A stretch of DNA of 40,285 bases from Deltaproteobacteria bacterium. Lineage in GTDB: Bacteria > Desulfobacterota > Anaeroferrophillalia > Anaeroferrophillales > Tharpellaceae. The stretch is from positions 1-40,285 of the forward strand of contig JAFGVI010000120.1 of the NCBI GenBank assembly GCA_016938065.1, read 5' to 3'. The position numbers and the translations under genes were made by a program. Below are positions 1 to 40,285 of this stretch, one piece after another. A model generated the notes under the pieces. It ran no database searches. It worked only from the letters and a program-made list of their open reading frames with translations, and was not told where the DNA came from. Positions within the stretch are counted from its first letter, which is position 1; every line of letters begins with the position of its first letter.

Positions 1-1242
1 ATCGACGACATAGATAAAACCCTCGCTATCAACCGTACAAAGATCAAGTGGATAGTACCAGCCGTCCCGAAAAACGGCATTGGTGGCGGCCTCCTTACGC
101 CAGTAACCAAGCGTATTGCCGAGACCGCGGACTTTAAGTTCACCCACCACCCCGGGGGCAACCGGTTTATCATGCTCATCGACAACCATACTCTCCATAT
201 CAGCAAAAGAGCGGCCACAGGAGGCAAGGATGTCGCTACGGCCGGCCGCCAAGGCCCGGGCGACATCGGCGGTGCGCAAAATCGTGGCCTGACCCACGGT
301 TTCACTGGTGCCGAAAAGATGAATAAACACATTGCCATAGATCGAAATCGCTTTCTGAAAAACGACCGGGGTAACCGGAGCTCCGGCAAAATAGATCTTG
401 GCCAGACTGCTGAAATCATACTTTTCCGCTGCGGGAAATTCGGCGAGAAAAAGTACCATCGGGGTCGCCAGCATCCCGGTCGTAACTTTATATTTTTCGA
501 CCAGGCCAAGAAATGCGGCAACGTCCCACATCGGCATAATAATTGAGGTCGTGCCGCTGTAGATATGATTCATCAGGGTCACTTCGCCAGTGGCATGAAA
601 AAGCGGGGAAGCGATGATGCCGACATCGTTCTCATCCATCTTCAATTCCAGGGTCAAGCTGCGCCCGACGTGATAGAAGTTGCGATGCGTCGCCATACAA
701 CCCTTGGCGGCGCCGGTGGTGCCGCTGGTATAGAGCAGGGCCGCGAGATCATCTTCGAACAATGAAACCGCAGGCCGCGCGGGAGAGGCTTCAGCCATCA
801 GCTCTTCATAATGATGCCAGCCGGCCGGGGTATTGGCCGGATCACCGATAAAAATCACCTGCCGGACAAAAGGAAGCGATGCTTTAATCTTTTCATAATG
901 GCCGAGATACTCTTGGTTGACCATAATGACGCTGGGCTCGGAGTCAAGCAGAATATCGAGCATCTCTTTGGGGGCGAGGCGAAAATTAAGCATCACCAGA
1001 ACCAGGCCGGCCCCCGGAATCGAGAAATAGGCTTCGGCGTTTTCAATGCTGTTCTTACTTAAAATGGCAACGCGCTCACCCTTCTGCAGACCGAAGCCGA
1101 GCAGAGCGTTGGCCATCCGGTTGCAGCGCTCAACCATCCGGGCAAAGGTATAGCTTCTTGTCCCCTCAATCAGGGCGGTTTTTTCGGGATTAAATTCAAG
1201 ATTACGCTGAAGCATGTTGCGCAGTGTACAAAAAGTTTTCAT
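1..1242 (-). CDS. AMP-dependent acyl-CoA synthetase (3' end outside window)
   Basis: This reading frame is open from the ATG at 1242 to the window edge (414 codons), so the C-terminal part is missing. It belongs to the ANL adenylating superfamily, which activates carboxylic acids to acyl-AMP and then acyl-CoA. The phosphate-binding loop YTSGTTGAAKG lies at about residues 171-181, and the A5-type motif FGTSETVGQ lies near residue 305. A late WYYPLDLC segment corresponds to the family's GDL region, keeping the Asp but not the Gly, and the frame stops at GFIYVVD, just before the hinge. A GGGAGAG ribosome site precedes the ATG. It lies downstream of the acyl-CoA dehydrogenase, carboxyltransferase and TetR genes in the same direction, which suggests it activates the acid that this operon degrades. 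The chain length or branching of the substrate cannot be read from the sequence. Confidence 0.93.
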   Translation of the reverse strand, partial: MKTFCTLRNMLQRNLEFNPEKTALIEGTRSYTFARMVERCNRMANALLGFGLQKGERVAILSKNSIENAEAYFSIPGAGLVLVMLNFRLAPKEMLDILLDSEPSVIMVNQEYLGHYEKIKASLPFVRQVIFIGDPANTPAGWHHYEELMAEASPARPAVSLFEDDLAALLYTSGTTGAAKGCMATHRNFYHVGRSLTLELKMDENDVGIIASPLFHATGEVTLMNHIYSGTTSIIMPMWDVAAFLGLVEKYKVTTGMLATPMVLFLAEFPAAEKYDFSSLAKIYFAGAPVTPVVFQKAISIYGNVFIHLFGTSETVGQATILRTADVARALAAGRSDILASCGRSFADMESMVVDEHDKPVAPGVVGELKVRGLGNTLGYWRKEAATNAVFRDGWYYPLDLCTVDSEGFIYVVD

Positions 1243-1283
1243 CGACTCTCTCCCTTGCTTATTAAATCAGATGCTTGATTAAA

Positions 1284-2435
1284 TCAGACCATGGCATTGA
1301 TGCCGATCAGCTCCCGGCCGATCATCAGTTTATGCATCTCGCTGGTGCCGCCGAGGATGGTGCTCAAGACCGCATCCCGATAGTGATGTTCAAGATCATA
1401 CTCATCCGTACAGCCATAGGCTCCATGCAGGCGAATCGCTTCGGCTGAGGCTCTGACAGCGAGCTCGGAGGCCAGCCATTTAGCGCTTGAGAGCTCCTTG
1501 CCGTGGGGTTTACCCTGATCTTTGAGATCGGCGGCATAGTAGAGCTGCCAGCGTAAGGGCTCAATCTCAGCCGCCAGGCGGGCAATGACCTCTTGCACCA
1601 GCTGAAACCCCCCGATCGCTTTCCCGAACTGGTTGCGCTCCCTAACATATTTGAGACTGGCATTGATGCAGCCCTGAGCCATGCCCAGAGCCCCGGCCGT
1701 GATAAAAACGCGCGCCGTATCAATGCCATGAAAGGCCCCCTGCAGGCCGCGGCCAACTTGACCGATCAGATTTACCGCCGGCACCTGACAGTCGGTAAAA
1801 GCGAGATTAACAATATCACTGGTGCGTCCCCCGACCAATCTGATCTCCTCAAAGCTTATGCCCGGCGTCCGCCGCTCGACCAGCAGCAAAACCATCCCTT
1901 TATTACCGAGTTTTCTGTCGGTTTGAGCCAAGACCAGAATATAGTCGGCGAGCCCCCCGCCGGTGACAAAATTTTTGGTGCCGTTCAGGAGCCAGGAATC
2001 GCCTTGTAAAATCGCACTGCATTCGATCGCCCCGGGATCACTGCCGGCATTGGGTTCGACCGTGGCCGTGGCAAACATCAACTCACCCCGGCAGAGAGGG
2101 GCCAGATACTGCTCTTTCTGCGCGGTCGAAGCAACATTTGCCAGAATGGTGCCGCTTAACACGGCATGCCCGAGGGTACCCAGCGCCATCGTCCAGCTCA
2201 CCTTGCTGAGCTCCTCCCAGATAATCGCCGCCGACAGATAATCAAGGGCCGAGCCTCCGTACGATTTCGGCAGATGAGCCCCTAACAGGCCAAGTTCCGC
2301 CAACTTTTTAACCAGCCCCGTAGGCGTGCGCCGCTGCTTTTCAGCCTCGCGCAACCTAGGCCTCATCTCATTTTCAGCAAACTTTCGCGCCATGTCGCGC
2401 AGCATTATCTGCTCTTGGGTAAAAGAAAAATCCAT
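1284..2435 (-). CDS. Acyl-CoA dehydrogenase family protein with atypical active site
   Basis: The 383-residue protein has the usual length and layout of acyl-CoA dehydrogenases: an N-terminal helical domain, a central beta domain (ATVEPNAGSDPGA, LNGTKNFVTGG) and a C-terminal helical domain with RNQFGKAIGGFQLVQ and LHGAYGCTDEYDLEHHYRD. The family oxidises acyl-CoA to enoyl-CoA with FAD and passes electrons to ETF. The catalytic Glu normally precedes the GTS of the C-terminal motif. Here the sequence is ILGGTSEMHK (near residue 363), so that position is Gly. The alternative position used by isovaleryl-CoA dehydrogenase, near residue 238, reads IDTARVFI and also lacks Glu. The enzyme may therefore use another base, as cyclic acyl-CoA dehydrogenases do, or work as a reductase or a specialised paralogue. 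An AGGAGG ribosome site supports the ATG at 2435. Confidence 0.92.
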   Translation of the reverse strand: MDFSFTQEQIMLRDMARKFAENEMRPRLREAEKQRRTPTGLVKKLAELGLLGAHLPKSYGGSALDYLSAAIIWEELSKVSWTMALGTLGHAVLSGTILANVASTAQKEQYLAPLCRGELMFATATVEPNAGSDPGAIECSAILQGDSWLLNGTKNFVTGGGLADYILVLAQTDRKLGNKGMVLLLVERRTPGISFEEIRLVGGRTSDIVNLAFTDCQVPAVNLIGQVGRGLQGAFHGIDTARVFITAGALGMAQGCINASLKYVRERNQFGKAIGGFQLVQEVIARLAAEIEPLRWQLYYAADLKDQGKPHGKELSSAKWLASELAVRASAEAIRLHGAYGCTDEYDLEHHYRDAVLSTILGGTSEMHKLMIGRELIGINAMV

Positions 2436-2463
2436 GACAAACCTCCTGTTAAAATATATTTTT

Positions 2464-4020
2464 CTACAACGGAATATTGCCGTGATGTCCCGGCCGGCGC
2501 CGACGTTCCTTGCTGCGCAGCAGACGTAAGGATCGGGTCAGACAGCGGCGGGTGGTACGGGGCTCAATAATATCCTGAACGTACGTCACCTGCGACGCCA
2601 GGGCAAGCGAATCGGCATAGAGTTCGCGATATTGGGCCACCTTTTCAGCCTTGAACAATTCTGGCTGCTCGGCTTCCATGAGCTCTTTACCATAAAAGAG
2701 ACCAACCGCCTGCTCGGCTCCCATCGCCCCGATCTCAGCCGTGGGCCAGGCAAAGATCAGATCGGTTCCGAAACCCGGCAGAATCCCCATCCCCAGGGCC
2801 GCGCCACCGTAGACCTTGCGCAGCAGAATCGCGACTTTGGGCACGGTGGCTTCGGAAAGGGCATAGAGCACCTTGGCCCCATGCGTAATGATCCCGGCAT
2901 GTTCCTGATCGCGACCGGGAAGATAACCGGGGGTATCAACTAAAAGGACCAGCGGAATATTAAAACAATCGCAGAAACGGATGAAACGGGCCTGTTTCAG
3001 AGAACTGGCAATCGTCATGCAACCCGCTTTAACCAGAGGCTGATTGGCGACGATACCGACCGTATAGCCGTCGATGCGGGCAAAGCCGACAATAATCTCC
3101 TGGGCAAAACCGGCCTTTACTTCACAGAAATCACCGAGATCAACGAGCTCGGTGATGACCTTGTGCATATCGTAAGCCCGGGTTGTCCGTGAGGGCACCA
3201 GCTCATTGAGCGCCTCGGCCAGACGTTCGGGATCATCCTGATTTTCGCGGCGGGCCGCCGTCTTCTGCCAGTTATCGGGGAGAAAATCGAGGAGCCGTCT
3301 GATTTCGGCAAAACAGTCTAATTCGCTGGCCACTTTGAAATCGGCGACCCCGGTCTTGCCGCAGTGGATATCGGCCCCACCCAATTCCGCCATCGAGATC
3401 TCTTCGCCGGTGACCGATTTAATCACTTTCGGCCCGGTGATAAACATATGCGACTGTTTATCGACCATGAAGATAAAATCCATCAGGGCCGGCGAGTAGA
3501 CCGAACCTCCGGTACAGTTGCCAAGGATCGCGGCGATCTGGGGAATCACGCCGGAACTTAAGGTGTTGACATAAAAAACGACGCCGGCATGTTTTTCGTC
3601 ACTGACCCGATAGGGATCATCACTGCCCGCCAGTTCCGGCCGCACCACCCGCGCCCCCGGCGAATTGTTCAGGGCAATAATCGGCACCCCCATCTTCAGG
3701 GCCAACTCGTGAATCATATAGAGTTTGCGGCCATGCATGTAGCCCTGCGAGCCCCCGAGAACCGTGGCATCCTGAGCATAGAGGCAGACCTCACGTCCGG
3801 CAATCGTGCCGTGGCCGGTGACAATGCCATCGCCGGGCGCCCCCTCCCGATATTTAATCAGACGATTAAATTCAACAAAACTCCCCTCATCAAGCAGCGC
3901 CGCGATGCGCTCGCGCGCCGTCAGATGACCCTTATCATGCTCTTTGTCGATCCTGGCCTGACCGCCGCCCAGCGCCGCTTCCGCCTGAACCTCTCGTAAA
4001 CGTTTAATTTTCTCCTGCAT
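2464..4020 (-). CDS. Acyl-CoA carboxylase / methylmalonyl-CoA decarboxylase carboxyltransferase subunit
   Basis: The 518-residue protein is a full-length biotin-dependent carboxyltransferase of the PccB/MmdA family, which moves CO2 between biotin and an acyl-CoA. Visible hallmarks are the N-terminal HLTARERIAALLDEGSF, the first oxyanion loop LGNCTGGSVYSPAL, the second-domain VDTPGYLPG and FAWPTAEIGAMGAEQAV, and the C-terminal HGNIPL ending typical of propionyl-CoA carboxylase beta chains. At the position after GGAY where propionyl-CoA enzymes carry Asp and acetyl-CoA enzymes Ile, this protein reads GGAALGM, so a short-chain substrate is not assured. No biotin carboxylase, biotin carrier or membrane decarboxylase subunit is in the window. 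Its start overlaps the end of the TetR gene by 17 bases, so the two are probably cotranscribed. The acyl-CoA partner is unknown. Confidence 0.93.
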   Translation of the reverse strand: MQEKIKRLREVQAEAALGGGQARIDKEHDKGHLTARERIAALLDEGSFVEFNRLIKYREGAPGDGIVTGHGTIAGREVCLYAQDATVLGGSQGYMHGRKLYMIHELALKMGVPIIALNNSPGARVVRPELAGSDDPYRVSDEKHAGVVFYVNTLSSGVIPQIAAILGNCTGGSVYSPALMDFIFMVDKQSHMFITGPKVIKSVTGEEISMAELGGADIHCGKTGVADFKVASELDCFAEIRRLLDFLPDNWQKTAARRENQDDPERLAEALNELVPSRTTRAYDMHKVITELVDLGDFCEVKAGFAQEIIVGFARIDGYTVGIVANQPLVKAGCMTIASSLKQARFIRFCDCFNIPLVLLVDTPGYLPGRDQEHAGIITHGAKVLYALSEATVPKVAILLRKVYGGAALGMGILPGFGTDLIFAWPTAEIGAMGAEQAVGLFYGKELMEAEQPELFKAEKVAQYRELYADSLALASQVTYVQDIIEPRTTRRCLTRSLRLLRSKERRRRPGHHGNIPL

Positions 4021-4621
4021 TCACATCCCCTCCCGTAACCGGATTGACAAATACCCCATTGGTAAAAATTTCAAGAAACATCTCCCCTAAAGCTTCGGCG
4101 CTAACCGGGCCATCCTGCTGAAACCATTTGCAGGTATAGTGAACCATGCCGAAAAAGGCGAAAGCAGCCACCGCCGGCGGGATCTTCTTCATAATCCCGG
4201 CGGCCTGGAGCTGACTGAAAATATCGGTCAGAGCTTTGGTGTAGCGTCGCTCTTTTTCAATAATTTTCAGCCTTAAAGCCTCACTAAGCTTGTCAATATC
4301 GTTGATCAGCAGAACCAGACGATCCCGATCACCCGCATAAAAACTGCTGTAGAAAAGCATGAAGAGGCGCAGCTTTTCGACCGCATCCACATTCAGAGCG
4401 CAGATCTTTTCGATCTCAAGCAAAGCCGCGCTGATATACTCATCGAGAAGCATGAACAGAAGCTCCTCCTTGCTTTTAAAGTAGTGATAGAGCGACCCCT
4501 TCTGCAGCCCCATAGCCTGAGCCAGATCGTTTATCGAAGTCCCGTGATAACCCTTCTCGGCAAAGAGGGCTGCCGCCGTGTTAAAAAGCTGTTCCTGTTT
4601 CAGGATAAATTTTTCTTTCAT
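4004..4621 (-). CDS. TetR/AcrR family transcriptional regulator
   Basis: The 205-residue protein has a classic TetR N-terminal helix-turn-helix: FNTAAALFAEKGYHGTSIN, then LAQAMGLQKGSLYHYFKSKEELL (residues about 13-55). A variable all-helical ligand-binding domain follows. It is the first gene of a four-gene run with a carboxyltransferase, an acyl-CoA dehydrogenase and an acyl-CoA synthetase. TetR proteins in that setting usually respond to an acyl-CoA. An imperfect palindrome at 4628-4643, just downstream of a possible promoter and 6 bases before the start codon, is a candidate autoregulatory operator. The ligand cannot be read from sequence. Confidence 0.93.
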   Translation of the reverse strand: MKEKFILKQEQLFNTAAALFAEKGYHGTSINDLAQAMGLQKGSLYHYFKSKEELLFMLLDEYISAALLEIEKICALNVDAVEKLRLFMLFYSSFYAGDRDRLVLLINDIDKLSEALRLKIIEKERRYTKALTDIFSQLQAAGIMKKIPPAVAAFAFFGMVHYTCKWFQQDGPVSAEALGEMFLEIFTNGVFVNPVTGGDVNAGEN

Positions 4622-4627
4622 AAAAAA

Positions 4628-4643
4628 TACCGACCGCTCGTTA
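4628..4643. promoter_or_regulatory. Candidate TetR operator (16-bp imperfect palindrome)
   Basis: TACCGACCGCTCGTTA pairs at 6 of 8 positions between its arms. It sits between the putative -10 (4646-4651) and the TetR start codon (4621), where a bound dimer would block transcription. The CGACCG/CTCG core resembles operators of acyl-CoA-responsive TetR proteins. This is inference from position and symmetry. Confidence 0.4.
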
Positions 4644-4645
4644 GA

Positions 4646-4674
4646 TTTTTATGCTGAATAAACCAACAAAACAA
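4646..4674 (-). promoter_or_regulatory. Possible sigma70 promoter of the TetR-acyl-CoA operon
   Basis: Read on the minus strand, TTGTTT (4669-4674) is followed after 17 bases by TAAAAA (4646-4651). Both are moderate matches in an AT-rich stretch directly upstream of the candidate operator. The rest of the gap up to 4834 shows no other clear signal. Confidence 0.35.
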
Positions 4675-4834
4675 TAAATGCAAGCTAATAATAAAAACAA
4701 AACGAAAAGTTACAAATGAAGAAACGTCTGTTTATGATTTTAATAACTCGCAAATATCGCGAATGATTCTTTCAAACCGTTTAGCTGACAAACGTGCAAT
4801 AAAAAAGCCGGGGCCCGTTTTCATTTCAAATTCA

Positions 4835-5455
4835 TCATTCCGGTTTAGTGCTCTCACTATTTCTTTCATGAGCCTTCATCTGCGCACGCAGACGCTCCAG
4901 GCCTTTCTGATAGCTTTCGGCATCCCCGAACTCAAAAAATTTTGGATAATGCTCGTGGGCGGCTTTAATGCGCCGGGCATGCTTGATCGGACACCAGTAC
5001 TGCTCGGTACGAGCCGCGATTTCCCGAGCGTAGCCAATCAGACCGTTGCCGTATGCACAGTAAAAACAATTAAACTTTTCGATGACGTTCAGGTATGGCA
5101 GATCCTCACGATCGAAGACCAGATACGCCTCCCTTTTCACCTTGGCAATACCATAAATCGGAAAACAGCTCGACTGATAAAACCAGAGGAAAAGATCCAG
5201 CAGGATAAACGGCACAAAGCCGCTATAGATGACTGGGGCGGTCAAAACATTGAACAACCTTGCCTGAATTACATAACGGAACCAACCGGTTTTAAACCGC
5301 CGTTGCTGACGGGCCACCTCCTCGGCAAAACGGATTCGTTTTTCCTCGATAACGAATTGAAACTCATTCCGCTTCTTATTGAACTCGACTTCGAGCTCTT
5401 CCTGCAATTCCTTGATCCGGTGGATCAGTTCGTCAATTTGTGGAGACATATTCAC
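4835..5455 (-). CDS. Uncharacterised coiled-coil, membrane and Cys-motif protein
   Basis: I do not recognise a named family. The 206-residue protein begins with a charged heptad-like helix (residues about 5-50, IDELIHRIKELQEELEVEF). A hydrophobic stretch of one or two membrane segments follows (about 65-95, APVIYSGFVPFILLDLFLWF). A soluble C-terminal part then carries FNCFYCAYGNG and TEQYWCPIKHARR. The CxxC plus a later CPIKHA segment could bind a metal, which is inference. The ATG follows a weak upstream GGTGAA. The neighbours (porin and cardiolipin synthase upstream) suggest a cell-envelope setting but do not give a function. Confidence 0.75.
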   Translation of the reverse strand: MNMSPQIDELIHRIKELQEELEVEFNKKRNEFQFVIEEKRIRFAEEVARQQRRFKTGWFRYVIQARLFNVLTAPVIYSGFVPFILLDLFLWFYQSSCFPIYGIAKVKREAYLVFDREDLPYLNVIEKFNCFYCAYGNGLIGYAREIAARTEQYWCPIKHARRIKAAHEHYPKFFEFGDAESYQKGLERLRAQMKAHERNSESTKPE

Positions 5456-5541
5456 CTTTCATATAGTTGGGGGGGACTCAGATAATTTCTTGTAAGGTCT
5501 CGTGAAATTTCCTCTTCCCCCAGCGAGCCCCTAAAGCGCCC

Positions 5542-6849
5542 CTAAAATTCAACCCCAACCTGGGTCGTTACCCGGTTGGCCCGGTCTTGATTTTCATACT
5601 CTTCATAAAGATATTCGATGCCGATTGAGGTTTTCTCAAAAATTTCGTAAGCCGCAACCAGCCCATACTGTTTCTCGGGCAGAAAATTTAAGCCATCCCG
5701 GCTGCCGGCGTAACGCAGGCCAATTTCCAGTGCTTCCAGCGGACGATAGGCAAGCTCCAGATTCCAGGTTTTCGGGGCGAATCGTCTATCCACTTTAAAA
5801 TGCCCGAGAGCGCCGACCCACTCGGCTTCCAGGGAAAAGATCTCCCGGAAGGCGAGGGAGAGAAAAGCGCTGCAGCCGCCAACCCGGGCCTGCAGACTGT
5901 CAACCGCAAACTCATCGGCAAAATAATCAGTCAGCTCAATACTGTCAGCGATATTCGAGATATAGGAGATCCCGACCTGGCCGGAAAGATCAGGAACTAG
6001 GCCCTCTTTCAGATGTAAAAAAGCAGCCGCAAAAAATTTATCAAGATGATCCTCTCGGCCTTCAACATCGAGAGCACCATTGTAAACCCCGGCCGCCAGC
6101 ATCAAAGGTCCACCGTTAAGACCAGCCAGGGCCGCAACTTCTCGGGTTTCACCGAGGGTCAAGGTCAGGGGATCGGTGATAAAATGGCTTGCGTAGTAGC
6201 CGAAAGGCACCTTCATCAGGCCGAGACTGGCAAACCAGTGCGCGTTGCAGGTGCAATCTGGCTGACAGACCCCAATCGCCTGATAGTGAAGCATCGCCTC
6301 ATCGAGATCGACCCCTTCATCCTTGTCGTAAGCAAAAATAATGTGAGCCCGCACGCCGGGCGAGAGAAAGGCGTCAACCCCGAGTTCGGCAGTGGCAAGG
6401 TCAAGATGACTCGAGGCCACACCGCTTTCGTGCTGAGCCTTATAATTTTCATAACTTGCCTCAATCTCTATGGTACCGCTGAACTCAATCCCCTGTCCGG
6501 CTTTGCGCAAAGCCTCCAGGTGTTCGGCAACGCTGCGCTCGCCCTGGCGCAGAAGCTGAGCCTCTGGATTATCAGTCGGCGGATTTGGTTTCCGGCCTAC
6601 CGGCACCGGTGCCGCCGGTGCCGTGGCCACCTTTGCAGATCCGTCAGGTGAAACAGTTTGCTGTTGTGTCGACGGAACGGTTTCCGCCAATCCGGCCAGC
6701 GCCTCCTCCAGCCGGGCCATACGCTGCTTAAGAATCTGCAACTCAGCCATGATCTCGGCGCGGCCAATTTCTTCGGCCAGTACTCGGCCATCCTTCTGAA
6801 CAACCGATACGAACAAAAAAAGCATTGCAAAAATTATAATTTTTTTCAT
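5542..6849 (-). CDS. Outer-membrane beta-barrel porin, LbtU siderophore-porin-like
   Basis: The 435-residue protein starts with a Sec signal peptide (basic MKK, hydrophobic core, likely cleavage after RVLA near residue 25). A coiled coil follows (about 28-60, AEIMAELQILKQRMARLEEAL), then a Pro/Ala-rich linker. From about residue 120 there are alternating strands typical of an outer-membrane barrel, ending in a terminal Phe (VGVEF), the usual recognition signal for barrel insertion. The architecture matches proteins annotated as LbtU-type siderophore porins, but a general porin role is equally possible. The start has a GGAGGG ribosome site and lies 23 bases after the cardiolipin synthase gene, so the two are likely cotranscribed. 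Confidence 0.8.
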   Translation of the reverse strand: MKKIIIFAMLFLFVSVVQKDGRVLAEEIGRAEIMAELQILKQRMARLEEALAGLAETVPSTQQQTVSPDGSAKVATAPAAPVPVGRKPNPPTDNPEAQLLRQGERSVAEHLEALRKAGQGIEFSGTIEIEASYENYKAQHESGVASSHLDLATAELGVDAFLSPGVRAHIIFAYDKDEGVDLDEAMLHYQAIGVCQPDCTCNAHWFASLGLMKVPFGYYASHFITDPLTLTLGETREVAALAGLNGGPLMLAAGVYNGALDVEGREDHLDKFFAAAFLHLKEGLVPDLSGQVGISYISNIADSIELTDYFADEFAVDSLQARVGGCSAFLSLAFREIFSLEAEWVGALGHFKVDRRFAPKTWNLELAYRPLEALEIGLRYAGSRDGLNFLPEKQYGLVAAYEIFEKTSIGIEYLYEEYENQDRANRVTTQVGVEF

Positions 6850-6872
6850 AAACCCTCCAGACTCTCCTGCAG

Positions 6873-8243
6873 TTACAGCAGCGGGGCCAGAAGCCGCGCC
6901 ACCTCTTCCAGAAAACCGACGACAACATTGGCTTTTTTAACCCCGGGAGCCGAATTGCTGATAAGCTTGGCGACCCAGAGTTCAAGATCTTTAACAAATT
7001 TTTCACTATGAACAAACATAACGATTTCATAGTTGAGAAAAAAACTGCGCAGATCCATGTTCATCGAACCGATGATCCCGAGCCCGTTATCAACCAGAAT
7101 TACTTTGGCATGAACCATCCCGGGGGTATAGTTACAGACCGTGGCCCCGCTCTCCTGAATCTGCCGGAGATAACTGCGGCGCACGAGATCGGCAAGACGA
7201 TGATTGGAACGTTGCGGCACGACGATACGAACATCAATGCCGCGCCTGGCGGCAAGACAAATCGCCTTGAGCATCATCTCATCCGGAATGAAGTAAGGCG
7301 TGACTATCCAGATGCGTTCCCGGGCCTTGAAAAAGGCCGTAATCAGGCTCTCGTAAAGGGGGTCGCCGGAGACATCAGGGCCACTCGGAAGCAGCTGCGC
7401 TTCAGTGTTGCTGCCCGAAACGACTTTCACCGGAACCGTGGATAGAGCCTGACCCTGTTTGGCCGCAAACTGCCAGTCTGAAGCAAAAACCTGGCACAGA
7501 TCGGCAACCACCGGCCCTTTGACCAGCATTGAGAGATCCTGCCAACGATGCGCATCAACGTTCATACCCATATATTCGTGTGCGATGTTCATGCCGCCAA
7601 CCATGGCGCTTAGATCATCAACAATGACTATTTTACGATGATTACGCAAATTGGCGCGACCCCGAAAGGGCAGATGCAGCATCGGCATGAAAAAAGCGTA
7701 CTCACCTCCCCCGGCTTCAAGGGAAGCCAGCTTCTTCTTTGAGACCCGAAAGGAGCCGACAGCATCGAGCAACAAGCGCACGCGCAACCCCTGCTCCGCT
7801 TTTCGGGTCAGGGCTTCAAGGATCGCAGCCCCGGTTGCATCATTACCAAGAATAAAGGTGGCGATATCGATACTCTTTTCGGCCTGGTTGATGAGCTCAA
7901 CCAGCGCGGCATAAGCAATTTCTCCGGTCGACAGCAGTGCCAGAGCGTTACCGGAACGTGAAGGAAAGAGGTTGCCGCCCCGCGGAATAATTTCTCTCTC
8001 AACGTCAGCATTGACAGCCGGCTTGAGATCGGCTTTATTTTTGGTCATGCGCTTGAGTTTACGGCCGCCAAAGATCAGATATGCGGGCACGCCCAGATAT
8101 GGCACCAGCAAAATCGCCAGCAACCAGGCCACCGTACTTGAGGGCGAGCGCGCTTCCCGGTTCTGGTGTACCAACAGCGCCACCGCCAGAAAAAAGCCGA
8201 AAATCGGCAGAAGATGCAAAAAGAGCCCTTCCAGTTTCATCAT
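6873..8243 (-). CDS. cls: Cardiolipin synthase (phospholipase D family)
   Basis: The 456-residue protein has two N-terminal transmembrane helices (about residues 5-60, with the PLDNc-like HQNREARSPSSTVAWLLAI) and two phospholipase D catalytic motifs: HRKIVIVDD near residue 204 and HAKVILVD near residue 378, each followed by the expected GGMN or GSMN. The enzyme joins phosphatidylglycerol units to make cardiolipin in the inner membrane. Its start overlaps the upstream endonuclease/exonuclease/phosphatase-family gene by 4 bases (ATGA). The pairing resembles ybhP-clsB of Escherichia coli. Confidence 0.93.
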   Translation of the reverse strand: MMKLEGLFLHLLPIFGFFLAVALLVHQNREARSPSSTVAWLLAILLVPYLGVPAYLIFGGRKLKRMTKNKADLKPAVNADVEREIIPRGGNLFPSRSGNALALLSTGEIAYAALVELINQAEKSIDIATFILGNDATGAAILEALTRKAEQGLRVRLLLDAVGSFRVSKKKLASLEAGGGEYAFFMPMLHLPFRGRANLRNHRKIVIVDDLSAMVGGMNIAHEYMGMNVDAHRWQDLSMLVKGPVVADLCQVFASDWQFAAKQGQALSTVPVKVVSGSNTEAQLLPSGPDVSGDPLYESLITAFFKARERIWIVTPYFIPDEMMLKAICLAARRGIDVRIVVPQRSNHRLADLVRRSYLRQIQESGATVCNYTPGMVHAKVILVDNGLGIIGSMNMDLRSFFLNYEIVMFVHSEKFVKDLELWVAKLISNSAPGVKKANVVVGFLEEVARLLAPLL

Positions 8244-8986
8244 TGAATCTCACACTCCACGAACAAGGCCGCATGATCGGAAAGATTTTTCCAGATACCA
8301 TTGTGATAGGTCGTAGATTTTAGCGCCTGCAGTCTATTGATATAAATACGATCGAGCGGCAGAAACGGCAGGTGCGCCGGAAAGGTCAGCGCCCGGCGGC
8401 CGCTGGCCTGCACGGCGGCATCAATCAGGCCGGGAAATAAAGCAAAATCAACCACGCATTGCCCGCGCCAGTCATTAAAATCGCCGGCCATAATCAGCGG
8501 CGCCTCCGGCGGAATGTAACGCTCGGCATATGCGGCCAGCATTCTGATCTGCTTACGCCGTGAAATCGCAAAGAGACCGAGATGGATACAAAGACAGTGC
8601 AATGGCAGCCGACTTCCGGGAAGGGTTAAGATGCAGTGCAGAAAACCGCGCTGTTCAAAGCTGTTGGTGGAAACATTGACCTGCTCGGAAGCCGTGATCG
8701 GAAACCTTGAAAGAATAGCATTGCCGTGATGACCGTGCGGATAGAAGGCATTTTTGCTGTAGGAAAAATGGCGCCAATCAGGATCGGCAATAAATTCGTG
8801 CTGGGCCTGTTCCGGCCAGTTATGGTGTTTGGCCGCCAGGGATGAATTTTCCCCGATAACTTCCTGTAAAAAAACGATATCCGCATTTGTGGTCTGAATG
8901 GCCTCACGCAGCTGGTGCAGGATGAAGCGGCGGTTACCGAGGGAAAATCCTTTGTGAATATTAATCGTTAGAATATGTATCTTCAT
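8240..8986 (-). CDS. Endonuclease/exonuclease/phosphatase family protein (YbhP-like)
   Basis: The 248-residue protein shows the fold's conserved blocks in order: LTINIHKG at the N-terminus (the metal-site Asn), VFLQEV (catalytic Glu), HGNAILSRFPI, IHLGLF, MAGDFNDWRG (Asp and Asn) and the terminal SDHAALFVE (catalytic His). Members cleave phosphodiester or phosphomonoester bonds in nucleic acids, sphingolipids or phosphoinositides. Coupling to cardiolipin synthase by a 4-base overlap suggests a role in phospholipid or envelope metabolism, as proposed for E. coli YbhP. A perfect 12-base palindrome (TTGAAATTTCAA, 8988-8999) lies immediately upstream of the ATG, and no obvious ribosome site is visible, so initiation may be controlled or weak. 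Confidence 0.88.
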   Translation of the reverse strand: MKIHILTINIHKGFSLGNRRFILHQLREAIQTTNADIVFLQEVIGENSSLAAKHHNWPEQAQHEFIADPDWRHFSYSKNAFYPHGHHGNAILSRFPITASEQVNVSTNSFEQRGFLHCILTLPGSRLPLHCLCIHLGLFAISRRKQIRMLAAYAERYIPPEAPLIMAGDFNDWRGQCVVDFALFPGLIDAAVQASGRRALTFPAHLPFLPLDRIYINRLQALKSTTYHNGIWKNLSDHAALFVECEIQ

Positions 8987-9078
8987 CTTGAAATTTCAAT
9001 CCTTCAAGGATACCGCATGTCACTCGCTTCCAGCGACTTTAGCAAAGCGCCAGAATTTTGCCAAAAAAGAATTTGGCC

Positions 9079-9106
9079 TTGACAAAACCCGATACCGTAA
9101 TATATT
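9079..9106 (+). promoter_or_regulatory. Sigma70-type promoter for the YgjP-flavoprotein operon
   Basis: TTGACA (9079-9084) and TATATT (9101-9106) are separated by 16 bases and sit about 95 bases upstream of the first plus-strand gene. A short inverted repeat GCCAAA/TTTGGC (9060-9077) abuts the -35. The match is good, and nothing else in the divergent gap 8987-9201 stands out. Confidence 0.6.
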
Positions 9107-9201
9107 GCGCCGCGATTGTAAAGCTAAGAAAGATAGTATTTAAGCCCTGCTGCAGCCAGTCGCCAGTCAATTAACTTAACCAACAAGCCTCAGGAACCCC
9201 T

Positions 9202-9801
9202 TTGCCGATCATAAAAAAATCAGTTCCGCTGCCGGCCGTCATCGATCTTGACAACATCGGCCCGGTCACCTTTGTCGCCAGCGCCAGAGCACAAAGACTC
9301 AATATCAGCGTCAAAGCCGACGGCGGCATCAGAGTGGCGCTTCCCAAACGGGCAACGCTGGTTGAAGCCCAAAGCTTTGTCTTGAGCAAACAGCTCTGGA
9401 TTCAAAAACAATTGGTTCGGCTGCAGAAGGTCAAGCAGAAGGCAGCTCAATCAGCCGAAGAAATCAAGAAACTGGATATTGACAAGGCATCAGCTAAAAT
9501 CAGCGCACGCTTGCAGGAGCTGGCCCGGGAACATAACTTCAGCTTCAACCGGCTGACTATCCGCAATCAGAAAACCCGCTGGGGCAGCTGCTCGGCTAAA
9601 AATAATCTCAGCCTCAATATCAAGCTTGCCCTGCTCCCGGCGGAACTTATGGATCTGGTGCTGGTGCATGAGCTGATTCATACCAAAATCAAAAACCACG
9701 GCACCAGATTCTGGCAGAAGCTTGAAGAGATCTGTCCCCGAGCCCGGGAACTTGACCGGCATGTCAACAGCCACAGCGGCCTGCTCCACCTTCCTCTTTA
9801 G
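9202..9801 (+). CDS. YgjP-like zinc metallopeptidase (DUF45, SprT/M48-like)
   Basis: The 199-residue protein carries the zinc-binding HELIH within LVLVHELIHTKIKNHGTRFW (near residue 155). It is preceded by the family signature TRWGSCSAKNNLSLN and by RVALPKRATL at the N-terminus. This is the YgjP/DUF45 family of small cytoplasmic metallopeptidases of unknown substrate. The likely start is a TTG at 9202, six bases after an AGGA. No ATG in this frame sits near a better site. It starts a plus-strand run with the flavoprotein 8 bases downstream. Confidence 0.88.
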   Translation: MPIIKKSVPLPAVIDLDNIGPVTFVASARAQRLNISVKADGGIRVALPKRATLVEAQSFVLSKQLWIQKQLVRLQKVKQKAAQSAEEIKKLDIDKASAKISARLQELAREHNFSFNRLTIRNQKTRWGSCSAKNNLSLNIKLALLPAELMDLVLVHELIHTKIKNHGTRFWQKLEEICPRARELDRHVNSHSGLLHLPL

Positions 9802-9809
9802 GTGTTAAC

Positions 9810-11024
9810 ATGAAAATCGCCATCATTGGCGGAGGCGCCGCCGGCTTTTTTGCAGCCATCGCCACCAAGGAAAATTACCCTGAGGCTCAAGTTGTAATTT
9901 TTGAAAAAGCAGAAAAAATCTTACGCAAGGTTAAAATATCCGGGGGCGGCCGCTGTAATCTCACCAATGCCTGCCCCTGCCTGAGTGAGCTCGCCAAAGC
10001 TTACCCCAGAGGGGAAAAAAGTCTGAAAAAAGCCTTTCAGATTTTTAACAACCAGGATGCGAGGCGCTGGTTCGAAAGCCGGGGGGTGCCTCTGGTCATT
10101 GAAGATGATAATTGTGTTTTTCCGGCCTCGCAGAACTCACAAAGCATCATCGACTGTTTTTTAGAGCAAACCGGAAAACTCAAGATTGCCATAAAAATCG
10201 GTCGGGGGGTAAAGGCCATCACCCCGGTCGCAGACCGGCTGCAGCTCGATTTTACGGATAAGGACGCACCCGCTGAAGTTTTTGACAAGGTCATCGTCGC
10301 CACCGGCGGGTCACCTCAGAAAAAGGGGTTGGCGTGGCTCGAAAAACTGGGCCACAAAATCGAAGATCCGGTGCCGTCACTATTCTCCCTGATGATGGCG
10401 AACGAAACGATTACCACCCTGATGGGGGTTGTCGTCGAAAACGTTTCCGTGACTCTGCAGGGGAGCAAGCTCAAAGCCGAGGGCCCGCTGCTGATTACTC
10501 ACTGGGGCATGAGCGGCCCGGTAATTCTGAAACTCTCTTCGTTGGGAGCCAGAGTTTTAAGCGCAAGCGGCTATAACACGAAAATCCAGATCAACTGGGT
10601 CAATCAACCGAATAATGACGCCGTTATGGAGACCCTTGATAAAATTGTCACTGAACACCCCAATAAGTTCCTGATCAACGTCAGGCCCTATCTTTTACCA
10701 GACAGCTTATGGCGTTATTTACTGGCGAAAAGAGAGTTCTCCACCAGTAAACCGTGGCGGGAACTGGGCCGCAAAGGTCTTAATAAATTGGTCGACATCC
10801 TCAGCAATGATGTTTATACGGTAAGCGGAAAAACCTCGTTTAAAGAAGAATTTGTCACCTGCGGCGGGGTCAGTCGCGAAAGTATTGATTTTAAGACGAT
10901 GCAAAGCCGGGTCTGTAAAAATCTCTATTTTGCCGGAGAGGTAATGGACATTGACGGCATTACCGGAGGCTATAATTTTCAGGCCGCCTGGACCAGCGCC
11001 TTTATTGCCGCTAAACTGCACTAA
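9810..11024 (+). CDS. HI0933/BaiN-family FAD-dependent oxidoreductase
   Basis: The 404-residue protein opens with a Rossmann dinucleotide-binding motif (IAIIGGGAAGFFAAI). The family signature KISGGGRCNLTNAC follows, and it closes with FAGEVMDIDGITGGYNFQAAWTSA, both diagnostic of the HI0933/YhiN flavoprotein family. A member named BaiN was linked to bile-acid reduction in Clostridium, but the family is widespread and its general reaction is not established. It lies 8 bases after the YgjP-like gene, so they are probably cotranscribed. Confidence 0.9.
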   Translation: MKIAIIGGGAAGFFAAIATKENYPEAQVVIFEKAEKILRKVKISGGGRCNLTNACPCLSELAKAYPRGEKSLKKAFQIFNNQDARRWFESRGVPLVIEDDNCVFPASQNSQSIIDCFLEQTGKLKIAIKIGRGVKAITPVADRLQLDFTDKDAPAEVFDKVIVATGGSPQKKGLAWLEKLGHKIEDPVPSLFSLMMANETITTLMGVVVENVSVTLQGSKLKAEGPLLITHWGMSGPVILKLSSLGARVLSASGYNTKIQINWVNQPNNDAVMETLDKIVTEHPNKFLINVRPYLLPDSLWRYLLAKREFSTSKPWRELGRKGLNKLVDILSNDVYTVSGKTSFKEEFVTCGGVSRESIDFKTMQSRVCKNLYFAGEVMDIDGITGGYNFQAAWTSAFIAAKLH

Positions 11025-11072
11025 GCTGAACAGTTAACTTGAACTAAATTTTATCAAGAGAACCTGAATCTG

Positions 11073-11330
11073 ATGGCGAAAGAGCTTCCCGAAGATATCA
11101 GAAAAGATCTGGACCGTGCTTGCGCCCTGCATCAGCGGGCGGTGTCTGATTATGCCCAGTGCCTGGAGTTCAGTAAAATCATGGCAGAACTCTTGTCCCG
11201 GCTCGAAGATGCCGACTGCTACAAGGCTGCCGGCAAGGTTATGGGCATTCTGCTGGAGTGTAATCCCAAAGAGGGCTGCCACTGTGAGAAAGCGGCTATG
11301 GTCAGCGGCCGCATGGAAAAAATCTACTGA
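11073..11330 (+). CDS. Small conserved-looking Cys-containing protein of unknown function
   Basis: The 85-residue protein is predicted to be mostly helical and soluble. Cys residues lie in RACALHQ, AQCLEF, DADCYKA and the C-terminal ECNPKEGCHCEKA. I recognise no family. It follows the flavoprotein by 48 bases and ends about 40 bases before a strong terminator hairpin, so it is probably the last gene of that operon. The four dispersed Cys and the C-x5-C-x-C cluster could coordinate metal, which is speculative. Confidence 0.6.
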   Translation: MAKELPEDIRKDLDRACALHQRAVSDYAQCLEFSKIMAELLSRLEDADCYKAAGKVMGILLECNPKEGCHCEKAAMVSGRMEKIY

Positions 11331-11371
11331 ATGAACTGCCGCTGCTAAACTTTTCAACCCCGATAAAAGTA

Positions 11372-11419
11372 GAAAATCCCGGAAAAACCATCTATAAATC
11401 TGGTTCTTCCGGGATTTTC
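11372..11419. terminator. Bidirectional hairpin terminator between convergent operons
   Basis: A 19-base stem (11372-11390 with 11401-11419) has a single mismatch and a 10-base loop. The GC core is CCCGG, with A/T-rich flanks on both sides. It lies between the plus-strand operon ending at 11330 and the minus-strand operon ending at 11473, so it can stop both. Confidence 0.85.
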
Positions 11420-11472
11420 AATTTAATCCGGCAGCCGTTTATTATACCGGCCACCTCGCCTTTTATCTGAAA

Positions 11473-12345
11473 TTACCGGCCCAGCGCCTTGACTACGGTC
11501 TCGCCGATATCGGCCGGGCTTTTGACGACGTGAATGCCGGCTTTGCGCATGGCCGCCATCTTCTCATCGGCCGTACCTTTACCCCCGGCGATGATGGCTC
11601 CGGCGTGCCCCATGCGGCGCCCCGGAGGGGCGGTCTGGCCGGCGATAAAACCGATCACCGGTTTACTCATATGATCCGCCACAAACTGAGCCGCCTGCTC
11701 TTCGGCACTGCCGCCGATCTCGCCGATCATAACCACCGCTTCAGTATCGGGATCAGCTTCAAAAAGCGCCAGCAGATCAATAAACTGGCTGCCGATAATG
11801 GGGTCGCCACCAATGCCGATACAGGTGGACTGGCCCAGACCTCTTTCGGTCAACTGGGCCACCGCTTCATAGGTCAGAGTGCCGCTGCGCGAGATCACGC
11901 CGATGGTGCCGGCTTTATGAATGAATCCAGGCATAATACCAACCTTGGCCTGATCCGGCGTAATGATTCCGGGACAGTTGGGGCCGATCATCCGGGTCTT
12001 TTTGCCTTTCATGAAGGCTTTAACTTTAAGCATATCCAGCGTCGGAATGCCTTCGGTGATACAGACCACCAGAGCGATACCGGCATCGGTTGCTTCCATG
12101 ATCGCATCGGCGGCAAATGGCGGCGGCACAAAGATCAATGAGACGTTGGCGCCAGTCGCCTTGACGGCCTCGTCGACCGTATTGAAAACCGGCACCTCAT
12201 CCATTTTAGAACCACCTTTACCCGGCGTCACCCCGGCAACCACCTTAGTACCATAGGCGATGCATTGACGGGCATGAAACATCCCCTCATTGCCGGTGAT
12301 CCCCTGGACCACTATCTTACTATCTTTATTGACTAGAATAGACAT
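11473..12345 (-). CDS. sucD: Succinyl-CoA ligase (ADP/GDP-forming), alpha subunit
   Basis: The 290-residue protein has the full length of SucD. It shows the CoA-binding start [43 protein letters not shown], and the phosphohistidine loop [18 protein letters not shown], whose His carries the catalytic phosphate. With SucC it interconverts succinyl-CoA and succinate with ATP or GTP formation in the cytoplasm. It is the last gene of the long minus-strand run, 39 bases after sucC, with a strong TAAGGAG site. Its place beside fumarase and a fumarate-reductase-type pair indicates the succinyl-CoA to malate segment of a reductive or oxidative methylmalonyl-CoA or citric acid pathway. Confidence 0.97.
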
Positions 12346-12384
12346 TAATCTATCTCCTTAATTAAAAACAGTTGCGAATTACTC

Positions 12385-13548
12385 TCACTTGAAGGAAGCG
12401 ACGACCTTGGTCGCAGCATCGGCCAGACCGCGGGCGACGATCATGTCGATACCTGATTCAGCCAGAATTTTTGAGGCCTCTTCGGCGTTGGTGCCTTCAA
12501 GACGAACCACCAGAGGAACCGTAACATCAACCATTTTGGTCGCTTCGATAATGCCGCTGGCAATCCGGTCGCAACGCACAATCCCGCCAAAAATATTAAC
12601 CAGAACCGCCTTGACATTGGGATCGGAAAGAATAATACGAAAGGCGTTGGCCACCGATTCAGCATTGGCAGCCCCGCCAACATCAAGAAAGTTGGCAGGT
12701 TCTGCCCCGGCCAGCTTAATGATATCCATGGTCGCCATGGCCAGACCGGCACCATTAACCATACAGCCGACTTCGCCGTCGAGCTTGATATAGTTAAGAC
12801 CGAATTTGGAAGCTTCAACCTCCAAGGGCTCCTCTTCATCGAGATCCCGCAGCCCGGTCCAGCTCTCTTTGTGACGATAGAGAGCATTCTCATCAAAATT
12901 TATTTTGGCATCGAGTGCCAGAACCCGGCCGTCAGCCGTTTCAACCAGAGGGTTGATCTCGACCATCGCACAATCCTGGGCTTCAAAAAGTTTATAGAGG
13001 TTCATAAAAAGGGTACTGGCCTGGCGCACCACTTTACCCTCGAAACCGAGGCCGTAAGCGATCTTGGTCGCCTGAAAAGGACGTAAGCCCAGAGCCGGAT
13101 CGATAAACTCCTTGATAATCTTCTCCGGGGTCTCGGCCGCCACCTTTTCGATCTCCATACCGCCTTCGGTACTCGCCATAATCACCGGGCACTCGCTGGC
13201 GCGATCAACCACAATACCAAAGTAATACTCTTTTTTAATCGTCATCCCCTCTTCGATGAGAAGACGTTTGACCTTTTTGCCTTCAGGACCGGTCTGATGG
13301 GTCACCAGCTGCATACCGAAAATCTCTCCCGCCACCTTCTCAGCTTCAGCCAGACCGTTAACAACCTTGACGCCGCCGCCTTTTCCGCGACCGCCGGCAT
13401 GAATCTGGGCTTTGACCACAACCGTCCCGCCCCCCAACTCGTTTACCGCCGCTTCGACCTGACTGAGGTCGAAGACCGGAACCCCGCGAGGCACCTGAAC
13501 GCCGGCTTCTTGCAGCAGCGCTTTCGCCTGATATTCATGAATTTTCAT
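12385..13548 (-). CDS. sucC: Succinyl-CoA ligase (ADP/GDP-forming), beta subunit
   Basis: The 387-residue protein is standard-length SucC. It has the ATP-grasp opening [20 protein letters not shown], the Gly-rich [24 protein letters not shown], and the C-terminal [22 protein letters not shown] and [11 protein letters not shown]. It provides the nucleotide-binding and succinate-activating part of the enzyme. An AGGAGG site lies 5 bases before the ATG. A hairpin with a U-rich tail sits between it and the upstream flavoprotein gene, so sucCD may be expressed at a lower level than, or partly apart from, the Hdr genes. Confidence 0.97.
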
Positions 13549-13605
13549 CGTTCCTCCTAAAGTTTTACTTGAGGTTTTAATAACCTTTTCTGCAACTTAA
13601 AATAA

Positions 13606-13626
13606 AGGCGGGGACAGGCCCCGCCT
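13606..13626 (-). terminator. Rho-independent terminator or attenuator inside the operon
   Basis: Read on the minus strand, an 8-base stem AGGCGGGG/CCCCGCCT with a 5-base loop is followed directly by TTATTTTAAG. It falls 28 bases after the flavoprotein stop codon and 58 bases before the sucC start. No convincing new promoter is visible between it and sucC, so partial read-through is likely. Confidence 0.7.
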
Positions 13627-13653
13627 CTATTCTGAAATTCAGTTAAGCTGCTT

Positions 13654-15339
13654 TTAAGCTCTGATGCCGCCCTGATAATGGGTGGTCAGCTGTTTTTCCA
13701 TGGTCTCGTCGCGAGTGTAATTGGGCAGGATCAGAGGGGCAACGCGATCGGTTTCAATTCTGGCGGCCGCCAGCTCTTTGTGATAGGCGTCAACATGGTC
13801 CATATTGATGCCGCTGAGCTCGCCGCTGAAGTTTTTCACATAGGCGGCAGCGTTGATCCCGGCCCGGCGACCGAAAACCGTGATGTCGAGCAGAGAGTTC
13901 CCCATCAGCCGGTTTTCGCCATGCACCCCGCCGGTGGCTTCACCGGCGGCAAAAAGACCGTCTACGTTGGTCGCACTGCTGTCGGCAATCTTCAGGCCGC
14001 CATTCTGATAGTGCAGGGTCGGATAGACCAGCATCGGCACCTGACTGATATCAATGCCATAACGCATGAACTGAATATATTTGGCCGGCAATTCCCGTTT
14101 GACCGCGCCCGGTCCTTCGAGGACCTCAATCATCGGCGAATCAAGCCAGACTCCGACCCGGCCGGTCGCCGTGATGATGCCGTTGCCCCGCTCCAGACAT
14201 TCGCGGATAATACAGGCCGATTCCACATCGCGAGGTTCGCGTTCAAAGACGAACTGCTCACCATTAATGTTAAGCAGATTGGCCCCCAAACCGCGCACTT
14301 TTTCAGTAATCAGCAGACCGATATTCTGCTCCGGAAAAGCCACGCCGGTCGGATGATACTGGGTCGAGTGCATGAAGGCCAGCGGCACCCCGGCGCGATA
14401 ACCCATCACCAGACCATCGGCCGTCGCGCCGTAATGGTTGGTGGTGGCAAAACCCTGAATATGAAGACGGCCATAACCGCCGGTGGCAATTACTGTGGCT
14501 TTGGCTTTGACCACGAAATACTCTTCGGTTTCCAGATTATAGAAGAGAGCGCCGGCCGCCCGGCCCTTGCTGTCTTTTATAATTTCAACCGCGGAGGAAA
14601 ACTCAAGCACCTTGATATCAGCCGCCCGGTTCCGCGACTCATCGCGTAAGACCCGCATAATGGCCGAGCCGGTCATATCGCCGGAGGAGTGCATCCGCTT
14701 GCGGCAAGTGCCGCCGCCGTGCCGCACCTGCAGACGGCCGTCCGGTTTTTTATCAAACATCAGGCCCAGACGTTCGAGCCATTCAATAACCAGCGGAGCA
14801 TCATTGGTCAAAGCCGCAACCAGTTCCGGGGTATTGGTGAAATGACCGCCGCCGATAACGTCGAGGTAGTGATAATAGGGTGAATCAACCTCCTGGGTTG
14901 CTCCCTGAATACCACCTTCGGCCATCACCGTATTGGCATCGCCATGCCGCAGCTTGGTTGCCAGAATAACCTTACATCCGTTTTCCTGAGCCATCAGCGC
15001 CGCCGAAGTGCCGCCGCCGCCGCCGCCGATGACCAGAACTTCAGTTTCATAAGCCGTCAGCTTTTCCAGCTGCGCCCCGGACACGATGAGGCGGGCTTTC
15101 GACTCAAGGACATCAGCAAATTCATCCGGATAGTTTTCCCCTTTACTGGGGCCTACCTTGATATCTCGCCGGCCGGCAGCCTTATAGTCCGGGTGAAATC
15201 TGCTGAGCACCTCTTCACGACCGGCCAGGGTCAAAGCTTCAAAATCAATCCCTTTCCGGCTCCGTTCGAGCCTCTCCGGACGGCTGGCTTCGACCTTCTT
15301 AATCAACTCCAGCATTTCAGGTGTATAACCCATGATCAT
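13654..15339 (-). CDS. Fumarate reductase/succinate dehydrogenase-type flavoprotein, soluble TfrA-like
   Basis: The 561-residue protein belongs to the FrdA/SdhA/aspartate-oxidase family. FAD binding is shown by TEVLVIGGGGGGTSAAL (about residue 100). Active-site blocks are conserved: TQYHPTGV, VRGLGANLLN, YPTLHYQNGGL and HGENRLMGNSLLD, matching the fumarate-binding His and Arg positions. Where succinate dehydrogenases and membrane-bound fumarate reductases have the covalent-FAD His (SHTVAAEGG in E. coli FrdA), it reads ANTVMAEGG, so FAD should be non-covalent, as in thiol:fumarate reductase. It has an unusual N-terminal extension of about 90 residues and a short C-terminus. ATGs at 15339 and 15333 are both possible starts. 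No membrane anchor gene is nearby, and it is preceded by its Fe-S partner. It probably interconverts succinate and fumarate in the cytoplasm. Confidence 0.88.
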   Translation of the reverse strand: MIMGYTPEMLELIKKVEASRPERLERSRKGIDFEALTLAGREEVLSRFHPDYKAAGRRDIKVGPSKGENYPDEFADVLESKARLIVSGAQLEKLTAYETEVLVIGGGGGGTSAALMAQENGCKVILATKLRHGDANTVMAEGGIQGATQEVDSPYYHYLDVIGGGHFTNTPELVAALTNDAPLVIEWLERLGLMFDKKPDGRLQVRHGGGTCRKRMHSSGDMTGSAIMRVLRDESRNRAADIKVLEFSSAVEIIKDSKGRAAGALFYNLETEEYFVVKAKATVIATGGYGRLHIQGFATTNHYGATADGLVMGYRAGVPLAFMHSTQYHPTGVAFPEQNIGLLITEKVRGLGANLLNINGEQFVFEREPRDVESACIIRECLERGNGIITATGRVGVWLDSPMIEVLEGPGAVKRELPAKYIQFMRYGIDISQVPMLVYPTLHYQNGGLKIADSSATNVDGLFAAGEATGGVHGENRLMGNSLLDITVFGRRAGINAAAYVKNFSGELSGINMDHVDAYHKELAAARIETDRVAPLILPNYTRDETMEKQLTTHYQGGIRA

Positions 15340-15370
15340 TCAACCTCGTTCAATATTTAAAACTTCAAGT

Positions 15371-16147
15371 TTAGAGAAAATTTTTATCCTGCGGCTGCCA
15401 GTCACTGCTCTCCTGCGGCTCCATCTCGCGATCAACATAGAGCTTCCGCAGACCATCTTCATCACCGGCAACCAGTTCCTTCAACATATTGACAAACTTA
15501 CCGGCGTTAATATCGGCAACTCGAGGCTTGAGATGCTGAGCCGCCGGCACCTGATATTTGGCATGCAGCCGCCGGCAGAGCTGGGCCAGATGAAAATGCT
15601 GAATCTGGGCCGGACAGCGGGAGGAGCAGAGACCGCACTGAATACAGTCGAAAGAGAGACGGGCCGCCTTGGCGATATCACCCCGCATCGCCGCATTGAC
15701 ATATTCCATAACCTCGATTTCCATGGGACAGGCTTTGGTACAGGTGTTACAGGCGACGCATTTCATGACCTCGGGGTAGAGTTTCATGATGGTTTCCGCC
15801 GAAGCATCGACCTTCTCGATATCATAAGCTGCGCGGTTAGCCGGGAAAAAGGGCAACTGCGTCAGATACATATCGGCCTGCACCACGGTCTGACAGGCGA
15901 GACAGAAATGGAGATGATAGTCCCCGGCAATCCGGTAAACCGTCGGACAGGCTCCACAGATGCCGCCCCGACAACCGCAGGATCGAATAAACTGATAACC
16001 GGCATATTCGACAGCTTTCTGAATCGTCATGGTTTCGGGAACCCGATACTGCTTCCCCATGATAAAGATCGGCACCAGCTTGGTGCCTTCAGGCAGAATA
16101 GCCCGGTCTCCGGTTGCTACCCTGATCTCTTTTTTGGCTTCACTCAT
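15371..16147 (-). CDS. Fumarate reductase/succinate dehydrogenase-type iron-sulfur subunit (TfrB N-terminal-like)
   Basis: The 258-residue protein has an N-terminal plant-type [2Fe-2S] domain (RSCGCRGGICGACP and HFCLACQT, about residues 70-105). Two [4Fe-4S]-type motifs follow, CVACNTCTKACP (about 148) and CIQCGLCSSRCP (about 190). This is the electron-transfer subunit that would feed or drain the flavoprotein encoded 31 bases downstream. Methanogen TfrB continues into an HdrB-like CCG domain. Here the protein stops before that domain, while two separate HdrB genes lie upstream in the same operon. Electrons may therefore pass from HdrB or HdrC to this subunit, which is inference. Confidence 0.88.
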   Translation of the reverse strand: MSEAKKEIRVATGDRAILPEGTKLVPIFIMGKQYRVPETMTIQKAVEYAGYQFIRSCGCRGGICGACPTVYRIAGDYHLHFCLACQTVVQADMYLTQLPFFPANRAAYDIEKVDASAETIMKLYPEVMKCVACNTCTKACPMEIEVMEYVNAAMRGDIAKAARLSFDCIQCGLCSSRCPAQIQHFHLAQLCRRLHAKYQVPAAQHLKPRVADINAGKFVNMLKELVAGDEDGLRKLYVDREMEPQESSDWQPQDKNFL

Positions 16148-16240
16148 TGCAAGCTTCCTCCTGCAGGAAAAACGTTTTCAAACTTCTATAATAAAATTCT
16201 GTCAAAAAACTGTCTCGAAGAAAATCAAAAAATCGAAAAA

Positions 16241-17392
16241 TCAATGGCCGCTCATACCGGCTTCGGTCACCAGCTCACTGTCCCTGAAGGTCGTGGCCGG
16301 GGCCGGCTCGTCATAACTGCGGCCGGGTTCATAAGCCATCATCTTCTGCGCTTTGTCACCGACCGTCCGGAAAAGCGACATCACCGGAATATCACTGGGA
16401 CAGGCGGTATCACACATCCCGCAGCCGATGCAGGAGATCACCATATGGTTCAGACGGGTCAGATGAAACATGACCGTGTTTGCCGGCATGCGGATCGCCC
16501 CCTTATCTTTGGCCCAGCCGAGATACTGATCCGGCGTATGTTCGAAGGTCGGGGAACGAAAAACACATTCTCGACAGTAACAGATCGGACAGTTGATCAT
16601 GCAGTTATGACAACGCAAACAGGTGGAGAGCAGCTCCTGAATGCCCTTAATCGAGTTGACCCTGCTTCTGAAATCGCCGAGAACCTGATCACGGGCCTTG
16701 ATCCGTTCGCCCTTGATGGTGGCGACGAGCTCCTGGCGCCGTGGGTTTTTCTGCTCATTGAAGGTGAGCACCGACCGGGAACTCAAGGCTTCGGCCATAA
16801 CGTCAGAGGCTTCGATATAGAGCTGTTTTTCGGTATCGACTCCCCAGATGCCAACTACGATATCAACTACAGAGGTATCCAAGGCCGGGTATTCACAAAT
16901 TTCGCAGGCAGCCCGAAAGGAAGCCTCAGCATCAGCGCGGCAGGCTCCGGCCTGCGCCTGTTTGCGTAGATCCAGCGCCGGATTCCTGCCCGCTTTGACC
17001 AGTCCGGAAAAAACCTTGGGCTCATAAGTACCGAGACAGTCAACCGCGATAATCACCAGGGACTCGCGGGTGATCTGTTTAAATTTGGCCAGCTCGACCA
17101 GAGCCCGGGCTTCACAGGGCCGCACCACCACTCCGATCTTCTCGCCGGGATCACGAAAGGTCAGATTCGAGATTATCCGCGCTGCCTGCACCGGCATCAC
17201 CGGGGCGCCGATATCAGTATCCGCCAGCAGAGCCGGGTTCTTTATCAGAGCATGAACATAGTTATCACCGCCGGTAGTCCGCTTCGGCACCAGCAGGCTG
17301 CCCACCAAATCACTTGCAAGCAGCCGGGTCAAAAAGGCTTCAACCTCGCTATTAAAATTGTCAGCTGACAGATCAACAACTGTCGTTTTCAT
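16241..17392 (-). CDS. FdhB/FrhB-like 4Fe-4S flavoprotein-type electron entry subunit
   Basis: The 383-residue protein has an N-terminal part resembling the beta subunit of F420-dependent hydrogenases and formate dehydrogenases (VVVRPCEARALVELAKF, VIIAVDCLGTY). The C-terminal half is Cys-rich, with CLRCHNCMINCPICYCREC (about residues 255-275) and CIGCGMCDTACP (about 320). FdhB/FrhB proteins bind FAD and move electrons between a deazaflavin or nicotinamide and Fe-S clusters. No FdhA or hydrogenase large subunit is encoded here, so the electron donor or acceptor is unknown (F420, NAD(P)H or a protein). Its place directly after mvhD resembles the FdhB-MvhD contact of formate-dependent Hdr complexes. 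Confidence 0.8.
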   Translation of the reverse strand: MKTTVVDLSADNFNSEVEAFLTRLLASDLVGSLLVPKRTTGGDNYVHALIKNPALLADTDIGAPVMPVQAARIISNLTFRDPGEKIGVVVRPCEARALVELAKFKQITRESLVIIAVDCLGTYEPKVFSGLVKAGRNPALDLRKQAQAGACRADAEASFRAACEICEYPALDTSVVDIVVGIWGVDTEKQLYIEASDVMAEALSSRSVLTFNEQKNPRRQELVATIKGERIKARDQVLGDFRSRVNSIKGIQELLSTCLRCHNCMINCPICYCRECVFRSPTFEHTPDQYLGWAKDKGAIRMPANTVMFHLTRLNHMVISCIGCGMCDTACPSDIPVMSLFRTVGDKAQKMMAYEPGRSYDEPAPATTFRDSELVTEAGMSGH

Positions 17393-17466
17393 CGTTAAAA
17401 TTCTCCCAAAAAGTTTCCGGATAGATCAATTTTTCATCTGAGTACAGCCAGAGCGGCAATCAGTCT

Positions 17467-17895
17467 TTACAGATCCCACTCATCGGCCAGAGGGTTTTGC
17501 CCGCGACTCTGCAGGGCACCGTCGTACTCACGGACAGTCTGAGCAAAAAGGCGGCCTTCACTGGCACTGATCCAGCGCAGCCAGACCCGTTCCTGATCCA
17601 GCCCCAGGGTCTCCATGACCGAGCGCAGCAGGGCGATGCGCCGCCGCGCCTTGAGATTCCCGGTCTGATAGTGACAGTCACCGGGATGACAACCGCCGAT
17701 CAAAACGCCATCAGCCCCGTCCAGCAGGGATTTAAGCACATAAACAACATCAATCGCTCCGGAACACATCAGGTGAATAATCCGGATGCCGGCCGGATAC
17801 TGCTGCCGGGTAGTACCGGCCAGATCAGCTCCGGTATAAGTACACCAATGGCATAAAAAACCGACAATTCTTGGTTCAAATTTTGAGTCAGACAT
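17467..17895 (-). CDS. mvhD: MvhD-type [2Fe-2S] electron adaptor of Hdr complexes
   Basis: The 142-residue protein matches the hydrogenase delta subunit family (MvhD, also FlxD). It shows VGFLCHWCTYTGADLAG at the N-terminus, IRIIHLMCSGAID in the middle, and GVLIGGCHPGDCHYQTGN. These Cys ligate a [2Fe-2S] cluster that hands electrons from a hydrogenase, formate dehydrogenase or NADH module to HdrA. It lies between the fused hdrA3 and the FdhB-like gene, which is where a wire between an input subunit and HdrA would be expected. An AGGAACG site precedes the ATG. Confidence 0.92.
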   Translation of the reverse strand: MSDSKFEPRIVGFLCHWCTYTGADLAGTTRQQYPAGIRIIHLMCSGAIDVVYVLKSLLDGADGVLIGGCHPGDCHYQTGNLKARRRIALLRSVMETLGLDQERVWLRWISASEGRLFAQTVREYDGALQSRGQNPLADEWDL

Positions 17896-17943
17896 CGTTC
17901 CTGTTTCCTGTCAAAAAAGTAATTAACTTTTAAAGAATATAAT

Positions 17944-20900
17944 CTATCGCATCAACTGAGTGCTGACAGCCATCATCTGGCCTTTATCAAAACCGAGCTG
18001 CTGGGTGGCGCCGTTAGGACAGACCGCAGCACAGCTGCCGCAACCGTGACAGAGATCATAATGAACCTCAGCAATCATCGAACTTAAATTAATCTCCCGC
18101 GCGCCGTAAGGACAGGCCTCGACACAAAGACCGCAACCGCTGCAGAGCCGGCTGCTGACGATAACGGCACTCTTGGCCGCCACGATCTTATTTTTCCCGA
18201 GTACCGTTGCCGCCCGCGAAGCCGCCGCCCGGGAGCGAATCAGGGTCTCTTTAAAATGCAGCGGCGCTGAAGCCAGTCCACAGTGATAGCGACCTTCGCC
18301 GACAAAATCAACCAGAGCGGCCTTGCTGTTGGCTTCAGCAAAGAAACCGTACTCATCCAGGGGCAGAGAAAAAATCTCAGCCAGCCCTTTAACATCCACA
18401 GGCTCGACCCCGGTACTTAAAACCAGCAGATCAGGATTTAAGGTTCGCTCTTTCTTAAGAATCTGATCATAATATTTAAGGCTTAAACCCGAACCCGCGT
18501 CAGAGGCTTCGGGTTTGCGTTCAACGTCATAGGGGGAAAAGATAATCCCCTGCGCCCGGGCCTGACGATAGTAATCTTCAAACAGGCCGTAGGCGCGCAG
18601 ATCACGGTAAAGCACCGTAATTCTGCAGGCGGGCGCAGCCGCTTTGAGGCGCAGCGAATTCTTCAGGGCTTGAGTACAGCAGACCCGGCTGCAATATTCA
18701 CGCTTGCCGGCTTCACGGGAGCCGACGCATTGAATCATCACGACTTCGCGACAGCTCTTTAAGGACTCCGGCGCCTGCGCCAGGCGCTCTTCAAGTTCAA
18801 CCTGGGTCAGAACCTTTGCATTCTGACCTTTGAGATATTCTTCGGTTGCCGCTTCCCGACCACCGGTGGCCAGGAGCAGAACCCCATGTTTAATCTGCTG
18901 CTCGACCTCATCCTGACGCACCAGCGTCAGGTAATTGCCGACCCGGCCCTGATGCTTGATGATCTCAGTCTGTAAAAGAACCTCGATATTACTCTCCGCC
19001 GCTACCGCCGCGAGCAACTTCTCCAGTAACCGGGCCGGCTGTGACCCCTCCAGGGTGTAATGCGCCTGCAGCAGACGCCCGCCCAGCCGCGCCTCTTTTT
19101 CCACCAGACTCACCTGATAACCCCGCGCCGCCAGGGAAAGGGCAGCGCTTAGTCCTGCCGCTCCGCCCCCGACAACCAGAGCCCGGGGCTCGACCGGGAC
19201 CGCCGCCACAGCTGGAGCCGGAAGATTGCGGAATATTTTTGTCAGGGCCGCCTGGAGCAGAGCCCGCGCCTTGCCCTGCACAACTTCGTCAGCGCCCTGA
19301 TGGGGAAAGAGGCACTGCTCGCGCAGATTGACCACCGTAAAAGCGTTGCGGTTAAATCCGATGCTATCGGCAAACTTGTCTAAGGAACGTTCCAGATCGC
19401 GAACCGAACAGGCCCCGATAACTATCCGGTTAAGTTCATGCTGGCCGATGAATTTACGCAGGCCGAGCAGGCCGTCGGGGGTACAACTGTCATCGACCAC
19501 CTCAACGCAGGCGACATAGGGCTCTTTTTCAAGTTCACGGCAAAGCCCCTCAAGATTCAGATCAGCACTCATAGTCCCGGCGCAGGAACAGAGAAAAACC
19601 CCGATACAAGGCTCTTCAATCCAGACTTCGCCCTCCTGCGGTTTCAAAGCAGCCGTTGAAACAGGGCTGGCAGAAAAACTCGTTACCAGCTCCGCCGCCG
19701 CCAGGGAAACAACCACGGCATCAGCCGCGGCGGCCGCTTCCATGACCGTCTCGGGAATATCCTTGGGCCCGCAGAAAGCCCCGGCGGCAAAGAGGCCGGG
19801 CACCGAGGTCAAGGTCGGAGCAAACTCTTCAGTCCGGCAGAACCCATATTCATCCAGTGCCAGACCGACCTCAGCAGCAAAATCGAGCTGGGGCGCGTCA
19901 AAACCCAGGGATAAGACCACCAGATCAACCGTATCCGTTGAAAAACCCGCGCCATCATCATAGATGAGATTGAGCTTACGGGTTTTCGGATCTTCCTTGA
20001 CCGTGGAGACCATCGAACGCCGATACTCTACCGCATATTCATTGCGGGCCTGATTGAAATACTTTTCGTAACCCTTGCCCATGCCGCGCAGATCCATGTA
20101 GTAGATCACGACCTCGGTTTGCGGAGCCCTTTCGCGGATGAACATCGCCTGTTTGGTCGCATACATGCAGCAGACCGCCGAACAGTAACCGCGGCCACAG
20201 GAAAGATCACGGGAACCGACACATTGAATAAAGGCAACCCTTTGCGGGGTATTACCGGCAGCCGGAGCCAGCGGCAGCCCCTGACTCGGGCCGGAAAAAC
20301 TGATCATGCGCTCAAGCTGACGGCTGCTTACCACATTTTTATAGCGGCCAAAGCCATATTCGCCTTTAAGACCGCCAGCCACCAAGGAAAAACCCGGGGT
20401 CAGAAGTACCGCGTCCGCGCTGAGTTCTTCGGTAAGAGCATCCCTGGCTTCGAGATCAATCGCCTGCGTCGGACAGGCGGTCACACAGGCACCGCACTTT
20501 GTACAGCTGGCAAAGTCAACCCGGTAGCCGGCCTTGACCATTTTGGGATAAAGTTTATAAACCGCCTTGCGCTCTTCCAGACCATCGCTGAACTCATAAG
20601 GAACCGTCACCGGGCAGACTTCGGCACACCTGCCGCAATCGATACATTTCGCCTGATCGACCCCTTGAGGCGCAACCGCAAGGGTCAGACTGAAATTTCC
20701 CGGACTCCCCTTTAAAGCCAGCGGCCGGCTGCCAACCCTGATCTCAAGGTTTTCATGCAGACGGCATTCGACAAAGGGACAATAGGCCGGCTGTTGCGGA
20801 GAGAGAAAACAGACACCGCAGGAGTTGGTCGGAAAGGTATTATCGAGCAACGGGAAAAAACCGCCGATGGCCACCTCTTTTTCGACCAGAGTCACACTCA

Positions 20901-21021
20901 GCCCTTGTTCAGCCAGCTGCAAAGCCGCGGTCATCCCGGCAAAGCCCCCGCCGATGACGGCGACCTTCTTCTTTTTATCCATTATATTATTTTCTTTATT
21001 TTCAGGGGACATAATATTCAA
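17944..21021 (-). CDS. hdrA: Fused double HdrA flavoprotein (HdrA3)
   Basis: At 1025 residues it is far longer than ordinary HdrA (about 650). The first half (19-450) has an FAD site VAVIGGGFAGMTAAL, Cys at 68, 71, 81 and 86 after TFPTNSC, and an inserted ferredoxin (CIDCGRCAEVCP, CTKCGACVTACP, 126-184). A Cys-containing HdrA N-terminal-type domain follows (470-600). A second FAD domain (ALVVGGGAAGLSAAL, 614-945) has no inserted ferredoxin or Cys motif. A C-terminal two-cluster ferredoxin closes the protein (CSGCGLCVEACP and CHGCGSCAAVCP, 960-1001). It is therefore an HdrA1-like and an HdrA2-like protein joined in the order of the neighbouring separate genes. The frame can begin at a TTG overlapping hdrB2 (21021) or at ATGs at 21012 or 20982; the last lies just before the FAD motif. 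Its likely role is flavin-based electron bifurcation. Confidence 0.93.
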   Translation of the reverse strand: MNIMSPENKENNIMDKKKKVAVIGGGFAGMTAALQLAEQGLSVTLVEKEVAIGGFFPLLDNTFPTNSCGVCFLSPQQPAYCPFVECRLHENLEIRVGSRPLALKGSPGNFSLTLAVAPQGVDQAKCIDCGRCAEVCPVTVPYEFSDGLEERKAVYKLYPKMVKAGYRVDFASCTKCGACVTACPTQAIDLEARDALTEELSADAVLLTPGFSLVAGGLKGEYGFGRYKNVVSSRQLERMISFSGPSQGLPLAPAAGNTPQRVAFIQCVGSRDLSCGRGYCSAVCCMYATKQAMFIRERAPQTEVVIYYMDLRGMGKGYEKYFNQARNEYAVEYRRSMVSTVKEDPKTRKLNLIYDDGAGFSTDTVDLVVLSLGFDAPQLDFAAEVGLALDEYGFCRTEEFAPTLTSVPGLFAAGAFCGPKDIPETVMEAAAAADAVVVSLAAAELVTSFSASPVSTAALKPQEGEVWIEEPCIGVFLCSCAGTMSADLNLEGLCRELEKEPYVACVEVVDDSCTPDGLLGLRKFIGQHELNRIVIGACSVRDLERSLDKFADSIGFNRNAFTVVNLREQCLFPHQGADEVVQGKARALLQAALTKIFRNLPAPAVAAVPVEPRALVVGGGAAGLSAALSLAARGYQVSLVEKEARLGGRLLQAHYTLEGSQPARLLEKLLAAVAAESNIEVLLQTEIIKHQGRVGNYLTLVRQDEVEQQIKHGVLLLATGGREAATEEYLKGQNAKVLTQVELEERLAQAPESLKSCREVVMIQCVGSREAGKREYCSRVCCTQALKNSLRLKAAAPACRITVLYRDLRAYGLFEDYYRQARAQGIIFSPYDVERKPEASDAGSGLSLKYYDQILKKERTLNPDLLVLSTGVEPVDVKGLAEIFSLPLDEYGFFAEANSKAALVDFVGEGRYHCGLASAPLHFKETLIRSRAAASRAATVLGKNKIVAAKSAVIVSSRLCSGCGLCVEACPYGAREINLSSMIAEVHYDLCHGCGSCAAVCPNGATQQLGFDKGQMMAVSTQLMR

Positions 21022-21845
21022 AAAAGTTTCGACGGATCGTTAAAATGTTTCTTCCACCAGCGTTGCCGGTCACCAATCTGCAAAGCTTCAGCCATCAGTT
21101 CGGTAAAATAGAGAATCGGCAGGCGCTGCTGGCGAATATCGACATTGGCCTGGCACAAGGCGCAGGAGGTAACCAGACAATCAGCCTCGGCCGCAACCGC
21201 GTAATCGACGATCTTATTAACCAGTTCCGTCGTCTTTTCCGCATCCGTCAGACCGAGATCGCCGCCGCAGCAGTCGACTTTACAGGACCAGTCGCTGACT
21301 TCGGCCCCGAGATCGGCCATCAGGCTATCGATGCGCAGCGGATTTTCAGCATTATCAACCCCGGTGATCGCCGCCGGCCGCACGATCGCGCAGCCGTAAT
21401 AACAGACGACATTCAGCCCCTGCAGCGGTTTTCTGACCAGGGCCTTGATCGCTGGGCGCAACTCGGGAAGAGCTAACAGGTCGACCAGAGAAAGCATTCT
21501 GATCTTTTCATCATATTTGAAGTCAAGTTGCTTTTCCAGACGCCGGCGCTCCTTAGGATCGTGACGCAAAACATAATCAGCCTGGGCCAGATTACCATAA
21601 CAGCCGGCACAGGGAATCACCATATCGGACCCTTTCTTATGAGCCTCACCCACATTGAAAGCTGATAGTCCCAGAGCCAGAGAGCTCGAAAGATTATGTG
21701 CTGATGCCGCTCCGCAGCAGCACCAATCCGGCAGTTCTTTAAGTTCGATACCCAGCGCGGCAATTACCGCCAGACTGGCTTCGATATACTCAATCGCGGT
21801 TGAATGCGAGGTGCAGCCGGGATAGTATGAAAAAGTTTTCCCCAT
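21018..21845 (-). CDS. hdrB: Heterodisulfide reductase-like subunit B (HdrB2)
   Basis: The 275-residue protein has two complete CCG domains. The first runs YYPGCTSHS, WCCCGAAS and CAGC; the second runs CYYGCAIVRP, VDCCGGDLG and CALCQAN. In methanogen HdrB such motifs hold the noncubane [4Fe-4S] clusters that split a disulfide. In bacteria the substrate is unknown, or the subunit acts as a relay. Both halves keep all expected Cys, so cluster binding is likely. It lies between hdrC2 (14 bases upstream) and hdrA3 (4-base overlap if the TTG start is used). Confidence 0.93.
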   Translation of the reverse strand: MGKTFSYYPGCTSHSTAIEYIEASLAVIAALGIELKELPDWCCCGAASAHNLSSSLALGLSAFNVGEAHKKGSDMVIPCAGCYGNLAQADYVLRHDPKERRRLEKQLDFKYDEKIRMLSLVDLLALPELRPAIKALVRKPLQGLNVVCYYGCAIVRPAAITGVDNAENPLRIDSLMADLGAEVSDWSCKVDCCGGDLGLTDAEKTTELVNKIVDYAVAAEADCLVTSCALCQANVDIRQQRLPILYFTELMAEALQIGDRQRWWKKHFNDPSKLF

Positions 21846-21859
21846 CGTTTAATGTTCCC

Positions 21860-22384
21860 TCATTTACCGGCTTCTTGGAAAATTTCCTTGATCTTGGCCA
21901 TATTTTTGCTTTTTTTCGGCATAATCGGAATCTTGCCTTTAAGGAAAAGCTTCAAGCCGACATCAAGATCAGAGGTAAAATTCTTACTTTTCCACTTATA
22001 GGTCATGAGCATGGTGGCCTCATGCACCCGACCGAAAGTTTTAATACTTTCGATAAAAGATGTATGCAGAGCCACGGTCACGGGATCGGCCGGGGTAATT
22101 CCTTCGTTCAGACATTGGGCCCGCAAAGCATCCATAACCGGAGCAATCCTGATCTCATTGGGACAGCGGCTGCCGCAGGTTTCGCAGGAGACGCACATCC
22201 AGATCGCCTTACTCTTAAGCAGCTCGTCCTTCATGCCGAGCTGCACCATACGCATGACCATGTTGGGCGGAAAATCGAACTCCTCGACCATCGGACAACC
22301 GGCACTGCATTTGCGACACTGATAGCAGAGAGCAATCGCCTGCCCGCTCTCGCTCGTGACTTTATCTAAAAGATTTTCACTCAT
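21860..22384 (-). CDS. hdrC: Heterodisulfide reductase-like subunit C (HdrC2)
   Basis: The 174-residue protein has two [4Fe-4S] motifs, CYQCRKCSAGCP (about residue 20) and CVSCETCGSRCP (about 65), typical of HdrC, which carries electrons from HdrA to HdrB. Its C-terminal tail of about 60 residues, rich in Lys, is longer than that of the other HdrC in this operon (138 residues). It starts 5 bases after the hdrA2 stop codon without a strong ribosome site, so it is probably translationally coupled. Confidence 0.93.
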   Translation of the reverse strand: MSENLLDKVTSESGQAIALCYQCRKCSAGCPMVEEFDFPPNMVMRMVQLGMKDELLKSKAIWMCVSCETCGSRCPNEIRIAPVMDALRAQCLNEGITPADPVTVALHTSFIESIKTFGRVHEATMLMTYKWKSKNFTSDLDVGLKLFLKGKIPIMPKKSKNMAKIKEIFQEAGK

Positions 22385-22389
22385 AGTTA

Positions 22390-24378
22390 TTATACCGCCT
22401 CGGCTTTGCCGGCAAAGTCACCGATCATCCGGATAAATTGACGGGAGGTAGAGTTGATCAGTTCACAGGCCTTGTTCGGACAAGCGGCAATACAGGCACC
22501 GCAACCCTGACAGACAGCCTGGTTGACATCGGAGATCCGCGTAAAATTATTCATCAGCCGAGCCCCGTAGGGACATATTTCAATACAGATACCGCAACCA
22601 CTGCAGACGTCACTCTTGACCTCGGCAATCAGGGGATCGGCAATCAGGGTTTCGTTGGAGAACATCAGCTGGATTTTACCGGCGGTGGCTAAAGCCTGCG
22701 AAACCGTGTCGGTAATATCTTTGGGCGACTGCCCGCAGCCGGCCAGATAAACCCCTTTGGTCGAACTCTCAACCGGATAGAGCTTGATATGGGTCTCGGA
22801 GAGAAAAGCGTCGCCGTCAATGGTCACATTCATCTTTTTGGCCAGTTCGCGGGTACCGGCTTTGGGCTCCATGGCCATGGCCAGCACTACAAGATCAGCC
22901 TCAATCTCCATCTGCCGGCTGCTTAAGGTGTCTGCAGTGAAAACCCTGAGATAATCACCTTCAGCAATCACCTTGGCCACCCGGCCGCGAATATAGACGA
23001 GATTCTCCTGCTCCATGCCCTGCTGTACAAACTCTTCAAAACCACGGCTGTCGGAACGAATATCCATATAGGAAATGTAAGCCGTCCCGTCCTTGACCTG
23101 CTGCCGATAGAGCCGCGCCTGTTTCGCCGTATACATACAGCAGGCCCGGGAACAGTAGGCTTTATGCCGTTCCGGATCACGCGAGCCAACACACTGAATA
23201 AAGACCACATGTTTCGGAACCCGGCCGTCCGAGGGGCGAACCACCTGACCGCCGGTGGGGCCGCTGGGGTCAAGCAGGCGTTCGAAGGCCAGAGCGTCGA
23301 TGACATCGGGCAGCTGCCCGGCCCCATACTCCGGCATCTTCAACGGACTGTAGAGATCATAACCGGTCGCCATGACGATGGCACCGACAAATTCGTCATT
23401 AAGGGTGCGAATGCTGTCGAGATCAATCGCCTGTTCCGGACAGATGTCGGCACAGGCCCGACAGCTTGTCGCATCGGCAACCTCAGCCGCACTGAAATAG
23501 AGACAATCTGACTGCATAAGCACCGGAATCCGCGCAGCTTCCGTTTGATTGTAGCGAAAGATCGCGCCCCGCCGGCTTAAACCACGATTGAATTCATCGG
23601 CGACACTGACCGGGCAGACCTCAAGACATTTACCACAGGCCGTACATTTGGCCGGATCGACAAAAGCCGGCTGTGTCCGGATCGTCACATTAAAATTGCC
23701 GACATAGCCCTCAAGCACATCAACTTCGGAGTTGAGATAGAGCTTGATCCTGGGATTGGCGTTAACTTCTTCAATCTTTTTCTGCAGAAGCTGCGGAACA
23801 TTCTGAAAAAAGGGAAAAGTCTGACTGATCTGGGCCATGTGGCCGCCAATCGCCGGCTCCTTTTCAATGATGGCAACCTCATAACCGGCATTGGCCAGAT
23901 CAAGCGCCGACATGATACCGGCAATACCGCCGCCGACGACACAGACCCGCTTGGTCAGATCGATGGTAATCGTCTCTAGAGGAAGGTTCTCTTTGACCTT
24001 GTCCAGGGTTCCCTCAATAATACTGACCGCCTTGGCGGTGGCCAGGGGTTTATTGTTCTGATGCACCCAGCTGCACTGTTCGCGGATATTGGCAATTTCG
24101 AGGAGATAGGAGTTCAAACCGACGGAGCCGGCCGCTTTACGGAAGGTGTTTTCGTGCATCCGGGGCGAACAGCAGGCCACAACTACCCCGTCCAGACCCT
24201 TTTCCGAAATCGTATCCTTAACCTTCTGCTGGCCCGGATCCGAGCACATATACATGTAGTTTTCGGCATGGACCACCCCGTCCAGTTTTTTCGCCTCAGC
24301 TACAGCCTTATCAACATCAACACTGCTGGCAATATTGGAGCCGCACCAGCAGATGAATACTCCGAGTTTCTTTTCCAT
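22390..24378 (-). CDS. hdrA: HdrA-like flavoprotein, full-length (HdrA2), lacking the conserved Cys motif
   Basis: The 662-residue protein has the full HdrA plan. An N-terminal domain (1-145: VFICWCGSNI, ACCSPRMHENTF, REQCSWVH) leads to an FAD domain opening VCVVGGGIAGIMSAL. There is an inserted ferredoxin (CTACGKCLEVCP and CRACADICP), QCVGSRDPE with YCSRACCMYTAKQ, and a C-terminal ferredoxin (CSGCGICIEICP, CQGCGACIAACP). After the FAD motif, HdrA normally has FPT-x-DC-xx-C. This protein reads TFPFFQNVPQLLQ with no Cys, in an otherwise intact frame. The short HdrA1 upstream keeps the Cys. The start codon overlaps the hdrA1 stop by one base (TAATG), so the two are made together and may form a heterodimer equivalent to fused HdrA3. 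Confidence 0.93.
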   Translation of the reverse strand: MEKKLGVFICWCGSNIASSVDVDKAVAEAKKLDGVVHAENYMYMCSDPGQQKVKDTISEKGLDGVVVACCSPRMHENTFRKAAGSVGLNSYLLEIANIREQCSWVHQNNKPLATAKAVSIIEGTLDKVKENLPLETITIDLTKRVCVVGGGIAGIMSALDLANAGYEVAIIEKEPAIGGHMAQISQTFPFFQNVPQLLQKKIEEVNANPRIKLYLNSEVDVLEGYVGNFNVTIRTQPAFVDPAKCTACGKCLEVCPVSVADEFNRGLSRRGAIFRYNQTEAARIPVLMQSDCLYFSAAEVADATSCRACADICPEQAIDLDSIRTLNDEFVGAIVMATGYDLYSPLKMPEYGAGQLPDVIDALAFERLLDPSGPTGGQVVRPSDGRVPKHVVFIQCVGSRDPERHKAYCSRACCMYTAKQARLYRQQVKDGTAYISYMDIRSDSRGFEEFVQQGMEQENLVYIRGRVAKVIAEGDYLRVFTADTLSSRQMEIEADLVVLAMAMEPKAGTRELAKKMNVTIDGDAFLSETHIKLYPVESSTKGVYLAGCGQSPKDITDTVSQALATAGKIQLMFSNETLIADPLIAEVKSDVCSGCGICIEICPYGARLMNNFTRISDVNQAVCQGCGACIAACPNKACELINSTSRQFIRMIGDFAGKAEAV

Positions 24379-25793
24379 TAAACGGCTTCCTGATTCTGGC
24401 GTCTCAGTGTAGAGAGAAAGACCAGCGCTTTACTGGCGGCCGCACTGCCCTGGGCAGAGGAGTCCGCAATATCTTTAATGCCCTGACAACAACCAGCGAT
24501 GTAGATTCCCTGACGACCGGTTTCCACCGGTGAGAGTTTATAATTATCTTCGATGAAAAAACCATCCGCATTACATTCAATGCCGAGAATATCCGCCAGT
24601 TCCTGAGCCCCGGCATTGGGCACCATCGCCGCGGCCAGAACCACCATATCGGCGGCGATCTCAATTTTTTTGCCGGTCAGGGTGTCAGCCCCCTGCACCA
24701 TTACCTTGTCTCCTTCGCGGTAGAGTCTGGCGGCCCGGCCGCGAATGTAGATAATCTCTTCTTCGGAGACCGACTGCTGAATAAACTGCTCGTAGCCTTT
24801 ACCGGTCGAACGAATGTCGATATAAAAGACATAGACCTGACCATCGTGGACCTTATGTTTATAAAGCCGGGCGTGTTTGGCAGTATACATGCAGCAGACC
24901 CGGGAACAGTAGGCTTTATGAAACTCAGGATTACGCGAACCGACGCACTGAATGAAAACTATCTCTTTAGGTTCCTTGCCGTCTGAAGGGCGCACCATGG
25001 CGCCGGCGGTCGGCCCCGAGGCAGAAAGATAACGCTCCATGGTCAGGCCGTCGATAACATCGGGAATCTTGCCCCCGCCATATTCCGGCATCTTGTTTTT
25101 CCAGTCGTAGATATCAAAACCGGTTGCGACAATAATGGCACCGACCCGGGCCGCAAAAAAGCTCTCCTGCTGTTTATAATCAATAGCGCCGACCGGACAG
25201 GATTTGGCGCAGACCCCGCACTTGCCTTTAGTCAGATAACGACAGCGGTCGGGATCAATCTGCGGCTTATTGGGTACGGCCTGGGGCGAGAGGGTGTAGA
25301 TCGCCGTCATCCGTCCGGCATCCCGTTCAAACAGGGCAATCCCTTTACTCGGACACTTCTGAATACAGGTACCGCAGCCGGTACACTTGTTCCAGTCGAC
25401 GTAGGTCACTTTCTGCCGCAGCGAAACCGTAAAATCACCGGGTTCGCCCTCAAGCCCGATAACCTCACAACTGGTTTTCAACGTCACCTTGGGATGCTGG
25501 CCGGATTCGACCGTACGCGGCGTCAGGGTGCATTGAGCACAGTCCAGGGTCGGAAAGGTTTCAGAAAGCTGCAGCATACGCCCGCCCACCGAAGGCAACC
25601 GATCAACCAACATCACCTGATACCCGGCATTACCGAGGTCGATAGCCGCCGTAATGCCGGTAATGCCCCCACCAATCACCATTACCCGACGATCGACCGG
25701 CACACTTTCAAACTCAGTGAGATTTCCCAGGGCACAGGCGCAGGTTACCGGTTGACCATCTTTCAAACCTGTCAATTCAACTAATTCACCCAT
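24378..25793 (-). CDS. hdrA: Short HdrA-like flavoprotein (HdrA1)
   Basis: The protein is 471 residues from the ATG at 25793, which follows AAAGG by 8 bases. A TTG one codon earlier is less likely. It lacks the roughly 140-residue HdrA N-terminal domain, keeping only a short leader with CACALG. It has the FAD site RRVMVIGGGITGITAAI, the Cys motif TFPTLDCAQCTLTP, an inserted ferredoxin (CTGCGTCIQKCP and CRYLTKGKCGVCAKSCP) and QCVGSRNPE with YCSRVCCMYTAK. The C-terminal ferredoxin of full HdrA is absent. It matches the first half of the fused HdrA3 in architecture. Its stop overlaps the hdrA2 start by one base. Confidence 0.92.
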   Translation of the reverse strand: MGELVELTGLKDGQPVTCACALGNLTEFESVPVDRRVMVIGGGITGITAAIDLGNAGYQVMLVDRLPSVGGRMLQLSETFPTLDCAQCTLTPRTVESGQHPKVTLKTSCEVIGLEGEPGDFTVSLRQKVTYVDWNKCTGCGTCIQKCPSKGIALFERDAGRMTAIYTLSPQAVPNKPQIDPDRCRYLTKGKCGVCAKSCPVGAIDYKQQESFFAARVGAIIVATGFDIYDWKNKMPEYGGGKIPDVIDGLTMERYLSASGPTAGAMVRPSDGKEPKEIVFIQCVGSRNPEFHKAYCSRVCCMYTAKHARLYKHKVHDGQVYVFYIDIRSTGKGYEQFIQQSVSEEEIIYIRGRAARLYREGDKVMVQGADTLTGKKIEIAADMVVLAAAMVPNAGAQELADILGIECNADGFFIEDNYKLSPVETGRQGIYIAGCCQGIKDIADSSAQGSAAASKALVFLSTLRRQNQEAV

Positions 25794-25808
25794 CAATCAA
25801 GCCTTTAT

Positions 25809-26684
25809 CTAAGACACAATGCCCTTTTCCTTAAGCAGCGGAAGAGGATCAATAAGGTTACGTTCAAAACCCAGCCCGGCAGCCGGCAGATCCAGAGCCA
25901 GAGCCAGCAGCTGCGTAAAGTAAAGAACCGGAATTGCGCTGAAAGCGGTATGACTTTTTTGTATTTCCGGCTGGCGGTCATCCAGATTGAACTGGCACAG
26001 CGGGCAGGTGGTGATGACCAGATCCGCCCCGCTGTTTTTGGCACTGCGCAGAATGTCATGCGAACAGCGGGTGGCGGTAGTCATCGAATGTACCGTCTGA
26101 AAAGCCCCGCAGCATTCGACTTTATAGGGAAACTCAACCGGCTCGGCACCAAGGGCCCGAATGAACTCTTCAAAAATGGTCGGATTTTCCATCGCATCAA
26201 GACCGATCTCCTTGACCGGACGTAAAAGCAGACAACCATAATAACAAGCGACCTTCAGACCGGTCAGAGGCTTGACCACCTTCTCCCGCAACGTATCAAA
26301 ACCGATCTCATCACGTAGAAGCTGCAGATAGTGCAGAACCTCAACTTCACCATGATAGTCACGTTCGATAAAATCGGTAATCTTGGCCCGGCGTTCTTCA
26401 TCGTTACGCATCACATGATTGGTGCGCTTGAGAACATTGAAGCAGACTGAACAGAGGGTTACCAGCTTATCATCCCCCCGGGCTTTGGTATCAGCCAGGA
26501 TCCGGGTCGGCCCCGACATCGCGATATGATAGTCATTGACCAGAGGAAAGGTCGCGCCGCAGCAGGTCCAGTCTTTTAACTCGTCGAGTTCAAAACCGAG
26601 CTTCTGGCTGCATTCACGGCCGGCATCATCGAGCTTTTTTGCTTTGGTATAGAGAGTACATCCGGGGAAATATGGATATTTCAT
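25809..26684 (-). CDS. hdrB: Heterodisulfide reductase-like subunit B (HdrB1)
   Basis: The 291-residue protein has two intact CCG domains. The first runs YFPGCTLYT, WTCCGATF and CSVC; the second runs CYYGCLLLRP, VECCGAFQ and CPLCQFN. It probably binds two noncubane [4Fe-4S] clusters as methanogen HdrB does. It is a diverged paralogue of HdrB2 rather than a copy, with low visible identity outside the motifs and a longer C-terminus. The gene lies 35 bases after hdrC1 and 15 bases before the hdrA1 ATG, giving the order C1-B1-A1-A2. Confidence 0.93.
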   Translation of the reverse strand: MKYPYFPGCTLYTKAKKLDDAGRECSQKLGFELDELKDWTCCGATFPLVNDYHIAMSGPTRILADTKARGDDKLVTLCSVCFNVLKRTNHVMRNDEERRAKITDFIERDYHGEVEVLHYLQLLRDEIGFDTLREKVVKPLTGLKVACYYGCLLLRPVKEIGLDAMENPTIFEEFIRALGAEPVEFPYKVECCGAFQTVHSMTTATRCSHDILRSAKNSGADLVITTCPLCQFNLDDRQPEIQKSHTAFSAIPVLYFTQLLALALDLPAAGLGFERNLIDPLPLLKEKGIVS

Positions 26685-26719
26685 AGTTTACTCTTAATTG
26701 CTTACTTATAATGTTCTAT

Positions 26720-27136
26720 TTAAAGAGGGAGAAACTTACGATAGCCGCTGATCATCGCAATCTGCGGCGCCCGGGCCAGATAATCATCGGAGAAATCGGT
26801 AACATCGATATGCGCTTCAGCCCCGACTTCACGCAGGCGCAGAACCCGTAAAGCCTCCATAATTTTTGAGATATCAACCCCTTTGGGACAACGGGCATGA
26901 CACATCATACAGGCCGCGCAGACCCACATCGACTTACAGCTTTTAACCTCTTCGACCAGACCAAGCTGCAGGTAGCGCACCACCTGACTTGGCAGCAGAT
27001 CCATCTCATCAACCGAAGGGCAGCCGGCGGAACAGTTGCCGCACTGGTAACAGTTAAAGAAATTTTCGCCGCTGATTTCAGCCACTTTACTGACAAAATC
27101 ACCCTTAACCTGGGATCGGGAAATTACGGTTTTCAT
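26720..27136 (-). CDS. hdrC: Heterodisulfide reductase-like subunit C (HdrC1)
   Basis: The 138-residue protein has two [4Fe-4S] motifs, CYQCGNCSAGCP (about residue 30) and CAACMMCHARCP (about 73), spaced as in HdrC. It would carry electrons between HdrA1/A2 and HdrB1. It begins 18 bases after the fumarase beta stop codon, so it links the fumarase pair and the Hdr genes in one transcript. Compared with HdrC2 it lacks the long basic tail. Confidence 0.93.
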   Translation of the reverse strand: MKTVISRSQVKGDFVSKVAEISGENFFNCYQCGNCSAGCPSVDEMDLLPSQVVRYLQLGLVEEVKSCKSMWVCAACMMCHARCPKGVDISKIMEALRVLRLREVGAEAHIDVTDFSDDYLARAPQIAMISGYRKFLPL

Positions 27137-27154
27137 ATAATTAATCCTTAAAGT

Positions 27155-27709
27155 TTATCTTTTATAAGCCAGCACGCCCTGTTCATACAGGTCATTGCCA
27201 TAAATATCATTGATCACGACTACGGGAAAATCTTCAACCTCGATGCGCCGGATAGCTTCGGGCCCCAAGTCAGCATAGGCGACGACTTCGGCTTTTTTAA
27301 TGCGTTGCGCCAGCAGAGCGCCGGCACCGCCGGTGGCGGCAAAATAGATGCCGCGATACTCGGTGATAGCCGCACGCACGGCCGCGCTGCGCCCTCCCTT
27401 GCCGATCATGCCTTTCAAGCCTTCAGCCAGCAGACGCGGCGAGTAAGAGTCCATCCGGTAACTGGTAGTCGGTCCGGCCGAGCCGATTGCTTTTCCGGGT
27501 TTGGCCGGAGTCGGCCCGACAAAATAGATAATTTCACCCTGCAGAGGAATCGGCAGGGGCTCACCTTGATCAAGCAGATCAACCAGACGCTTATGCGCGG
27601 CATCGCGACCGGTATAAATTGTTCCAGTGATCAGCACCCGATCGCCGGATTTTAATGAGGCGACCACTTCATCACTTAATGGGGGAGTCAGACGAATTAT
27701 ATTATCCAT
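27155..27709 (-). CDS. Class I fumarate hydratase, beta (C-terminal domain) subunit
   Basis: The 184-residue protein matches the beta domain of oxygen-sensitive [4Fe-4S] fumarases: VLITGTIYTGRDAAHKRL, YFVGPTPAKPGKAIGSAGPTTSYRMD and GKGGRSAAVRAAI. It pairs with the alpha subunit, whose stop codon overlaps its start by one base (TAATG). The enzyme interconverts fumarate and malate. Tartrate dehydratase is a close relative, but the fumarate-reductase and succinyl-CoA ligase genes in the same operon favour fumarase. Confidence 0.94.
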   Translation of the reverse strand: MDNIIRLTPPLSDEVVASLKSGDRVLITGTIYTGRDAAHKRLVDLLDQGEPLPIPLQGEIIYFVGPTPAKPGKAIGSAGPTTSYRMDSYSPRLLAEGLKGMIGKGGRSAAVRAAITEYRGIYFAATGGAGALLAQRIKKAEVVAYADLGPEAIRRIEVEDFPVVVINDIYGNDLYEQGVLAYKR

Positions 27710-28548
27710 TAGAGAACCGCCTCCTTATGCCGGGCAGCATGGCACTGAATGTTGATGGCCAGCGGCAGGCTGGCAATATGGCAGGGTTGCATTTTGACGT
27801 GCACGGCAAAGCTGGTGACGCGGCCCCCTAAACCTTGTGGGCCGACGCCAAGATTATTAACGGCGGTCAGCAGGTCATCTTCAAGGATTTGCAATTCCGG
27901 ATCAGGGTTACGGCTGCCGACTTCACGCAGAAGAGCCTCTTTGGCCAGCAATGCCGACTTTTCAAAATTGCCGCCGATGCCGACCCCGACGATGGTCGGA
28001 GGACAGGGATTACCTCCAGCTTGGCGCACCCATTCCACGACCTGAGCCTTGATTCCGGCAACCCCGTCGGCCGGTTTAAGCATGACCACCCTGGACATAT
28101 TTTCACTGCCGCCACCCTTGGGCGCCACAATCAGTTTTAAATTATCACCCGCAACCAGACGATAATGGATGATCGCCGGCGTATTGTCTCCGGTATTGGC
28201 CCGGGTAAAAGGATGACAGGCCGACTTGCGCAGATAACCTTCCTGATAACCCTGGCGCACGCCCTGGTTAATCGCCTCATCCAGACTGCCCCCGACGATC
28301 CTGACCTCCTGACCGAGTTCGACAAAAATCACGGCCAGCCCCGTATCCTGACAGATCGGCACCTGATCCCGAGTCGCAATCGCCGCATTTTCCTTGAGTT
28401 GAGCAATGATATCTTTTCCGTTGGCGGACTCTTCGGTCGCCAGGGCCCGATCCAGCGCGGCAAGCATATCGGCACCCAGGTTATAATTCGCCTCAGAGCA
28501 GAGACGGGAAACTGTCTTTACAACTTCGGAAACGTTGATTTCACGCAT
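27709..28548 (-). CDS. Class I fumarate hydratase, alpha (N-terminal domain) subunit
   Basis: The 279-residue protein carries the three conserved Cys regions expected for the [4Fe-4S] catalytic cluster: VPICQDTGLAV, the segment near RKSACHPFTRANTGDN, and GGNPCPPTIVGVGIGG. GGGSENMSRVVML is also typical. Together with the beta subunit it hydrates fumarate to malate in the cytoplasm. It is the first gene of the 17-kb minus-strand operon and lies about 40 bases downstream of a strong promoter (28596-28624). The ribosome site is weak (GGTGAT). Confidence 0.95.
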   Translation of the reverse strand: MREINVSEVVKTVSRLCSEANYNLGADMLAALDRALATEESANGKDIIAQLKENAAIATRDQVPICQDTGLAVIFVELGQEVRIVGGSLDEAINQGVRQGYQEGYLRKSACHPFTRANTGDNTPAIIHYRLVAGDNLKLIVAPKGGGSENMSRVVMLKPADGVAGIKAQVVEWVRQAGGNPCPPTIVGVGIGGNFEKSALLAKEALLREVGSRNPDPELQILEDDLLTAVNNLGVGPQGLGGRVTSFAVHVKMQPCHIASLPLAINIQCHAARHKEAVL

Positions 28549-28595
28549 TGCTGATCACCATAAAACGACTTGACCTGATTAACTGACGGGGTGAT

Positions 28596-28624
28596 TGTAT
28601 ACTGTATACCTTTAAGATTGTCAA
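28596..28624 (-). promoter_or_regulatory. Sigma70 promoter of the fumarase-Hdr-fumarate reductase operon with GTATAC palindromes
   Basis: On the minus strand TTGACA (28619-28624) and TATACA (28596-28601) are 17 bases apart, an excellent match. Two GTATAC palindromes (28597-28602 and 28604-28609) overlap the -10 and spacer, forming GTATAC-N-GTATAC. Such symmetric sites suit a GntR-type dimer, but the regulator is not identified. A similar element lies in the NADH-module promoter. The remainder of the gap 28549-28737 shows nothing else clear. Confidence 0.7.
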
Positions 28625-28737
28625 CCCCTAAATAAAGAAAAAAATATTTTTTTTGCCGGCATTTTTTATCTTTATTTTCAGTATGTTAGAACGATAATAG
28701 GGTTCGGAGAAAGGGCTGAAAAAATGCACTGTTTCAC

Positions 28738-29409
28738 TCAGACATGACCCACACGCTCAAGGATTTCCAGGATATTGACATCATCATTGATGCAGACCGG
28801 ATGGGCGTGCGGCAGTTTCTGACCGTCAGCCGGACGACTGCCGTAATATTGGCTGCTGATGACCCCGGTCGGACAGTAGTGCAGACACTCCATCTCTTTG
28901 GGACAACAGGTCGGACAGTACTTGGCCGCCTGATTGGGAAAGATCACCACCTGACGAATCGTGCCGCGACCGACGAAACCTAAGACATTGGCCCCTTTAA
29001 CATCCCGGCAATAGCGCACGCAGAGGCCGCAGAGAATACAGTAGGTCATATTGTCAACAAAGCGGGAATGATTTTTGGCACCATACTTTTCCAGCAGAAT
29101 TACCGGAATGTTGTCCCAGCGATGCATCAACAGATTTAAAATGATGCGCCGGTAGTTGTTTATCTTATCCGTTTCGGTCTCCACCACCAGGCCTTCGGAG
29201 ATATGGTACAGACAGGAGGCAACGACTCTTTTTCGCTCACCCTCCCCGATCTCAACGACACAGAGACGACAGGAGCCGTAGGCATCAAGATGCCCATGAT
29301 GACAGAGGGTCGGAATAAAGATGCCGGCCTCACGGGCGGCTTCGAGGATGGTCATGCCCTCCACAGCCTTAATATGTTCACCATTAATTGTCACATTGAC
29401 CTGGCTCAT
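28738..29409 (-). CDS. HoxU/NuoG-N-terminal-like iron-sulfur subunit of the NADH module
   Basis: The ATG at 29409 follows AAGGAG by 8 bases and gives 223 residues. The longer in-frame start at 29544 lies inside the upstream gene and adds unrelated sequence. The N-terminal [2Fe-2S] domain has TLCHHGHLDAYGSCRLCVVE and ASCLY. The His-Cys3 cluster motif that normally follows in HoxU/NuoG is missing: the region reads LLMHRWDNIPVILLEKYG without Cys. A [4Fe-4S] motif CILCGLCVRYC and a Cys-rich YCPTCCPKEMECLHYCP follow. It probably joins the NuoEF-like pair to another redox partner. No hydrogenase is encoded nearby. Confidence 0.87.
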   Translation of the reverse strand: MSQVNVTINGEHIKAVEGMTILEAAREAGIFIPTLCHHGHLDAYGSCRLCVVEIGEGERKRVVASCLYHISEGLVVETETDKINNYRRIILNLLMHRWDNIPVILLEKYGAKNHSRFVDNMTYCILCGLCVRYCRDVKGANVLGFVGRGTIRQVVIFPNQAAKYCPTCCPKEMECLHYCPTGVISSQYYGSRPADGQKLPHAHPVCINDDVNILEILERVGHV

Positions 29410-29431
29410 ACTGACATCTCCTTTTAATTTT

Positions 29432-31318
29432 TCAAACCGCCGGCAGGGTTTCACTACCGGAAAGCTTGGTAACCGCGCTGAATTTGGGCGGACAGACCAT
29501 AAAACAGGTATCACACTTGGTACATTTATCAAGATCAATAACATGCGGCTCTTTCTTGCTGCCGCTGATGGCGTTCACCGGACAGTTGCGCAGACACTTG
29601 CCGCAGCCCTTACATTTGGCGGGATCGATATGATAGCTGATCAGCTCTTTACAGACATGAGCCGGACAGCATTTATCGTTGACATGGGCCTCGTATTCGG
29701 CGCGGAAATATTTAAGACTGCTCAAAACCGGATTGGGCGCACTCTGCCCCAGAGCGCACAGCGAGCACTCCTTGACCATCGCCGCCACCTCCTGCAACAC
29801 ATCAATATCTTCCGGCTTGCCCTTGCCGGCACAGAGCATCTTCAGAATGTGCAGCATCTGGGTGATACCTTCACGGCAGGGAACACATTTGCCACAAGAT
29901 TCATCGGCGAGAAACTCAAGAAAATACCGAGCCACATCGACCATACAGGTATCTTCGTCCATAACAATCATGCCGCCGGAACCCATCATTGAACCGACCA
30001 GGGTCAGAGCGTCAAAATCGACCGGCAGATCGAGCATATCTTCGGGTATCACACCGCCGGAGGGACCTCCGGTCTGCACTGCTTTAAACTTCTTACCGTC
30101 GCGAATGCCGCCCCCGATCTTGAAGATTATATCATGCAGCGTCATTCCCATCGGCACTTCAACCAGGCCGGTATTATTGACCTTGCCGACCAGCGAAAAG
30201 ATCTTGGTGCCTTTACTGCCTTCGGTGCCGATCGAGGTAAACCAGTCAACCCCCTTATTAAAAATAATCGGCACATTGGCCCAGGTCTCAACGTTATTGA
30301 GGTCACTGGGACAGCCATGCACCCCGGAGATTGAAGTGCGGATATATTTGGGCCGGGGTTCACCGACCTTGCCCTCAATTGAACTCATCAGAGCGCTTGA
30401 TTCACCGGACACAAAAGCTCCGGCCCCACGATGCACGGCAATCTCAAAATCAAAGCCGGAGCCGAGAATATTTTCCCCCAGCAAGCCCAAAGCCCGCATC
30501 TGGCCAATTGCCCGATTGAGGTTTTCAACCGCCAGCGGATACTCCTGACGGATATAGATAAAACCTTTATGCGCCCCGATGGCATAGGCGCCGATCAGCA
30601 TCCCCTCAAGCACGCTGTGCGGATTGCCCTCAAGAATGGAGCGATCCATATAGGCTCCGGGATCACCTTCATCAGCATTGACAATCACATATTTGACGTC
30701 ACCCGGAGCATTGCGCGTCGTCTCCCATTTTCGCCCGGCCGGAAAACCGCCGCCGCCCCGTCCGCGAAGATTGGCCTTTTTCACAGTCTCAAGCACCTCT
30801 TCCGGAGTCATGCCGCCGAGACAGGCAGCCAGAGCACAGTACCCATCCAGAGCCAGATAGTCTTCAATATGCTCGGGATCAATATAGTGATTATTACCGA
30901 AGACCACTCGGTTCTGATATTTATAGAAGGGAATATCCCGTTCTTTGGCCTGAACCTGACCTTCCGGGTCGACATAGAGCAGGCGCTCGACCAGTTTGCC
31001 CTGGCTCAAGGTGTCATTGATAATATCCTCAACATCTTCCGGTTTGATCTTAAAATAACTGGTGCCTTCGGGATAGATAGCCATCACCGGCCCGAGTTCG
31101 CAAAAACCGTGACATCCCGTGGTCACGACCTCAACCTTCTCACTGAGACCGTGATGCGAAATCCCGCTTTTCAATCTGTCAATGACTTTATCGCAGTCAT
31201 AAGCCCGGCACCCGGTTCCGGAACAGACCGAAACCTTGAGCCTGGCCGGATCACGCCGGGAGATGATCTCTTTTCTTAATGCTTCAAGAGCGGAAATTGA
31301 GGTTAACCTGGTCATCAT
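29432..31318 (-). CDS. NuoF/HydB-like NADH-binding flavoprotein subunit
   Basis: The 628-residue protein has the HydB layout. An N-terminal thioredoxin-like [2Fe-2S] domain (VCSGTGCRAYDC, TTGCHGFCELGP, about residues 30-85) is followed by the FMN and NADH sites (RGRGGGGFPAGRKWE, NADEGDPGAYMD, near 190-225). The [4Fe-4S] ligand set is SCGKCVPCREG with a later SLCALGQ, and a C-terminal two-cluster ferredoxin closes it (CKGCGKCLRNCP, CTKCDTCFMVCP). It would oxidise or reduce NAD(H). HydB-type subunits work in bifurcating hydrogenases and formate dehydrogenases; here no catalytic hydrogenase subunit is present. The start overlaps the NuoE-like gene by 4 bases. Confidence 0.94.
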   Translation of the reverse strand: MMTRLTSISALEALRKEIISRRDPARLKVSVCSGTGCRAYDCDKVIDRLKSGISHHGLSEKVEVVTTGCHGFCELGPVMAIYPEGTSYFKIKPEDVEDIINDTLSQGKLVERLLYVDPEGQVQAKERDIPFYKYQNRVVFGNNHYIDPEHIEDYLALDGYCALAACLGGMTPEEVLETVKKANLRGRGGGGFPAGRKWETTRNAPGDVKYVIVNADEGDPGAYMDRSILEGNPHSVLEGMLIGAYAIGAHKGFIYIRQEYPLAVENLNRAIGQMRALGLLGENILGSGFDFEIAVHRGAGAFVSGESSALMSSIEGKVGEPRPKYIRTSISGVHGCPSDLNNVETWANVPIIFNKGVDWFTSIGTEGSKGTKIFSLVGKVNNTGLVEVPMGMTLHDIIFKIGGGIRDGKKFKAVQTGGPSGGVIPEDMLDLPVDFDALTLVGSMMGSGGMIVMDEDTCMVDVARYFLEFLADESCGKCVPCREGITQMLHILKMLCAGKGKPEDIDVLQEVAAMVKECSLCALGQSAPNPVLSSLKYFRAEYEAHVNDKCCPAHVCKELISYHIDPAKCKGCGKCLRNCPVNAISGSKKEPHVIDLDKCTKCDTCFMVCPPKFSAVTKLSGSETLPAV

Positions 31319-31779
31319 TCACACTCCTCTACAATTACAGCGATCTCATTGGAGGTCGGATTACTCATATATTTACCATCGACAACCATAACCGGCCCCA
31401 AAGCGCAACAGCCCAGACAACTGACCGTCTTGAGGCTGAATTTTTCATCGGCACTGGTTTCATCCGGGCTGAGCCTGAGTCCCTGAGAAACCCGATCCAG
31501 AAGCCGCATCGCCCCCCGCACATGACAGGCCGTACCCACACAGACCGAAACCGCATGACGCCCCTGCGGCACCAGGCTGAAATGTTTATAAAAGGTGGTC
31601 ACATTGTAAAGGTGATTCATCGGCAGGCCCAGTCGGGCCGCCGTATGGAGAAGGGTTTCCCGGGAGAGCCAACGGAACTCATGCTGGATATCCAAGAGAA
31701 TCTGCACGAGAGCTTCTTTCTCAGCCCCGTAACCATCGATTATCTGATCAACCTTGGCAAGTAAATACGACATAAGCAT
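31315..31779 (-). CDS. NuoE/HydC-like [2Fe-2S] subunit
   Basis: The 154-residue protein is the thioredoxin-like NuoE family subunit. Helical N-terminal segments (ALVQILLDIQHEFRWLS) lead to the [2Fe-2S] ligands CVGTACHVRGA and CLGCCALGPV. In HydABC and complex I it sits beside the FMN subunit and tunes electron flow. It is the first gene of the NADH-module operon, with a strong promoter at 31886-31914, and its stop overlaps the NuoF-like start by 4 bases. Confidence 0.95.
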   Translation of the reverse strand: MLMSYLLAKVDQIIDGYGAEKEALVQILLDIQHEFRWLSRETLLHTAARLGLPMNHLYNVTTFYKHFSLVPQGRHAVSVCVGTACHVRGAMRLLDRVSQGLRLSPDETSADEKFSLKTVSCLGCCALGPVMVVDGKYMSNPTSNEIAVIVEECE

Positions 31780-31885
31780 AACTCCTGGCCAGCAACGAAG
31801 TTTCTTTCACGTCACTGAAAACAACGGTTAAATTACTTATTCAGGGAGAGAGGAAGACGGCCTGTACAGACCACAACGAAGGGAG

Positions 31886-31914
31886 AATGTATACAATCGT
31901 TTTATGCTTGTCAA
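31886..31914 (-). promoter_or_regulatory. Sigma70 promoter of the NADH-module operon with GTATAC palindrome
   Basis: On the minus strand TTGACA (31909-31914) is followed after 17 bases by TACATT (31886-31891). The palindrome TGTATACA (31888-31895) overlaps the -10 edge. Position and sequence closely mirror the fumarase-Hdr promoter, suggesting a common regulator. Confidence 0.65.
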
Positions 31915-31954
31915 GCGGAAAGCAAAGAGTGTTTTACAGTTTATATAAAATTTG

Positions 31955-31974
31955 TGATTTGATCTGTCAAATCA
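31955..31974. promoter_or_regulatory. Perfect 20-bp palindrome, candidate operator
   Basis: TGATTTGA and TCAAATCA are perfect inverted 8-base arms around TCTG. It lies between the NADH-module promoter and the DsrE gene. The half-site and spacing resemble CRP/FNR-family sites but do not match the FNR consensus. The binding protein is unknown. Confidence 0.4.
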
Positions 31975-32173
31975 ATTACTTGAAAAAGAATGTTTTTATT
32001 TTAAGATTCTTTTCAGCTCCTTTTCAGATTGCTTAAAAAGCATCACGATGAAATTTGGCAGGGCAGATACAATATTTTCTGGACATAGTTATCACACTGA
32101 CTTATTATCCATCTCAAAATAGGCTTTTTTGCATGTGCATCAACGCTTTCAACCAAATCAGAAGGAGGAAGAA

Positions 32174-32614
32174 ATGTCTGAGACCAAAAATCTGCTGCTC
32201 ATCGTCGCCACCACCGAACCCGCCAACCAGTATGCCAGCTATGTCGTCGCTTTCATGGCGAAGAAACTGGGCAACGTGCCAAACGTCACCATCTTCTATG
32301 GCCCCAATGCCGTGAATATGGCGAAAAAAGGAGAACTGGCAAAACTTGCGATTCCGCAGGAAGTTAAAGAGCTGATCGCCGGTCAGCTGGAGGGTCTTGC
32401 GGCAGCAGACCTGCCCGACAATCTGGAGCAGATGGCCCGCTTCCAGAAGGATCAGCTCGGAGTCACAATTGCTTCCTGCGCCACCTTCCATGTCATCAAC
32501 GGCTTTGCCGAAAGTGTAGATGACACCTCAAACATTGAAGACTTTATCGTCCCGGTCAAGCTCCCCAATGCCTGGGGCGCTCTTAATGGCGCCGATAAGA
32601 TCCTCTATTTTTAG
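32174..32614 (+). CDS. DsrE-family protein
   Basis: The ATG at 32174 follows a strong AAGGAGGAAG site, giving 146 residues. An upstream in-frame start at 32129 would add an unlikely leader. The sequence starts with a Rossmann-like strand (NLLLIVATTEP), then VVAFMAKKLGNVPNVTIFYGP, and carries a single Cys-region ASCATFHVING near residue 105. This fits the DsrE/DsrF-like family, whose members relay sulfur or form small oligomers of unknown role. It is transcribed alone, divergently from the NADH module. Confidence 0.8.
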   Translation: MSETKNLLLIVATTEPANQYASYVVAFMAKKLGNVPNVTIFYGPNAVNMAKKGELAKLAIPQEVKELIAGQLEGLAAADLPDNLEQMARFQKDQLGVTIASCATFHVINGFAESVDDTSNIEDFIVPVKLPNAWGALNGADKILYF

Positions 32615-32622
32615 TCAGTGGC

Positions 32623-32671
32623 TTAACCGGTTATTTTCTTGTCTTTTTTCAATAAGAAGATAACCGGCTAA
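32623..32671. terminator. Hairpin between convergent DsrE and copper/YcgN genes
   Basis: An 18-base inverted repeat (32623-32640 with 32654-32671), matched at 16 positions, surrounds a 13-base loop. It starts 9 bases after the DsrE stop codon. No clear T-run follows on either strand, so the intrinsic terminator call is tentative. Confidence 0.45.
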
Positions 32672-32774
32672 ATGCAACCCCAAAATGCAACCCTAAGATT
32701 TTTTTAACTGCGGATAATGGCAGTCCACAATGCAGGGCAACCGCAGAAAGATCTTCGCTCTTCTTTGCTTCCAA
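32649..32774 (-). CDS. Possible small helix-turn-helix-like ORF after ycgN
   Basis: A TTG at 32774 lies 5 bases after a full AAGGAGG site and opens a 41-codon frame. It contains LSAVALHCGLPLSAVKKIL, which reads like a helix-turn-helix. The same frame runs back without a stop to the ycgN stop codon. The 3' part contains a direct repeat (GGGTTGCATTT, twice) and overlaps the hairpin at 32623-32671. It could be a small gene, or a remnant of a larger one. I recognise no family. Confidence 0.3.
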   Translation of the reverse strand: MEAKKSEDLSAVALHCGLPLSAVKKILGLHFGVAFSRLSSY

Positions 32775-32834
32775 TCTGGCCTCCTTAATCCTTGATAAAA
32801 TCAACGAGAACCATCTACTTGAAACAAGTGCTCG

Positions 32835-33296
32835 TCAAAAACTCTCGTCAACAAAATCTTCTAAGTGATCCATGTTGACTAGATTTTCCGAAATTGCTTT
32901 GTCTTTTATAGAAATACCAGCTTCATGGACTGTGCTCTGATTTCCGGAAATCAACGGGTGCCACCACGCCAGAAGCCGCCCCTCAGACAATATCCGATAC
33001 GCGCAGGTTTCGGGCAAATAGAAAAACACATCGGTCGCTTCACAGGAAAGAGGTTTACAGGCGGGAACTAATTGAGCTCTTTGTGCATAGTTGCGGCAGC
33101 AACATTTATGATTATCGAAAAGACGACAGACAACCCGAGTAGTGTAAACCTCGCCCGTTTCTTCATCCTCAAGTTTATGTAAACAGCATTGCCCACACCT
33201 ATCGCACAAGGCCTCCCACTCATTTTGATTCATCTCTCGTAAAGAGATGGACTCCCAAAATTTATGACGGATCTGAGATTGATCTTTCTGTTCCAT
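32835..33296 (-). CDS. YcgN-family cysteine-cluster protein
   Basis: From the ATG at 33296 (AAGG 9 bases upstream) the protein has 153 residues. A GTG at 33338 overlapping the ATPase stop is also possible. The family pattern is clear: FWESISLREMNQNEWEALC, then CDRCGQCCLHKL, CRLFDNHKCCCRNY, ACKPLSC and ETCAYRILSEGRLLAWWHPL. These Cys-cluster proteins (UPF0260, related to YkgJ) probably bind metal or an Fe-S cluster, but their function is unknown. It is the third gene after copZ and copA, which may hint at metal handling. Confidence 0.9.
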   Translation of the reverse strand: MEQKDQSQIRHKFWESISLREMNQNEWEALCDRCGQCCLHKLEDEETGEVYTTRVVCRLFDNHKCCCRNYAQRAQLVPACKPLSCEATDVFFYLPETCAYRILSEGRLLAWWHPLISGNQSTVHEAGISIKDKAISENLVNMDHLEDFVDESF

Positions 33297-33331
33297 ATTT
33301 CTCAGCCTTACTGGTTTTGAAATTCTTATTT

Positions 33332-35605
33332 TTACCACCGCAAACGTCTGAGACGCAGCGAATTCATGACCACCGAGACCGAGCTTAAAGCCATGGCCCC
33401 GGCGGCGATCATGGGATTGAGCGTAATCCCCCAGGGAGAAAGAATACCTGCGGCGATCGGAATACCTGTGGCATTATAGAAAAAAGCCCAGAAGAGATTC
33501 TGACGAATAACTTTGAGGGTGGCCCGGGAGAGTTTAATCGCAACCGCAACCTGATTAAGGTCGTCACTAACCAGGGTTATATCACTGGCTTCGATAGCGA
33601 TATCGCTGCCCGCCCCGATGGCGATGCCGAGATCAGCCAGGGCCAGAGCCGGAGCATCATTAATGCCGTCACCAACCATGGCGACGACCTCGCCTTGAGT
33701 TTGCAGTAAACCAATTTTTTCGGTTTTATCGGCCGGCAGGAGTTCGGCCTGGATTTCGTCAAACTTTAAGTCACGAGAGACCGCAGCCACGGTTTGACGA
33801 TTGTCGCCACTTAAAAGAATGAGTTTGATCCCCATCTCTTTAAGGGTTTTCAAAGCGGATGCGGCGCTGGGACGAAGTTCATCGCCAAAACCCAGAAGAC
33901 CGACAACACTTTTCTCTTCGCCCACCAGAATGGCGGTCACTCCCTGTTCGGCAAGGCGAGCAATGCGGTCGCAAAGATCTTCCTGGACTGCGATCCCCTG
34001 CTCAGCCAGAAATCTCACATTGCCTGCAAAAACAGCTTTGCCGTGGCAGATCCCCTGAACCCCGAGGCCGGGATGCACCTTGAAATCGGCAATCGGGTCA
34101 GGACGAAAATTTATCTTTTCCGCAGCCGTCACCACCGCCATCCCCAAGGGATGCTCCGAAAGATTTTCCAGAGAAAAAGCCAGTTGCAGTAAGCGGTCTC
34201 CAGTCCAACCCGGCTCCGCTTCAATTGCCCTCAAACTGAGGGTTCCGCTGGTTAAGGTGCCGGTTTTATCAAAGACCACCGTCGTCAAACGATGCACCCG
34301 CTCGAGAACCTCTCCTCCTTTCAGAATAATACCCTGACGGGCGCCGATCCCGGTACCGACCATGATGGCGGTCGGCGTCGCCAGACCCATGGCACAGGGA
34401 CAGGCGATAATCAGCACCGAAACCGCATGGAGCAGAGCCTGATTGAAGGTGGACTCAGGCACGAGAAAATTCCAGACCAGAAAGGTAATCAGGGCACACC
34501 CCAGAACCACCGGCACAAAGACCCCGGCTACCTGATCGGCAAAACGCTGAATGGGCGCTTTACGGGTCTGAGCTTCATCGACCAGTTTAATAATCTGCCC
34601 TAAAGTCGTATCGGCCCCGATCCGGGTAACTTTGCAAATAAACGTTCCCAACTGATTCAGGGTGCCGGCAAAAAGTTCATCGCCGGGCTCTTTACGTCGG
34701 GGCCGGCTTTCCCCGGTCAACATCGACTCATCTATACTTGAAGTTCCGGTCAACAACAGGCCATCAACCGGGAGCCGTTCGCCGGGACGAATCTGAATCT
34801 GATCGTCAGGCTTCAAAACTTCGACCGGCAGCTCGATAAATCCGCCCTCTTTTACCACGCGAGCTGATGGCGGCTGCAGGGCGATAAGTTGACGAATCGC
34901 CTGCGAAGCTTGACGCCGGGCCCGAAATTCGAGTAAACGCCCTAACAAAACCAGGGCGACAATCATGGCGGCACCATCGAAATAGAGAGGTGGGCTATTA
35001 TTGAGATTAAGAGAGGTTTCAGGGCCCGGACCGGAGGTCACAAAACCGGGAAGCAGAAAGATGAGAACGGAATAGCTGTAGGCCGCCAGCGAGCCCAGAA
35101 CCACCAGGGTATTCATATCCGCCGCCCCCTGGCGCAAAGCACCATAAGCCGCCCGGAAAAAACCGGCCCCGACCCAGAAGAGCACCACCGAGGTCAAGCC
35201 CCAGGCCCCCGCGTTCAGTAAAAATGAGGGCACAAGGCTTAATCCGGGAAGCAGCCCGGGCATTGAAACAACCATCACCAAAATGCTCAAGCCAAGGCCG
35301 ACCAAGACCTTAACGGTCAGAACCCGCTCCTCCCGAGCCTGTTCCTCTTCCGCAACTGAAAGCGAACGGCTGGCGGCTTTTCCCTGATAGATAAATCCGG
35401 CTTTTTCAATTGCGGCGGCAACGGCGACAAGGTCTATCGCCGACTCTTTATCCGGCAGCAGAAGGGCGCGACCGGTCGCCAGATTGACCCGGGCCTCTTC
35501 AACCCCGGCAACTTTTCCCAACACTTTTTCGACCCGCCGCACACAGGCGGCACAGGTCATGCCGCCAACGGCGATGGTTTCATGAGCTCCTTCAGAAGAG
35601 TTCAT
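33332..35605 (-). CDS. copA: Cu+-exporting P1B-type ATPase
   Basis: From the ATG at 35605 the protein has 757 residues. An ATG at 35617 is also possible, and both overlap the end of copZ. It has an N-terminal heavy-metal domain (GMTCAAC, residues 15-21), eight membrane helices, the actuator loop TGES, the metal-transport motif IIACPCAMGLATPTA, the phosphorylation site DKTGTLTSG, SEHPLGMAV and GDGINDAPAL. The later FYNATG and MALSSVSVV match the Cu+-specific P1B-1 signature. It pumps Cu+ out of the cytoplasm. It is translationally coupled to copZ upstream. Confidence 0.95.
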   Translation of the reverse strand: MNSSEGAHETIAVGGMTCAACVRRVEKVLGKVAGVEEARVNLATGRALLLPDKESAIDLVAVAAAIEKAGFIYQGKAASRSLSVAEEEQAREERVLTVKVLVGLGLSILVMVVSMPGLLPGLSLVPSFLLNAGAWGLTSVVLFWVGAGFFRAAYGALRQGAADMNTLVVLGSLAAYSYSVLIFLLPGFVTSGPGPETSLNLNNSPPLYFDGAAMIVALVLLGRLLEFRARRQASQAIRQLIALQPPSARVVKEGGFIELPVEVLKPDDQIQIRPGERLPVDGLLLTGTSSIDESMLTGESRPRRKEPGDELFAGTLNQLGTFICKVTRIGADTTLGQIIKLVDEAQTRKAPIQRFADQVAGVFVPVVLGCALITFLVWNFLVPESTFNQALLHAVSVLIIACPCAMGLATPTAIMVGTGIGARQGIILKGGEVLERVHRLTTVVFDKTGTLTSGTLSLRAIEAEPGWTGDRLLQLAFSLENLSEHPLGMAVVTAAEKINFRPDPIADFKVHPGLGVQGICHGKAVFAGNVRFLAEQGIAVQEDLCDRIARLAEQGVTAILVGEEKSVVGLLGFGDELRPSAASALKTLKEMGIKLILLSGDNRQTVAAVSRDLKFDEIQAELLPADKTEKIGLLQTQGEVVAMVGDGINDAPALALADLGIAIGAGSDIAIEASDITLVSDDLNQVAVAIKLSRATLKVIRQNLFWAFFYNATGIPIAAGILSPWGITLNPMIAAGAMALSSVSVVMNSLRLRRLRW

Positions 35606-35792
35606 AACCGGCGTCATCAAGTTTCTGGGCGAGCAGTTGTCGGTCGATTGCAACTTCAGCCGCAAAACTCACTTTTCCTGAGTCAAGGTCAACCACCACC
35701 TCACTGACACCAGCAAATTCTCTTAAAATATCACTCACGGCTTTAACGCAGTGCTGACAGGACATGCCTTTGACAATAATGGTCTCCTGCAT
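35592..35792 (-). CDS. copZ: CopZ-like heavy-metal-binding chaperone
   Basis: The 66-residue protein is a single HMA domain with the metal site GMSCQHC (residues 9-15) and the usual beta-alpha-beta-beta-alpha-beta length. It would bind Cu+ in the cytoplasm and pass it to the ATPase encoded next, whose start it overlaps. A GGGGGAG site precedes the ATG. Confidence 0.93.
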   Translation of the reverse strand: MQETIIVKGMSCQHCVKAVSDILREFAGVSEVVVDLDSGKVSFAAEVAIDRQLLAQKLDDAGYELF

Positions 35793-35805
35793 AACTCCCC
35801 CATCT

Positions 35806-35818
35806 TATTGACTCAATA
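35806..35818. promoter_or_regulatory. 13-bp palindrome upstream of copZ, candidate operator
   Basis: TATTGACTCAATA is a perfect inverted repeat around a central C, 14 bases upstream of the copZ start codon. A possible minus-strand -10 (TATAAA at 35825-35830) lies just upstream. A copper-responsive regulator is plausible but not identified, and the sequence is not a recognised CueR or CsoR site. Confidence 0.3.
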
Positions 35819-35976
35819 CAAAGATTTATATTTGCTCACGCAAAATATCATAACCGACCAAGAAATTCAAAGCAACGCCAGCCGACAAAAACCTACGCTA
35901 AATAAAATTATTGCACTATTGCATTATGTTATTGTGCGACAGCTTCCTTGATTGTCATCCAATCTTTGCCTCAATG

Positions 35977-36582
35977 TCACAGTAGAGGTTTTATGGCTAA
36001 GGCCAAACTCTTCTGACAACCATTGAAAAAGTGGTCCGCATTGGGGATTTCGCTGAAATGAGCCTGAGGATTCCAGGCATGGGTCAAAGGCTTAACTTGA
36101 TAAGGAGGTGCGATCTCATCATTTTCACCAGCTACGACAAGCCATAGATCCGGTAATTTAATGGTTGCTGAGAAATCCATCATTGCCACCGGCGGTGCCA
36201 CCATAATTATCCCCAGGCCGGATATACGATCTGCGGCGATGGCCTGATAGATAATCCAGGCTCCAAACGAGTAGCCGGCCAAGTAAATCTCCCCAACCCC
36301 TTGAGTTCTCAGATAGGCGACCGCAGCAAGCAGATCATCAACCTCGCCCCGACCTTCGTCATACCTCCCCTGACTGGCACCGACCCCGCGAAAATTAAAA
36401 CGCAGGGTTGACCAGCCGGCCGCTTGAAAAACCTTTGCCACACACTTAACTACAGGATTATTCATCTCGCCGCCATAGAGAGGATGCGGATGTGTTAACA
36501 CCACTCCCGAAGTACCCAATCCTTTTGTCAACAAACCTTCCAGAGAAACTGGAGCCTTAATCGTAATCACTTCTTCGAACAT
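35977..36582 (-). CDS. Alpha/beta hydrolase (COG2945-like)
   Basis: From the ATG at 36582 (GGGGG site 9 bases upstream) the protein has 201 residues. It shows LTHPHPLYGGEMNNPVV near the N-terminus, FNFRGVGASQG, the nucleophile elbow GYSFGAW (Ser near 106), an acid in GENDEIAPP and the final His in NADHFF. This fits the small COG2945 hydrolases of unknown substrate. A TTG one codon upstream is less likely as start. The adjacent gap 36583-36652 contains a TTGACA (36629-36634) but no strong -10. Confidence 0.9.
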   Translation of the reverse strand: MFEEVITIKAPVSLEGLLTKGLGTSGVVLTHPHPLYGGEMNNPVVKCVAKVFQAAGWSTLRFNFRGVGASQGRYDEGRGEVDDLLAAVAYLRTQGVGEIYLAGYSFGAWIIYQAIAADRISGLGIIMVAPPVAMMDFSATIKLPDLWLVVAGENDEIAPPYQVKPLTHAWNPQAHFSEIPNADHFFNGCQKSLALAIKPLL

Positions 36583-36652
36583 CAACGAAAGCCCCCTTTA
36601 CGGCTGATAGCCACATGAAATCGGTGTATGTCAAACGCAAGAAAAACTTACC

Positions 36653-37504
36653 CTAACGAGTCAAAACCAGATCACCCAGCTGCACGTCAAGGTGCTCAGC
36701 GACCACCGCACATTTCGCTTTGAGAAAGAAAAAGATCGGGGCTGCAATTTCTGACAGGGTTTCGTAGTTCCCCTGCCCTTTGCTGACAATCAGAGGAGCG
36801 TTATAAAAGAGGTTGAGAAATTCAGGACTGCAGAGCTCAAGTACGGTTCCCGGAGCCGAACAGCCGGAAGAAATGATTTCAGCGCAGTCATTAAGCCCGG
36901 CCGCCAGCGCATCGTCGAGGACCGCATCGTTGATAATCGGTTTTTCCCGCACGACATAGGTAACCGGAACCTCGGCCACTCTGACAATGGTTTCAATAAA
37001 AAGGCGGTCCATCACCGTCTCTCCAGTATTGTCACCAAGATAGAGGAGCCATTCCGCCTCTTTAAGAGCGGCAAAAAACTTATCCTCTTCCCAGCGGCCG
37101 AAAGCCCCGCGGTCGACAACCCGGTCAAGTTCAGCCCCGAGATCAAACTCTGAAGCCACCCCGAAATCGATAACGTTGCCGGCCACGGCAAATTTTGCGG
37201 CCAGGCTTAAAGGAGATGATGAGAGTTCCACTCTTTTTTTCAAATCGGAATAGAGGGCCAGAGCTTTATCAGTGCTCTCCTGCTTGATCGCTTTAAAAGG
37301 GTCCCGGCACCCGGCATAGCGGGCGATCATTTCGTAAAGCCGGATTGAGGTCTGCGGCGGCGGGTCTTCCAGATTGAAATCGGCAAAACCGCCGGCAAAT
37401 TCGCGCAGCATTGACATCGAGTCGGCTTCCGAAATTTCCAGCAGCCGGCCGCAACGGACAATCTGGTTCATAAAACAGGGCAGACAATCTAAATAGGTTT
37501 TCAT
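36653..37504 (-). CDS. DUF89/ARMT1-like metal-dependent phosphatase
   Basis: The 283-residue protein belongs to the DUF89 (damage-control phosphatase, ARMT1) family. The N-terminal Cys pair is TYLDCLPCFMNQ, and the metal and active-site segment is LYLGDNTGETVMDRLFIE (about residues 165-182). The C-terminal segment is IVSKGQGNYETLSE. The Cys pair is typical of the prokaryotic subgroup. Members hydrolyse phosphate from damaged metabolites in the presence of divalent metal, but the substrate here is unknown. It starts 16 bases after the EamA transporter gene. Confidence 0.9.
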   Translation of the reverse strand: MKTYLDCLPCFMNQIVRCGRLLEISEADSMSMLREFAGGFADFNLEDPPPQTSIRLYEMIARYAGCRDPFKAIKQESTDKALALYSDLKKRVELSSSPLSLAAKFAVAGNVIDFGVASEFDLGAELDRVVDRGAFGRWEEDKFFAALKEAEWLLYLGDNTGETVMDRLFIETIVRVAEVPVTYVVREKPIINDAVLDDALAAGLNDCAEIISSGCSAPGTVLELCSPEFLNLFYNAPLIVSKGQGNYETLSEIAAPIFFFLKAKCAVVAEHLDVQLGDLVLTR

Positions 37505-37520
37505 AATATGTTTATCACTC

Positions 37521-38420
37521 TCACTTATGATGCCATAACGTCATGACAATACCGGAAAAAATCATGACAATTCCGACGCCATGAAACCAGAAAAAACTTT
37601 CACCCAGAAAAACGATCGCCATGATGGTCCCGAAAACCGGCATCAGATGAATAAAAAGGCCGGCGCGATTGGCGCCGATCAGTTCAATGCCGCGGTTATA
37701 ACAGAAATAGGAGACGATTGAAGGAAAAATTGAGACGTAAGCAATCGTCAACAGGGTCGGACCATTCAAGGTCAGGCTCTTAACCGTCAAGGTCTCCCGG
37801 ATATAGAGCGGCAACAGCATCAGGGTGCCGGTAACAAAGGTAAAAGTGATAAAACTTAGAGGATGCAGAGTTGGACGCTTACGCAGCATTACTGAGTAAA
37901 CAGCATAACCGATGGCCGCGATAAAGATTAGAATATCGCCGCGATTAAGTGAAAGTGTGCGCAGCACCTGGAAATCACCCCGGGCAATGACCAGCACCAC
38001 CCCGGCCAGGGAAAGGGCGACTCCCACCCCCTGCAGATGGTTGATTTTATCGCGAAAAAAAAGAAAAGAGAAAAGCATGATCAGCACCGGCATCGTCGAC
38101 TGAATCAAAAAGGCATTCAGCGCCACCGTCGACTGGAGACCGGTATAGAGCAGCGTATTAAACATCGCCACTCCGGTCAAAGCCAGAAGCAGAAGCAAAG
38201 GCAGATGCCGCCTAATAATCGGCCAGTCCTCTTTCAATTTAGGCCAGCCGAAATAGAAGATCAGGATCGAGGCCCCGGCCCAGCGCCAGAACGAAAGGGC
38301 TACCGGCGGCACATCAAGCCGCATGAAACGGCCGACAATGCTGTTGACCGACCAGAAAAAAACCGCCATCGTCAAAAGCAGATAGGGATTACCATAGAGT
38401 CGTCGAAAAATATTTTTCAA
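37521..38420 (-). CDS. EamA/DMT-family transporter
   Basis: The 299-residue protein is hydrophobic, with about ten transmembrane helices arranged as two repeated EamA domains (first about residues 12-135, second about 150-290). Typical segments are MAVFFWSVNSIVGRFM, FWRWAGASILIF, VLVIARGDF and FYFGWP. Family members export amino acids, nucleosides or other small metabolites; the substrate cannot be predicted. It precedes the DUF89 gene by 16 bases and may be cotranscribed with it. Confidence 0.92.
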   Translation of the reverse strand: MKNIFRRLYGNPYLLLTMAVFFWSVNSIVGRFMRLDVPPVALSFWRWAGASILIFYFGWPKLKEDWPIIRRHLPLLLLLALTGVAMFNTLLYTGLQSTVALNAFLIQSTMPVLIMLFSFLFFRDKINHLQGVGVALSLAGVVLVIARGDFQVLRTLSLNRGDILIFIAAIGYAVYSVMLRKRPTLHPLSFITFTFVTGTLMLLPLYIRETLTVKSLTLNGPTLLTIAYVSIFPSIVSYFCYNRGIELIGANRAGLFIHLMPVFGTIMAIVFLGESFFWFHGVGIVMIFSGIVMTLWHHK

Positions 38421-38592
38421 ACCTTTAAATCCTTAGTTTAACTGCAAATTGTTAAGTTTCTGTTTGAACAGCTTAAGAGCTTAAGAGAGTTATCACAATA
38501 TTGCAATAAGTCGTACAACAAATTCAAAATTGCGTCAAGATTACAGGCAAAAAGATTTACCGGATCCTCCTCTTGCACTGTTGCCCCAGAGT

Positions 38593-38787
38593 ATGCTTTT
38601 GAAAATCTGCGGCATTCTCTTTTCAGTCGGCGGGGCGATTACGGTGATCTCGCGGGGTGATTTTGGTGGAATATTAAGAGGAGGTCTCGGTCTCGGAGAG
38701 TTTTATCTTCTGCTCTGCGTTTTGAGCTGGGCCAACTATTCGGTTATCGGCAAAGTTGTAATGAAAAAGCTTTCGCTCCGATCCTAA
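38593..38787 (+). pseudogene. EamA transporter remnant
   Basis: On the plus strand an open frame encodes about 65 residues (KICGILFSVGGAITVISRGDF, then the helix FYLLLCVLSWANYSVIGKVV) ending at a stop after KKLSLRS. It corresponds to the end of the first and the start of the second EamA domain. It aligns with the same part of the intact neighbour (GVVLVIARGDF, AAIGYAVYSVMLRK) but is clearly diverged. Both ends of a transporter are missing and the orientation is opposite, so it is a decayed fragment rather than a working gene. Confidence 0.65.
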
Positions 38788-40285
38788 CCCTTCTCATCAA
38801 GCACACTTCTAACCTTTTCGGCGAGTTCCATTTTCTGGAAAGGTTTTTTCAGATAACCCCGAACCCCCAGGCTCCGAGCATTTTCCGGACTGATCAAGGG
38901 ACTGAAACCAGAGGAGATAATAATCGGCATCTCCGGTCTGATGTTCAATATTTTCCGAGCCAGCTCGACCCCATTCATACCCGGCATAGTCATATCGGAC
39001 AGTACCAGATCAAAGGCATAAGGATTTTTCTGAAAAGCCTCAAAGGCTTCAAGGCTGCTGGAAAAGGCAGTCACCTGATAGCCCAACTGTTTGAGCTGGC
39101 GTTGCTCAATAATTATGATCGCCTCTTCGTCATCAACGGCGAGAACCCTCTCCCGACCCCGGGGCGCCTCGGCATTCGGCTTGTCTATGCTCTGAGCTTT
39201 AACCTCAGGCAGGGCCAGCAGCCTGATCTTAAAGGTGGTGCCCCGGCCCGGTTCACTATAAACCGAGACAGTGCCGCCATGATCATTGACGATACCATGC
39301 ACAACCGCCAACCCCAGACCCGTGCCTTTACCTTTCTCCTTTGTCGTAAAATAGGGGTCAAAAATGTGTTTGATGTCCTTTTCCGCAATCCCGATACCGC
39401 TATCGCTGACCTCCATCTGCAGATAGCTGCCGACCGGCAACCCGGCAAAGAGTGCCTGATCTTCCGCTTTAATAATCAGGGGCTGCAACGAAAAACGGAT
39501 AATCCCGTTTTCGGTTCCGGCCATAGCCTGACGGGCGTTGGTAGCCAGGTTCATGATCACCTGATGCATCTGAGTGGCATCGGCCACGACGACACCGCAG
39601 TTATCGGCAATATCCTCTTCAAGCACAATTGAACTCGGCAGGGAGGCGCGCAGAAGTTTAAGAACTTCCTTGAGAACGGTCTGCATCTGCAGCGGTTTCT
39701 TCTCCGGGCTGCTCTGACGGCTGAAGGCCATAATCTGCTGAATCAGTTGCGTGGCCCGTTCGGCACTTTTAAGCACCTGCTTAAGATAAGCCCGTCCCGG
39801 ATGCTCAGGCGCAATAACATTTTCAGCCATTTCCGTATAGCCGATAATACCTGTCAGGATATTATTGAAATCGTGAGCAATGCCGCCGGCCAGGGTCCCG
39901 ATAGCCTCCATCTTCTGCGACTGCAGTAACTGCTCCTCAAGCTTTTTCTGAGCCGTTATATCCTTGGCGAAATGAACCACACCTCTAACTTCTCCATCAG
40001 AACCCTTCAGCGGAGAAACCGTAGTCAGAAAAATCTTATTAAGTTTACGATTATGAATCTCGCCCTGGAAGTCCATATTCGTAACCAAGGCATCGGCTAC
40101 CGGACAATCGGGACAGGGCTCGGACAGACCTCGAAACAGTTCGTAACAGTATCGGCCGACGGCCGCTTCCGGGCTCACCTTAAACATGCGGGCCGCCGCT
40201 TGGTTGACCCGTAAAAGCCGATGATCAAGATCCTGCACCGTAACTATATCGGAAATTGCATCAAAGGTTCTCCGCCACTCATCCC
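38784..40285 (-). CDS. Hybrid sensor histidine kinase with PAS and receiver domains (5' end outside window)
   Basis: The frame is open to the window edge (coding EWRRTFDAISDIV before the first possible GTG at 40238), so the N-terminus lies outside. A PAS domain has a Cys-containing loop (GLSEPCPDCPVADA). The kinase core has the H-box GIAHDFNNILTGIIGYTEM, the N-box NLATNARQAM and the G-boxes DSGIGIAEKDI and GKGTGLGLAVVHG. A C-terminal receiver has VLAVDDEEAI, the phospho-acceptor LSDMTMPGMNG and the conserved LKKPF. It senses an unknown signal, and the PAS Cys pair may bind a cofactor. No output regulator gene is adjacent within the window. Confidence 0.94.
   Translation of the reverse strand, partial: DEWRRTFDAISDIVTVQDLDHRLLRVNQAAARMFKVSPEAAVGRYCYELFRGLSEPCPDCPVADALVTNMDFQGEIHNRKLNKIFLTTVSPLKGSDGEVRGVVHFAKDITAQKKLEEQLLQSQKMEAIGTLAGGIAHDFNNILTGIIGYTEMAENVIAPEHPGRAYLKQVLKSAERATQLIQQIMAFSRQSSPEKKPLQMQTVLKEVLKLLRASLPSSIVLEEDIADNCGVVVADATQMHQVIMNLATNARQAMAGTENGIIRFSLQPLIIKAEDQALFAGLPVGSYLQMEVSDSGIGIAEKDIKHIFDPYFTTKEKGKGTGLGLAVVHGIVNDHGGTVSVYSEPGRGTTFKIRLLALPEVKAQSIDKPNAEAPRGRERVLAVDDEEAIIIIEQRQLKQLGYQVTAFSSSLEAFEAFQKNPYAFDLVLSDMTMPGMNGVELARKILNIRPEMPIIISSGFSPLISPENARSLGVRGYLKKPFQKMELAEKVRSVLDEKG

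Follow-up and report, generated by a model that had tools for sequence, protein, structure and literature searches.

HdrA1 and HdrA2, encoded by adjacent genes in the window (the whole stretch of DNA analyzed here, 40,285 nucleotides long), are very probably the unequal halves of one obligate heterodimer, in which Cys89 of HdrA1 completes the cluster of the N-terminal domain (N-domain) of HdrA2, with HdrA3, encoded nearby, as the fused equivalent. One member of each pair has the N-domain without Cys197 and the other has Cys197 without the N-domain, the two being adjacent (HdrA1-HdrA2) or fused (HdrA3), and related complementary pairs are found in other surveyed genomes. We infer that the window proteins form such a dimer and that the FAD of HdrA1, facing the arm of HdrA2, is the main bifurcating flavin. 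The genes concerned are as follows:

17467-17895, minus strand: MvhD/FlpD-type [2Fe-2S] adaptor, downstream of HdrA3 (PF02662, 3.3e-47)
17944-21021, minus strand: HdrA3, 1025 aa, a natural fusion of an HdrA1-like half followed by an HdrA2-like half
19222-19614, minus strand: internal N-domain of HdrA3 (C478, C480, C513, C538), mid-chain, before the Cys-less half
21018-21845, minus strand: HdrB2
21860-22384, minus strand: HdrC2 (with HdrB2, 21018-22384)
22390-24378, minus strand: HdrA2, 662 aa, with N-terminal cluster domain, FAD module, and inserted and C-terminal ferredoxin domains
23959-24378, minus strand: N-terminal cluster domain of HdrA2 (C10, C12, C45, C70, and C102)
24378-25796, minus strand: HdrA1, 472 aa, an FAD/thioredoxin-reductase-like module with an inserted 2x[4Fe-4S] ferredoxin domain
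25809-26684, minus strand: HdrB1
26720-27136, minus strand: HdrC1 (with HdrB1, 25809-27136)

The window proteins show the FAD/thioredoxin-reductase-like fold and HdrA sequence over their length; HdrA2 matches the HdrA of Methanothermococcus thermolithotrophicus (5odc_A) over residues 2-652 (E 9.7e-169) and HdrA1 over residues 26-461 (E 1.5e-121). The cut-off for the methanogen CoB-CoM HdrA equivalog is 1100 bits, whereas with the best NCBIfam model, NF040770, they reach 665, 675 and 461; judged by these scores, they are homologues of the named methanogen equivalogs and not members of them. By domain profiles and alignment, both the N-terminal cluster domain and the C-terminal ferredoxin domain are missing from HdrA1. 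Half 1 of HdrA3 has Cys197 and no N-domain, while half 2 has the N-domain and lacks both Cys197 and the inserted ferredoxin domain.

The residue numbers used for comparison are those of 5odc_A, where the motif reads C194-x-x-C197. Its counterparts in the window are:

19030-19059, minus strand: HdrA3 half 2, YTLEGSQPAR, residues 655-664; Cys loop shortened, position 197 a gap
20809-20838, minus strand: HdrA3 half 1, TFPTNSCGVC, residues 62-71; C68 is position 194 and C71 position 197
23791-23820, minus strand: HdrA2, TFPFFQNVPQ, residues 187-196; N193 and Q196 stand at the places of Cys194 and Cys197
25530-25559, minus strand: HdrA1, TFPTLDCAQC, residues 80-89; C86 is position 194; C89 is position 197 and the ligand proposed to serve HdrA2 in trans

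Positions 194/197 thus read C/C in HdrA1 and in HdrA3 half 1, where both cysteines are invariant across 62 aligned sequences, N/Q in HdrA2 and P/gap in HdrA3 half 2. The initial annotation had noted that HdrA2 and the second half of HdrA3 lack the FPTxDCxxC cysteines, that no frameshift is involved and that the loss falls in the same member of the pair; all of this is borne out, the frame of HdrA2 being open across its 662 aa and the loss recurring in the N-domain-bearing member throughout the survey described below. The ligands of the FAD-proximal [4Fe-4S] cluster (C386, C399, C403 and C404), Lys409 and Glu356 are kept in all four flavin modules of the window, and HdrA2 also keeps the inserted ferredoxin domain.

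In the crystal structure, as described by Chadwick et al. (2022; PMC9012536), Cys197 ligates the N-domain cluster of the other HdrA. Because it serves the partner's cluster, the flavin-site cluster of HdrA2 would not have been lost, contrary to the initial annotation, which had assigned the cysteines to a cluster at their own flavin; the flavin-proximal cluster is intact in every scored module. The statement that only one flavin site keeps the cluster stands loosely, in that the HdrA1-HdrA2 dimer would have one N-domain cluster instead of two, and falls insofar as, according to PMC9012536, the cysteine pair is not an own-flavin cluster set. Our analysis favors completion of the HdrA2 cluster by a ligand from elsewhere, the outcome that the initial annotation had set against its own reading, with HdrA1 as donor. 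In symmetric HdrA dimers, Cys197 of each subunit is lent to the partner's N-domain [4Fe-4S] cluster. Once the N-domain had been lost from HdrA1, Cys197 of HdrA2 would have had no cluster to serve and would have decayed; HdrA1 having no N-domain, the loss of Cys197 from HdrA2 is therefore expected. HdrA2 would have kept its own N-domain, with the missing ligand coming from Cys89 of HdrA1, and in HdrA3 the internal N-domain, which belongs to half 2, would likewise draw on C71 of half 1. The N-domain cluster and the N/C-terminal arm would then each occur once, not twice, in the HdrA1-HdrA2 dimer.

We surveyed 80 loci around relatives of HdrA3, 22 genomes of the class and HdrA2-like matches from 148 genomes of the phylum, the phylum regions being picked among the matches listed. 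To locate modules, we built profile HMMs on the window sequences together with 5odc_A, then rebuilt these once on the matches obtained. The 470 chains were reduced to 275 non-redundant at 90% identity; of these, 20 were set aside, 19 as partial and one, a single chain, because a contig edge truncates it. All 93 fused chains consist of a half with Cys197 and no N-domain followed by a half with the N-domain and no Cys197. Among the single chains, some of which are in fact fused chains truncated where their locus ends (L289 4-2067, L290 6875-8893, L284 5-1867 and L037 5718-8534 are examples), 75 have both the N-domain and Cys197, 40 have Cys197 only and 47 have the N-domain only; no scorable single chain in the survey has neither, the sole such row being the one cut by a contig edge. 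An HdrA gene with Cys197 only adjoins 37 of the 47 N-domain-only singles (within 900 nt, same strand), and the reverse holds for 32/40; those of either class that lack such a neighbor lie mostly at locus edges. By the same distance and strand, 65 of the 75 singles with both features have no HdrA neighbor. Since 47 single N-domain chains and 93/93 fused second halves are without Cys197, the comparison argues that its loss from HdrA2 is neither chance nor a private mutation. The N-domain cysteines C10, C12, C45 and C70 are kept in 47/47 N-domain-only singles and in 88/93 fused chains. In the remaining five fused HdrA3-like chains (L024, L036, L037, L038 and L040), two or three of the four are gone and yet Cys197 is kept in half 1, which counts against the sharing of a cluster. 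So does the count of ligands, because the N-domain has four conserved cysteines and needs no fifth.

In the DISCRIMINATING test, the N-domain in one tandem member was set against Cys/Sec197 in the other. Across 34 non-redundant tandem pairs both were present in 36 comparisons, neither in 31, Cys without the N-domain in one and the N-domain without Cys in none. Four pairs (L285, L148, L149 and L152) were left out because their second member is either a separate unit or a fused gene truncated at the end of the locus; the N-domain in one member then predicts Cys/Sec197 in the other in 60/60 comparisons (30 pairs). The loss is complementary in 28 of these pairs. The exceptions, L172 (3565-7344) and L283 (3535-7485), have N-domains and residue 197 in both members; their HdrA2-like member keeps 197 (SGTFPTLDRPACL and SGVSPYHQSPECL) with R or S at 194, and the C-terminal ferredoxin domain is already gone from their HdrA1-like member. 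Both pairs are likely, on their domain content, to be half-way states, and they suggest an order of events in the breaking of symmetry. Moreover, they keep 197 while the partner still has an N-domain, and therefore a ligand acting in trans fits, whereas a role of the motif in cis predicts nothing similar.

In a tree of 119 modules, built with the loop columns removed, the members of the L023 pair and of the L175 pair are each sisters (SH-aLRT 97 and 94), away from the fused lineage; HdrA1 and HdrA2 of the window fall with the L172 pair inside a 12-row set (97), and the fused halves lie elsewhere. Because the sister pairs L023 and L175 stand apart from the fused halves, complementary loss has probably had more than one origin, although gene conversion between neighbors could also produce sister-like pairs. 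The tree affords only 4 to 6 independent contrasts, a number at which the sign test has no power.

The AlphaFold2 model of HdrA3, made with 61 relatives, is confident overall (pLDDT 87.1, pTM 0.87). Its half 1 superposes on HdrA residues 151-576 (8rwn_A, Z 48.3, 1.7 Å over 417 residues), and its N-domain with half 2 on residues 11-654 (8rvy_A, Z 43.0, 3.0 Å over 550). In half 2 a confidently predicted helix, 662-675, takes the place of the lost motif; the Cys loop of half 1 is mostly below pLDDT 50, which counts against the shared-cluster explanation. HdrA2 modeled alone gave a middling prediction (pLDDT 75.5, pTM 0.72), with a helix at 194-207 over the lost motif after a low-confidence turn at 184-192.

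That the FPTxDCxxC cysteines form a cluster at their own flavin, so that HdrA2 and half 2 of HdrA3 would have lost a flavin-site cluster and kept their flavin as a relay, is in our judgment unlikely. The reading draws on the loss being confined to one and the same member, together with signs of decay in that member: Lys409 is lost in 10/93 fused second halves and 2/47 N-domain-only singles and in 0/208 Cys/Sec197 modules; Glu356 is aligned in 74/93, 47/47 and 206/208, respectively, the losses being an upper bound since a one-column misalignment may affect some 'ELGE' rows; and the inserted ferredoxin domain occurs in 0/93 fused second halves. Yet HdrA2 itself retains Lys409, Glu356 and the inserted domain, no scored module lacks the flavin-proximal HA4 ligands, and the retention of 197 in L172 and L283, beside a partner that has kept its N-domain, is left unaccounted for, as is the placement of Cys197 on the partner's cluster in the published structure (PMC9012536).

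The role of Cys197 as a ligand reported there also weighs against a redox-active thiol pair formed by Cys194 and Cys197 (thioredoxin-reductase-like, sometimes Cys/Sec) in one subunit only, with dithiol chemistry lost from HdrA2. The HdrA2-like members of L172 and L283 keep 197 alone and have lost 194, which would break a dithiol, and retention of 197 follows the partner's N-domain. Selenocysteine is a frequent mark of redox-active thiols, and its presence at 197 (7/93 fused first halves, 19/75 singles with both features and 4/40 with Cys197 only) speaks for the pair; even so, we think this explanation very improbable. Least credible of all, and close to negligible, is mere decay of the loop in a redundant paralogue: HdrA2-type modules are slightly less conserved than HdrA1-type modules (mean pairwise identity 53.6 versus 56.2%), but every other scored ligand is kept in HdrA2, the N-domain cysteines persist in every HdrA2-type single and the fused halves evolve at about equal rates (50.3 versus 49.1%). 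The trans-ligand heterodimer is the explanation that we retain.

Whether the two flavins of such a heterodimer do different jobs, such as the bifurcating and relay roles that the initial annotation had proposed, is a related question. Different jobs are plausible, because only HdrA2 has the N/C-terminal arm and because nearly all decay of the bifurcation residues is in N-domain modules. According to PMC12350162, the N- and C-terminal domains of HdrA form a mobile arm that acts on the partner's FAD and inserted ferredoxin domain; the arm of HdrA2, the sole one in the HdrA1-HdrA2 dimer, would therefore face the flavin of HdrA1. Tentatively, and with rather more doubt than confidence, we consider a half-of-the-sites bifurcase, in which the Cys197 module (HdrA1, or half 1 of HdrA3) would hold the only flavin that works in bifurcation, with the arm of the other member acting on it in trans, and the second flavin would be freed for another job or be turning vestigial. 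On this view, symmetric dimers would have given rise to such a state on several occasions: one copy would first have lost its arm and the other then its trans cysteine, and L172 and L283 would be pairs caught half-way. Against this model, the fused halves are about equally conserved, relaxed constraint on the second flavin module not being found in the comparison of their mean identities, and HdrA2 of the window keeps both bifurcation residues and the inserted domain. Moreover, PMC12054007 reads type II HdrA as possibly bifurcating twice, with both flavins able to do so, whereas in our survey the decay of bifurcation residues is almost confined to the N-domain half.

The complementary arrangement itself is already known. 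PMC9012536 describes the N-domain and Cys197 as divided between partners in the ANME tandems HdrA5/6 and HdrA12/13, in the fused ANME HdrA3/4 and in the fused HdrA of the Moorella MetFV-HdrABC-MvhD complex, and proposes a heterodimer for such partners; to these archaeal and Moorella cases the window adds a bacterial example. Unlike them, it is a Desulfobacterota-like operon with two units side by side, the tandem HdrA1-HdrA2 and the fused HdrA3. The order of fusion may also differ: the Cys197 half comes first in all 93 surveyed chains, none of which is archaeal, and the text of PMC9012536 places the N-domain half first in ANME HdrA3/4. The HdrA of the M. thermolithotrophicus HdrABC-MvhAGD complex (5odc) shares domains, HA4 ligands, Lys409 and Glu356 with the window proteins; it is, however, a symmetric homodimer with the N-domain and Cys197 in each chain (PMC9012536). 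In the classification of PMC12054007, the domain losses of archaeal type I class A6 match those of HdrA1, archaeal type II (A3/A4), with two flavin modules, matches HdrA3, and type I class A12 is also among the closest known kinds; the N-terminal half of type II fusions is said there to derive from class A6, which lacks the N-domain, in contrast to the order given in PMC9012536. In searches of the open-licence literature, HdrA and Cys197 were found together only in PMC9012536, and no earlier report of half-way pairs or of one-sided decay of Lys409 was found. What looked like the loss of a cluster becomes a rule for reading sequences: any HdrA that lacks Cys/Sec197 depends on a partner, and sequence suffices to name it. 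An asymmetric dimer also lets the two flavins be tested separately, which a symmetric one does not.

A third case occurs in the same genome, where a fused HdrA is broken over contigs C33 (end) and C125 (start). Its second half lacks the motif; its first half reads FPTNDCSM followed by an in-frame TGA at position 197, which probably encodes selenocysteine. The surrounding genes encode an aldehyde:ferredoxin-oxidoreductase-like protein, HdrB/C-like and NuoEFG-like proteins and the fused HdrA; the cluster, also found in L006, L010 and L011, resembles class II benzoyl-CoA reductase (Bam) loci. Position 197 is a TGA, probably selenocysteine, in 30/208 Cys/Sec197 modules (for example L072 14833, L206 3461 and L226 443), and in PDB 9sfi_A it is an unnamed residue, X. 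Three fused HdrAs of about 1470-1500 aa (L046 1812-6257, L040 4157-8575 and L082 4859-9361) have a further, flavoprotein-like insert that follows the inserted ferredoxin domain, akin to the NfnB-bearing HdrA of ANME-1 (PMC9012536).

HdrBC-like and MvhD genes accompany the HdrAs of the window, and electron bifurcation by the complex is putative. Positions 11473-31779 (minus strand) form a single conserved gene run, comprising NuoE-NuoF-NuoG-like genes, alpha and beta subunit genes of a presumed fumarase, HdrC1-B1-A1-A2-C2-B2-A3, MvhD, an FrhB/FdhB_C-type Fe-S protein, a Fer4 protein, a TfrA-like fumarate reductase/succinate dehydrogenase flavoprotein, SucC and SucD. In gene content the run resembles a soluble fumarate reductase or succinate dehydrogenase linked to Hdr, through which NADH, ferredoxin and fumarate could be coupled. 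From fumarase to SucD, the same gene order recurs in L018, L021 and L026 (Syntrophaceae) and in L038.
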